A stretch of DNA of 49,962 nucleotides from Bacteroidota bacterium (GTDB taxonomy: Bacteria > Bacteroidota > Ignavibacteria > SZUA-365): the NCBI GenBank assembly GCA_014860565.1, contig JACZJN010000219.1, positions 1 to 49,962 of the forward strand, read 5' to 3'. This document shows positions 1 through 49,962 of the stretch, one piece after another; position 1 is the first letter of the stretch; each line of letters opens with the position of its first letter. A program made the translations under genes and the position numbers. The notes under the pieces were generated by a model. That model was not told the origin of the DNA and ran no database searches. It was given only the letters and a program-made list of their open reading frames with translations.

Positions 1-114
1 CGGTCCACATGCGCTGGGGCATCAATTTGACGCAGGAAAGACCACCAGCATGGTTCTCAGTTGTTCCAATTCGTTGAGAACCGACCTCACCTCCCCCTGC
101 GGATCGACACACAA

Positions 115-144
115 GTTGCGGAATGAGGCTATGAAGTCCCGAAA
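115..144. repeat. Conserved 30-base element, copy 1
   Basis: This 30-base stretch differs from positions 7569-7598 at only 2 sites. Its shared parts are GTTGCGGAATGAGG and TATGAAGT. Both copies lie directly beside a GC-rich hairpin, at the 3' side of a minus-strand gene for a T9SS cargo. Function unknown. Confidence 0.75.
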
Positions 145-168
145 CAGAAAGCCCCGCAGATGGGGGGC
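141..168 (-). terminator. Terminator of the beta-lactamase-fold gene
   Basis: Read on the minus strand, a GCCCC/GGGGC stem (151-168) starts a few bases after the TGA stop at 177-179. It is followed by a T-rich tract (TTTCTGTTT), the pattern of an intrinsic terminator. The stem is short. Confidence 0.6.
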
Positions 169-176
169 GTTTTCTT

Positions 177-1868
177 TCATCGCGGTCGCAGAAGCAGATG
201 TGAGGTATCCCTGCCGTCGTTCGTGCGTATCGATAAGAGAACGATCCCATAGCCGATCTCGCCCAGAGGGATCGAAATATTCTGCTCTGAATCGATGCTC
301 CACCGCGAAAGCAGCTTGCCCGAAAGGGAGTGAACGGTTACCGCTATGATACGGCGGTCTCCGGCAGCGGAAATGGACACGGTTCCCTTCGCCGGATTGG
401 GGTAGACCACAATATCCGCGTGCGGGGGTATCGCTGTCATGCCACTGACGGATGCGGTTAAGAATGCTGATTTCGCGCTGAAGGGACCGACGGTCCCGCC
501 GTACAGAAAGTCATTCCTTGCCTGGACGCGCCAGTAAATATCTTGTCCGGATGTGAGATCCGACAGGGCGATCGTGGTGGAATGCACGGTATCGCGACGG
601 GCATCGGTGAAGGTGCTGTCCGTCGCATGCTCGCAGATATAGGTGAATGCGTGGGGCACCGGCGTCCATCGCAGGGTGATGTCCCTGCCGTCGACGACCG
701 CACCGCCGGAAGGGGAGAGCAGACGCGGTGCTTCCAGCGTATGCGGGATATGCGCATACGGACTTCCCTGCAGTTGGGAATCTCTAATTACATCCAGCAG
801 GTTGAGGGCAAAGGACTCGAGCCCGACGAAAGTATTCGAGGTGATCACGACACCGTCGAGCGTTTCCGGATCGTAGAGCCAGACCGTGGAAGTGCGCTGC
901 TGTCCGCCGAGATGGAGGAGGTACGGTCGTCCGTTGTGCGTACGGGTCATGATGCCGAGCCCGAAACCGCTTCCCCCCGAGTGGTCAATGGACATCCAGT
1001 TCTGCGTCGCAGAGTCTGCAAGCAACCTGTAGCGAGCCAGTCCCTGCATCAGAAGCGTGAGGTCCACCGCCGTGCAGAGCAGTCCCCCTCCTGGCACCTT
1101 GAAGAGAATGCCGATGTCTTCCGGCGTTTCAATAACGACTCCGCCCTCGCTGTGGTATCCCTTCGTTTCTTCGGGATAGGGGCGCAGCCGTTGGTACTCG
1201 GCCTGGACGTAGGGAAGGTCAAGGACGGTGTTGATACGCTCACGCAGCTGCTCTTCAAATGGCTGTTCTCCCGCCCGCTCGATCACCGCACCAAGGAGAT
1301 TGTAGCCGAAGGTCGAATAGGAGAACGCCGTCCCGGGTGTAAACAACAGCGTGCCGTTCTTGAAGACGTCGAGCGCGGCGATGGGGTCATAGAAAAGGTG
1401 ATCGCGTTCGTAATGCACCGCGGAAGCGGTGTCGTATTCCTCGTAGTGCCGTATGCCGCTCCGGTGACAGAGCAGGCGGTAGGGGGTGATCGTCCCCTGC
1501 GGTTTTTCCGGATACTCGGGCACGTACGCGCGCGCGTCCGCCTGCAGATCGAGCCGGCCCTGCTCCCAGAGCTGCATGGCGAGGATCGCCGTGAAGGTCT
1601 TGGCGATACTGCCGGTACGGTAGATGGTGTGTTCCGTGGCGAGAATCCCGTTCTCGCGGTCCCGAAGTCCATAGCCCTTCAGCCAGGCGATCTCCCCCGC
1701 ACGCATCAGGCCCACAGAGCATCCCACGATCCCCTTGCCTCGCATGCCCGCCTCCACCAACGCATCCACGTTCGCAGCGGATGACGGATCGAGCCGATTG
1801 AACTGTGCCCGTGTGCTCGGCGTGGCACAACACAGTACGATGACTGTGAGGATGGCGCGCAAAATCAT
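177..1868 (-). CDS. Secreted serine beta-lactamase-fold hydrolase with T9SS sorting domain
   Basis: A 563-residue protein of the beta-lactamase/DD-peptidase (class C, Pfam Beta-lactamase) fold. Residues 1-22 form a signal peptide. The SxxK nucleophile motif is S87-I-A-K90 and the third motif is H319-L-G321. At the second motif, where the family usually has YxN, it reads Y184-S-T186 before FGYN. Residues about 375-465 look like a fibronectin-type III domain. The last 80 residues (VVYPNPAKG and following strands) are a T9SS-type sorting domain, so the protein is probably exported to the surface or medium. Family members hydrolyse beta-lactams, D-amino-acid peptides or esters; the substrate cannot be told here. 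I chose the ATG at 1868 because it places the signal peptide at the N-terminus. The reading frame continues to a TTG at 1958, which is less likely. Confidence 0.88.
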   Translation of the reverse strand: MILRAILTVIVLCCATPSTRAQFNRLDPSSAANVDALVEAGMRGKGIVGCSVGLMRAGEIAWLKGYGLRDRENGILATEHTIYRTGSIAKTFTAILAMQLWEQGRLDLQADARAYVPEYPEKPQGTITPYRLLCHRSGIRHYEEYDTASAVHYERDHLFYDPIAALDVFKNGTLLFTPGTAFSYSTFGYNLLGAVIERAGEQPFEEQLRERINTVLDLPYVQAEYQRLRPYPEETKGYHSEGGVVIETPEDIGILFKVPGGGLLCTAVDLTLLMQGLARYRLLADSATQNWMSIDHSGGSGFGLGIMTRTHNGRPYLLHLGGQQRTSTVWLYDPETLDGVVITSNTFVGLESFALNLLDVIRDSQLQGSPYAHIPHTLEAPRLLSPSGGAVVDGRDITLRWTPVPHAFTYICEHATDSTFTDARRDTVHSTTIALSDLTSGQDIYWRVQARNDFLYGGTVGPFSAKSAFLTASVSGMTAIPPHADIVVYPNPAKGTVSISAAGDRRIIAVTVHSLSGKLLSRWSIDSEQNISIPLGEIGYGIVLLSIRTNDGRDTSHLLLRPR

Positions 1869-2012
1869 GGTGTTGAGACGCTGTGAAACGGGTTTCAATG
1901 TGAAACGCTCCAGGGGTATGTTCAGCCGTAAAAAAGCACTTCGTGTCCGTACACGCAAATGGAATTCACTCCGGAAGCAAGATCGTCGGAGACTCTACCT
2001 TCCTCAGCCCCC

Positions 2013-3599
2013 CTATTTCATCACCACCATTCTCCGTGTCAGTACCGCGTTTGTCGTCTTCAGACGATAGAGATACACACCGGGGGGAATTCCCGCGGCA
2101 TTGAATGAGAGCGAATGCGCTCCCGCTTCCATGCGCACACGGTCGGCGAGCAGGGTGACCTCGCGTCCGAGCACGTCCGTGACGCAGAGCGTGAGCGTCG
2201 TCGCTTTCGGCAGATCGAAGGTGATGACCGTCGTGGGATTGAAGGGATTCGGGTAGTTCTGCTGCAGCGTGAGCCGGCCGGGACGCACCGCCGCCGCCAC
2301 CTCCGTTTCGGTTTCAAACAGGAAGAACCGGTAGAAGGGAAGCTGGCTCAATGCGGAGGGGTTGCTCGCGGTGACGTACAGCCCATCCGACGCCTCCACG
2401 CGCCAGAGTACGCGCGCGTAGGCCGGGACGCCATTCGGATACAGAGCCGTCAGGATCTCACGGAGCCGGGCGAGCGTGCAGGTCAACTCGTTCTGCAATC
2501 CGTTGCCGTCGGCATCCATCTCAACGCTCCGCTCCGGAGTCGGCGCATCGAAAAAGAACACCCTGTAGCGCAGCTGGTCCGAATACAGTGAGGGATCAAA
2601 TACGGACTGATAACAATTGGTGTACGGATCGGGGGGGCTCGGACGCTCCCAGCGGAACACAACGGTGCTGTCGGGTGTCGCGGCGAGGTTGATTTCCGTG
2701 CTGTCCGGAATATCGATCACCGAGAACGGGTACGGAGCATGCGGAAGAACATAGTACTCCCGCGTGCTGCCGTGTACCGCGGGATCCTGCATATACATCG
2801 CCTGAATCCACTGCGCCTGCGATCCCGTCTCCCTGGCGTTTCGGGAAAGGAGCAGGAAGCGCTGCATGCCGGCGATCATCGTCAGACCGCCGAACAGCGT
2901 ACCGGCATCACCCTCCCTGGCATCGAACTCTCCCGGGAAGCGTGCCGTGAACATCGTCCGCTGTTCTCGCACGACGGTATTGCAGTAGCGATCCTGCGGC
3001 CAGACCAGCAGCTCGTAGAGGCGCTGCACGTACACCGTGTCGGACTCCGGATACGGCGCGCCCGTAATCTCCAACATGTAGTTCTGCAGGTCGCCTTCCG
3101 TGAACGTCATCAGCGGCGACCTCTGATCGAGCCCGGGGATCGTGGGGGAGACCTCGATGGTGATTCCCGCTTCCGCTTTCGAATCCTGGAACAGGCCCGC
3201 GGCGCGTCCGTTCACGAATACCGACTTGTCGACCTCGAATACAAAGGACGAACGCTGCGTCGCCGCCACGCCGCCAACCATGAGTTTGGTCCAGGAATAG
3301 CCGTCCTCCCACGAATAACACGAACGAAAATTCGTGTCCACTTCCGCGATGGAATTGTGCACGGTGAGCACAACGCTGTGCCCGCGGGTGTCCCAGTCCG
3401 CGATGACGTTCCCGAGGCTGTCCCGCGCCACGAGTTCGAACGGCACCTCGGTCGCGACGGTTTTGACGATGGGATCCTGTGACGGAAATTCCATGGCAAC
3501 TCCGCCGATCGTCTGTCCGGTTGCCGGGTGCCAGGAAATCAACGTCGCCAGCACGGCGACCGCAAAGATACGACGGAGGGAATTGATCGCGCGGTGCAT
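2013..3599 (-). CDS. Secreted protein of unknown function with T9SS sorting domain
   Basis: A 528-residue exported protein. Residues 1-28 are a signal peptide ending near HPATGQ. Residues 30-440 are beta-rich and I do not recognise a catalytic family; a stretch around residues 280-420 resembles the Ig/FN3-like repeats seen in surface proteins. The C-terminus (NYPNPFNPTTVITFDLP, then GVYLYRLKT) is a clear T9SS type A sorting domain. The start at 3599 is supported by a GAGGT ribosome-binding site five bases upstream; an upstream TTG at 3641 is in frame but has no such site. It lies 144 bases upstream of the beta-lactamase-fold gene on the same strand, and the two may be co-transcribed. Confidence 0.85.
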   Translation of the reverse strand: MHRAINSLRRIFAVAVLATLISWHPATGQTIGGVAMEFPSQDPIVKTVATEVPFELVARDSLGNVIADWDTRGHSVVLTVHNSIAEVDTNFRSCYSWEDGYSWTKLMVGGVAATQRSSFVFEVDKSVFVNGRAAGLFQDSKAEAGITIEVSPTIPGLDQRSPLMTFTEGDLQNYMLEITGAPYPESDTVYVQRLYELLVWPQDRYCNTVVREQRTMFTARFPGEFDAREGDAGTLFGGLTMIAGMQRFLLLSRNARETGSQAQWIQAMYMQDPAVHGSTREYYVLPHAPYPFSVIDIPDSTEINLAATPDSTVVFRWERPSPPDPYTNCYQSVFDPSLYSDQLRYRVFFFDAPTPERSVEMDADGNGLQNELTCTLARLREILTALYPNGVPAYARVLWRVEASDGLYVTASNPSALSQLPFYRFFLFETETEVAAAVRPGRLTLQQNYPNPFNPTTVITFDLPKATTLTLCVTDVLGREVTLLADRVRMEAGAHSLSFNAAGIPPGVYLYRLKTTNAVLTRRMVVMK

Positions 3600-3991
3600 C
3601 GATACCTCAGCAGGTTGTGAAAGCATGATACTTCGTGCCAATTATCTTCTAAATACGAAATAATCCAAAATAACGCACTGAAATATCTGGTACCAGGCCG
3701 TTTTGTGCGACGGATATTCCATTCAGCTTCATGCCTCTTTCTTGCCTCATCCTGAAACCAGAGGATTTCCCAGTTGATCCAGTTCATTGAAGATGCAAAT
3801 CGCGTCCACCGGCGGATCGTTCAAGCTTGTGCCCGTTCCGAATCTGAAGTTGTCACGCCATAAGCAGATGTCTCAGCTGATCAAGGTGTTCGAAGATCAG
3901 CAGAGTCTTCGAGGGAGGGTCATAGCAAACCGACAGGCATCATTTTTCCAGACATGCCCAGACAAGATGCGGCTGGTGACCGTCGCGACGC

Positions 3992-4096
3992 ACCAATTTT
4001 ATCCATATCAGCGAGAAGATTCTCTCGACGCAATTGAGGGAACTGCTGACGGATGGTTTCATCGAAAAGGAAATTTTCCCGACTGTGCCGCCGCGC
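3992..4096 (+). pseudogene. Remnant of an HxlR-type transcription regulator
   Basis: The plus-strand translation contains ISEKILSTQLRELLTDGF followed by IEKEIFPTVPPR. This matches the recognition-helix and wing region of HxlR/MarR-like regulators (pattern ISxKxLxxQLRELxxDGLIxRxxxPxVPPxVEY). The N-terminal helices and the usual C-terminal YSLT segment are missing, and no start codon with a ribosome-binding site precedes it. I read it as a decayed fragment. Confidence 0.6.
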
Positions 4097-4165
4097 ACCG
4101 CGACGGAACCAACATTTTTTCGGATGTGTTATGTCCATAATTCTGGTTCCCATGGACCTTCTATT

Positions 4166-4336
4166 ATGGCACTCATGGAGTCACCGGCCATCATCGTGAG
4201 CGTCCTCCTGATGATGCGGTACGAGAAGCCGGAGTCCGGCGGAAGTAGTCTGCGCGACATTGTCGGACATTCATTCACGAATGGAAGTGTGGTCATGCCG
4301 CTCTTGTACACGGTCGTGCTGGCCACTCAATTGTAA
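4166..4336 (+). pseudogene. Remnant of an SbtA-like (Sbt_1/DUF897) bicarbonate transporter
   Basis: The translation MALMESPAIIVSVLLMMRY, then SGGSSLRDIV and FTNGSVVMPLL, resembles the ALMESPAI and NGSVxLLxGSL segments of the sodium-dependent bicarbonate permease family. That family is usually over 300 residues with about ten membrane helices; fewer than 60 residues remain. It is in one open frame with the HxlR remnant just upstream, as if a deletion had joined the two. It ends at a TAA 18 bases before purK. Confidence 0.6.
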
Positions 4337-4354
4337 TCCGGAGAAAATTGCAAC

Positions 4355-5512
4355 ATGGAACAACTCGTCACTTCCGATTTCCGCCTCGGCATCATCGCCG
4401 GAGGCCAGCTGGGCAAGATGCTCGTGCTTGCCGCGAGCAACTGGGATGTGAACACCTACGTTCTCGATGACGACGCACATTGCCCCGCCGCCCCCGCGTG
4501 CACGCGCTTCGTGCAGGGCAGCCGGCATTCCTTCGACGACGTCGTCGCCTTCGGCCGCATGGTGGACATGATTACTTTCGAAATCGAGGATGTGAACATC
4601 GACGCGCTGCGTGCGCTCAAGGCGGAGGGGCGCCGCATCGTCCCGGATCCGGAAACGCTGGCGGTCATCCAGGACAAGGGACGGCAGAAAGACTTCTATG
4701 CCGCACATGGCATCCCCACGGCTCCGTATTCCCTGTACGAGAGCAGCGCGGACATCCGGCGCGCCGTTGCGGAGGGACGGCTCGTCCCGCCGTTCGTGCA
4801 GAAGCTCCGTCTGGGTGGCTACGACGGGAAGGGGGTCGCGGTCATCGAAAGCGCCGATCAGCTCGCTGCGCTGCTCGAAGGTCCCTCCGTGGTCGAACAG
4901 CGTATCGATATTGCGAAAGAGATTTCCATCATCGCGGCGCGGAACGCGCGCGGAGAGGTGCGGTGCTTCCCCGCCGTCGAAATGGTGTTCGATGCGAGGG
5001 CGAATCTCGTGGATCGCCTGTTTTGTCCCGCCGGCATCCCCGACCACCTGCAGGCCGATGCCGTGCGCCTCGCCACCGAACTCGTCACCGCGCTCGACCT
5101 GTCCGGCCTGCTCGCGGTGGAGATGTTCGTCGACACGGCGGGTGCGCTCTGGGTGAACGAGGTCGCACCGCGGGCGCACAACAGCGGCCATCACAGCATC
5201 GAGAGCGTGATTACCTCCCAGTTCGAGCAGCAGCTCCGCGCGATCTTCAACTTCCCCCTTGGCTCCACGCGATTGAAGATGCCCGCCGTGATGGTGAACC
5301 TGCTCGGCGAGCCGGACTGCAGCGGCGCGGTCAGGTACGAGGGAATGACGGAATGCATGGGGGTGGACGGAGTCAAGATTCACCTGTACGGAAAAACACA
5401 CACACGGCCGTTCCGCAAGATGGGCCATGTGACCGTGATGGCTCCGACGCTTGAGGAGGCGATGGAAAAGGCATCCGTTGTCAAACAGACATTGAAGGTA
5501 CGTTCATGGTAA
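4355..5512 (+). CDS. purK: N5-carboxyaminoimidazole ribonucleotide synthase
   Basis: PurK converts aminoimidazole ribonucleotide, ATP and bicarbonate to N5-CAIR in purine biosynthesis. The 385-residue protein has the normal family length and the ATP-grasp layout: an N-terminal [12 protein letters not shown] segment, the [17 protein letters not shown]-binding loop around residues 146-162, and the [16 protein letters not shown] metal and substrate region around residues 267-282. A GGAGA ribosome-binding site precedes the ATG. The stop overlaps the start of purE by seven bases (ATGGTAA), so the two are translationally coupled. Confidence 0.97.
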
Positions 5513-6018
5513 CTCCGCTCGTCGGCATCATCATGGGGTCCGAGTCCGATCTCCCGGTCATGCGGAAGGCGGCCGAAGTGCTGCAGGAATTCGGCGTCCC
5601 GTACGAAGTCACCGTCGTTTCCGCCCACCGCACGCCCGAACGTCTGTTCGAATATGCCTCCGCTGCGCACGGGCGAGGCCTTCGCGTCATCATCGCCGGT
5701 GCGGGCGGGGCGGCCCACCTGCCCGGGATGGCCGCGGCGATCTCGCCACTGCCGGTTATCGGGGTGCCCATCCGCTCGTCGAACTCGATCGACGGCTGGG
5801 ACTCCATCCTCTCGATCGTGCAGATGCCGGGAGGCGTACCGGTCGCGACCGTCGCCCTCGACGGCGCGAAAAACGCCGGCATCCTTGCCGTGCAGATCCT
5901 CTCGGTTGCGGACGAACGCCTGCGCGATCGTCTCCTTGCCTACAAGCAGTCGATGCGGGAGTCGGTCGCGGAGATGGCGCGGCGTGTCGAGAATGACCGG
6001 GACGAGGGGACATCCTGA
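5506..6018 (+). CDS. purE: N5-carboxyaminoimidazole ribonucleotide mutase
   Basis: PurE moves the carboxylate of N5-CAIR to C4, giving CAIR, the next step after PurK. The 170-residue protein shows the class I PurE motifs: [10 protein letters not shown] near residue 10, the catalytic SAHRTPE around residues 41-47, and [14 protein letters not shown] around residues 65-78. The pairing with purK in one overlapping operon fits class I (bacterial) PurE rather than the class II enzyme that uses CO2 directly. Confidence 0.97.
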
Positions 6019-6387
6019 GGGAGGACCGCTCCTCGACGGGAAATTTCAGTTCACGATCATGACGCGGGCTCTGCGTTCCCGCTGCTCCATGTCCTGATGG
6101 GGGCGCCCGGCGCGGGTCCCCCCGTTCGCAATTCTGTCCCAGCCCACTGAAAGGGAGTCTCATCTCCGCCGGTGGATCGAGATACAATTCTGTCCATGAG
6201 GCTCAGGCATCGCACCGAAATTTTTTCCGTGGAACGCGTAATATCCGGTGCCTACATGTGTTCGTAGCGGGATGCGCACTCCCTGCGAGATGACTTTCGC
6301 AGGATGTCAGGAATTCCCCTCCGCATGTGCCGCTCTGACGATGCGTCGACTCTTTCCGAAACAAACCCCATCCCAAACGAGACCGAG
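6019..6387. other. Intergenic region between purE and the lipoprotein gene
   Basis: No convincing gene. There is a possible weak hairpin around 6099-6122 (GGGGGCGCC ... GGGTCCCCC) that could end the purEK transcript, but no T-run follows. The ten-base string AATTCTGTCC occurs twice (about 6130 and 6187). The start context of the lipoprotein gene lies at the end. Confidence 0.4.
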
Positions 6388-7521
6388 ATGAAAACTTTGT
6401 CTTCCGCACGACGATTCCTGCTGCTGGCGCTTCTGCCGGCTGTCCTCTTCCTTGCATCCTGCCAGAACTCCACCGACCCGACCAACGATACGATGGATGG
6501 CTGGCTGGGCGGGTCGCAGTACACCGGCAATCTGTTCGGTAAGGTTACAACGACAGGGAACGCTGCGGTCATGGGCATCGAAGTGACCGTCGGCACATCG
6601 GTCGCATACACGAACTCGAAGGGCGAATTCTACTTCCAACAGATTCCTGCCGAAAAACGCCTGCTGGTGACATTCCGGCACACGTCATACGCCACGACGC
6701 AGAAGATCGTCGTCGTGGATCGCGGCAGGACGACGTTCGTCGAGGCCTCGGTGCTTCCGGCCACCGTGCAGAATCTGAATGCGGCGGCGGGAGGGACCGT
6801 GACATTCAACGGGGCGAAGGTGACGTTCCCGGCCAATGCGCTGGTCGACGCGAACGGCGCGACGTTCACCGGCTCTGCCACGGTGAAAGCCACGTTCTTC
6901 GACCCAACGAGCGCTGTCTTCACCGGATGTTTCCCCGGCGAGTTCATCGGGGTGCGTACCAGCGGGTCGGAGACGGCGATCGAGTCCTTCGGTTTCATCA
7001 TCGGCAAGATCGTGGACAACCTCAACCAGGGAGTGCAGTATGTCTCCGTGCAGCTGAAAGATCTCGGCGGCAAGGTGCTCGACAACGTTTCCACCGGGCA
7101 GGACGGCTCCTTCCGCTTCTTCGGTGAATCCGGAGTGTCGTACACACTCGAGGTCAAATGGTATGCCGACTCGGCGCAGAGCGCGATCACGGTGAATGTG
7201 ACCTGTCCGCAGACCCCGGGCGCCACGGTCAATGTGGGAGAGATCAAGATCGACGTGGGTGGCGCGTTCGTTACCGGACGAGTGGTGGATGCTTCGAACA
7301 ATCCGCTCAGCGGGGTCAATATGTACAGTAAGTCCGGGAATGGTTCGCCCGGGCAGTCCCGTGAACTCAGGACCGGCGTCGACGGGCGGTTCACGATCAG
7401 CTGTCGGCCGAACACGACATTCGATATTTATCTGTATTACAACTAGAATCAAAAAAGCATCTCGGTCACAAGCGGGATACTCGGGTCGACCACGGATATC
7501 GGGGATGTCACGATCCCGTAA
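6388..7521 (+). CDS. Lipoprotein with carboxypeptidase-regulatory-like domains, interrupted by an amber codon
   Basis: The first 352 codons (6388-7443) encode a lipoprotein: a 24-residue signal ends in the lipobox L-A-S-C25. Residues about 48-110 and 315-352 look like carboxypeptidase-D regulatory-like (CarboxypepD_reg) beta-sandwich repeats, found in many surface lipoproteins of this group. A TAG stands at 7444-7446, but the same frame goes on for 24 more sense codons to a TAA at 7519-7521. The extra residues (NQKSISVTSGILGSTTDIGD and VTIP) look like a natural end of the last domain, since an earlier segment, PGATVNVGEIKID, has the same shape. So this is either a nonsense mutation, a sequencing error, or readthrough. 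The ATG at 6388 puts the lipobox in the right place; the ribosome-binding site is weak. Confidence 0.75.
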
Positions 7522-7568
7522 CCGCTCGTTCCGCAGAAATGCCGCGCCTGGGTGCGACTGCCTCCCGC

Positions 7569-7598
7569 GTTGCGGAATGAGGATATGAAGTTCCGAAA
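7569..7598. repeat. Conserved 30-base element, copy 2
   Basis: Matches 28 of 30 bases with 115-144. It sits beside the terminator hairpin of the next minus-strand T9SS gene, in the same orientation as copy 1. In this copy CGGAA and TTCCG, 13 bases apart, could pair. Confidence 0.75.
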
Positions 7599-7599
7599 A

Positions 7600-7638
7600 G
7601 CAAAGCCCCTCAATGAAAGTTTCATTGAGGGGCTTTGC
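7600..7638. terminator. Bidirectional terminator between convergent genes
   Basis: A nearly perfect palindrome: GCAAAGCCCCTCAATGAAA (7600-7618) pairs with 7620-7638. On the minus strand it is followed by TTTTCGG, on the plus strand by a T-poor stretch, so it mainly serves the minus-strand gene ending at 7664. Confidence 0.85.
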
Positions 7639-7663
7639 AGTTCATCACAACGGGGGAGAACCA

Positions 7664-10285
7664 CTATTGCATCAGCACCATCGAACCGAACGCTTCGTAC
7701 TCCCCGACGCGGAGGACGTAGAAATAGACACCTGGTGCGTTGCCCGCGGATGTCCATTGCACGGTGTGAACGCCGGGGTGCTGCATCTCGTCGACCAGGG
7801 TCGCGGCAACCTGCCCGAGGGAGTTGAGCACGGTGAGGCGCACGGGAGCGAATGTCCCCAGGTCGTAGCGGATGGTAGTGGATGGATGGAACGGATTCGG
7901 ATAATTCTGGTACAGCGTGAACGCGCCCGGAGAGACCTGCACCGAGCGGACCGCGGCTACCTCACTGCCCATACCCTGGACCACCATGGTGTCGGGCGAT
8001 GTCGCCGCGTTGCTGGTCAGGATAAAGAACGTGTTTATCGAACCTACGGCGGTCGGCGTGAAGCGAAGAGTGAACGTCCTGGATCCGCCGGTTTCGATGG
8101 ATTCGATCGGTGTCTCCAATGTGAAGTGTGGATCACCCGATGTGAACGAAGCGATTCGCAGGGAGTCATTGCCCGTGTTCGTGACGGTCAGCGTCGTATC
8201 CTTGCTGAAGCCGATATTGACGTCACCGAAGTAAATGTACGTAGGGTCGATCGTCAGCGTCACCACGGGGGCGGTGGTGCCCGTTCCCAGGAGCGACAGA
8301 ACAGTCGGCGAGGTCGACGCATCGCTCTCCAATGTAAGCTCACCTGATACGGGTCCGGCAGCGGCGGGAGAGAAACGCACCGTGTCGTCGAAGGCATCGC
8401 CGGGGGCGACCTCCCTCGTGTCGATGGCGACAGTGAATACCGGGTTGTTCGTGCTGATGTTCGAGATGCGGAGTGTATCATTCCCCGGATTCGAGATATG
8501 CAGCACCAGTGATTTCTGCGAGCCGATCGCCACGCTTCCGAAATTCAGGGAACGTTTGTCGACTTCGATTTCCGGTTCCGCGAGTCCCGTACCCGAGACG
8601 ACAACCGTGTCGGGCCCGAAAATGGAATTACTCTGAACGACGATGTACGCGTTGGATATTCCCTTCCGGGTCGGCTGAAATTTCACCGTGGCCGTGACAT
8701 TGGCGCGCGGATCGATGGTGTTGCCGGCGGGCGTCAGACTGAATTGCGGATCGCTGGCGGTAGCGGACGCGATCGTCACCGCGACGCCGCCGTTGTTGGT
8801 GAGCGTAATGTCTTTCGTCGTGGAGTAGCCGACGCTCGCGTTGCCCAGGGCGACGGTCTTTGTAGAGAAGGTCAGGATAGGCGGTCCGATCGGGAAGGTG
8901 CCGTCGGCAAGAATTCTGGTGGCGTAGATTTCCGGATTCGAGAACGAGAGCCGGTAATCTTCCCAGACGGCGATGGCACCGTTCAGGCCGTCGCTGAGCA
9001 TGCAGGGAAACTGCTGCATCCCTCCCGCCGTGCAGAGCGCGACACCAGCTCCGGACCAGAGCAAAGAACCGCTGGCTGAAATCCGCTGTGCGTACATATC
9101 GCTTTCGGCAACGCCCCCGGTCATGTCTTCCCAGCAGACGATCACACCACCGTTGCCGTCGGGGACGATGTACGGTGTGGCCTGGTTGCCGGTGCGGTTC
9201 GAAACCTCAACGCCGTCGGCTGCCCAAGACTTCTTTCCTGTATTGTCGATGATCTGCGCGTACGACCGTGTTTTACCGGACAACCGCCCGTCTTCCCAGA
9301 CGATTCCGAGCAATCCCGCACCGATATTCGACAGCTGGGGGTTCGCCTGTCCGCCCGATGTCGACGTCGCACGCATCGAAGCGGCGGTCGTACCGTCGCT
9401 GTTCAGGACGGCGATCTGCAGCGTGGGTCTCGACCCGGAGCTCCAATCATAGTAGGCGAGGAACGCCTTGCCGGTACCGTCAGCAACGAGCGATGGCGTA
9501 TCCTGCGCGCCGCTGCTCGACGAGATCGTCACGCCGCCGTTCTGCCATTGCGGTACGCCGCTGGAATAAACCCGCTGTGCGACCACATCATAGTCCTGGT
9601 TATTATAGAATACCCACGCGATATACGCACCTCCGCTGCCATCACTTGCGATGCGCGGACTGGTCTCGAACTGGTCGGAAGTACTCAATTGAAGTTCCTG
9701 TCCCCATTGTCGGACGCCGTTCCCATCGATTCGTTGAGCGAAGATGTGGCCGTCCTGGTTCGTGCCGTTATGGGCACTCCATGTTACGATGGCGCCGTGA
9801 TTGCCGTCACTGACGAGCTTCGGGTCGGCCTGGTCGCTGCTGCCTGAGGCAACAGACACTCCGTCCGCCGCCCAGAGCACATTTCCCAAGGAATCCACGC
9901 GCTGGGCGTAGATATCAGTGTCGACGTTTCTCGCGTCCGTCCAGACAACGATCGCGCCTCCCGCACCGTCCGCAACGATTTCCGGTTTCATTTGTGCGTT
10001 GAATGCGGGGCTGATTGCGATCCCGTTTACCGTCCAGCGCGCGAACCCATCCTTGTCAATGCGCTGGACATAGATCTTGTAGAAATGCTGTGCTTCCCGT
10101 TCATCAGCCCAGCAGACGATAACCCCTCCCTTGCCGTCACTGGCGAGCTGGGGGGCCTTCTGATTGTTCCCTGCCCGGCAAACAGGAGTATTCGACGCGG
10201 GATCGGAACTCCATTGCGCCTGCGAAACCATGAAGGGAGCGAGAAAAAGGATCGTTGCGATAAGACGCGTCCGCGGTGTGATCAT
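7664..10285 (-). CDS. Large secreted repeat protein with HYDIN-like Ig domains and T9SS sorting domain
   Basis: An 873-residue exported protein. After a signal peptide (about residues 1-24, ending SQAQ) come eight repeats of about 52 residues, each with a core like DGxGGAIVxWxDxR followed by DIYAQR and a W/G-rich turn. This periodicity suggests a beta-propeller. Then follow three domains of about 100 residues of the ASPM/SPD-2/Hydin Ig-like kind (GSVAIGSQKSLVLHISNPGN is typical). The C-terminus (LYQNYPNPFHPSTTIRYDLG ... GVYFYVLRVG) is a T9SS sorting domain. No catalytic motif is visible; a role in surface binding or adhesion is a guess. The ATG at 10285 has a TGGAG ribosome-binding site; a TTG at 10309 is in frame but less likely. 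Confidence 0.87.
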   Translation of the reverse strand: MITPRTRLIATILFLAPFMVSQAQWSSDPASNTPVCRAGNNQKAPQLASDGKGGVIVCWADEREAQHFYKIYVQRIDKDGFARWTVNGIAISPAFNAQMKPEIVADGAGGAIVVWTDARNVDTDIYAQRVDSLGNVLWAADGVSVASGSSDQADPKLVSDGNHGAIVTWSAHNGTNQDGHIFAQRIDGNGVRQWGQELQLSTSDQFETSPRIASDGSGGAYIAWVFYNNQDYDVVAQRVYSSGVPQWQNGGVTISSSSGAQDTPSLVADGTGKAFLAYYDWSSGSRPTLQIAVLNSDGTTAASMRATSTSGGQANPQLSNIGAGLLGIVWEDGRLSGKTRSYAQIIDNTGKKSWAADGVEVSNRTGNQATPYIVPDGNGGVIVCWEDMTGGVAESDMYAQRISASGSLLWSGAGVALCTAGGMQQFPCMLSDGLNGAIAVWEDYRLSFSNPEIYATRILADGTFPIGPPILTFSTKTVALGNASVGYSTTKDITLTNNGGVAVTIASATASDPQFSLTPAGNTIDPRANVTATVKFQPTRKGISNAYIVVQSNSIFGPDTVVVSGTGLAEPEIEVDKRSLNFGSVAIGSQKSLVLHISNPGNDTLRISNISTNNPVFTVAIDTREVAPGDAFDDTVRFSPAAAGPVSGELTLESDASTSPTVLSLLGTGTTAPVVTLTIDPTYIYFGDVNIGFSKDTTLTVTNTGNDSLRIASFTSGDPHFTLETPIESIETGGSRTFTLRFTPTAVGSINTFFILTSNAATSPDTMVVQGMGSEVAAVRSVQVSPGAFTLYQNYPNPFHPSTTIRYDLGTFAPVRLTVLNSLGQVAATLVDEMQHPGVHTVQWTSAGNAPGVYFYVLRVGEYEAFGSMVLMQ

Positions 10286-10506
10286 GGGTGCTCCAGAATG
10301 TTGTATCAATGAACCTACGCATCCGATTTGCCATAATCAAGCATCAGCACCGACGGTGAATATAAATCCACGGAGCAGAGACGGGACGATTCGAATCTGT
10401 GCATGGATTCTCTCGGTACTGTGAAGCTGAAACCATATCCCCGAATCACTATGTGTTGTTGCTGGCAGATTGGCTCGAGTGAACGAGGATGTTCAGGGAG
10501 AACAAC

Positions 10507-12255
10507 TCATGCCTCAATGATGCCGTATATGGCAAAATCGTTCCCTTTCTCTATGGCCCAGCTGGCATTGCCATAATCAAAATGCCAGTATTCCTTGATA
10601 TCCACCGCGAAGTCTTCCTCTTCAAAAAGACTGATGAGCAATTTCCGATTGCCTTTCGCTTCGGGTGTGATATAAGGATGATGCGGATAACATTTGTCAT
10701 TGAGGTTGATTTTGAATCCGTCATTCGTTCCGAAACGCATGACGCAATCCTCCTTCAAATCATAGATCAGAGCATCCACGGCCCCGCCGGTTGAATGCAT
10801 GGATTGACTTGGCGGGGCAATAAAATATGAAACGAGTTCCTCAATTTCTTCCGGCTGTTTTTTTGGGTATTCTGTCTTCAAAGAGCTGACCCTTTCCTCC
10901 CACAGAAGTTTCTGATGTCCAAAAGAGCGCCAGACAGATCGTATTATTAGTGTTTTGTCTTCGTCATCCAAACGTCTGCTGATACGGCCGATTTTATCGA
11001 AAACAGCTTCCCGGACCATATATTTATAATCCGTGATGATGGATTGCTCGAAGATCAAATTAAAACCGGATTCATTCAGGCTGATCAGAGGAGAATGGTC
11101 TTCTTTAATATCAATTGCAGGCAGACGCTGCATATGTCTGCGATATTTTTGCTCGACCATCTCACAATATTCCTGGGCATTCACTCGGTCACTGGAGATT
11201 TTGTTTACATAAAGAGAAGTCATGGCTGAAAGTAGAGCTCCGTAGTTCACATCAAACTCTACTTCGTTTCCTACGCGTACGTCGGCATTCTTTGCATCAA
11301 CGATGACGTGGTCACTGCTGGCTCCAATGATTTCAATAACCAATCGGGGAGTCAGCCCCGAAACCAGGACATCCTGCAACCCGACACCCAGAATGGCTCT
11401 TCGTATTTGGCCCCTGTCTTCAAACTCCGGGATTTTCCCAAATGCATCCTGACAAACTTCGCCATAGGGCATGGATGGCTTGATTTTCGATTCAATAACC
11501 TCCGCAACGAGCGTCATCGCATCGGTGAACAACCCAGGGATGGCATTCCTGTAGAGGGTCTCACGCCCCAGGTAGATGGCCTCACCCAGCCGCAGGTTGT
11601 TGATTCTTCCGACATCCTTCGTGGACATAAACCAGTTGTAGTTCGCGGAGTTACCTCCGGAAATGAACTTCAATGTCAGCCCGAATGTGTCTTCTACATC
11701 GTTGGCGATGGAGGATAAAAATCCCATTTTGTCCTCATCAGGTTTTATCCCGCCAAAACAGGCCAGATTTGTCCCAATACCGATAAGCTCGATGGATTCG
11801 AGCTCCAGGACGCGTCTGATGGTTTCATCCAGATCCGAGGGCATCAGGCCTTCTCGTAAATCTCCCAGTTCGACCATTAAAACGACTTGATGAGGATGAT
11901 CGCAATCCACAGCATAGGTTGAGAGTCTTTCGATGACGGAGAGTTCGGTGTTAAGACTTATATCCGTGTATTTCACAACGGCTTCGGCCTGACTCAGATG
12001 AGGCGTACGCAGCAAGAGGAATTTGGCTTGCACGCCGGCGTTTCGCATCCTTCTGATATTCTCTATTCTTGAATCCGCAAGGATGTGAATCCCGCTTTTC
12101 ACCAGAGCTTTCGCAATGGAAGGATCACCGCAGACCGCTTTTGTCACGCCGATAACATCAATGCCCTTTGAGCCATACAGCTCCCGTAACGCTCTCGCAT
12201 TATGTGAGATTTTTTCAAGGTTTATCTCTATTCTTGGTGTCAGCATGCTATGCAT
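10507..12255 (-). CDS. Fusion of ornithine/alanine-type PLP racemase and VanX-type D,D-dipeptidase
   Basis: A 582-residue cytoplasmic protein with two enzymes in one chain. Residues 1-375 match the fold type III alanine/ornithine racemase family: the pyridoxal-phosphate lysine is K39 in VIGVTKAVCGDP, followed by HILADSRIENIRR, ELGDLREGLMP and ISGGNSANYN. Residues about 385-582 are a peptidase M15D (VanX, D-Ala-D-Ala dipeptidase) domain. Its zinc motif SxHxxGxAxD is S485-M-H487 ... D494, and the ExWH motif is E555-Y-W-H558. The 61-residue distance from D494 to H558 equals that between the VanX ligands D123 and H184. I infer that the fusion cleaves a D,D-dipeptide and racemises a released D-amino acid; the actual substrate is unknown. 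The start lies inside the DUF1611 gene (16-base overlap) after an AAGGA site. Confidence 0.88.
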   Translation of the reverse strand: MHSMLTPRIEINLEKISHNARALRELYGSKGIDVIGVTKAVCGDPSIAKALVKSGIHILADSRIENIRRMRNAGVQAKFLLLRTPHLSQAEAVVKYTDISLNTELSVIERLSTYAVDCDHPHQVVLMVELGDLREGLMPSDLDETIRRVLELESIELIGIGTNLACFGGIKPDEDKMGFLSSIANDVEDTFGLTLKFISGGNSANYNWFMSTKDVGRINNLRLGEAIYLGRETLYRNAIPGLFTDAMTLVAEVIESKIKPSMPYGEVCQDAFGKIPEFEDRGQIRRAILGVGLQDVLVSGLTPRLVIEIIGASSDHVIVDAKNADVRVGNEVEFDVNYGALLSAMTSLYVNKISSDRVNAQEYCEMVEQKYRRHMQRLPAIDIKEDHSPLISLNESGFNLIFEQSIITDYKYMVREAVFDKIGRISRRLDDEDKTLIIRSVWRSFGHQKLLWEERVSSLKTEYPKKQPEEIEELVSYFIAPPSQSMHSTGGAVDALIYDLKEDCVMRFGTNDGFKINLNDKCYPHHPYITPEAKGNRKLLISLFEEEDFAVDIKEYWHFDYGNASWAIEKGNDFAIYGIIEA

Positions 12256-13322
12256 GCTTTTTCCTTCAGTTCCGGGAAAAATGCAGTTAATGTATCGACG
12301 AGTTTATCACATCCGAACTTCAGGACATCTGTGGTTGGTAGTTCATACCTGGCTTCATAGTCAGCGATCGTGGTTTTTATGTCGGCATCCGTCATGTCTT
12401 CGTGGTTAATTGTGATCGCAATGACCTTCGATTGAGAGAATGCAGCTATCAGTTCGATTTCACTTTCAAGTGAAGGCATGGCAATACCGGGATAATCGCA
12501 ATGGTCCTTTCTTTTGGGGGCGTGCTGAAGAATGATTGCATCTGGCATTGCTCCTCTTACAATGGCGCTTGAAGAGGTGTACGCAGGATGACTCAGAGCG
12601 CCTTGCCCTTCAACAACAATGATATCAGGATGCTCTTTTTCATAGGCATTAATAACCGCGTTTTCAACTTCTCCAGTCGCAAACCCTGAAGATAGGACAT
12701 CGACGGCGATGCCATACTTTGCTCCCTGAAGCAGTCCCGTTTGCCCCGTGGCTATAAATGCCGGGTTCAATCCCGCCTGTTTCAATGCCTCAACGAGACG
12801 TACCGCGGTTGTTCTTTTTCCGACGGCACAATCCGTACCGAGTACTGCTATGACCGGAGATGCGACTTCGTGAATACGTCCCGAAAAATTATGCAGATAC
12901 TTTCTTGCAGGTGCTTTTCGCATATCATAGATATGAACCCTGTATTCGATCGCCTTGCGGATGAATTCTTCATCCTCGGTGAAAAATTCCGGTAATCCGT
13001 TTACGAAGTTCATGCCCGCTTTCATGGCCCCCAGTATCACCTCTCTCTGCCCCTGGTCAAGATAGGCTTCTTGTGCCGCGATCCCATATATGAAATATTC
13101 CGGTACGAGGCCCAATAGTCCAATGGCATTCTCCATGCTCGGGAATATCGGGATCCCGCTCTGTTTTCCATCAAGATATTCTCCCGTATCGAGGCCCGCC
13201 TTTGTGCTGTCTATTATACCGAGGATGTCGTACTTTTCAGAGTGCCGCGCAAGTCCATTGGCCACTTTCCCGTCTATCTTTCCAAATTCATTTTCACAAT
13301 ATACTATTGCTCGAGCTGCCAT
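12240..13322 (-). CDS. DUF1611 P-loop protein (DgcN-like), partner of the racemase-VanX fusion
   Basis: A 360-residue protein with the DUF1611 layout: an N-terminal Rossmann-like domain (residues 1-150) and a C-terminal P-loop domain with the Walker A-like LGTDCAVGKRTTA (161-173), then ATGQTGLLQGAKYG and VEGQGALSHPAY. One family member, DgcN, has been reported as a D-glutamate N-acetyltransferase that works with an N-acetyl-D-Glu racemase; others are uncharacterised. Here the overlapping downstream gene is another racemase fused to a D,D-dipeptidase, which supports a role in D-amino-acid handling, though the reaction cannot be read from the sequence. The ribosome-binding site is weak (GGGA). 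This gene and the next are visibly richer in A+T than their neighbours. Confidence 0.85.
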   Translation of the reverse strand: MAARAIVYCENEFGKIDGKVANGLARHSEKYDILGIIDSTKAGLDTGEYLDGKQSGIPIFPSMENAIGLLGLVPEYFIYGIAAQEAYLDQGQREVILGAMKAGMNFVNGLPEFFTEDEEFIRKAIEYRVHIYDMRKAPARKYLHNFSGRIHEVASPVIAVLGTDCAVGKRTTAVRLVEALKQAGLNPAFIATGQTGLLQGAKYGIAVDVLSSGFATGEVENAVINAYEKEHPDIIVVEGQGALSHPAYTSSSAIVRGAMPDAIILQHAPKRKDHCDYPGIAMPSLESEIELIAAFSQSKVIAITINHEDMTDADIKTTIADYEARYELPTTDVLKFGCDKLVDTLTAFFPELKEKACIAC

Positions 13323-13646
13323 ATGTTTTATCCCGAATGTGTCGATTATTTACAAAAAACAAACTGTATAAATATTTCATTATGATAAATGTCTCTCGAG
13401 AACGATATCCCCGGGCACTGCGCGGCTGGATACCGTTCTATTCGTATTGTCGTTGTTCGATAGGGAATTGTGCTTGCTATAACGTATCGATTCCTTCCCA
13501 TTAAAACAACCCCTGAACCGTCCCCTCCTCTGTACGAGTCAGAACGTGCAGGTATCGATATTCTGCATTGATATCCAGATCGCGTGCATCCGCTGCGCGC
13601 TGTGAACTCCAGATATGGGTGGCGGATCCGGCTTGGCGTGCCGAAG
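13323..13646. other. Intergenic region upstream of the DUF1611 operon
   Basis: No convincing gene. The stretch 13340-13400 is very AT-rich and is the likely promoter area of the minus-strand DUF1611 operon, but I cannot fix the -35 and -10 boxes. The 3' end of the MscS-type gene lies at the other side with no clear terminator. Confidence 0.4.
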
Positions 13647-14441
13647 TCAATCGCAGGCAGGCAGAGACGGGTCAGTCCCACTTCCTGTGAGCGTAACGCT
13701 GGTCACGCAGCCCCCGAGTGACAGCTGGACGTCCTCTTCGATGGCGCGTGAGAATTCGGCTCCGGGGGAGTACACGATCACCTCATAAACGCTGGATTCC
13801 TCGCTCTCTGAAATCTGACGGATCTGTGGCTCTCGCTGAGGGAAAGACCACACAGAATTGAGGATGGCTGCGCGCAGCTTCCTGATGTCGCTGCCTGGTT
13901 TCGCAGGACGTGCCAGACGTACCTCAAAGCGGTGGTGGTTCGCAGAATCCTCCGGAGGGCTCATCCCGTGTATGCGTCCCACAAGCCTGGAATAAGGAAT
14001 CAGCAGCTCCTCGCCGTTTTCGCGTTCAATTTTTATCGACAGGTAATTGAGGTTTCGGATTTTTCCCCGTATATCGCCTGCGATAATTTCCCGGCCGATT
14101 TCGTACGCGTTCTGCGCCTTGAGAACGATGCCGGAAATCCAGTCCCGCACAACGTACCACGAGATCAGCAGAACGAGCACCGTCGAAACGGCGGCAAGCA
14201 CGAGATGGTAATACAGGGGATCATCCAGCAACAACCGGGTGCTTCTGATGAAATACACGAGCCAGATGACGGCTTCAATCGAGGGACCGGCGCGCCGTAG
14301 AATCCTGCTATACCTGCTGTTTGCGAAGACCGCCGACCAGACATAGCGTGCGGCTGCCATCCCGAGGAACAGCAGGACTCCGATGAGGAGCACAAGAATC
14401 AGCGTGTATTCCGATAGTTGAAGACCTGACCACTCGTTCAT
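13647..14441 (-). CDS. MscS-type mechanosensitive channel
   Basis: A 264-residue inner-membrane protein. Three hydrophobic helices lie at about residues 12-33, 55-75 and 78-103. They are followed by the MscS beta domain, with AYEIGREIIAGDIRGKI and IKIERENGEELLIPYSRLVG around residues 111-155. A short cytosolic domain (about 165-250) ends the protein. Channels of this family open under membrane tension and release solutes on hypo-osmotic shock. Its ATG overlaps the TGA of the SLC12-ATPase gene (ATGA), so both are made together. That pairing suggests linked volume or ion control. Confidence 0.88.
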   Translation of the reverse strand: MNEWSGLQLSEYTLILVLLIGVLLFLGMAAARYVWSAVFANSRYSRILRRAGPSIEAVIWLVYFIRSTRLLLDDPLYYHLVLAAVSTVLVLLISWYVVRDWISGIVLKAQNAYEIGREIIAGDIRGKIRNLNYLSIKIERENGEELLIPYSRLVGRIHGMSPPEDSANHHRFEVRLARPAKPGSDIRKLRAAILNSVWSFPQREPQIRQISESEESSVYEVIVYSPGAEFSRAIEEDVQLSLGGCVTSVTLTGSGTDPSLPACD

Positions 14442-17400
14442 AACATCTTTGCCTCGACAAGTTGCTGTATGATGAACGGCCGTACAAAGGGATTAATTCG
14501 CTGGGCGCCAGATGGCGTCTTGACGATGAGCCCTGCCCGTTTCAGTTCGTTCGTCCTGGCTTCGACATGGGTGATGTCCCTGTGGAACAGCCGCGCAAGT
14601 CGTTCGGTCGTGAGCATCTTATGGAGTACGAATTGCAGAAGCCAGATCTGCCATTCGTTCTCGAGTTGGCCCAGGATGGCCGTAGACGATCGCCGCGGAG
14701 CACGGATAACGAGTGATTCGGATTCCACCGACTGAATGTTACTAATCCATGCATTGAGCGCATTCCCGATGTTGCCGGCGGAATAATCGAAGTACCGTGT
14801 AAACAGTTTCGCCTGCTGGTATCCCGAAAAGTGTTCCTCCGCATGTCCGTTCAGTGTAAAAGTCAGTCCAGTGGTCCTGTGGCGCAGCAGAATGGCCTCC
14901 TGTAGTTCCTTTGCGTCGAACGGCTCACACATGATGATGCCCATGAACGTCTTGTCGATGGCACGAAGGCGGTTGATAAAGCGAAAACTGTGCGTGCTGG
15001 CGTTGACGATGAACATGCATCGGTCGCTGTATTTGTCAATGAGCCGGACAATCTCATCGATCACCGCAAGGCCACCCTGACTGCGCTCCCACCAGAGTTC
15101 GAGATCGTGCAGCACGACGACACTTCCTGAGGGAATGGTGAGGAACAGTTGGTCGAAATCCCCCTGCGATCGCAAGGCGTCGGCCAGGAGCATCCTGAAA
15201 CGATCCCTGTCGATGCAACCGACCTCAGGTGGGAACAGGTGGAACGTATTGAGCTCGTCGAAGTGCCCCCTGACAATGCTCCTGCACAGTGTGGTTTTCC
15301 CCGCATCGGGTTCTCCGAGGACGAGCAATCCACCGCGATATCCTTGCCGGAAAAGGCGGATGACGGAGTCCGCTTTTTCCATTTCAACATTCTGACCAAC
15401 CAGCAGATCGCTGCCGATGGGCTGCTTCCCGGTGAAAATCTGCCGGTAGTAAAACGGCAGGCCTCGCAGAACTTCCGCCCGGGGGGACACCCGGTCGGTG
15501 AACGTGAGCAGCGCGTCGGCGGAGGCGGTCTCGAGTACCGAGGCACCGCGAAGTCTGCGTGCCAGCAGCACGCCTTCGCTGCGCCTGTACAGCAGGTTGA
15601 CGATGGAGTTGTTTACGAAGGTCATGATATTGCGGCTTTCCTTCATGATAGCTTCAATCAGCCGGTTGCTCGTGTTGGATCGTATGCCGTGCGATACGCT
15701 GTCCGCAGCCCTCGAGATCAGATATGGATTCAGCTTCGTTGCCGCACCGCGCATGTACACCTGCACAGCGTTGCGCAGGTCGTTCATGATCTGCTCCGCA
15801 CGCAGACGCTCCTTCGACAGCCGCCGGATTCCACTCCGCACTGTATCCGAGAAGGAATGCCGGAGATCCTCATCTCCGAGAACTTCGGAGGGATCGGCGC
15901 TTTCCCGGCTGAATTGGACCAGGCGCAGCACTTCAATCGTGGCGTTGCGGGCAATCGTTGACTGTTTGTGCAGTTCGAGCAGTTTGCTGCGGAGGGGGTC
16001 GACCAGTTCCTGTTCGATGATATAATTAACCAGGCGACGGAGGTTGATGGATGTGGTGCCCATACCCTGGTACTGTATGGTGTCAATATTCCGGAAGGAA
16101 TCCTCATCGATGATGACGACAATCTCGGGCAGTTCTTCCAGCGCTTCCTGTATGAGCGTATCCGTCGACCTGATTATTGCCTGCGGGTCCATGCCGTCCT
16201 GCTGTCGGAGCACATGCTGGAAGCTGTTGGCGAGGTCGCCGTCCAGGCTGTCGTCGAGGGATTGCAGCTTCGCGTCAAGTTCGTCGAGAGGTGAGAGCAC
16301 CAGTCTGTTGATGTCATCCCGCACCTGGGCCATGAGTTTCTTCGTGCTTTCATGCGCGCGAGAAAGAAAGACCATCAGGTGAATTTCCATGCTGGCGTAA
16401 TGCAGCATCAGTGTGATGTTATGCTGCCAGGAGACAGGCATACCCAGAATTGTACTTTTCAGTTCCAGAGCGCTCTTGGGAGTCTTGCACTCCTTCCTGA
16501 TAATGCGATTGATATCGAGGTAGAGAGCGTCGTCGTACAGATCTTTCATCATCTTCCGGTTGCCGGCGAGCAGGCGCACGGAATTGCCTTGTACACGGTC
16601 GCGTTGCATCCGGGTGATGTCGTTGAGCCGGGATTCGAGACGCCCTTGTTCCTCCCGGATCAGACTTTCTGTTATCGTTCCTGACTCCAGTTCGTTTCCC
16701 AGCACGGCCAGCCTGTCACGAACTTCGTTCAGCCATTTCTGCAGCTCGGAAATCAACTGGTAGCTGTGAATGCCGAACGCCTCGGCATGTACAAATACGA
16801 GATGACGCAGCCGTACCTGCATGTCATACGACAGACGCCTGCGCAGCTGGAGCCGTATGGTGGGCAGCGTTTTCCGCAGGTGCCAGTTGATGCGCTTGCG
16901 CCACTTGAACCAGAGAATGCGGGCGTCATCTCTTCGCTCCGGCTTCAGTACCGACACGTCATGAAAGACGGTAATGGTTTCTGGAATAGAGGCCTCCAGC
17001 GTGTCCAGTTGGGAGAGAAGCTGTTCCAGTCCGAGTTCGAATTCTGTTTTCTGCGCCGGGACCTGTTCCTGCTCGAAGGTCGCGAACTGTCGTTGAAAGC
17101 TGTCGAGAATATCTGCCTGCACACGGGAAAACAGCGTCTGGTATGCCGGATCAGAATCGCCGGGAAGTCGGCGATGCAGCACCGAAAAACCGCGATCAAC
17201 AAGGTCGTGCAGTTCAGAGATAAAACCTTGGTTGATCCCGCTGATGCGTTCCATGGAGCTGACTGCGTAGTCACCCAGTACTCCTTCTGTTTCCCCGGTG
17301 ATCCTGGTCAACTCATGTGCCAGCCGCTCGTGAACATTTTCTTCCGAGGTCGCGGACAGGACCAGATCGGGCAATTGTTCCTCGATCACTGTTTCGACCT

Positions 17401-19594
17401 CCGACGTGGACGTCGGCACATCCTCTTGCAACCCGGAATAGAGCGGATCAAACATCGAGGATGCCTGCACGAGCAGGGTGGACCCCAGGTTTGCGAGGAT
17501 GGTGTTGATTTTCGAGACGAAGTCCGGGAGCGTGTGTTCATCAAACACCGGGAGGCCGATCATGATCAGGTCGGCCTCGCTGGATTCAGCCTGAACCACG
17601 TCAGTGAAGGGGAGTTTCTCGATCGAGTTGTTAATGACCTTGACGGTAGCCACAATACGCTGTTCGTCGAGCACCTGCCGGATATTCTTATGCACGCGAT
17701 GCACCATCTCTCTGTCATCCACCAGTGTCAGGATGCGTGCTTCAGCGTGTTGCCACTCTGCCGACATGGTGAGGAATTTCAGTATCGTCAGCTCGAGAGT
17801 CGTATTGTTGTTGCCGCCCCTCCACCAGATATCGATTCGTGCCTGTTCCCCGAAGCCGCGTTCGGCGTCGTAGTCAAGTAATAGAATATTGTAATCCAGC
17901 TCCGAAAGGTGACGAACCAGCTTCGTGAAGCGGAGGGGGTCGCGTGTGTTGCGCGCCCAGCCCATGAGCACGGTGTTCGGTTCAACGCCCGAGAAGCCAA
18001 ACACCTGGGAGATGACCTCCATCCCATCGTAGATGTCCCTGCATTCGAGCTGCCGACTGAATATGCCCTCCGCGGTTTCCGTGTTGTCGTGCAGCACCTG
18101 TTCGGATTTCTGAAATAGCACTCCCGCATCCGGCTGTTCTATCAGATCGAAATTGGACATGATGCCCCTGCGATCCACGATCCATTTCCCGAGCTCGATC
18201 AGGTGCGGCCGCTTGCTGACCCCGCCGCTGAACAGAATAATATTAGGACGCCAGTTGCGCGCGTGTCGAACACTCCGGTCGAGTCGGTGGAGGCCGGAGC
18301 GGATAACCGACGACCACACCCCTTCCCAGGTATCGCCGGACTCCAGTGTCAGTTCCTGCCGCTGCAAATAGATGTACAGGGCTCCGAGGATGAGGGTCGA
18401 TCCCACGAAGGAGATGAGGTCAAGCTCGATCATTACAATGAAGCTGGCCGTGGCACCCACCACACTCACCCATGTAGGGATGCGGAACGAAGGACGGAAG
18501 TCCGGACTGGCCCAGTTTTCCACCGCGCAGCTCAGATTGATGAAGCCGTATGTGGTGATGAAAAATATTGAGACGATGCCGGCAATCACATTCAGTTCGC
18601 CGATGAGGATACCTGCTTCCGCAATGATAAATGTGAGTAACAGAGCTGAGCGGGGTTCGTTGGACGGGCCATGTCCCGTCCTGAACACCTGCGGCGTGAT
18701 GCGGTCGAGGGACATGGCCTGCAGGATGCGCGGCGCTCCCAGCAGACTTCCCATGGCGGAGGAGAGTGTGGCCCCCCAGATACCAGCCACCAGGAATGAA
18801 GGGACGAGCGCGATTTCCATCAACACGTTGGGATTGCTGACCAGCTCCTGGGCGTTCACACGGAAGGAAATGAATACCGCTATCCCGACGTACACAATAA
18901 ATCCCACGCCGATGGCCGCCATGGTGCCGATCGGAATCGATTTCTTGGGATCCTTCAGGTCGCCTGACATCTGTACACCAGCCGTGAATCCGGTCACTGC
19001 CGGAAAGAAGATGCCGAACAGCACCATGAGGGATTCGCCTTGAGGCCAGGGAGTGAGCAGCGGCGCGGGAGGTGCCAGGTGTGTTTTGCCGAAAAATATC
19101 GCGATCAGAGATAATACGATAGCGCCAAGGATAAGGTATTGCGTCCTGATGGCAAGAGAGGTGCTGATGAGCACAACGGAGGACACAGCCACAAGTGCAA
19201 GTGTACCGTACAGCCGTATGTTATAGATAGTCGATGCAATACCCAGCACAGGGAGAAAGCTCTCGATGAATCCGATTATATAGAGGCTGACACTGAAGGA
19301 GAGTCCTACAAACAGGGCCAGGCCCAGTGTCCCGCCTATGGGAAGGCCAAGACTGCGTGAGATGATGTAGAACAGACCGCCGGCTTTCACGCGCTTGTCT
19401 GTCGCGATGGAGGCGACGCTGAGTCCTGTTGTGATGGAGATGATGTGGGCGACGAGAATAATACCTATCGTGGTCCACAGTCCTGCCTGACCGACGATCC
19501 AGGGCAGGCGCAAGTACATGATGACGCCGAGGATGGTTAGAACCGATGGGGTAAAGACTCCTCCAAAAGTTCCAAATGTTCTGCTTTTCGCCAT
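14438..19594 (-). CDS. SLC12-like cation-chloride cotransporter fused to an AAA+-like ATPase
   Basis: A 1718-residue protein, much longer than bacterial cation-chloride cotransporters. Residues 1-412 are the SLC12/APC permease with family hallmarks: GVIMYLRLPWIVGQAGL (23-39), GGLFYIISRSLG (72-83) and FFPAVTGFTAGVQMSGDLKD (196-215). Residues about 445-710 match the soluble tail of SLC12 proteins (starting NWRPNIILF). Residues 730-1395 form a long, mostly helical region that I do not recognise. Residues 1396-1600 are a P-loop ATPase with Walker A G1427-E-P-D-A-G-K1433-T and Walker B-like VVVLHDLE (D1497). A winged-helix-like tail (1640-1718) follows. The start has an AAGGA site eight bases upstream, and the MscS gene follows with a 4-base overlap. 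I infer an ATP-controlled ion transporter; the ATPase might instead be a signal or stress sensor. The frame is unbroken, so the fusion looks real. Confidence 0.85.
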   Translation of the reverse strand: MAKSRTFGTFGGVFTPSVLTILGVIMYLRLPWIVGQAGLWTTIGIILVAHIISITTGLSVASIATDKRVKAGGLFYIISRSLGLPIGGTLGLALFVGLSFSVSLYIIGFIESFLPVLGIASTIYNIRLYGTLALVAVSSVVLISTSLAIRTQYLILGAIVLSLIAIFFGKTHLAPPAPLLTPWPQGESLMVLFGIFFPAVTGFTAGVQMSGDLKDPKKSIPIGTMAAIGVGFIVYVGIAVFISFRVNAQELVSNPNVLMEIALVPSFLVAGIWGATLSSAMGSLLGAPRILQAMSLDRITPQVFRTGHGPSNEPRSALLLTFIIAEAGILIGELNVIAGIVSIFFITTYGFINLSCAVENWASPDFRPSFRIPTWVSVVGATASFIVMIELDLISFVGSTLILGALYIYLQRQELTLESGDTWEGVWSSVIRSGLHRLDRSVRHARNWRPNIILFSGGVSKRPHLIELGKWIVDRRGIMSNFDLIEQPDAGVLFQKSEQVLHDNTETAEGIFSRQLECRDIYDGMEVISQVFGFSGVEPNTVLMGWARNTRDPLRFTKLVRHLSELDYNILLLDYDAERGFGEQARIDIWWRGGNNNTTLELTILKFLTMSAEWQHAEARILTLVDDREMVHRVHKNIRQVLDEQRIVATVKVINNSIEKLPFTDVVQAESSEADLIMIGLPVFDEHTLPDFVSKINTILANLGSTLLVQASSMFDPLYSGLQEDVPTSTSEVETVIEEQLPDLVLSATSEENVHERLAHELTRITGETEGVLGDYAVSSMERISGINQGFISELHDLVDRGFSVLHRRLPGDSDPAYQTLFSRVQADILDSFQRQFATFEQEQVPAQKTEFELGLEQLLSQLDTLEASIPETITVFHDVSVLKPERRDDARILWFKWRKRINWHLRKTLPTIRLQLRRRLSYDMQVRLRHLVFVHAEAFGIHSYQLISELQKWLNEVRDRLAVLGNELESGTITESLIREEQGRLESRLNDITRMQRDRVQGNSVRLLAGNRKMMKDLYDDALYLDINRIIRKECKTPKSALELKSTILGMPVSWQHNITLMLHYASMEIHLMVFLSRAHESTKKLMAQVRDDINRLVLSPLDELDAKLQSLDDSLDGDLANSFQHVLRQQDGMDPQAIIRSTDTLIQEALEELPEIVVIIDEDSFRNIDTIQYQGMGTTSINLRRLVNYIIEQELVDPLRSKLLELHKQSTIARNATIEVLRLVQFSRESADPSEVLGDEDLRHSFSDTVRSGIRRLSKERLRAEQIMNDLRNAVQVYMRGAATKLNPYLISRAADSVSHGIRSNTSNRLIEAIMKESRNIMTFVNNSIVNLLYRRSEGVLLARRLRGASVLETASADALLTFTDRVSPRAEVLRGLPFYYRQIFTGKQPIGSDLLVGQNVEMEKADSVIRLFRQGYRGGLLVLGEPDAGKTTLCRSIVRGHFDELNTFHLFPPEVGCIDRDRFRMLLADALRSQGDFDQLFLTIPSGSVVVLHDLELWWERSQGGLAVIDEIVRLIDKYSDRCMFIVNASTHSFRFINRLRAIDKTFMGIIMCEPFDAKELQEAILLRHRTTGLTFTLNGHAEEHFSGYQQAKLFTRYFDYSAGNIGNALNAWISNIQSVESESLVIRAPRRSSTAILGQLENEWQIWLLQFVLHKMLTTERLARLFHRDITHVEARTNELKRAGLIVKTPSGAQRINPFVRPFIIQQLVEAKML

Positions 19595-20204
19595 GGAATA
19601 TCCTTCTGCTCACCCGTTATGATTTACCACCGTACCGCTCCCTTCATCATGGGCTGGGATATCGGTGCGTTACCCCACCCTGGGCTGAACACACGGACCG
19701 CGAACAATATCCGATCCATGCGAAGAGACCTGATCGCACCTCCGGGATGCTCATGTGCTCATGTGCGCATCGGTGCAGCGATCGACTGGCTGCCGTGTGC
19801 AGGAAGGAGTCAGGCCAGGCAGCTGATGCTTGTTCGCTGCTGGACTTCGTAAAAACGATAAGATACGTTTGTCCTCAACCTACGTGATGGCTTCATAATT
19901 GTCAAATAAGGGATACGCCGGTTCTGTTGCATGAAAGCGGAGCGGTTCCAAGGAGGACGGCAAACGCACGAATGGCGCTCCAATGTGCTTATGCTGGTAC
20001 CGTCGTTCTGCGTAGGATTACTCGGTCATCCCGGATATATTAAAAGAATAGGTCACCTTACCATCCGGCTCCACCTTCCGCAGAGAGGATCAGGCACAAC
20101 CACGTTCGTATCTGGTTGTGATGGTCATCCCGGCGCTTTCCACGCTTCGTTCCGTAATCAGGCGGCAATGAGAAGAGGGCCGTGCCACTCCGGAGAAGAA
20201 CGTC
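19595..20204. other. 610-base divergent intergenic region
   Basis: It separates the minus-strand SLC12-ATPase gene from the plus-strand glycosyltransferase gene and must hold both promoters. I see no gene: the short open frames have no ribosome-binding site or protein-like composition. An AT-rich patch around 20036-20052 (TATATTAAAAGAATA) may belong to the glycosyltransferase promoter, but no matching -35 box is evident. Confidence 0.4.
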
Positions 20205-22493
20205 ATGAACATGAACCAAAGCCCAGTCGCCTCCACTCTCGACCGTCTGGCCTTCATCGGCAACTACCTGCCGCGTCTCTGCGGTATCGCGACGTTTACC
20301 ACGGATCTCTGTGAAGCCGTCGCTTCCATTTATTCCGCGACAACGTGCATCGCCCTGCCGGTCAACGATATCGAAGCGGGCTACCCGTATCCCGCCCGCG
20401 TGCGCTTTGAACTTGCGGAAAAGAATATTGAATCGTATCGCCGCGCCGCGGATTTTCTGAATATCAACAATGTCGACCTCGTATCACTGCAGCACGAATA
20501 TGGCATTTTCGGCGGACGTGCCGGAAGCCATATCCTGACGCTTCTGCGCGAACTCCGGATGCCCGTCGTCACAACGCTGCACACCATTCTGCGCGATCCC
20601 GACACCGACCAGAAACGGGTACTGCAGGAAATCGCGGCTCTCTCCGACCGGCTCGTTGTCATGAGCACGCGTGGCGCTGAATTCCTTCGCGATATCTATG
20701 GAGTCTCGCCGAAGAAAATTGATTTGATTCCGCACGGCATTCCGGACGTCCCCTTCGTGGACCCGAGTTTCAACAAGGATCTGTTCGGCGTCGAAGGGAA
20801 AATTGTCCTGCTGAGTTTTGGGTTGCTGTCGGCCAGTAAAGGCATAGAGAATGTCATCTCTGCTCTTCCTGCTATTCTGGCTCGACATCCGAATGTGGTG
20901 TATATCGTCCTCGGCGCCACGCACCCGCATGTCGTGAAAAATGAAGGTGAAACGTACCGGATATCCCTCCAATGGCTTGCACAGGAGAAAGGGGTGGATG
21001 GGCAGGTGATTTTCTACAACCGTTTTGTCAGCCTGGAAGAACTCATCGAATTCATCGGTGTGGCGGACATTTACATCACGCCCTATCTCAACGAAGCGCA
21101 AATCACCTCGGGCACGCTTGCCTATACACTCGGAGCAGGGAAGGCGGTGGTTTCAACGCCCTACTGGTATGCGGAAGAGATGCTCGCCGAGGGACGTGGC
21201 GTGCTGGTGCCGTTTCAGGATCCGGCAGCGCTGGCTGAGCAGGTGAATCTCCTCCTTGATCAAGAGTCCCAGCGGCATGCGATGCGCAAGAAGGCGTATA
21301 TTTTCGGGCGAGAGATGATCTGGCCTCGGGTGGCGGGGCGTTATATGGAGAGTTTTCTCAATGCGCGGGCCGAACACCGGCATTTTGCCCATGCAGAGTT
21401 TGCGGTGAAGCCCCTGGACAAGCGCCCGGGAGAACTGCCGCCTCTTAAGCTGGACCACCTCAATACCATGACAGACGAAACCGGCATGCTGCAGCATGCC
21501 ATCTTCACCGTGCCCAACTATAACGAGGGTTATTGCATCGACGACAATGCCCGCGCGCTCATGGTAAGCGCTCTCCTCGAAGCCCTTGGAAACGAGCGCG
21601 CGCCTGAACTGGGTTCACGGTATCTCGCCTTTATCTGGTATGCCTTCAATACTGAAACCGGACGCTTCCGCAACTTCATGGATTACCAGCGCCGCTGGCT
21701 GGAAGCGAGTGGTTCCGACGACAGCCACGGCCGCACGCTCTGGGCGCTGGGCACGGTGTTGGGCAGCACCAACACATCGGCCATGCACAGTATGGCGGGG
21801 TGGGTATTCGAGCAGGCGCTGCCTGCCATTCTGGATACTACCAGCCCCCGCGCGTGGGCATTCGCCATCATGGGTATTCAGGAATACCTGCAGCGATTTG
21901 GTGGTGATCGCCGGGCCAGCCAGGTCCGCGAGGAATTATCGAAGCGCTTGCTGACGCTGTATCAGAACCAGCGTTCTGAAGAATGGCGTTGGTACGAGAA
22001 CCGCCTGACGTACTGCAATGCCGCGCTGCCGCATGCCCTGCTGCTTTGTGGAGAGGCGATGTCGAATGCCGCGATGACGGAAGCCGGATTGGAGTCCCTC
22101 ACCTGGTTGACTGAGCTGCAGCGTTCGGACGCAGGACATTTCGTTCCCATCGGATCCAATGGCTTCTATACGAAAGGGGGGAAACGGGCACGGTTTGATC
22201 AGCAGCCGGTGGAGGCGCAGGCCATGGTCTCCGCATGCCTCGAAGCATACCGGATCACGACCCAAAAGCAATGGCGCAAGGAAGCCCATCGTGCCTTTGA
22301 TTGGTTCCTGGGACGTAACGACCTGAATATGCCAATTTACGATCCGACCACAGGCGGCTGCCGCGACGGCCTGCACCCCGACCGTCCCAATGAAAATCAG
22401 GGCGCGGAGTCGACACTGGCGTTTCTCCAGGCCTTGCTGGAGTTGCGACTGGCCGAGATCACACCTCTCTCAATGGAAGATGCACAACAATGA
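20205..22493 (+). CDS. GT4 glycosyltransferase with C-terminal helical (toroid-like) domain
   Basis: A 762-residue protein. Residues about 15-385 are a GT-B fold, family 4 glycosyltransferase: the N-terminal GNYLPRLCGIATFTTDL, the linker VDLIPHGIPDVPF, and the donor-site region TPYLNEAQITSGTLAYTLGA around residues 290-309. Residues 410-755 are helical with repeated tryptophan- and glycine-rich turns (NYNEGYCIDDNARALM, then SHGRTLWALG), which suggests an alpha/alpha toroid as in glycoside hydrolases. The stop overlaps the GH130 start (ATGA). Together they look like a unit that builds or recycles a mannose-type glycoside, but the donor sugar cannot be read. The ATG at 20205 has GGAGAAG upstream at a rather long spacing; an ATG six bases later is possible. 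Confidence 0.85.
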   Translation: MNMNQSPVASTLDRLAFIGNYLPRLCGIATFTTDLCEAVASIYSATTCIALPVNDIEAGYPYPARVRFELAEKNIESYRRAADFLNINNVDLVSLQHEYGIFGGRAGSHILTLLRELRMPVVTTLHTILRDPDTDQKRVLQEIAALSDRLVVMSTRGAEFLRDIYGVSPKKIDLIPHGIPDVPFVDPSFNKDLFGVEGKIVLLSFGLLSASKGIENVISALPAILARHPNVVYIVLGATHPHVVKNEGETYRISLQWLAQEKGVDGQVIFYNRFVSLEELIEFIGVADIYITPYLNEAQITSGTLAYTLGAGKAVVSTPYWYAEEMLAEGRGVLVPFQDPAALAEQVNLLLDQESQRHAMRKKAYIFGREMIWPRVAGRYMESFLNARAEHRHFAHAEFAVKPLDKRPGELPPLKLDHLNTMTDETGMLQHAIFTVPNYNEGYCIDDNARALMVSALLEALGNERAPELGSRYLAFIWYAFNTETGRFRNFMDYQRRWLEASGSDDSHGRTLWALGTVLGSTNTSAMHSMAGWVFEQALPAILDTTSPRAWAFAIMGIQEYLQRFGGDRRASQVREELSKRLLTLYQNQRSEEWRWYENRLTYCNAALPHALLLCGEAMSNAAMTEAGLESLTWLTELQRSDAGHFVPIGSNGFYTKGGKRARFDQQPVEAQAMVSACLEAYRITTQKQWRKEAHRAFDWFLGRNDLNMPIYDPTTGGCRDGLHPDRPNENQGAESTLAFLQALLELRLAEITPLSMEDAQQ

Positions 22494-23434
22494 ATAATCA
22501 ACATCCGCAGCTATTTCTCCGACATCGACACAATCCCATCCTCACCAGCGCCGATTGGCCCTATCCGGTCCATAGCGTTTTTAATCCCGGTGCGACATTA
22601 CTACGCGACGGCACAACGCTCCTGTTATGCCGTGTCGAAGATCGCCGCGGACATTCCCATCTGACGGTGGCTCGATCCGCCAATGGAGTGGATGGTTGGA
22701 AAATCGATCCTCAACCCACGCTCCCCGCCGATCCTGAAAACTTTCCTGAAGAGCTCTGGGGAATCGAAGACCCCCGCATCACATATGTGCCCGAACTGAA
22801 AAAATATGCGGTCGTGTATACCGCATTCTCCAGCAGCGGTCCTGGTGTGGCGTTGGCGTTGACGGAGGATTTCCACGTCTTCGAACGCCTGGGAATGATC
22901 ATGCCCCCGGAGGATAAAGACGCGGCCTTATTCCCCCACAGGATTGGTGGTCATTGGGCGATGATCCATCGTCCAGTCAGCGCGACCGGTGCACATATGT
23001 GGATGTCGTATTCCCCCGACCTGCGGCACTGGGGAAGCCACAAGCTGATGCTGGCGGCCAGAAGGGGAGGTTGGTGGGATGCCAATAAAATCGGTCTGAC
23101 GGCACCGCCCATCGAAACTCCCGACGGTTGGCTGGTGATCTATCACGGCGTGCGGCAAACGGCCAGCGGTGCGATCTATCGACTCGGTCTTGCGCTGTTC
23201 GATCTCCAGACACCGGAGCTTTGCCTGCAGCGCAGCGACGAGTGGGTGTTCGGCCCGGAGGAACCCTATGAACAATTTGGCGATGTGGAAAACGTCGTCT
23301 TTCCATGCGGCTACACAATCGCTCCCGACGGCGATACAATAAACCTGTATTATGGTGCCGCGGATATGAGCATTGCCCTTGCCACCGGCAGTATCAAGGC
23401 TGTTCTCGAGTGGATGAAGGAGCATCAAGAGTAG
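22490..23434 (+). CDS. GH130 family glycosidase/phosphorylase
   Basis: A 314-residue enzyme of glycoside hydrolase family 130, five-bladed propeller proteins that phosphorolyse or hydrolyse beta-mannosides. Visible signatures are FNPGATLLRDGTTLLLCRVE (about residues 26-45), the catalytic-acid segment GIEDPRITY, KDAALFPHRIGG, WLVIYHGVR and a C-terminal ENVVFPCGYTI. It follows the glycosyltransferase with a 4-base overlap, so both probably act on the same glycan. The subfamily, and whether phosphate is used, cannot be decided from sequence alone. Confidence 0.9.
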   Translation: MNNQHPQLFLRHRHNPILTSADWPYPVHSVFNPGATLLRDGTTLLLCRVEDRRGHSHLTVARSANGVDGWKIDPQPTLPADPENFPEELWGIEDPRITYVPELKKYAVVYTAFSSSGPGVALALTEDFHVFERLGMIMPPEDKDAALFPHRIGGHWAMIHRPVSATGAHMWMSYSPDLRHWGSHKLMLAARRGGWWDANKIGLTAPPIETPDGWLVIYHGVRQTASGAIYRLGLALFDLQTPELCLQRSDEWVFGPEEPYEQFGDVENVVFPCGYTIAPDGDTINLYYGAADMSIALATGSIKAVLEWMKEHQE

Positions 23435-23549
23435 AACATGACGTGTGAATTCATTACGTACACAGCAGAGAACAGTGTTTCCAGCTTATCCAGCCATTGA
23501 AGACGGATCTCATGTTGATAGGGGAATCGAGGCACTTGTTGCGCTAACA

Positions 23550-23590
23550 GATAATGAAGTTCAGAAGAAAGCCCCCGAATGGGGGCTTTC
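23550..23590. terminator. Bidirectional terminator hairpin with partial copy of the conserved element
   Basis: GAAAGCCCCC (23567-23576) pairs with GGGGGCTTTC (23581-23590) around a GAAT loop, between convergent genes. The sequence next to it (ATGAAGTTCAGAA) resembles part of the 30-base element at 115 and 7569, again in the same orientation to the hairpin. A second small hairpin (CCCGGCG/CGCCGGG) lies at 23635-23651. Confidence 0.7.
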
Positions 23591-23659
23591 GTGCATTGGA
23601 GGAAATACGGATGGCGAATATCTGCGAAGTGATCCCCGGCGCATCGCCGGGAAGTGTGG

Positions 23660-24367
23660 CTATTTCTTCAGGATTGTCGCGAAGATCGTTTCCTTCGCCA
23701 GCGGCTTCGTACAGAAGAACCAGTCATGACAGGTCATCTCATCCTTGCTGTCCATGCGCTCCTTCGCGACGCCACAGGAGCCCGCGGTCGGGACGATGAC
23801 ATCGTCTCCCGGACGCCAGTCCGCCGGGGTCGCGACTGAGAACGCATCGGCGGTCTGAAGCGCGAGCACAACGCGGTGCAGTTCGTCGAAGTTGCGACCG
23901 AGACTGAGCGGGTAGTAGATGATGGTGCGGATGACGCCCTTGGGATCAATGACGAAGACAGCGCGGACTGCCTTGGTGCTGCTTTCGCCCGGCATCATCA
24001 TTCCATATTTTTTCGCGACCTCCATCGTGATGTCTTCGATCAGCGGGAATGTCACTTCCACATCCTTCATCCCCTTGTATTCGATTTTTTCCTTGATGGT
24101 CCGCAGCCATGCGATATGACTATAGAGACCGTCGACGGAAAGTCCGACCAGTTTGCAGTTGACTTCGGCGAACTGCTTCTCCATAGTCGCGAAAGTCATG
24201 AATTCCGAGGTGCATACCGGAGTGAAATCCGCCGGATGGCTGAAGAGGATTACCCAGCTGCCGGCATAGTCCTGAGGAAAATTGATCTCGCCCTGTGTCG
24301 TCACGGCGGTGAATGACGGTGCCGCATCACCAATGCGAGGCATCGAGAATGTCGTTCCTGTTTCCAT
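23660..24367 (-). CDS. Peroxiredoxin (Prx6/archaeal-type)
   Basis: A 235-residue thiol peroxidase that reduces peroxides. The peroxidatic cysteine is C52 in HPADFTPVCTSE, in the 1-Cys Prx6-like subgroup. Three further cysteines near the C-terminus (C198, and C213 and C219 in TCHDWFFC) match the long-tailed archaeal-type enzymes, where a C-terminal cysteine resolves the sulfenic acid. The start at 24367 has an AAGGA site. The histidine-kinase gene ends 14 bases upstream on the same strand, so they may share a transcript. Confidence 0.93.
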   Translation of the reverse strand: METGTTFSMPRIGDAAPSFTAVTTQGEINFPQDYAGSWVILFSHPADFTPVCTSEFMTFATMEKQFAEVNCKLVGLSVDGLYSHIAWLRTIKEKIEYKGMKDVEVTFPLIEDITMEVAKKYGMMMPGESSTKAVRAVFVIDPKGVIRTIIYYPLSLGRNFDELHRVVLALQTADAFSVATPADWRPGDDVIVPTAGSCGVAKERMDSKDEMTCHDWFFCTKPLAKETIFATILKK

Positions 24368-24381
24368 GTGCGTGTTCCTTA

Positions 24382-26415
24382 TTACATATGAGGGATGAAT
24401 GAAAGAAGATCGGCAGATTTTCGGGGTAGAGTGATGACGAACTCTGCGCCCTCATCCTGCATCGGTCCGAGAGCGAGTCCGCCCCCGTGACCTTCGACGA
24501 TGATTTCGTAGCTGAGCGAAAGCCCGAGTCCGGTGCCTTTTCCGGTGGGCTTCGTCGTGAAGAAAGGTTCGAATATTCTTGATCTGTTCGCCTGCAGAAT
24601 TCCCGTTCCATTATCCCTGAAGTGGATTTCTATCGTATCTGCGTTCCCGACGGTCGAGACGTGCATCAGGGGGTGATACGCGGAACCGGTGTCACGGAGT
24701 CTTAGCTGCATGGATTCAAACGCATTGCGAAAAAGGTTGAGAAAGACGCGCGTCATTCCCCGGGGGTTCACGCGCACCGCAGCGATGCCGGGGTCGTAGA
24801 TCGATTCTACAGAGACGTCGAACGAAGGCGAATCCACGCGTATGCCATGAATGGCGAGTTCACGGGCACGATCGATCAGGGCATGGAGGTCGACATCCTC
24901 GAATTCGCCCGAACTTCCGCCTGCGTGCTCCAACAGATCGCAGACGATTCCGTCGGCCCGCCACCCATGCTCCCGGATCTTGATCACATTCGATTCGAGG
25001 GTATCCAGGTATTCTGCCTCCTCACTTCCAGCACCCCAGCGCTCGCGGAATCCCTGTACGAGCGCGACGGACAGATCGGCGAAGTTAGTAATGAAATTCA
25101 GCGGATTCTTGATTTCGTGTGCGATTCCCGTGGCGAGCCTCCCCAATGTTGCCATGGTTTCGGAATGCACAAGCCGATGCTGGGTATTCTGCAGTTCCTC
25201 CATGGCGGTTTGGAGCTGGTCGTTCATTTTCTTGCGCAAACGTGCCTGCCGGTATACCCAGAGGGCAATCACGATCGCGATCACGAGCCCGCCGATGATG
25301 AGGCTGCGCAGCAGTGTTTCCCGTTCGAGCCGCGCGTCCTGGAGCAGCCGCTCCTTTTCCAGTAGCGCGATACGCTGTTCACGCCGCTCCGCATCGAAGG
25401 TTGCGGACAATTCATTGATCTGACGGATTTTCTCCGCGTTCAAGAGACTGTCCCTCAATACGGAATAACGGGTCCTGTATTCGTACGCGTTCAGGTAGTC
25501 GCCGGCATCGGCGTAGCTTTTCCCGAGGAGGTCGTAGGATTCGAGCACCAGATCCGATGCCCTGAGCTGTATCGCGTTCTTCAGCGCCGTATGTTCGTGT
25601 GTCAGCGCGGCCTGCATGTCGCCCAGTTTACGGTGTGATTCTCCGATGTTCATCAGGAGGCTGGTGACGCCGCGAAGGTCTCCCATCTTTTCACGGACCG
25701 CAAGACTCTTCATGTACAAGGACAGCGCCATCCGATTTCTTCCCAGGCTGCTGTTGGCAACGCCCATCCCGTTGAGAGCTGCGGATACACCGGTCCCGTT
25801 ATTCGCGTTGCGGAAGATCTCTTCGGCTTCGGCAAACGCCCTCAGCGCTGCCTCATACTGTTTCGTTTCATTGTACAGATTGCCAAGATTGGACAGCGCA
25901 TGGGCGTATCCGATCATGTTGCCCTCTTTGCGGCACAGTTCCACGCTTTGACGCGTATAGGCCAGCGCTTTGTCGAGCTGCCCGATGCGGCGGTACACCA
26001 CGCCGAGATTGCGCAGTGCACGGGCGGCGCTGGATGTGTTCCCCAGACTGTCCGAAATCCTGAAGGCGCGATGGAAGGCGGCGAGAGCCTTGTCGTACTG
26101 CGCGGTGTTTGTGTACAGCGCGCCGACGGTGTTGCAGACTTCGGCGATTCCGCCGCTCCATCGCAGACGCTCCGCGAGCGCGAGAGCGTCACGCGCGGAC
26201 TTTTCCGCGGCGAGCGGATCGAGCAACGATTCCGCCTTCGCAAGCGAGTTGAGAAGCAGAACACGCGTCGTATCCTGCGGGGCAGCGCGCAAGGCCCGAC
26301 GCAGACTGTCCAGCTCGTCACCCGCCACGGCGAGCGCGGGCAAGACGGACAGCAGGGCGAAGCCGCTGGCCAAAGACCAAGCGACGACAACGCGCCAAGA
26401 TCGGGAAGCACGCAT
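24382..26415 (-). CDS. TPR sensor histidine kinase
   Basis: A 677-residue membrane sensor. A signal peptide or anchor (about 1-32) leads to an outside region of about six or seven tetratricopeptide repeats (residues 50-335), then a coiled-coil linker, a membrane helix (371-388), and a histidine kinase. The phospho-accepting histidine is H433 in GIAHEIKNPLNF. The ATP-binding domain has the N-box NLFRNAFESM (N564), the G1-box DNGTGI (601-606) and GKGTGLGLSLSYEI. No response regulator lies next to it, so its partner is elsewhere. The ATG at 26415 has a GGAG site; the frame is open further upstream without one. Confidence 0.9.
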   Translation of the reverse strand: MRASRSWRVVVAWSLASGFALLSVLPALAVAGDELDSLRRALRAAPQDTTRVLLLNSLAKAESLLDPLAAEKSARDALALAERLRWSGGIAEVCNTVGALYTNTAQYDKALAAFHRAFRISDSLGNTSSAARALRNLGVVYRRIGQLDKALAYTRQSVELCRKEGNMIGYAHALSNLGNLYNETKQYEAALRAFAEAEEIFRNANNGTGVSAALNGMGVANSSLGRNRMALSLYMKSLAVREKMGDLRGVTSLLMNIGESHRKLGDMQAALTHEHTALKNAIQLRASDLVLESYDLLGKSYADAGDYLNAYEYRTRYSVLRDSLLNAEKIRQINELSATFDAERREQRIALLEKERLLQDARLERETLLRSLIIGGLVIAIVIALWVYRQARLRKKMNDQLQTAMEELQNTQHRLVHSETMATLGRLATGIAHEIKNPLNFITNFADLSVALVQGFRERWGAGSEEAEYLDTLESNVIKIREHGWRADGIVCDLLEHAGGSSGEFEDVDLHALIDRARELAIHGIRVDSPSFDVSVESIYDPGIAAVRVNPRGMTRVFLNLFRNAFESMQLRLRDTGSAYHPLMHVSTVGNADTIEIHFRDNGTGILQANRSRIFEPFFTTKPTGKGTGLGLSLSYEIIVEGHGGGLALGPMQDEGAEFVITLPRKSADLLSFIPHM

Positions 26416-26544
26416 GCGCTCTCCGGATTCGTTGCGAACAGAGCACTCAGGGAAAACGGTATTGTAATTGGAAAATAAGGGAATTACTGATCGCATTCAA
26501 TGAATGACTCCCGTGGAGGGGAAAATAGCGGAACGCGAAATACA

Positions 26545-26577
26545 GGCCTTGCGGGAATGTGCAATTCCCGCAAGGCC
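26545..26577 (-). terminator. Terminator of the M43 protease gene
   Basis: A 14-base-pair stem (GGCCTTGCGGGAAT with its complement, 26545-26558 and 26564-26577) starts about 17 bases after the stop. The T-run on the minus strand is weak (TGTATTTC). Confidence 0.7.
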
Positions 26578-26594
26578 CACACAACAAGGTCGGA

Positions 26595-28253
26595 TTACTT
26601 CTGGATGATGAACTTCGTCGTTTCGATCGTCTGTCCGGTTGCAAGTCTGATGAAATAGAGACCGGGGATGAGATGGCTCGCGTCATACGGCAAGCTGTAG
26701 GTCCCCGCGTCCTGCACCTGGCCGGCGCTCAGGCGGACCATTTCGGCTCCGAGCACATTGTAGATCGTGACGCTGGAGTTGCCCGCTTCGGTCAGTGTGT
26801 AGTATATCGTCGACTGCCCGTCGACCGGATTCGGGGAAATGCTGAGCCCGGCGGGAGCGTCCGGCTCGTCGAATGCGACGTCCTTGGGGGAGACATTCGC
26901 CGGGGTCTTGAACACGTAGGACGCGGAATACCCGCTGTTCCCGCTGCCGCAGACATTCTCGACCTGGAATTCGTAGTTCGTGTTTTTGGACAGGCCGGTA
27001 ATGAGTTTCGAAGTCGTGGTGGAGGTCGCGGAGGTCCATGAGGACACGGAAGTTTTCTTGTACCGGATATTGTACGAACCGGTGTTGCCATACGTCGGCA
27101 GCCAGGTGAGGGTCGCGGTGGACTTTGACAGGGTACTGGTGCCGAGACCGATGGGGATTTCACACGCACTCAGCGGCGTGCCTGCGTTGGACGAGAGCAG
27201 CGGTACGAGGGGTCCTCCGGGCGCGAAGCAGGCCTGCATGCGCAGGGTCTGATCCGGAGTGAAATTGGCCTGGGCAATGTCACGTGTGTAATCCATGAAA
27301 TTCTGGTACATATAGCCCGGGCTCATTGGCGAGCACGCATCGGTGTATTCGCCGGAAATGATCGTCCAGCTCACGGTGGAATTTGCCTGGTTGGGCGTGT
27401 CGTCGCAATAGTCGGTACCGGTACATGCGCCGTTATCATCGCCCCAGATATGGCGCAGGTTCAGGCAATGTCCGATTTCATGCGTCAGGCACGCCCCGCC
27501 TCCCCGGTAAACCAAGGTCTCATCGCGATTCCCGAAGCATGCGAAATCGACAACGACCCCGTAGGAGGAGGTGAGTCCCGACGTCGGGAACTGCGCATAT
27601 CCGGCATAGGTCTGGATGTCGCACACCCAGACGTTGAAATACCGGGTCGGATCCCACGCGTCGAGTCCTCCCGTGCTGTAGTACTTCATGGAATTATCCG
27701 TTGGAAAATCCGTGAGCGTTGTTTTGCGGTACTCGATGCCCTCAGTCGGCATGCCGTAGGGGTCTCTTTGCGCGAGACAGAATTGAATCTGGGTGTTTAC
27801 CTTCAGCGTCGATGGGAAAGCTCCCATTACATGTGGATTGTTCCCGGCATAATCGCGATTCGTGATGGCGATCTGGTCAAGGACGTCCTGTCTCGAAACA
27901 TACTGACTGGTGATCGTCGGATAAATATTGTAGGTGATCGTCGGATTGTAGATGATATGCACGACGACCGGAATTGTGATCGACTGGATCGTCGGGGGAG
28001 GCGGAGTCGGAGTCGGTTTGACCCGCTTCTCTAATAAACTGGATTTCGAACGTTTCATCGCGGCGATCACGATCTGAAGCTGCTCTTCCTGGCGCTGCAT
28101 CCTGGCTTCGAGCGTAGGATCCGCCTTTTTCTGCTTCTCCAGAAACTCCATCGTGCCGCAGCGAATATTGTCTTGCTGTGCGACGGCGAGCCGCGGGGAG
28201 AGGATGAATGCAATGCATAACATCCACAGACAAACGGGAATCAACGTTTTCAT
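26595..28253 (-). CDS. Secreted M43 (pappalysin-like) metalloprotease with T9SS sorting domain
   Basis: A 552-residue exported protease. The signal peptide covers about residues 1-25 (ending AVAQQ). The zinc site is H258-E-I-G-H262-C-L-N-L-R-H268, the extended HExxHxxGxxH-like metzincin pattern with N in place of the usual G. It is followed by DYCDDTP, typical of family M43. The MDYTRD segment (about residue 325) can serve as the Met-turn. A fibronectin III domain lies around residues 365-450. The C-terminus (SISPNPVDGQSTIYYTL ... GLYFIRLATG) is a T9SS sorting domain. Start at 28253 with a TGGAG site; the open frame extends to 28763 without support. Confidence 0.9.
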   Translation of the reverse strand: MKTLIPVCLWMLCIAFILSPRLAVAQQDNIRCGTMEFLEKQKKADPTLEARMQRQEEQLQIVIAAMKRSKSSLLEKRVKPTPTPPPPTIQSITIPVVVHIIYNPTITYNIYPTITSQYVSRQDVLDQIAITNRDYAGNNPHVMGAFPSTLKVNTQIQFCLAQRDPYGMPTEGIEYRKTTLTDFPTDNSMKYYSTGGLDAWDPTRYFNVWVCDIQTYAGYAQFPTSGLTSSYGVVVDFACFGNRDETLVYRGGGACLTHEIGHCLNLRHIWGDDNGACTGTDYCDDTPNQANSTVSWTIISGEYTDACSPMSPGYMYQNFMDYTRDIAQANFTPDQTLRMQACFAPGGPLVPLLSSNAGTPLSACEIPIGLGTSTLSKSTATLTWLPTYGNTGSYNIRYKKTSVSSWTSATSTTTSKLITGLSKNTNYEFQVENVCGSGNSGYSASYVFKTPANVSPKDVAFDEPDAPAGLSISPNPVDGQSTIYYTLTEAGNSSVTIYNVLGAEMVRLSAGQVQDAGTYSLPYDASHLIPGLYFIRLATGQTIETTKFIIQK

Positions 28254-28575
28254 GTGTGCTCCAGAAAATATGTTGGGAAGGACTCTTCTCTTGAATACTC
28301 CCGCGTTTGTAATATTGCAGAAAAATGTCTGAAATGAGGGAGATACTGTTGGTGAAGGGGCGCACGGACCCCATCCCAATTGATTCACGCCATCCCTGAA
28401 GCGGGGAAACGAACCGAAGTCGAAAGAAATGAGGCACCCCGGCGTTGACAATGGTGAGCCCCGGGTGTATGTTTCATCACCAACTCCATTACACGTACAG
28501 ATTCCGATTCCTGAGAGTTGTCCTCCTCCAGAGTCTGCCCCGCGTTTTTCAATGTCACAGATTCCGAGTAGCTCT
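28254..28575. other. Divergent intergenic region before the APC permease gene
   Basis: It holds the promoters for the M43 protease (minus) and the APC permease (plus). No gene and no clear promoter boxes are seen. The string CAGATTCCGA occurs twice (about 28498 and 28558). Confidence 0.35.
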
Positions 28576-30843
28576 ATGGCAAAATTCGAGACCGAGGTGC
28601 ACCTCAGCCGTGAAATGCGGCTGCTTGATGTCACGATGATCGGCGTCGGCGCCATGATCGGCGCGGGCATTTTCGTGTTGACGGGTATCGCGGCAGGTGT
28701 GGCGGGTCCTGCCCTCATCATTGCCTTCGCACTCAACGGCGCGGTCGCGCTGCTGACGGCCATGTCGTATGCGGAGCTGGGGTCCTGCTACCATGACGCG
28801 GGCGGGGGATATCTGTGGGTGAAGGAGGGGCTGCCGAAATGGAACGGCTTCCTTTCGGGGTGGATGAGCTGGTTCGCGCACGCCGTGGCATGCAGTCTCT
28901 ACGCTCTCGGTTTCGGCGCCTATTTTGACCATGTGCTGCAGGAGTTTGGTGTATCGCTCCCGCATTGGGCGTTCCTCTCGCCGCAGAAGCTCCTCGCTGT
29001 CGGCATCGCGATTATTTTTGCATGGATCAACTATCGCGGGGCATCCGAAGCCGGGAAAATCGGCAACCTCGTCACGATGTCGAAAATTCTCATCCTCGCG
29101 ATTTTTGTCGGTTTCGGACTGGAGTTCATCCTCCGGTCTGGGAACATCGTCTCGCATTATACCCCGTTCATGCCTCATGGATGGGGAGGGGTGTTCAAGG
29201 CGATGGGACTGACCTTCATCGCATTCCAGGGATTCGAAGTCATTGCCCAATGTTCGGAGGAGGTAAAGAATCCACGGAAGAATATCCCACGCGCGGTCTT
29301 TCTTTCACTGATCATCGTCGTTCCCATTTACCTGCTTGTCGCGTTTGTTGCGCTTGGCTCGGTGACCCCCGCGGGAATGACGCCGTGGGATTACCTCGCC
29401 CAGCAGAAAGAAACGGCCCTTGTCGGCGTGGCGGAGAGTTTTTTCAGTGGCGGTGGAGTACTGCTCCTCATCGGCGGACTTATCTCCACGATGTCTGCTC
29501 TGAACGCCACCGTGTACTCATCCTCACGTGTCGCTTTTGCGATGGGACGCGATCGCAATTTCCCGACGTTTTTCGGCAAGGTGCACACGAAGAAATTCAC
29601 ACCGCACTACGCCATCATCTTTTCGTTCGTTATCGTGGCGCTCATGGCGGTCTCGCTGCCAATCGAGGATGTCGCCGCCGCCGCCGACATCATGTTCCTC
29701 CTGCTCTTCCTGCAGGTGAATATCGCGCTCATACGACTCCGGCGGAAACGCCCGGATCTGGATCGGGGCTTTATCACACCCATGTTCCCGTGGTTGACGA
29801 TAGTCGGTATCGCGCTCCTGTTGTTCCTCGCCGTCTACATGCTTGCGTACAGTCCCACTGCATGGCTGGTCACGGCAATGTGGACCGCCGTGGGACTCGG
29901 AGTCTACCGCCTGTACGCGTCGAAGCGTGAAGTCGCCCATATCCAGCATATCGAAGCGCTCGGACGCCTCGAGCGGAAAGAATACACGATCCTCGTGCCG
30001 ATTGCCAACCCGCATTCCGTACCCAGTCTCATGCGCATCGCCATTGCCATCGCGCGCAAACATAACGCGGAGGTCCTGCTCCTGCATGTCATTGAAGTTG
30101 AGGACCGAAAACCGTTACGCGCAGGGGTGGTGGACTCCACCCACTATCTCGATGTGTTCGAAACTGCGAATGACATGCTCGAAGCGGCGGGGATCCCGAC
30201 GCGTTCAATCGTAAAAATCGCGCATCGGATTTCCCAGGGAGTGTTGGAAACCGCAGTGCAGGAAGGTGCGAATTTCATTCTGCTCGGCAGACAAAAGAAT
30301 CCGAAACTCCTCGAAAGGATTTATTCCTCCATCCTCGACAGCGTTATTGCTGAAGCACCCTGTGAGGTTGCCGTACTGCATGGCCAGATCAGCGATCGCG
30401 GAGCGCATGACGTCCTGATCCCGTACGGCGTCAATATTCATACTTCCCTGGCACTGGAAATCGTCCCCGCGCTGCTCGATCAGTTCTCTGGCACGGCCAA
30501 CGTCGCAGCGGTGTTCGGGCCTGAGATCCCCACGGATACGCGCAGCGAACATCTGCTCGCGATCGAAGAACATCTGCGCGAATCCGGGCTCACCGCGCGC
30601 ATCACCGCCATCGAAGGCGAGGAAGTGCTCGCGGGCCTGGTGCGGGAATCGCGCAAAGCCGATCTGATGGTCATGGGCGGACGATCAGGAGATTTTTTCA
30701 GTCTCGTATTCGGACAATCGCTTACACAGGACATCACTGAGAACGTTCACTGTCCGGTACTCTGGGTGAAGGAGTACGAAGAACCGGTCCCATTCTGGAA
30801 AGCGCTCATCACGCCCCCGAAAAAAGAGGTGATCCATGGATAG
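28576..30843 (+). CDS. APC-family amino-acid permease with two universal-stress domains
   Basis: A 755-residue inner-membrane protein. Residues about 1-455 form the amino acid-polyamine-organocation permease core of 12 helices, with the family entry motif GVGAMIGAGIFVLTG near residue 25 and the FIAFQGFEVIAQCSEEVKNP segment. Residues 475-605 and 610-740 are two UspA-like nucleotide-binding domains (ILVPIANPHSV ... FILLGRQKN; VLIPYGVNI ... LMVMGGRSGDFFS), which probably gate transport. The start is uncertain: ATG 28576 begins with MAKFETEVHLSREMRLLD, as usual for the family, while ATG 28552 adds eight residues; neither has a clear ribosome-binding site. The stop overlaps the next gene by eight bases. 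Confidence 0.88.
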   Translation: MAKFETEVHLSREMRLLDVTMIGVGAMIGAGIFVLTGIAAGVAGPALIIAFALNGAVALLTAMSYAELGSCYHDAGGGYLWVKEGLPKWNGFLSGWMSWFAHAVACSLYALGFGAYFDHVLQEFGVSLPHWAFLSPQKLLAVGIAIIFAWINYRGASEAGKIGNLVTMSKILILAIFVGFGLEFILRSGNIVSHYTPFMPHGWGGVFKAMGLTFIAFQGFEVIAQCSEEVKNPRKNIPRAVFLSLIIVVPIYLLVAFVALGSVTPAGMTPWDYLAQQKETALVGVAESFFSGGGVLLLIGGLISTMSALNATVYSSSRVAFAMGRDRNFPTFFGKVHTKKFTPHYAIIFSFVIVALMAVSLPIEDVAAAADIMFLLLFLQVNIALIRLRRKRPDLDRGFITPMFPWLTIVGIALLLFLAVYMLAYSPTAWLVTAMWTAVGLGVYRLYASKREVAHIQHIEALGRLERKEYTILVPIANPHSVPSLMRIAIAIARKHNAEVLLLHVIEVEDRKPLRAGVVDSTHYLDVFETANDMLEAAGIPTRSIVKIAHRISQGVLETAVQEGANFILLGRQKNPKLLERIYSSILDSVIAEAPCEVAVLHGQISDRGAHDVLIPYGVNIHTSLALEIVPALLDQFSGTANVAAVFGPEIPTDTRSEHLLAIEEHLRESGLTARITAIEGEEVLAGLVRESRKADLMVMGGRSGDFFSLVFGQSLTQDITENVHCPVLWVKEYEEPVPFWKALITPPKKEVIHG

Positions 30844-31495
30844 CCAGATAGAGAAGATTCTCGGCAATCTCGTCAGTCAATTTCTCATATATCTTCCCAA
30901 TCTGATAGGCGGAATCGTCCTTATCGGAATCGGACTTCTTCTCGGTTGGTTTGCTAAGCGCCTGATCATACAGCTTGCGTCCGTGCTGCGGTTGGACAGG
31001 CTTTTCCGCCGCTTCCGCTGGGGGTCCGGTCTTGCGAAAGGGGACATCCGGTACGCATTCTACAACTCCATCGGAAACTTCGCTTTCATCCTGATCTTCC
31101 TGTTACTGCTCACCGCGGCACTCGACGCCCTGCACCTCGACGTTCTGTCGGAGTTGATCCGTTCGTCTGTTCTGTTCTTTCCCAAGCTCGTTATCGCGGG
31201 AGTTATCGCGATCCTTGGATGGCTGATCGCCGGCTGGACTTCCGCTGCCATGCAGCGCGCGCTGGTCAAGGAAAATGTGGCGCACGCGACGCTCGTTGCG
31301 CGATTCGTGCGGCTCGTCGTCATGCTGTTCGCGATCACGATGGCCCTCGTCGAAATCGACATCGCAAGCAACGTTGTGATCATCGGCTTTACAACTATCA
31401 TCATCACACTCGGACTGCTCGTCATTGTCACCGCCTTCGTTGGCGGCAAAGAGTTTCTTGACGGATGGTTTCACAGATCCGGACCGGACGTGTAG
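30836..31495 (+). CDS. MscS-like membrane protein (conserved TM-helix family)
   Basis: A 219-residue protein with about five hydrophobic helices and a sequence style like the TM_helix (PF05552) relatives of MscS channels (ALDALHLDVLSELI and VIAILGWLIAG are typical). It lacks the MscS beta domain, so it may be a truncated relative rather than an active channel. A GAGGT site precedes the ATG, which overlaps the APC gene by eight bases. Coupling to a permease mirrors the SLC12-MscS pair at 13647-19594. Confidence 0.82.
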   Translation: MDSQIEKILGNLVSQFLIYLPNLIGGIVLIGIGLLLGWFAKRLIIQLASVLRLDRLFRRFRWGSGLAKGDIRYAFYNSIGNFAFILIFLLLLTAALDALHLDVLSELIRSSVLFFPKLVIAGVIAILGWLIAGWTSAAMQRALVKENVAHATLVARFVRLVVMLFAITMALVEIDIASNVVIIGFTTIIITLGLLVIVTAFVGGKEFLDGWFHRSGPDV

Positions 31496-31630
31496 CGGGG
31501 AGCAGCGCGGCCATCGATACAGCTCTGGACGCATCCCGCCTTCACCGGGGAGCCGGTGACGACACTGGGCCAGGAACCGCTCGCACCGATTTGCCTTGCC
31601 CATCGCAGCTGTTTTTGCGATCTTCCAATT

Positions 31631-31969
31631 ATGGTATGGCGCACTTCCATTCTGATTCTATTTCTCTGCGGAACGATCGCCGCGGTGTTTCTGCCGGCGA
31701 ACGAGGCGCAGCAGTGGCCCGTCGTCTACTCCATCGTGGGTATCGAATTCCCTCCGCCCATGCAGAGCTCCGAGGGCGAATCTCACCCCCGCGCCGCCAT
31801 CGAAACCACGCATACCCGGCGCAACCTGCAGCCGCTCGTCATCGAACCCGCCGGACCTCCTGCTGCACCGCCTCTTCGGCGCGTTGCCCTGTGTTCGTAC
31901 CATGCAATCATCCCGCTCCCTCCCGAAGACCCCGAATCACACCCGCGCGCTCCTCCGTCCGTCGACTGA
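31631..31969 (+). CDS. Small secreted or anchored protein, hypothetical
   Basis: A 112-residue open frame. The N-terminus (MVWRTSILILFLCGTIAAVF, then LPANEAQ) is a good signal peptide, and the rest is rich in proline, arginine and histidine. I recognise no family. There is no good ribosome-binding site, and the composition of the tail could come from a GC-rich non-coding frame, so this is only a candidate. Confidence 0.4.
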   Translation: MVWRTSILILFLCGTIAAVFLPANEAQQWPVVYSIVGIEFPPPMQSSEGESHPRAAIETTHTRRNLQPLVIEPAGPPAAPPLRRVALCSYHAIIPLPPEDPESHPRAPPSVD

Positions 31970-32020
31970 TGTTATCGCAGTACAACGGAATGTAAACAAA
32001 CCATCGTTTGGAGGAATGTC

Positions 32021-32131
32021 ATGGCTGAAGAAATTCAGAGCAAACAGCCCCTTCCGGTCACCCTGCTGTTCATGCTCGGTGCCATCGTGATCGGGATCCT
32101 TTTTATTGTCGTGAGCCTGATCGGACTGTAA
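32021..32131 (+). CDS. 36-residue single-span membrane peptide
   Basis: The short protein (MAEEIQSKQPLPVTLLFMLG, then a hydrophobic tail ending VVSLIGL) has a charged N-terminus and one membrane helix (about residues 13-36). An excellent ribosome-binding site (GGAGG, five bases before the ATG) supports it, and a strong terminator follows at 32162. Small peptides of this kind often attach to membrane complexes such as transporters or oxidases; the partner is unknown. It lies downstream of the APC/MscS-like pair. Confidence 0.75.
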   Translation: MAEEIQSKQPLPVTLLFMLGAIVIGILFIVVSLIGL

Positions 32132-32161
32132 GTATCACGGCGCGAATGCAACAGGAATACA

Positions 32162-32189
32162 CGCCCGGGCGGCTATTGCTTCCCGGGCG
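32162..32189 (+). terminator. Intrinsic terminator after the 36-residue gene
   Basis: CGCCCGGG pairs with CCCGGGCG across a 12-base loop, followed by TTTCGTTTTT. It separates the membrane-protein cluster from the redox operon. Confidence 0.9.
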
Positions 32190-32294
32190 TTTCGTTTTTC
32201 GGCGGCGGACGGGGAATAATGCGCCTGATTCGTGATGTCGATGCCGTCGCCGAAGATTTATTTTCTCGCTTGATCCCTACGCGCGCATTCCTTA

Positions 32295-32323
32295 TTGATT
32301 TTCATATTGCAATAGCTTATACT
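32295..32323 (+). promoter_or_regulatory. Predicted sigma-70-type promoter of the redox operon
   Basis: TTGATT (32295-32300) and TATACT (32318-32323) are exactly 17 bases apart in a locally AT-rich stretch, 99 bases before the first gene of the cluster. The fit to TTGACA-17-TATAAT is good, but these bacteria often use a different promoter consensus, so it stays a prediction. Confidence 0.5.
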
Positions 32324-32421
32324 CCGCAAAAGAACATTTGTCTGCTTCTCGTCTCTCCCGAATTTTTTCGTCGAGGTTGATTCGAGGATCCCTTTAATCT
32401 CAACAGCATAACGGTGCCATC

Positions 32422-32964
32422 ATGGCAGAGTGCGTGCATGAATGGAAGATGACCAACCGCCAGTTCGGGTTCGTCGTGTATGAGCGGTGTTCCTGTTGCC
32501 AGGTCGTGCGGGCCTATTACTCACCGCAGGATACGTGGGACGACTACATGGAAGAAGGTCACCACTGGAGCATCGTGGAAAACGCGCAGACGTTCCGCTT
32601 CGACCTCGAATGCGTGGAATGTGGGGTATACGTGGACCTGAGCGATCTGCTCGGCCTGATGTACTGCACATCCTGCATGGAGGACTGCGAGGTCGAAATC
32701 CAACGCAAGAAGTATGAAGCGGAGAGAACATTTGTCCTGGTCGGATTCGGGTATTTACCGGAATCGATGTCAAAACCAATATCGGAAGGGAAACTGCAGA
32801 TCCTCTCGGAATACTTCAACCAGCGGCGCGACACCTCCAGGTCAAGAATCAAGATCATTCCCAATAGCCTCATCCCGGCCATTTCAAGGTGTCGAGGTGA
32901 ATTCATTCATGACGTTGGCATGCTTTCCCTGGAACCGCCTGGAGAAAGAAAGCCGCTCTTCTGA
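32422..32964 (+). CDS. Zinc-ribbon protein of unknown function, first gene of the redox cluster
   Basis: A 180-residue soluble protein. The N-terminal half has metal-binding pairs C4/H6, C23/C26, C64/C67 and C82/C85 (plus C25 and C89), enough for two zinc ribbons. The C-terminal half (about 95-180) has no motif I know. It precedes the DRTGG proteins on the same strand, which suggests a regulatory or assembly role in the redox operon, but this is inference from position. Confidence 0.75.
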   Translation: MAECVHEWKMTNRQFGFVVYERCSCCQVVRAYYSPQDTWDDYMEEGHHWSIVENAQTFRFDLECVECGVYVDLSDLLGLMYCTSCMEDCEVEIQRKKYEAERTFVLVGFGYLPESMSKPISEGKLQILSEYFNQRRDTSRSRIKIIPNSLIPAISRCRGEFIHDVGMLSLEPPGERKPLF

Positions 32965-33003
32965 TTCTCGTCATCACATCAATTTCCTGCAAGGAGCACG
33001 GGT

Positions 33004-33339
33004 ATGACAACCCAGGAACTGATTGATCTTCTCGGATTGAAAGCGCTCAGCACGTTTGAACACAGAGAGGTAAACGGTGTTTTCCTCTCTGATATGTTGA
33101 GCGACGTCATGGCAGGCGCGAAATCCGGAAATATCTGGATCACGGTGCAGACGCACAAGAATATCGTCCCAGCCGCAAACCTCGTTGACGTTTCAGCAAT
33201 CATTATCACCAACGGGAAAAACGTCCCGGCTGAAACGATCGAGTTGGCAAGCAAACACGACATCGCGATACTCTGGACAGAATCCCAGACATTCGATCTC
33301 GTCGGCCGATTATACAGTCTCGGATTGGCAACGAAATAA
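33004..33339 (+). CDS. DRTGG-domain protein
   Basis: A 111-residue protein made of a single DRTGG domain (PF07085), a small alpha/beta fold also found next to CBS domains and in phosphotransacetylases. Typical features are VNGVFLSDMLSDVMAGAKSG (about residues 24-43) and IIITNGKNVPAETIELA. A strong ribosome-binding site (AAGGAG) precedes the ATG. DRTGG genes are often found beside [FeFe]-hydrogenase-type and NADH-linked redox operons, as here. Confidence 0.85.
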   Translation: MTTQELIDLLGLKALSTFEHREVNGVFLSDMLSDVMAGAKSGNIWITVQTHKNIVPAANLVDVSAIIITNGKNVPAETIELASKHDIAILWTESQTFDLVGRLYSLGLATK

Positions 33340-33427
33340 TACCCCGCTCAAGGGTATACGGACGACGGATTCTCTCCGGCAGCCAGCCTTGTTTCGTTTC
33401 AACTCTGTAGACTGAACGGGCTTCCCT

Positions 33428-34225
33428 GTGACAATTGAAACGATCAAAAAAGTGCTGGGGGCGACCGTCCTTGCGGGGACGGAACTCCTCCAGACGGAAA
33501 TCCGCTATGTCTATGCATCGGATCTGATGAGCGATGTTCTCGCGTTCGGGAAATCGGACTCGATCCTGCTGACAGGGCTGGCAAGTCAACAGGCGGTCAT
33601 ATCCGCCCACATGGCGGAATTCAAAGGCGTGGTCCTCATTCGAGGAAAAAAAATGAAGGATGGTGCGGAGCAGTTCGCGCACCACCATCACATTGTTCTG
33701 ATGTCCACCGATCACGATATGTACGAGTCGTGCGTCCTTATTAACGGCGCGCTGCACGGCACGGCGGAGATTGCTGCCCCGGAAGCGCAGACCCCGGCGA
33801 ACGATGGCATCATTCTCCATAATCATTTCGAAATCGAAGGAAGTGATTTCGCAAACGCGGGAATGGTCTCGACGGATGTGAAATCCATACTGAAGAAAGT
33901 CGGCATCGATACTGCCATCGTGCGCCGCGTCGCCATTTCGATGTATGAAAGCGAGATGAATGTCATCATGCATGCGAAACGCGCAAAAGTGGATCTTCGG
34001 CTCGCACCGCAGTATATCGAGCTGAGCGTCGATGACGAAGGGAAGGGAATCCCGGATGTCGAACTCGCAATGCAGGAAGGTTTCACGACCTCGACAGAGG
34101 AGCAGCGCGCCATGGGATTCGGTTCAGGAATGGGCCTGCCGAACATCAAACGGAATTCGGATGAGCTGGCTGTGACAAGTGAAGTCGGCAAAGGCACTGT
34201 CGTGCGCATGCGATTTTTACTCTAG
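33428..34225 (+). CDS. DRTGG domain fused to an anti-sigma-factor-like ATPase
   Basis: A 265-residue protein. Residues 1-115 are a DRTGG domain similar to the previous protein (VYASDLMSDVLAFGKSD). Residues 130-265 are a HATPase domain of the RsbW/SpoIIAB kind: the N-box has E174 and N178 (YESEMNVIMHA), then VDDEGKGIPD (201-210) and GFGSGMGLPN (220-229). No histidine for self-phosphorylation is seen, so it is more likely a serine kinase or switch protein than a sensor kinase. The start is GTG. It probably signals the state of the redox complex. Confidence 0.85.
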   Translation: MTIETIKKVLGATVLAGTELLQTEIRYVYASDLMSDVLAFGKSDSILLTGLASQQAVISAHMAEFKGVVLIRGKKMKDGAEQFAHHHHIVLMSTDHDMYESCVLINGALHGTAEIAAPEAQTPANDGIILHNHFEIEGSDFANAGMVSTDVKSILKKVGIDTAIVRRVAISMYESEMNVIMHAKRAKVDLRLAPQYIELSVDDEGKGIPDVELAMQEGFTTSTEEQRAMGFGSGMGLPNIKRNSDELAVTSEVGKGTVVRMRFLL

Positions 34226-34275
34226 CATCGCTCTATCTCACGCGACCGTCTCAACGAAAAGAGAGAGGTGTAGCA

Positions 34276-35538
34276 GTGAGTACGTATCTTCACGCACATA
34301 AGGTTTTACTGGGATCATGTCAGGGACACATGAGCTGCATGCGGCAATGTCCGACGCAGGCCATCCGGGTGCACAACGGGAAATCGACCTTCTCCAACGA
34401 ATTATGCATTGATTGCGGCGGATGCATCTCCGCGTGTCCGTCGAGTGCTATCGTCCCAAGCATCGACCACGTCGAAAACATTTCCCATTTCAAGTATAAG
34501 ATCATTCTTCCCACGCCCGTTCTCTACTCGCAGTTTGATCCGCGCATCCATCCATATGTGATCCAGGAGGGATTGAGGCAGTTGGGTTTCGATGAAGTCG
34601 TCAACCTTACCTTGACGTCCGCGATTCTGACACGGGCGATGAAGCTGTATCTCCGCAGCTACCGTGGCCGACGACCGCTGATCTCGTCCTACTGTCCTTC
34701 GATCGTGCGTCTGATCCAGGTGAAATATCCCGACCTCGTCGAACTGATCATCCCCATCGACGTGCCGCGTGAGATCGCGGCGCGGGAAATTCGCATGACC
34801 TATCCGCGGAAGCTGGGGTTGAAACCGGAGGACCTGGGGTTGTTCTACGTATCGAATTGTCCGGCGAAAATCGTCGCCGTGCGGCAGCCGGCGGAGAGGC
34901 AGAAGTCATGGTTCGACGGCGTTCATTCCATTCGCGAAATTTATTCGGCCCTCGTCCCCATCGTCAATGAACTCAACAAGGAATTCGATCCACGTCAGAT
35001 ACCGGATGATTTCTCCTTCGGCGTCGGCTGGATCAGCTCCGGCACGCTGACGCGGTCCCTCAGACTGGAGAAATGGCTTGTCGTGGCGGGACTGGATAAT
35101 GTCATAAAGATTTTCGACGATATCGAGACCTCCCGCATCAGGGATATTGATTTCATAGAAGCCACCGCGCACATGCTCGGCTGCGTCAGCGGCACGTTCA
35201 ACGTCGAAAATCCCTACGTCGCCAGAGCGAACAGCATGAAGCAAGCGGAAAAATATGACACGCCGTTGAAGCTCGACGAGGATGCGATCAGCAGACAGCT
35301 CGAGGAAGGACGCTTCTACCTGGAGAATTCTGTCCTGCCACGTCCGTTGCGGTTTTTCGATACCGATCTGGAGATATCCATCAAACGGATGCGCGAACGT
35401 GAACGTGTATTCAACAAGCTGCCGCAGATCGATTGCGGATGCTGCGGCGCCCCGACGTGCATGGCCTTCGCGGAGGATTTCGTGCACGGGCTCGCCGAAT
35501 TGTCGGACTGCATATTCCTGAGACCGCACCACTCATAA
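34276..35538 (+). CDS. [FeFe]-hydrogenase-like iron-sulfur protein with degenerate H-cluster site
   Basis: A 420-residue protein. The N-terminus holds two ferredoxin-like sites: C15-x2-H18-x2-C21-x3-C25 (CQGHMSCMRQCP, His in the second position) and C44/C47/C50/C54. Residues 75-345 are a hydrogenase large-subunit C-terminal domain (PF02906). In true hydrogenases the H-cluster uses TSCxP, PCxxK and ExxxCxxGC. Here these read SSYC140P, NC195PAK and EATAH299MLGC303, so the first cysteine has shifted and the bridging cysteine is histidine. The C-terminus has a Fe-S domain (C387, C390, C395, C412 in CGCCGAPTC...DC). It therefore probably does not make H2; a sensing or electron-transfer role fits better. 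It lies between the DRTGG-ATPase and the NuoE-like gene. Confidence 0.82.
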   Translation: MSTYLHAHKVLLGSCQGHMSCMRQCPTQAIRVHNGKSTFSNELCIDCGGCISACPSSAIVPSIDHVENISHFKYKIILPTPVLYSQFDPRIHPYVIQEGLRQLGFDEVVNLTLTSAILTRAMKLYLRSYRGRRPLISSYCPSIVRLIQVKYPDLVELIIPIDVPREIAAREIRMTYPRKLGLKPEDLGLFYVSNCPAKIVAVRQPAERQKSWFDGVHSIREIYSALVPIVNELNKEFDPRQIPDDFSFGVGWISSGTLTRSLRLEKWLVVAGLDNVIKIFDDIETSRIRDIDFIEATAHMLGCVSGTFNVENPYVARANSMKQAEKYDTPLKLDEDAISRQLEEGRFYLENSVLPRPLRFFDTDLEISIKRMRERERVFNKLPQIDCGCCGAPTCMAFAEDFVHGLAELSDCIFLRPHHS

Positions 35539-35588
35539 TCGCCACAGGAACCGTTCACTGTCATTGTTGGAGTCGTTGAGGAGAACGC

Positions 35589-36047
35589 ATGAACGAAGAA
35601 CTTTACCCCAGCATCTTTTCACAGTTCAAAGGTGAAGAGGGAGAATTGATTACGATTCTCCTGCGTGTCCAGGAAGCCATCGGGTATATCTCCCAGGAAG
35701 CAGTGAAACGAATTTCACAGTTTCTGAAAATCTCTGAAAATCAGATCTATGGAGTTGCGTCGTTCTTCTCACGATTCCGATTTGACGAGCCGGGGAAAAT
35801 CTCCATCAAGGTCTGCATGGGGACGGCATGTCACGTGCACGGAGGGTCTCTTCTCGCCGACGCCGTCGGGTGGGATCTGGGAATTACATATGGACAGGCG
35901 ACACCCGACAAGCGCTTCGACTTCCAACGCGCCAATTGCCTCGGCTCCTGCACGCTGGCACCCGTGGTGCAAATCAACGACAAAATCCAGGGTAGGGTCC
36001 TGGTGACGGAACTAAAGGAGACGATGAAACACCGTGAAGAATTTTAG
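35589..36047 (+). CDS. NuoE/HydC-like [2Fe-2S] subunit
   Basis: A 152-residue thioredoxin-fold subunit of the 24-kDa NADH dehydrogenase family. The [2Fe-2S] ligands are C76, C81, C117 and C121 (KVCMGTAC ... NCLGSC). In the family it works with the NuoF-like flavoprotein to oxidise or reduce NAD(H). It overlaps the next gene by 14 bases and clearly belongs to the same complex. A GAGGAG site precedes the ATG. Confidence 0.93.
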   Translation: MNEELYPSIFSQFKGEEGELITILLRVQEAIGYISQEAVKRISQFLKISENQIYGVASFFSRFRFDEPGKISIKVCMGTACHVHGGSLLADAVGWDLGITYGQATPDKRFDFQRANCLGSCTLAPVVQINDKIQGRVLVTELKETMKHREEF

Positions 36048-37926
36048 CGACATACAAACCGAAGCCGCACGGCAATGGAACGAGCTCCACTCCGGAGCGA
36101 CACCAGTGATATACATCGGCGCCGCGACGTGCGGCATCGCCGCGGGTGCGCTCGATGTGTCTGAAAGCGTTCGCGCGACACTTGCACGGCACAATATCGA
36201 GGCGCGTGTCGTCCACGTCGGCTGTATCGGCCCGTGCTATCTTGAACCGCTGATGGATATCGCGCTTCCCGGTGCCCCGAGAATCAGCTATGCGAACATG
36301 ACACCGGAGCTTGCAGCGCGCATCGTCGAGAACCAGTTTCTCCGTGATGATCCGTCTCTCGATTTCGCCGTCGCGCATCTCGGGAAAAACGGAGATGCCG
36401 AAGCGCTGGGTCTGCCGCCGTTTTTCGAATTGCCCATGCTGAAATCGCAGGTGCGTCTCGTGCTTCGCAACTGCGGGTTCATCGATCCGGAGAGCATCGA
36501 TCACTACATTGCGAATGATGGGTACAAAGGGATTCTGCACGCATTTAACATCGGCGCGCAGGCGGTGATCGACGAGGTCCGCGAAGCGGGTATCCGCGGA
36601 CGAGGCGGAGCCGGATTCCCTACATTCAAAAAATGGCAATTCTGCCGGAATGCGCCGGGTGAAGACAAATATATCATCTGCAACTGCTCGGAAGGCGATC
36701 CCGGGGCCTTCATGAATCGTTCGCTGATCGAGAGCGACCCGCACTGCGTGCTTGAAGGACTGCTCATCGCCGGGTACGCCATCGGCGCGTCACACGGATA
36801 CGTCTACATCAACTCCGACTACAAACTGGCGATCGCGCGATTGAACGTCGGCATCGCCCAGATGAAAGAATACGGGCTGCTGGGAGACGACGTGCTCGGT
36901 TCCGGTTTCCCTTTCGATATCATCGTCAAGGAAGGAGCGGGCGCCTTCGTCTGCGGCGAGGAGACGGCCCTGATCGCATCCATCGAGGGCAGACGCGGAA
37001 TGCCGCGCTCCCGGCCGCCGTTCCCAGCGATCTCGGGATTGAAGCAGAAACCGACGATCATCAACAATGTCGAGACGCTGGGCACACTCCCGAACATCCT
37101 GCGCAACGGCGCCACATGGTACCGGCAATTCGGGGTGCAGGGCAATTATGGGACCAAGACATTCTCGCTGACCGGGAAAGTGCGCCGTCCCGGATTGATC
37201 GAAGTTCCGCTCGGCATCAAGTTGCGCGAAATTATTGAAGGGATAGGCGGCGGCTCATGGAGACCGTTCAAGGCAGTGCAGACGGGTGGTCCTTCGGGCG
37301 GCTGCCTGTCGGCGGAATATCTCGACCTGCCCGTGGAGTACGAGGCGATGGCGAATGCCGGCTCCATCATGGGCTCGGGAGGCATGATCGTCCTCGACGA
37401 GGATACCTGCGTCGTCGATCTCGCACTCTATTTTCTCCACTTCACGCAGGCGGAATCGTGCGGGAAATGCGCGCCCTGCAGGGTCGGCACCTGGCATATG
37501 GTCACGCTGCTCGAAAACATGAGCAAGGGAGAAAGCAGGCCGGAGGATATCACACGCCTGCAGGTGCTCGGCGAAACCGTCAAGCGCGCATCCCTCTGCG
37601 GCCTGGGACAGACGGCCCCGAATCCCGCGCTGACGACCTTGCGGCATTTCCGCAATGAATATCTCGAGCATGCGAAAGAAGGATACTGCGCGGCGGCGGT
37701 GTGCAAGGATCTTGTGACCTACAGCATCGATGCACAGCGTTGCAACGGCTGTCAACTCTGCAAGAACGTCTGTCCGACCAACGCCATCTCTGGAGTGCGC
37801 GCGGAGGTACATACGATCGATCTCAACCGCTGCATCAAGTGCCGCGCGTGTTATGAAGTCTGCCGCTACCATCCGCTTGCCGGGAACGCGGTTGTCTACG
37901 CATCTACGAGGAGGACCGTGGCATGA
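36034..37926 (+). CDS. NuoF/HydB-like flavoprotein with extra ferredoxin domain
   Basis: A 630-residue subunit that binds FMN, NAD(H) and several Fe-S clusters. Residues 1-110 are a thioredoxin-like domain with C33, C64 and C68. The FMN site (GIRGRGGAGFPTFKKWQF) starts near residue 187, and the NAD site (CNCSEGDPGAFMNRSLIESD) follows around 217-236. The N3-type cluster uses C476, C479, C482 and C522. The C-terminal ferredoxin domain carries two 4Fe-4S sites (C570/C573/C576/C580 and C600/C603/C606/C610). This layout is that of HydB in bifurcating hydrogenases and of related Bfu-type proteins. The start is GTG at 36034 and the stop overlaps the next ATG (ATGA). Confidence 0.93.
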   Translation: MKNFSDIQTEAARQWNELHSGATPVIYIGAATCGIAAGALDVSESVRATLARHNIEARVVHVGCIGPCYLEPLMDIALPGAPRISYANMTPELAARIVENQFLRDDPSLDFAVAHLGKNGDAEALGLPPFFELPMLKSQVRLVLRNCGFIDPESIDHYIANDGYKGILHAFNIGAQAVIDEVREAGIRGRGGAGFPTFKKWQFCRNAPGEDKYIICNCSEGDPGAFMNRSLIESDPHCVLEGLLIAGYAIGASHGYVYINSDYKLAIARLNVGIAQMKEYGLLGDDVLGSGFPFDIIVKEGAGAFVCGEETALIASIEGRRGMPRSRPPFPAISGLKQKPTIINNVETLGTLPNILRNGATWYRQFGVQGNYGTKTFSLTGKVRRPGLIEVPLGIKLREIIEGIGGGSWRPFKAVQTGGPSGGCLSAEYLDLPVEYEAMANAGSIMGSGGMIVLDEDTCVVDLALYFLHFTQAESCGKCAPCRVGTWHMVTLLENMSKGESRPEDITRLQVLGETVKRASLCGLGQTAPNPALTTLRHFRNEYLEHAKEGYCAAAVCKDLVTYSIDAQRCNGCQLCKNVCPTNAISGVRAEVHTIDLNRCIKCRACYEVCRYHPLAGNAVVYASTRRTVA

Positions 37927-40457
37927 ACCCGGAAACTGCCCCTGTCAATGTCACCATCGACAACAGATCTATTACCGCCGCTGTCGGAACCTCAATCCTT
38001 CAGGTTGCGCGGGAGAACGATATTTACATCCCAACGCTGTGCTTTCACGAAAGTCTCAGTCCCCACGGCGGGTGCAGAATGTGCATCGTCGAAGTGGAAG
38101 GGTTGCGGACTTTCCCCACGGCCTGCACGACGCCGATCGATGAAGGGATGATCATCCGTACGCACACGGCACAGATCCAGGAAATGCGCACGGAGATTCT
38201 GCAGCTCTTTCTCAGCGAGCATACCGCGAGCTGTCTCGTCTGCGGTGAAAAGGTGGAATGCCGCGAGTACATGTCAACCGTCCGGAAGGCCGGTGTGACG
38301 ACGGGTTGCCGCTACTGCCCGAAAGACGGCCAGTGCGAACTCCAGGCGGTGACCGAATCCCTGGACGTGAATGAAATTATCTACCCGATCTATTACCGCG
38401 GTATCAACGTCGAAACCGGTGACCCGTTCTATGATCGTGATTATAACCTGTGCATTCTCTGCGGCCGATGCGTCCGCATGTGTCAGGAAGTGCGGCTGGC
38501 GGATGTCCTTGCCTACAAGCACCGGGGACGGAAGACGATCATCGGACCCGCATTCTCACGAACCCATCTCGATTCGGGCTGCGAATTCTGCGGCGCCTGC
38601 GTCTCCGTTTGTCCAACTGGCACACTTCGCGAAAAGGCGCGCGCCTGGGAGGGGAAGCCCGAGCGTGAGGAAACGACGACCTGCTCTTTCTGTGGCGTCG
38701 GCTGCCAGGTGAAGCTTCTCGTAAAAGAAGATCGGATTATCGGAAGTCTCCCCGCCGACGATCCCCTCGTAAATCAGGGACAGCTGTGCGTCAAGGGACG
38801 ATTCTGCAACACGGAGCTTGTCAACGGACATCAGCGCGTGAAAAATCCTTACCGTCATGAAGGCGCGATTTCATGGGATGTCTCGTGGAACGAGGCGTTT
38901 GCGCTCATCGCGGAAAAACTGCAGGCGAGCAGTCCCGATCGTGTGGGTATGCTCGTTTCACCCAACCTCTGTACCGAGGATCTGTATATCGCGCAGAAAT
39001 TCATGCGCGTCGCTCTCGCGTCGCATCACGTCGATACTACCGCGCGGCTGTTTTACGGCGCAGGTTTCAATGCCTACCTCGGGCTTATGAAACGTGCGGT
39101 ACCTCTCGCGGCGATACAGAACGCATCGGTAGTGCTGATGATCGGACTTGACACCCGCTTCAGCAGATCTGTCGTTGGTGTGGCTCTCAGAACGGCCATG
39201 AAGAAGGGGATAGAGATCGTGACGCTGAACCCGAGAGAACATACGATCTCCCTCAAAGCGAATCTCTGGCTGCAACCCGGCATCGGTACTGAATTCCGCT
39301 ATGTTGACATGCTCGCGCAACTCACGCGCGGCGCGGAGGTCCCAGCAGATGGTATCTCCCAGGTAGAACGCGAGAAGCTGGAGCAGACTGCGCGAATGCT
39401 GTCAGGCAGTTCGAACCCGGTCATCCTCGTCGGGGCGGAATATCTGCAGTACGATTCCAGCAGGGAGCTTCTCGAATCCGTCGCTCAACTCGCGGACAAC
39501 ATCGGCGCCGGCATCATGCCGCTTCCCGCGCAGAACAATCTCTACGGATCGCTCCTGGCCGGAAGCTATCCTGAACTTCTGCCGGGCATGCGATCGACGG
39601 GAGATGACGCGCAGCGGAAGCTGCTCGAAGCGGTGTGGGGTACATCGCTCTCGAATCTCATCGATAGCTGGACCGCGGCGTCCCTGGTTGCCTGCGATAC
39701 TCCGTTGCAGTTTCTGTATGCGGTCGGGGAAGTCCCTCCGCCCATGTCCGCACCGGCGGATTTCATGGTGTTCCAGAATATGTATCCACCCGAACCTTAC
39801 GGCAGTGCGGACCTTGTGCTTCCCTCCGCCGCGGCGACGGAAGTGGACGGAACGTTCATCAACGGAGAACGGCGCATGCAGCGTGTACGCCGTGCTGTAG
39901 TACCGCTCGGGAACGCGCTGCCCGACTGGGAAATACTTTGCAGGCTGGGGCGCTTCATGGGAGCGACGGGATTCGAATTTTCGCGACCGGAAGAAATCCG
40001 GGAAGAGATCGCACGCGCCGTACCCGAATTCACCCAAGAGAACATCGATGCGCGTACCCCGATGCCCTTTGTGCTGGAAACAGACATGCGCGAATTCACG
40101 AACGACGCAACAGCGCATCACGCGGCCGAACGGGCGCAGACCGATTCGGCGCCCCCGTTTCTTTTTCATGCCAGCGTCATCGAGCATACACATCGCGGCT
40201 TTCCTCTTTCCGCCTGGGTGGACGGGGCGAAGCTGCTCTTCCCTGAAGGAACACTGACGGTCAATGTCGAAGATGCGAAGGCATTGCAGCTCACCGAAGG
40301 CGATGTCGTGCGGGTGAGTGGTGCGTCGTTCGAGCGCACCTGGCCAGTGAGACTTGCATCAACGCAACCGCGTGGCACGCTTCATGCGTCACTGCTCGAA
40401 ACGGCCTCATCCCATCCAAATCCTCAACCAGTTGCCGTGAGGAAAGCCGATGTATAA
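37923..40457 (+). CDS. NuoG/formate-dehydrogenase-like iron-sulfur subunit lacking the Mo ligand
   Basis: An 844-residue protein. It starts with a [2Fe-2S] domain (C40, C51, C54, C68), then a His-Cys site (H100, C104, C107, C113) and extra cysteines C129/C132/C138. A double 4Fe-4S ferredoxin follows (C177-C187, C220-C230). Next is the molybdopterin-oxidoreductase Fe-S site (C254, C257, C261, C289), the main domain, and the dinucleotide-binding domain at the end. At the position where formate dehydrogenases carry the catalytic Cys or Sec (ARxC/U-H), this protein has A374-R-L-F377-Y. So it is probably not a formate dehydrogenase but an electron-wiring subunit like NuoG. It overlaps both neighbours. 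Confidence 0.9.
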   Translation: MNPETAPVNVTIDNRSITAAVGTSILQVARENDIYIPTLCFHESLSPHGGCRMCIVEVEGLRTFPTACTTPIDEGMIIRTHTAQIQEMRTEILQLFLSEHTASCLVCGEKVECREYMSTVRKAGVTTGCRYCPKDGQCELQAVTESLDVNEIIYPIYYRGINVETGDPFYDRDYNLCILCGRCVRMCQEVRLADVLAYKHRGRKTIIGPAFSRTHLDSGCEFCGACVSVCPTGTLREKARAWEGKPEREETTTCSFCGVGCQVKLLVKEDRIIGSLPADDPLVNQGQLCVKGRFCNTELVNGHQRVKNPYRHEGAISWDVSWNEAFALIAEKLQASSPDRVGMLVSPNLCTEDLYIAQKFMRVALASHHVDTTARLFYGAGFNAYLGLMKRAVPLAAIQNASVVLMIGLDTRFSRSVVGVALRTAMKKGIEIVTLNPREHTISLKANLWLQPGIGTEFRYVDMLAQLTRGAEVPADGISQVEREKLEQTARMLSGSSNPVILVGAEYLQYDSSRELLESVAQLADNIGAGIMPLPAQNNLYGSLLAGSYPELLPGMRSTGDDAQRKLLEAVWGTSLSNLIDSWTAASLVACDTPLQFLYAVGEVPPPMSAPADFMVFQNMYPPEPYGSADLVLPSAAATEVDGTFINGERRMQRVRRAVVPLGNALPDWEILCRLGRFMGATGFEFSRPEEIREEIARAVPEFTQENIDARTPMPFVLETDMREFTNDATAHHAAERAQTDSAPPFLFHASVIEHTHRGFPLSAWVDGAKLLFPEGTLTVNVEDAKALQLTEGDVVRVSGASFERTWPVRLASTQPRGTLHASLLETASSHPNPQPVAVRKADV

Positions 40458-41304
40458 AATAATCGCAAGCCGCATGATCGTACCCAACATGCATATCCTC
40501 ACGATCGAAGCGCCGGTGATCGCACGCCAGGTGCAAGCCGGACAGTTCATCATCCTGCGCGCCGAAGAGGAAGGGGAAAGAATTCCGCTGTCGGTTTCGG
40601 ACTGGGATCGCGCACGCGGAACCATCACGACGATATTCATGAACATCGGAAGCACGACGAGTCGGCTTTCGCAGCTCGCGTCGGGCTCGTTCATTCCGAC
40701 GGTCGTCGGTCCACTCGGCAACGCATCCGAGATCGAACATTTCGGCACGGTGTTGCTGATCGGCGGCTGCTATGGTATCGGAAGCCTGTATCCCGTCGCG
40801 CGTGCGATGAAGGAGAAGGGCAACCGCGTGCTTGTTGTCATCGAGGCCCGCAGTTCCTACCTGTTTTTCTGGGAAGACCGCTACCGCGTGCTCGTCGATA
40901 AACTGCTGCACATCACGCGCGACGGCTCCAAGGGCCTGAAGGGACATATCGGACGCATCCCGGAAATCCTTACCGCGCTCGACGAGCCCGTCCATCGCGT
41001 CCTTATCAACGGCTGCACGTTCTGCCTCAAACGGGGTTCCGATGCCACGCGCGAGCTCGGGATCAAGACGGTCGTCGACCTCAACCCGATCATGATCGAC
41101 GGAACGGGCATGTGCGGCGTCTGCCGCGTCTCCGTGGGAGGCATGACGAAATTCGCCTGCGTACAGGGCCCAGAGTTCGACGGCCACGAAGTGGATTGGG
41201 CGGAGCTCGCGCAGCGCAGGAAATCCTATATGGCCGAGGAAGTGATCCCGCTGCGTACGAGCAAGTGCGAGGAGCATGCGCATCAATCGGAGGAGGTTTC
41301 CTGA
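40450..41304 (+). CDS. NfnA-like ferredoxin-NAD(P)+ reductase subunit
   Basis: A 284-residue FAD protein of the sulfide dehydrogenase/NfnA (SudB) family. The FAD motif RIPLSVSD is near residue 44, the nucleotide-binding turn LIGGCYGIGSLYP near 103, and the [2Fe-2S] site near the end has C232, C235 and C247, preceded by D227 (in characterised NfnA an Asp is one cluster ligand). NfnA partners NfnB in electron bifurcation between NADH, NADPH and ferredoxin. It overlaps the NuoG-like gene by eight bases, and its stop shares one base with the next start (TGATG). Confidence 0.9.
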   Translation: MYKIIASRMIVPNMHILTIEAPVIARQVQAGQFIILRAEEEGERIPLSVSDWDRARGTITTIFMNIGSTTSRLSQLASGSFIPTVVGPLGNASEIEHFGTVLLIGGCYGIGSLYPVARAMKEKGNRVLVVIEARSSYLFFWEDRYRVLVDKLLHITRDGSKGLKGHIGRIPEILTALDEPVHRVLINGCTFCLKRGSDATRELGIKTVVDLNPIMIDGTGMCGVCRVSVGGMTKFACVQGPEFDGHEVDWAELAQRRKSYMAEEVIPLRTSKCEEHAHQSEEVS

Positions 41305-42710
41305 TGACCGAGAAAAAAGTACTCGATCTCATCCGGCGTGAAATGCCGAAACAACCACCCGAGGTGCGCAAATTTAATTTCAATGAAGTTGCGTTCGGCT
41401 ACTCGGAAGAACTGGCAGTGGAAGAAGCGAAGCGATGTATCCAGTGTAAAAAGGCGCATTGCGTTCAGAACTGTCCCGTCGAAATCGATATCCCCGCGTT
41501 CATCCAATGTGTCGCCGACAGAAACTTCGCGGAGGGTATCCGCATCATCAAGCAGAAAAACTGCCTGCCTGCGATATGCGGGCGCGTCTGTCCCCAGGAA
41601 GATCAATGTGAAAAGGTCTGCACGCTGGTCAAGAAGGAAGGACAGCTGGCGATCGGGCGCATTGAGCGCTTTCTCGCGGACTGGGAAGCGCGGCAGGGAC
41701 ATGTCGATATGCCCGAGATTCCCGAATGGACCGGGAAGAAGGTCGCCGTTATTGGTGGGGGGCCCGCCGGACTCACGGTCGCAGGCGATCTCATCCTGCG
41801 AGGGCACAAAGTTACCATCTTCGAGGCGCTGCATAAACTCGGTGGGGTGCTCGTCTACGGCATCCCCGAATTCCGTCTCCCGAAAGCGATCGTGAACCGT
41901 GAGGTCGATTACCTGAAGAGTCTCGGCGTCGAAGTCTACACTGACTTTGTGGTGGGGAAGACGCAGACGATGGACAGTCTGCTCGAGGAATACGATGCGG
42001 CCTTCGTGGGCTCGGGTGCGGGGCTCCCGTGGTTCATGGAAATTCCCGGCGAAAATCTCAACGGCGTCTATTCCGCGAATGAATATCTCACGCGTCTGAA
42101 CCTGATGAAGGGCTACCTCTTTCCCACATATCACACGCCGATCAAGGCGCATAAACGCGTCGCGGTGGTTGGAGGCGGCAATGTTGCCATGGATTGCGCG
42201 CGCAGCGCCTTGCGTCTCGGTGCGGAATCGAGGATTGTCTATCGTCGTTCGCGTGAGGAACTTCCCGCGCGTATGGAGGAGATCGAAAATGCGGAGGAAG
42301 AGGGCGTCATCTTTGATTTTCTCACGTTACCCCTGCGCTACAACGGCGACGCATCAGGCTGGGTGAAGGAAATGATCGTGCAGAAAATGGAACTTGGCGA
42401 ACCGGATGCTTCGGGACGCCGCAGGCCCGTCCCCATCGAAGGATCCGAGGTGGCCGTGCCTGTCGATGCCGTCGTCTGTGCGATAGGAAACAGTCCCAAT
42501 CCTCTGATCGGATCGACGACGCCTGGCCTCCTGTTGGGAAAGAAAGGGAACATTGAGGCGGACGAGGAAACCGGAAAGACGTCGCGAGATAAAATCTGGG
42601 CCGGAGGAGACGTCGTCACCGGTGCTGCCACGGTGATCCTTGCCATGGGTGCCGGAAGAAAGGCGGCGAACTCCATCCATGAATACCTGATGGGGGGGGA
42701 CGGGGAATAA
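41304..42710 (+). CDS. NfnB/glutamate-synthase-small-subunit-like flavoprotein
   Basis: A 468-residue FAD- and NADPH-binding protein of the NfnB/GltD family. The N-terminal 4Fe-4S domain has CIQCKKAHCVQNCP and CGRVCPQEDQCEKVC. The FAD site is VIGGGPAGLTVAG around residue 150, and the NADPH site is VVGGGNVAMDCARSALRLG around residue 290. With NfnA it would form the flavin-bifurcating unit. I chose the ATG at 41304, with GGAGGAGG just before it; the frame is open upstream only as an overlap with nfnA. Confidence 0.93.
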   Translation: MTEKKVLDLIRREMPKQPPEVRKFNFNEVAFGYSEELAVEEAKRCIQCKKAHCVQNCPVEIDIPAFIQCVADRNFAEGIRIIKQKNCLPAICGRVCPQEDQCEKVCTLVKKEGQLAIGRIERFLADWEARQGHVDMPEIPEWTGKKVAVIGGGPAGLTVAGDLILRGHKVTIFEALHKLGGVLVYGIPEFRLPKAIVNREVDYLKSLGVEVYTDFVVGKTQTMDSLLEEYDAAFVGSGAGLPWFMEIPGENLNGVYSANEYLTRLNLMKGYLFPTYHTPIKAHKRVAVVGGGNVAMDCARSALRLGAESRIVYRRSREELPARMEEIENAEEEGVIFDFLTLPLRYNGDASGWVKEMIVQKMELGEPDASGRRRPVPIEGSEVAVPVDAVVCAIGNSPNPLIGSTTPGLLLGKKGNIEADEETGKTSRDKIWAGGDVVTGAATVILAMGAGRKAANSIHEYLMGGDGE

Positions 42711-42746
42711 AGCACACGTACCGTTATCATTGCAGCCGAGGATGAG

Positions 42747-43199
42747 ATGCAATTCGAATCGCTGGTAGCAGTTCTGGAGTTTGCCGTCCGGAAGGAAGAG
42801 GAAGCCGCGGAGTTTTACACCGACCTTGCCCGGAGCATGGTACAACCGCACATCGCGAGAATCTTCGAGGAATTCGCTGCGGAGGAAATGGAGCACAAGC
42901 GGAAAATTCTCATCGTCATGACCGGGCGCCCGGGCTGGATTCCGCAGGCGCGCATCAAAGATCTTCATGTAGCCGACATTGTGGAGGATGTTGTCCCTTC
43001 ATCGGACATGGGGTATCAGCAGGCGCTGATCCTCGCTATGAAAGCGGAAAAAGCCGCATACCTGCTGTACATGGAACTCTCCTCGGCATCGGAGGATGAT
43101 GCGATGAAGGACCTTTTCTACCTGCTTGCGCAGGAGGAAGCAAGGCACCGTCTCCGCTTCGAGGTCGAGTATGATGAACAGTTTTCGGGAGAAAACTGA
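42747..43199 (+). CDS. Rubrerythrin-like di-iron protein
   Basis: A 150-residue ferritin-like four-helix protein. Carboxylate and histidine ligands for two irons are visible: E47/H50 (EEMEHKR), E101 and E131/H134 (EEARHRL), plus the N-terminal EEEAAEFY helix. The rubredoxin tail of classical rubrerythrin is absent. Such proteins remove peroxide; as the last gene of the operon it may protect the oxygen-sensitive Fe-S complex. A GAGG site precedes the ATG. Confidence 0.88.
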   Translation: MQFESLVAVLEFAVRKEEEAAEFYTDLARSMVQPHIARIFEEFAAEEMEHKRKILIVMTGRPGWIPQARIKDLHVADIVEDVVPSSDMGYQQALILAMKAEKAAYLLYMELSSASEDDAMKDLFYLLAQEEARHRLRFEVEYDEQFSGEN

Positions 43200-43313
43200 G
43201 TCAGCGTTTGCGATCTTCCGGCCAAGTAGCCAGGAGCGTCCCGTCATCCAGACGTCGGTCCAAGCTGTTGCTGTGGGCATCGATCGGAGGGTGCGCGCTT
43301 CCTTGGCGTTTCG

Positions 43314-44102
43314 TTATTTGGTTGCGGTCCAGTGTGCCTGATCCGTGATGTCGATGCCGACGCCGCCGATCCAGTTGGCGGTGCCGTATTTGTCGGTGAT
43401 GGGAAATTTGGTTGTGAACCACCGGTGGGGGGTCGAAGTGACGGTGATTTCTTCTACGATGTGCACAATGTGTTTGTCCTGCAGCACTTCCTCGTCGCTT
43501 CGGCGCATGCGCTCGGCGAGTTCGGAAAGAAGGATTTCCTCATCGCGCTTGCCGAGACAGTCGAGCGGCTCGTGACAGATGTAGATGTCTGCTGCGTCAT
43601 TGAGAAAGACATAGCGGCGGTCCTTGTCCTTGATGAAAGCGACGCCGGGAAGGTTACTCATGAATGCGGAGAAACGCTGTTCCTTCTGACGGATGAGTTC
43701 TTCGGCCTGGCGGCGAAGTCGCTGCTCGGTTTTCTCGGCGATGGCGCGGTGCAGCACGGGGGTGAGACGCGAAAGATTGCGTTTCACCACGTAATCGGTC
43801 GCGCCGCGCTTCAGTGTCTCGATGGCATTCTCCTCGCCGATCGTCCCCGAGACAAAGATAAACGGGGTGTCGGGCGCAATCTGCATCGCATCCTTGAGGG
43901 CGGCGAGTCCATTGTAGGCGGGAAGCGTGTAGTCGCTGAATATCACATCGGGCGCAAGTCCGGAAAGGGCCGCGAGAAAACCCTCGCGCGTATCTACGTC
44001 CATGATGACGCATTCGATCGATTCGGTCTCGAGACTCGCCCTGACAAGCTCGACGTCGCGGGCGTTATCCTCCAGATACAGGATGCGCAGCGTGGGTGTC
44101 AT
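43314..44102 (-). CDS. Response regulator with C-terminal PAS domain
   Basis: A 262-residue protein. Residues 1-120 are a receiver domain with E11/D12 and phospho-acceptor D57 (VIFSDYTLP), and K107. Residues about 140-257 are a PAS domain (VAFIKDKDRRYVFLNDAADI). There is no kinase or DNA-binding output, so it is probably an intermediate that senses a ligand and passes a signal on. The ATG at 44102 has a GGAG site; a TTG at 44114 is less likely. It is the last of three signalling genes on this strand. Confidence 0.88.
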   Translation of the reverse strand: MTPTLRILYLEDNARDVELVRASLETESIECVIMDVDTREGFLAALSGLAPDVIFSDYTLPAYNGLAALKDAMQIAPDTPFIFVSGTIGEENAIETLKRGATDYVVKRNLSRLTPVLHRAIAEKTEQRLRRQAEELIRQKEQRFSAFMSNLPGVAFIKDKDRRYVFLNDAADIYICHEPLDCLGKRDEEILLSELAERMRRSDEEVLQDKHIVHIVEEITVTSTPHRWFTTKFPITDKYGTANWIGGVGIDITDQAHWTATK

Positions 44103-44129
44103 GTGTTGCTCCAATCGTCTTTGGGTGAA

Positions 44130-44588
44130 TTATCCGTGTGCGCCTCCCTGCGGACGCGGTTCGTTCATCACCGCCCAGAACAGTCCGAGTGTTCTCACGG
44201 CTTCGATGAAGTCCTGGAAGTCGACGGGTTTGACGACGTATGCGTTTATCCCGAGATCATAGCTCTCGATGATGTCACGCTCTTCCCGCGACGAGGTGAG
44301 CATGACGACAGGCAGGACGCGGAACTCCTCACTGGCACGGATTGCACGCAGGACCTCGATACCGTTCATCCGCGGCATCTTGATATCGAGCAGCACCACG
44401 GCTGGGGGACGATCAATGCGGCCCTCATACTTGCCGCGGCAGTACAGATAATCGAGCACTTCCACACCATCTTCGACAACGATAACTTCATTTGCAAGAT
44501 TGTACTCCGCGAGTGCCTCAAGTGTCAATTCCACATCGCGCGCGCTGTCTTCCGCGAGCAGGATGCGTCTGAGAAAAGGTTTGATCAC
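44130..44588 (-). CDS. Single-domain response regulator (Rcp1-like)
   Basis: A 152-residue receiver with the D14 pocket, phospho-acceptor D68 (VVLLDIKMP), T98 and K120. The C-terminus GLFWAVMNEPRP is typical of Rcp1-type regulators that pair with phytochrome-like kinases. It starts with GTG at 44588 after a GGAG site. It sits 64 bases downstream of the PAS kinase gene, so the two likely form one system. Confidence 0.92.
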   Translation of the reverse strand: MIKPFLRRILLAEDSARDVELTLEALAEYNLANEVIVVEDGVEVLDYLYCRGKYEGRIDRPPAVVLLDIKMPRMNGIEVLRAIRASEEFRVLPVVMLTSSREERDIIESYDLGINAYVVKPVDFQDFIEAVRTLGLFWAVMNEPRPQGGAHG

Positions 44589-44652
44589 GATACTCTCCGA
44601 TTGTCGATACGGATAATCATGTCATGGAGGCAGCGCCCCCTTCGCTCCTGCC

Positions 44653-46290
44653 CTATCGGGGCAGGCTGAAATAAAACGTTGCCCCCTTGTCGACGGCGCT
44701 TTCGGCCCATACGCGTCCGCCATGCCGGTGGATGATGCGCTGCACGTTCGCCAGGCCGATACCCGTCCCTTCGTACTCCTTCGAGGAATGCAGACGCTGG
44801 AAAACACCGAACAGCTTGTCGGCGTACTGCATGTCGAAGCCCACGCCGTTGTCGCGCGTAGCGATAATCCATTCGTCCCCGCTTTCCGTGCAGGTGATTT
44901 CGATACGAGCGGGGTCGCGGGTGCGCGTGTACTTCAGCGCATTGCTTGCCAGGTTCATCAGGGCAAGTCGGAGCATGGAAGGATCGCCGCGCACGGTGGG
45001 CAGTTCCGGGATAATCCAATCGACGCGGCGCTGCGATGTTTGATTCTGCAGTGCATCCATGATCTCGCGTACGATACTCTGCAGATCGCAGTCGCTATGG
45101 AGCATCTCCGTCCGGCCCATGCGCGAGAATACGAGCAGGTCATCGATAAGCTGCCCCATGTCCTTTGCGGCATCGGCCACGAGCCCCATCCAGCGCCTGC
45201 CCTTTTCATCGAGCTGCGGCGCGACGTCGCGCAGGAGCAGGTCGACAAACCCGCTGATATGCCGCAAGGGCGCGCGCAGGTCATGCGAAACCGAATAACT
45301 GAAAGCCCCGAGTTCCTGGTTGGCTGCCTCCAGTTCGCGGTTGGCGGTTTCGAGCGAGGTTGTGCGTTCCTGCACGCGCTGCTCAAGTTCGGCGTTGAGC
45401 CGCCGCAGCTGCGCTTCGCTGTCTTCGAACTGCTGCGTACGCTCATGCACCCGTCGATCGAGTGTGTCGTTCATTTGGCGGAGCTGTTCGGCCGCCTTGA
45501 TATGCGGCGTGATATCGCGCGCGGCTGCGTAGATCAGCTTGCCTGCGGGAGCAGAACGCCACTCGATCCAGCGATAACTCCCATCCTTGCAACGATAGCG
45601 GTTGGTGAAACCGATCACCGGAACCTGATCGGAAAGCGCTGCGATGGCATCGAGTGTCGACTGAAGATCATCGGGATGCACGAGTTCAAGGAACTGTCGT
45701 CCCTCGAGTTCCTCGTGTGTATATCCCAGCGTCGTTTCCCAGACGCGGTTCAGATGCCGAAAATATCCGTCGGTATCCGCGATGCACAGCAGGTCCAGCG
45801 CGAGATTGAAAAAACGGTCCAGTTCCTCGGTTTTCTCACGGAGCGCTGATTCCGCCGCTTTCTGGGGCGTGATGTCGCGCACCGTCGCCTGCAGCACCCG
45901 GCGTCCGCCGAAGTCGAATGCGGAAAGCAGCACGTGGGCAGGGAAGTCTTCACCGTTCATACGCCGGTGCGTCCATTCGAAACTGTCGACACCGCTCATG
46001 AATGCATGACGGATATGCTCCAGCGCCGCTTCCATCGAAGGACGGCCGTCGGGTTGCCGCGGGGGGGAAATGTCCGCGGGGTGGATATGCGTCATGACGT
46101 CGCGGGCGGGGATGGAGAAGATTTCGAGCGCACGGGGATTGCAGTCGAAGAACCCTTCTTCGGTCAGAAGGAAAATCGCATCGTGGGAGCTTTCAAACAC
46201 GGTGCGGAACTGGTCTTCCATCTCCTGTGAGGTTTGTGAAGCCAACTGCTCCAGCACGGGCTTGTGTGAATTTTCCGTGGCTTCCTGCAT
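44653..46290 (-). CDS. PAS-PAS sensor histidine kinase
   Basis: A 545-residue soluble kinase without membrane helices. Two PAS domains lie at about residues 25-145 and 150-265, then a coiled-coil linker (265-325). The kinase has H336 in SYSVSHDLRAPLRHI, the style of bacteriophytochrome kinases, then NLASNALKYT, RDNGVGFD and GTGIGLANVQRI. The partner is probably the receiver 64 bases downstream. I chose ATG 46290 because the AAGGAG site lies six bases upstream; ATG 46296 is too close to it. Confidence 0.92.
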   Translation of the reverse strand: MQEATENSHKPVLEQLASQTSQEMEDQFRTVFESSHDAIFLLTEEGFFDCNPRALEIFSIPARDVMTHIHPADISPPRQPDGRPSMEAALEHIRHAFMSGVDSFEWTHRRMNGEDFPAHVLLSAFDFGGRRVLQATVRDITPQKAAESALREKTEELDRFFNLALDLLCIADTDGYFRHLNRVWETTLGYTHEELEGRQFLELVHPDDLQSTLDAIAALSDQVPVIGFTNRYRCKDGSYRWIEWRSAPAGKLIYAAARDITPHIKAAEQLRQMNDTLDRRVHERTQQFEDSEAQLRRLNAELEQRVQERTTSLETANRELEAANQELGAFSYSVSHDLRAPLRHISGFVDLLLRDVAPQLDEKGRRWMGLVADAAKDMGQLIDDLLVFSRMGRTEMLHSDCDLQSIVREIMDALQNQTSQRRVDWIIPELPTVRGDPSMLRLALMNLASNALKYTRTRDPARIEITCTESGDEWIIATRDNGVGFDMQYADKLFGVFQRLHSSKEYEGTGIGLANVQRIIHRHGGRVWAESAVDKGATFYFSLPR

Positions 46291-46711
46291 TGCCATCTCC
46301 TTCGACTGGCGAACGTACCATAGCCGCAACACGAACATGAGCCCACGGCGCTCGTGAAGAGGGGCTCCTGCTCGAACGGATTTCCTTATGAGTCTGACAC
46401 AATGATAGTAGCAAATCTTTGCACGAGTGTCAATGCCCTTGCAGCCGCGTGCGATAATTTCTTGGCGCTGAGAAGGTTACGGCATGCAGCAGTGGCAAGA
46501 GAGAATCCGCCCCGAGGCGGACATCAAAAAAACAGCTGAAATTCCCTCAGATTCTTGTGGCATTTGGCGTGCGAAAGCGGTAACATTCTGCAGAAATAAA
46601 ATCGCACCGATATTTTATTTGCACGAGGCGGATTACGACAAGCACATCCTCCTGTCGTGTTTTTTCATGTTGTCCGATATTTTGCTCGATCATTTTTCAG
46701 GAGATCCAGAA
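46291..46711. other. Divergent intergenic region before the subtilase gene
   Basis: It holds the promoters of the PAS kinase (minus) and the subtilase (plus). No gene is seen, and no promoter pair stands out. The string CGAGGCGGA occurs twice, at about 46512 and 46624. Confidence 0.4.
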
Positions 46712-48544
46712 ATGAAACGCTTTTCTCTAGTGTTCACCCTGGCCATGCTCTTTTTTGCCGCCTGCAGCGATCAACCTTCCGGTCCCGCTTCAGATGGTGA
46801 CGCAGGTTTGCGCAAGGCCGCAACTATCGATGATGCGAGTGGAAATATCGATCTGAAGGATCGGTACATCGTCGTATTCAAGGAATCCGTCGGGAACGCC
46901 GATAGGGCAATTGACGAGATGACGCGCGGGAACGGCAGCAAGGTGCATTACCGCTACGGCAGCGCTCTCAAGGGCTTTTGCGCCACGATCCCGGCGCAGG
47001 CACTCGAAGGCATCCGCCACAATCCGAACGTCGATTACATCGAAGCGGACGGGATCATGACGGCGAATACCGTATCGCAGCCCGTCGGCAGCAATCTCTG
47101 GGGAATCGACCGCATTGATCAGCGGAGCCGTCCCCTCGATGGCTACTATGTGTACAACACCGACGGTACCGGTGTGACGGCGTACATCATTGACACCGGC
47201 ATTCGCTACGATCATGTGGAATTCAACGGACGCGCCTCGTTCGGATTCGATGCATTCGGCGGCACGGGCGCTGACGGCAACGGTCATGGCACGCATGTGT
47301 CGGGTACCGTCGGCGGCATCAATGTCGGTGTGGCGAAGAACGTGACGTTGAAAGCGGTCCGCGTGCTCGACAACCGGGGTTCAGGAACGACCTCGGGCGT
47401 CATCGCCGGCATCAACTGGGTCGTGAGTGATCACGTCGGCACCAATCCCGCGGTGGCGAACATGTCGCTGGGCGGAGGCTATTCCTCTTCGCTCAATGCC
47501 GCGGTCGCCAACGCTGTTTCCGATGGCGTGGTCTTCGCCGTCGCCGCCGGCAACGAAAGCACGCTTGCCAGCAGCAAATCACCCGCAAGCGAGCCCAGCG
47601 CGATCACCGTCGGCGCCACGACGAGTACCGACGGCTTCGCATCCTATTCCAATTACGGCAGCGTGGTCGACATTCTCGCACCGGGATCGAGCATTTATTC
47701 CTCGTACAAGAACTCCTCGACATCCTACGCCACACTTTCGGGAACGTCCATGGCAACGCCGCATGTCGCCGGTGTCGCCGCGCTCTACCTGGGCGTGAAC
47801 ACCAGCGCGAACCCCGCGCAGGTCGCTTCCGCCCTTATCGGAGGAGCGACGACGACCGCCACCATCTCGGGTCTACCTGCTGGGACGACCAACAAGCTCC
47901 TCTACAGTCTGATCACCGGGCCGGTGTCGGGGAATCCCCCCACCGCACCGACGTCCCTGACTGCGACGGCGGTTTCCACAAGCGCGATCAATCTGAGCTG
48001 GGCAGATAATTCCAACGATGAAAGCGGTTTCTACATCGAGCGTTCGTCCGATGGAATAACCTTCACACAGATCGCATCCGTCGGCGCTGGGGTTTCCAGC
48101 TACAGCAACACCGGACTCGGGAGCAGCACCCAGTTCTATTATCAGGTCCGCGCCTGGAATGCGTTCGGAACCTCTGCATATACGAACATCGCGTCGGCGA
48201 CGACGCTGACCCCGCCTCCCACGACGTTTGTCCATGTCGGCGCTGTCAGCGGCAGTTCCGCATTGGTCCGACGGAATTGGAATGCGACGTTGGCCGTGAC
48301 CGTACACGATGCTTCCCACAACCCGCTCGCCGGAGTATCGGTGACCGTGGCATGGAGCGGGGGCGTGTCGGGGAGCGCGACGGCGGTGACGGGCGCTTCC
48401 GGAATAGCGTACATCACAACGCCAACCATCAACCGCAAGATAACCTACGTCGATATGGCAGTCACGAATCTGAGCGGGACGAATATCAGCTACGATAACA
48501 CGGCAAACGACGTAACGCCGTCTCTTCGGATTCTGCGTCCGTAA
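46712..48544 (+). CDS. Subtilisin-like (S8) protease lipoprotein with FN3 domain
   Basis: A 610-residue exported serine protease. The lipobox is F-A-A-C18. An inhibitor I9-type propeptide lies at residues 50-112 (RYIVVFKESVG ... VDYIEAD). The catalytic triad is D161 (YIIDTG), H192 (NGHGTHVSG) and S346 (LSGTSMATPHVAG), as in the proteinase K family. Residues about 405-495 are a fibronectin III domain and 500-610 an Ig-like (Big_1-type) domain. It has no T9SS tail, so it is anchored rather than released by that route. The ATG at 46712 has an AGGAG site; the frame is open further upstream without support. Confidence 0.92.
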   Translation: MKRFSLVFTLAMLFFAACSDQPSGPASDGDAGLRKAATIDDASGNIDLKDRYIVVFKESVGNADRAIDEMTRGNGSKVHYRYGSALKGFCATIPAQALEGIRHNPNVDYIEADGIMTANTVSQPVGSNLWGIDRIDQRSRPLDGYYVYNTDGTGVTAYIIDTGIRYDHVEFNGRASFGFDAFGGTGADGNGHGTHVSGTVGGINVGVAKNVTLKAVRVLDNRGSGTTSGVIAGINWVVSDHVGTNPAVANMSLGGGYSSSLNAAVANAVSDGVVFAVAAGNESTLASSKSPASEPSAITVGATTSTDGFASYSNYGSVVDILAPGSSIYSSYKNSSTSYATLSGTSMATPHVAGVAALYLGVNTSANPAQVASALIGGATTTATISGLPAGTTNKLLYSLITGPVSGNPPTAPTSLTATAVSTSAINLSWADNSNDESGFYIERSSDGITFTQIASVGAGVSSYSNTGLGSSTQFYYQVRAWNAFGTSAYTNIASATTLTPPPTTFVHVGAVSGSSALVRRNWNATLAVTVHDASHNPLAGVSVTVAWSGGVSGSATAVTGASGIAYITTPTINRKITYVDMAVTNLSGTNISYDNTANDVTPSLRILRP

Positions 48545-48569
48545 GGCGCTGTTCCTGCACCTGATCTGA

Positions 48570-48614
48570 AAAACGCACCGCGGCCGTCTATAGTGGACGG
48601 CCGCGGTGCGTTTT
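48570..48614. terminator. Bidirectional terminator between convergent genes
   Basis: A perfect 19-base-pair stem (AAAACGCACCGCGGCCGTC and its complement) around a TATAGTG loop, with A-rich and T-rich ends, lies between the subtilase and the minus-strand glycine-rich gene. Confidence 0.95.
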
Positions 48615-48664
48615 GGCGTCATATGGCAATTCTTGTGATCGTCCGCGGTTCCGCAGTCGAGGCC

Positions 48665-49962
48665 TCAGCGCATCACCCTCACGGGCTGTACGCCGCGTTC
48701 GGAGTCGGAACGAATTTCGACGAAGTAGTGTCCGTTGGGAAGTGCATCGAGTCTGACGCCGAGCGCATGGACGCCTTCTTGAAATACTTCGCCATTGCGG
48801 ACGATAAGCACTTCGTTGCCCAGGATATCGAAGATGCGTATCGACAGGCGGCGAGCATGCTCCAGGGAGAAAGGAAGCACAATCACGTCATGGGCGGGAC
48901 TGGGATACGGGGGAAGGAGCGTCATCGACAATGGCTGTGCACCGTAGCGAATCTCCACGACAGGGGAATGGTCGAAGCTTCCGTCACGGTCCACTTGACG
49001 CAGTCGATACGAAAGCACGGATCCTGATCGCAGAGCCGGGGAAAGGATGTCGACGTACGAATACTCCTTCGGGGATGCCGTCGTGCCCTGACCAGGGACG
49101 AAGCCGATCCGTTCCCACGCGCCGCCGTCTTCCCGGCGCTCAATCTCGAAGCCGAAATTGTTCAGTTCCGTTGCCGTGCACCAGTGCAACTGCACGAGGT
49201 CGTCTTTGAGATGTGCGCGAAAAGTGACGAGTTCGACCGGAACCGGCAGGACGGTGACAATCTGATTGATTTCCCCTGTGGCGCCTGAAGTCGCGCCGTT
49301 GGCCGGGAACTCGGTCAGCGCCACCGAATTCGTGATTCCATTCGCCCCGCCGTTCGCGCTTTGCGAAGAGCCAACACCGTTGGCCGTGGCGATATATCCG
49401 CCGCCGCCACCACCGCCGGGTCCCTCTGCTTCGTTCCCGTGCGCTGCCTGGCTGATACTCTGATTTCCCCCATCGCCACCGTTTGCCGTGAATGCGATTC
49501 CACTGAGGGAGGAGGTCGCGTAGGCAACGATTGTTCCACCCGCGCCACCGCCTCCGGGCGCGTCGTTCCCGGTGCCTTGCGTATCGCCCCCGTTCGCGCC
49601 GTTTGCACTGATGCTGCCTGTCCCGGTAATGGTCGACGCAATCAGCAGCACAATGCCGCCGCCGTTCCCCCCAGCACCGCCTGCGCTGTTGTTCTGATGT
49701 CCTGCTCCGCCTCCGCCGCCCATGAATAGCCGTTCAGTTGGATCGTTCGCTACAGGGTGACCACCTCGTCCCCCGCGTTCCAAGCGGTAGTCGCCTCCCC
49801 AAGCGGAATTCCCCGGGGGATAATTGCGGGATGTCGCGTCCTGATCATTCGAGGAATACGAGTATCCCCCTCTGCCGCCGCCAGACGAGTTCTGATCACG
49901 ACCTTCCGGATCCCTCCTCCATGCCCTTGAACCGGTACAGGATGTGCACATGACCCCGTTCC
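48665..49962 (-). CDS. Glycine-rich T9SS cargo protein, 5' end beyond the window
   Basis: The frame stays open to the window end, so the N-terminus is missing. The visible part has a glycine/asparagine-rich region (many GGxGG turns, about 49290-49900), a beta-sandwich domain (PVPVELVTFRAHLKDDLVQL, then WCTATELNNFGFEIER), and a T9SS-type sorting domain at the end (PPYPSPAHDVIVLPFSL ... HYFVEIRSDSE). The glycine-rich part suggests a structural or adhesive surface protein. Confidence 0.85.
   Translation of the reverse strand, partial: NGVMCTSCTGSRAWRRDPEGRDQNSSGGGRGGYSYSSNDQDATSRNYPPGNSAWGGDYRLERGGRGGHPVANDPTERLFMGGGGGAGHQNNSAGGAGGNGGGIVLLIASTITGTGSISANGANGGDTQGTGNDAPGGGGAGGTIVAYATSSLSGIAFTANGGDGGNQSISQAAHGNEAEGPGGGGGGGYIATANGVGSSQSANGGANGITNSVALTEFPANGATSGATGEINQIVTVLPVPVELVTFRAHLKDDLVQLHWCTATELNNFGFEIERREDGGAWERIGFVPGQGTTASPKEYSYVDILSPALRSGSVLSYRLRQVDRDGSFDHSPVVEIRYGAQPLSMTLLPPYPSPAHDVIVLPFSLEHARRLSIRIFDILGNEVLIVRNGEVFQEGVHALGVRLDALPNGHYFVEIRSDSERGVQPVRVMR

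Follow-up and report, generated by a model that had tools for sequence, protein, structure and literature searches.

A bacterial SLC12 cotransporter fused to a helical-AAA+ module and linked to an MscS-family gene: a candidate ion- and volume-homeostasis system

The eukaryotic members of the SLC12 superfamily serve volume regulation, and most of their bacterial homologues are proteins of 715–860 residues, without a helical-AAA+ arm or an MscS-type partner. Comparable in operation to the locus described here are the KtrAB/TrkHA and KefC-type systems, in which a cytoplasmic nucleotide-binding module controls an ion transporter; regulation in the known cases falls to RCK (Rossmann) domains rather than to AAA+ modules, and we know of no MscS-type subunit in any of them. 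A further likeness is offered by the tpsp-gt-msc operon of Thermoproteus tenax, which couples genes for osmolyte synthesis to one for a putative mechanosensitive channel (PMC3634074) but includes neither a transporter nor an AAA+ module.

The window, i.e., the whole stretch of 49,962 nucleotides that was analyzed, comes from a Bacteroidota bacterium of the class Ignavibacteria and contains the following features:

14438..19594, minus strand: fusion gene of 1718 aa (SLC12 transporter, long-helix region, AAA+ ATPase and winged helix)
18350..19594, minus strand: SLC12 transmembrane domain, residues 1 to ~415 (PF00324 at 13–411; TIGR00930)
17450..18349, minus strand: SLC12 cytoplasmic tail, residues ~416–715 (PF03522 at 462–549; PDB KCC chains align to ~655)
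15557..17338, minus strand: long-helix region, residues ~753–1346, ~600 aa (AF2 pLDDT 89.8, pTM 0.83)
14675..15469, minus strand: AAA+ ATPase domain, residues ~1376–1640 (AF2 model, Foldseek and VIA matches)
15293..15316, minus strand: Walker A motif GEPDAGKT, residues 1427–1434 (sequence)
14441..14674, minus strand: C-terminal winged-helix-like tail, residues ~1641–1718 (AF2 secondary structure; ORC-type alignments reach the C-terminus)
14438..14441, minus strand: ATGA stop/start overlap of the fusion and partner genes (sequence)
13647..14441, minus strand: MscS-family partner of 264 aa, SLC12-type subfamily (PF00924; profile A7)

The original prediction of one unbroken 1718-residue frame, joining an SLC12 permease, a helical region and an ATPase with a winged-helix tail, is upheld: the gene begins with ATG and has no internal stops, and its domains are recovered by sequence profiles and an AlphaFold2 model. 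Another species of the genus (G003) codes for an intact, 59%-identical orthologue whose overlap with the MscS gene is likewise ATGA. More widely, the same domain order and MscS neighbor recur in many genomes, with a complete fusion at 67 of the best 80 loci in named genomes, and the carriers come from Bacteroidota, Chlorobiota, Calditrichota, Myxococcota, Gemmatimonadota and other phyla, including cultured isolates, among them Flexithrix dorotheae DSM 6795; thus, the possibility that no other genome has the fusion is dismissed. The claim that bacterial SLC12 proteins normally lack an ATPase also stands, as SLC12 is detected at E≤1e-40 in 84 of 395 genomes of the phylum, with just four fused frames. 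In one genome (G025) the fusion gene is broken beside an intact partner, which may reflect decay or an assembly error.

The N-terminal part of the protein displays the 12-TM AA_permease fold followed by the SLC12 C-terminal domain. The matches to PF00324 (E 4e-39) and PF03522 are both above their cut-offs; TIGR00930 covers residues 3–670 with 387 bits, below its 953-bit cut-off, and KCC/NKCC structures in the PDB align with both the TM domain and the tail at E≤1e-50, down to 3e-81. A Ser-Ser pair in TM8 coordinates Na+ in the Na+-transporting SLC12 members (PMC7200160). The corresponding S278-S279, which aligns to Gly-Ala of KCC and is a mark of the Na+-dependent branch, is invariant in all 68 fusions, as are Y105 and Y349, with T201 present in 66. 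At the K+ site, Tyr105 of TM3 is retained and the TM1 Asn is replaced by Thr20 in 68/68 fusions. The protein resembles NKCC, NCC, KCC and the prokaryotic MaCCC in its TM domain, tail and two Na+-coordinating serines, but differs from them in the TM1 threonine, in the addition of ~1000 residues of helical-AAA+-wHTH, and in having a dedicated MscS-type partner.

The long-helix region is built from two halves that are related to each other, both of which contain a small β-hairpin, and the internal repeat is recovered by hhalign with a probability of 94 (E 1e-7). None of the Pfam or NCBIfam families searched matched it, the PDB sequence search with the fusion gave matches confined to the SLC12 part, and the Foldseek search of its model against the PDB and BFVD returned no match at E≤0.001. 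VIA comparisons of model residues 1–280 with bacterial dynamin-like proteins, whose stalk is a long four-helix trunk bearing a paddle, gave Z-scores of 10.1 (5owv), 9.7 (5oxf) and 7.5 (2j69), which lie within helical-bundle noise, and the fusion protein, unlike bacterial dynamin-like proteins, has no GTPase. A homologous region (probability 99+) is present in CPA2-fused and transporter-less proteins.

At the C-terminus, the AAA_22 match falls under the Pfam cut-off; the AlphaFold2 model (pLDDT 86.8), however, displays an AAA+ α/β core with a lid and a winged helix. In Foldseek, this model scores best against ORC/Cdc6, RuvB and TnsC (E 5e-8 and weaker), and its VIA matches include ORC/TnsC rows with Z about 14–15, with NSF also among the rows. 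While sharing this core and winged helix with the ORC/Cdc6-TnsC-STAND branch, the module is distinguished by its tether to the membrane via an ion transporter and by the 600-aa long-helix region, which lacks a Pfam/NCBIfam family or clear PDB match. The Walker A motif is conserved in 67 of the 68 SLC12-type fusions, and the candidates for the Walker B and catalytic acids, D1497 (59/68) and E1499 (62/68), are of uncertain assignment. Given the near-universal Walker A motif and the invariant Na+-site serines, the proposed ATP-gated ion uptake is plausible. In most unfused module proteins the Walker A lysine is gone; therefore, ATP hydrolysis is not required throughout the family.

The helical and AAA+ parts are homologous in full on a CPA2 antiporter and on unfused proteins. 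The window's genome has a single copy of the module, and the inheritance of each architecture is mostly stable. Some modules lie in operons with TrkH (E 2e-55), TrkA, CorA (E 2e-68) or a second CPA antiporter, and the unfused version is sometimes in an operon with an antiporter, CorA or an extra MscS. The CPA2 version and the operons with TrkH/TrkA or CorA strengthen the ion-homeostasis theme of the volume-regulation model originally offered; its tension-gated release, as worded, was not supported. The TrkH/TrkA and CPA genes in some of these operons extend the likeness to KtrAB/TrkHA and KefC-type systems.

At the junction of the two genes (AAG ATG TTA TGA), the ATG of the partner lies inside ATGA, giving a 4-bp overlap just as originally read, and the identical −4 overlap is seen in many relatives. 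A conserved functional tie between the fusion and an MscS-family gene is supported by several counts. Among 66 SLC12-type fusions with downstream sequence, an adjacent MscS with membrane helices is found in 56, the MscS C-terminal domain alone in three, and an adjacent MscS partner also in one more (L103 in G694). Five of the six without an adjacent partner have an unlinked SLC12-type partner on another contig, with partners matching fusions in number (1:1; 2:2 in G693); for the sixth (L122), no SLC12-type partner was found, adjacent or elsewhere in its genome. Hence, the pairing recurs and survives the separation of the genes. Across 391 genomes of the class, exactly eight have SLC12-type partners (≥150 bits), and these are the eight in which an SLC12-type fusion, or what remains of one, is present; an MscS gene lies within 250 bp of 54 of 57 sampled module genes of all forms (SLC12, CPA2 and unfused). 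Partner and ATPase distances correlate with r 0.81, a value that includes shared ancestry.

The partner has the MscS β-domain, as indicated by its match to MS_channel_2nd (PF00924; E 8.5e-8, 32.6 bits against a cut-off of 20.2), and scores 289 bits with the partner profile A7, of which it is itself a row. In the partner tree, the SLC12-type partners stand apart from nine other MscS proteins. They share the β-domain and C-terminal domain with MscS, MscK and YnaI but are phylogenetically tied to the AAA+ module.

We somewhat favor the view that the locus is one version of a widespread two-component system for ion and volume homeostasis. Its core would comprise a ~950-residue cytoplasmic module (the long-helix region, an ORC/Cdc6-TnsC-type AAA+ domain and a winged helix) and a dedicated membrane protein derived from MscS. 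In the window, the module is joined to an SLC12 cotransporter with a Na+ site; in relatives, it is joined to a CPA2 cation/proton antiporter or to no transporter. We posit that the module acts as an ATP-dependent sensor or switch, kept at the membrane by the fused transporter, and might dock on the MscS-type subunit at its cytoplasmic domain, the portion that persists where the membrane part is lost, although the pairing of the genes is no proof that the proteins form a complex. Together with this subunit, it could raise or lower transport according to the volume, ionic strength or energy state of the cell.

The original prediction instead had the SLC12 part fill the cell by ATP-gated uptake and the MscS partner empty it as a normal tension-gated valve, the two jointly sensing and correcting volume. 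The conserved pairing is compatible with this, as are the canonical MscS pore helix of the unfused-type partners and the match of the CPA2-type partner to MscK/MscS/YnaI structures. However, the SLC12-type partners, including that of the window, lack the Gly/Ala-rich TM3 pore helix and have a common W..(R/K)D..AG instead, in three relatives nothing but a soluble C-terminal piece is left, and five further MscS proteins encoded in the window's genome score better against PF00924, making this reading unlikely. Simple tension-gated release by the window partner is doubtful because the canonical pore helix is missing from it and only the soluble domain survives in some relatives; for the partner in the SLC12 version, the role of a regulatory or modified-channel subunit is more probable than that of a standard tension valve.

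Alternatively, the AAA+ module might not gate transport but build, insert or extract the MscS-type oligomer or the transporter. The AAA+ fold, the presence of NSF beside ORC/TnsC in the VIA matches and the occurrence of the module with MscS where no transporter is fused accord with such a remodeling factor; yet it would be unusual for a remodeler to be joined covalently to two unrelated transporters, most unfused members have lost the Walker A lysine, and no substrate-unfolding elements were identified, leaving it improbable. Matches to AAA_16/nSTAND-like profiles, and to Apaf-1 and NRC4 in Foldseek, could point to an anti-phage or suicide system in which a STAND-like ATPase detects infection and opens an MscS pore. 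We consider this highly improbable in view of the fusion to housekeeping-type transporters, the TrkH/TrkA/CorA operons, the single copy in this genome and the mostly stable inheritance; PADLOC defense models gave no convincing match to six proteins (best E 0.025). Finally, although the window is a single contig of a draft genome, a misassembly or frameshift that spuriously links two genes, beside an MscS gene present by chance, is ruled out for practical purposes by the orthologue found intact in a second, independent genome of this genus and by the 67 complete fusions, isolates included.

Returning to the two-component system, its parts belong to known families, and, as far as could be found, their combination is undescribed: the same ~950-residue AAA+ module is attached to ion transporters of two unrelated superfamilies and goes with a dedicated partner derived from MscS. 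Full-text searches of open-licence papers yielded neither an account of an AAA+ ATPase joined to an SLC12 or CPA2 protein nor one of this helical-AAA+ module together with MscS. We see an even chance that this is a new class of ion-homeostasis machine, in which one ATP-dependent sensor of volume or ionic strength controls both an SLC12 or CPA2 secondary transporter and its own MscS-derived subunit; if so, bacteria would possess a counterpart of the volume-regulated animal transporters NKCC and KCC. The system makes bacterial sensing of volume or ionic strength, and its relay to transporters, testable, offers a prokaryotic model for regulated transport by SLC12, a human drug-target family, and presents MscS-family proteins retained without a normal pore, likely as regulatory subunits. 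Named isolates carry the system, and experiments are therefore feasible now.

The fusion gene, as read from the sequence, is the following:

14438..19594, minus strand: one frame of 1718 residues

Its 3′ end reads ATG TTA TGA, with the ATG of the next gene lying inside the stop codon (ATGA), and the window is an entire single contig of a 4.75-Mb draft genome. In profile searches, residues 3-670 matched TIGR00930 (387 bits), Pfam AA_permease and SLC12, as well as KCC/NKCC structures, bearing out the SLC12 permease of the original prediction. The C-terminus has a weak Pfam score (AAA_22). Modelled with AlphaFold2, residues 715-1718 (pLDDT 86.8) clearly form an AAA+ domain that ends in a winged-helix tail. 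The top Foldseek matches of the AAA+ model are ORC/Cdc6, RuvB and TnsC; VIA scores reach Z about 14-15, and NSF is one of the top rows. This confirms the predicted P-loop ATPase and its tail. The intervening long-helix region (predicted structure with pLDDT 89.8, pTM 0.83) is composed of two related halves and looks like a lever or scaffold. Structural comparison assigned it no known fold, and searches of Pfam, NCBIfam, PADLOC and PDB sequences returned no match covering it.

An artefact or isolated case can be ruled out: a full-length orthologue with 59% identity, its MscS gene likewise ATGA-linked, is present in a species of the same genus, and complete fusions occur in 67 of the best 80 of the 562 relatives found among the candidates in a scan of named genomes. 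Thus, neither an assembly join or frameshift nor a gene confined to this genome is what we observe. The complete fusions are spread across phyla, namely Bacteroidota, Chlorobiota, Ignavibacteriota, Calditrichota, Marinimicrobia, Gemmatimonadota, Myxococcota and SAR324, isolates included. As had been supposed, bacterial SLC12 proteins normally lack an ATPase: most are unfused, with only 4 fused frames found although 84 of 395 phylum genomes carry SLC12. One genome (G025) has an SLC12-type fusion gene disrupted by stops and frame changes (contig C2; L037:8000-11645) immediately ahead of an intact MscS partner; either decay or assembly error would account for this, and the genome also carries an intact CPA2-type copy.

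The module is not restricted to SLC12. The ~1510-aa proteins of family f13 share their last ~950 residues with the window's protein (best blastp E values 1e-24 to 2e-25) and begin with a CPA2 antiporter (PF00999 E 3e-19; TIGR00932), while class- and phylum-wide searches recovered a third form of ~800-1060 aa with no fused transporter. In hhalign comparisons, homology between the helical regions of all three extends over 500-550 columns (probability 99.0-99.6, E 5e-18 to 2e-24). Four architecture changes, of which one is probably a truncation at a contig edge, suffice in an ATPase tree of 122 proteins; hence, each fusion arose rarely and was then inherited. The CPA2-type f13 loci (L033-L036, L070) are syntenic, sharing as neighbors a glycyl-tRNA-synthetase-like gene and genes for an fn3 and a TPR protein, which suggests that their place in the chromosome is stable and non-mobile.

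The predicted coupling to MscS holds in nearly all cases. In a sample of 57 genes covering every form, 54 have an MscS-family gene within 250 bp, the other three being at a contig edge or having over-long predicted starts with MscS nearby. Downstream sequence is available for 66 SLC12 fusions in named genomes; 56 of these adjoin an MscS with membrane helices, and three (Fulvivirga and a Flammeovirgaceae genome) adjoin 111-aa ORFs overlapping by 4 bp:

L113:15073-15408, ATGA overlap: soluble MscS-derived ORF
L134:8630-8965, ATGA overlap: soluble MscS-derived ORF
L169:15061-15396, ATGA overlap: soluble MscS-derived ORF

Their matches to the partner profile are confined to its C-terminal part, corresponding to the MscS C-terminal domain, and they have no membrane helix, by which we classify them as MscS-derived soluble proteins. 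Of the seven apparent exceptions, L103 in fact has an adjacent MscS, and five have an unlinked SLC12-type partner in the same genome (198-237 bits, versus at most 56 for other MscS proteins), with partner count equaling fusion count; at L122 no SLC12-type partner was found anywhere in the genome. SLC12-type partners (at least 150 bits) are found in exactly eight of 391 class genomes (G000, G003, G025, G069, G085, G164, G258, G341), which are those carrying the fusion, the pseudogene-like remains (G025) or a contig-edge module fragment with its N-terminus off the contig (G341); the next matches (71-83 bits) sit at CPA2-type loci. These unlinked-partner and presence/absence tests are stronger evidence than the correlation of partner and ATPase distances (Mantel r 0.81; 0.72-0.91 within forms), which shared ancestry inflates. 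Nine other MscS proteins branch separately from the partners in a tree.

The window's partner is MscS-like through its beta domain (PF00924, 32.6 bits; cut-off 20.2). Accordingly, the family assignment behind the proposed tension-gated release stands, but the valve role does not fare well: the canonical pore helix, kept in unfused-type partners, is absent from SLC12-type ones, and some relatives retain only the cytoplasmic domain. As five other MscS proteins in this genome all score better against PF00924, the partner is probably not needed as a standard emergency valve. The cytoplasmic domain, being the part retained when the pore helix or membrane part is lost, is the likely site where the module would dock.

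Walker A is kept in 67 of 68 SLC12 fusions, whereas its lysine is gone in most unfused members; hence, the fused form likely switches with nucleotide, with hydrolysis not required family-wide. The best reading is that an AAA+ switch, with volume, ionic strength or energy state as possible inputs, would control the covalently attached transporter jointly with the MscS-derived subunit. Of the transporter-less proteins (L088-L098 and L180-L199), L088-L098 were examined; in most of them the Walker A lysine is missing (the motif reads GEKGSGTSS or similar), so they look like pseudo-ATPases. The lysine-less proteins are still paired with canonical-pore MscS. SLC12, CPA2, MscS and AAA+ are known families, but the recurrent system assembled from them appears not to be known, a full-text search of open-licence papers having found no description of it.

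The TM8 Ser-Ser is invariant in all 68 SLC12 fusions, and the K+-site TM1 Asn is replaced by Thr in all 68. Since the former is the Na+-coordinating pair of those SLC12 members that transport Na+, with Gly-Ala in its place in KCCs (PMC7200160), these residues suggest a Na+-coupled, probably inward cotransporter, with K+ use uncertain. CPA2-type operons in families f11 and f22 additionally contain TrkH (E 2e-55) and TrkA along with another CPA antiporter, and unfused forms may adjoin CorA (E 2e-68) as well as additional MscS genes; the shared theme is inorganic ion balance. In a split form, three genes stand in a row: a ~800-aa helical-ATPase, an MscS-like gene of ~235 aa and a separate one of ~430 aa, the last called antiporter-like from sequence appearance and position:

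L190:4288-8692: split form
L191:5690-10135: split form

Elsewhere in the window, a 582-aa protein (10507-12255, minus strand) combines an alanine-racemase N-terminal domain (PF01168) with a D-Ala-D-Ala peptidase domain (M15/VanY), its gene overlapping a DUF1611 gene (12240-13322). The gene for a 762-aa glycosyltransferase-family-1 protein overlaps by 4 bp with the GH130 mannooligosaccharide phosphorylase gene that follows it (20205-23434, plus strand). An 881-aa protein (7664-10309, minus strand) contains Ig domains like those of HYDIN/ASH/Cep192 (Pfam E 1e-37); these families are known chiefly from cilia.
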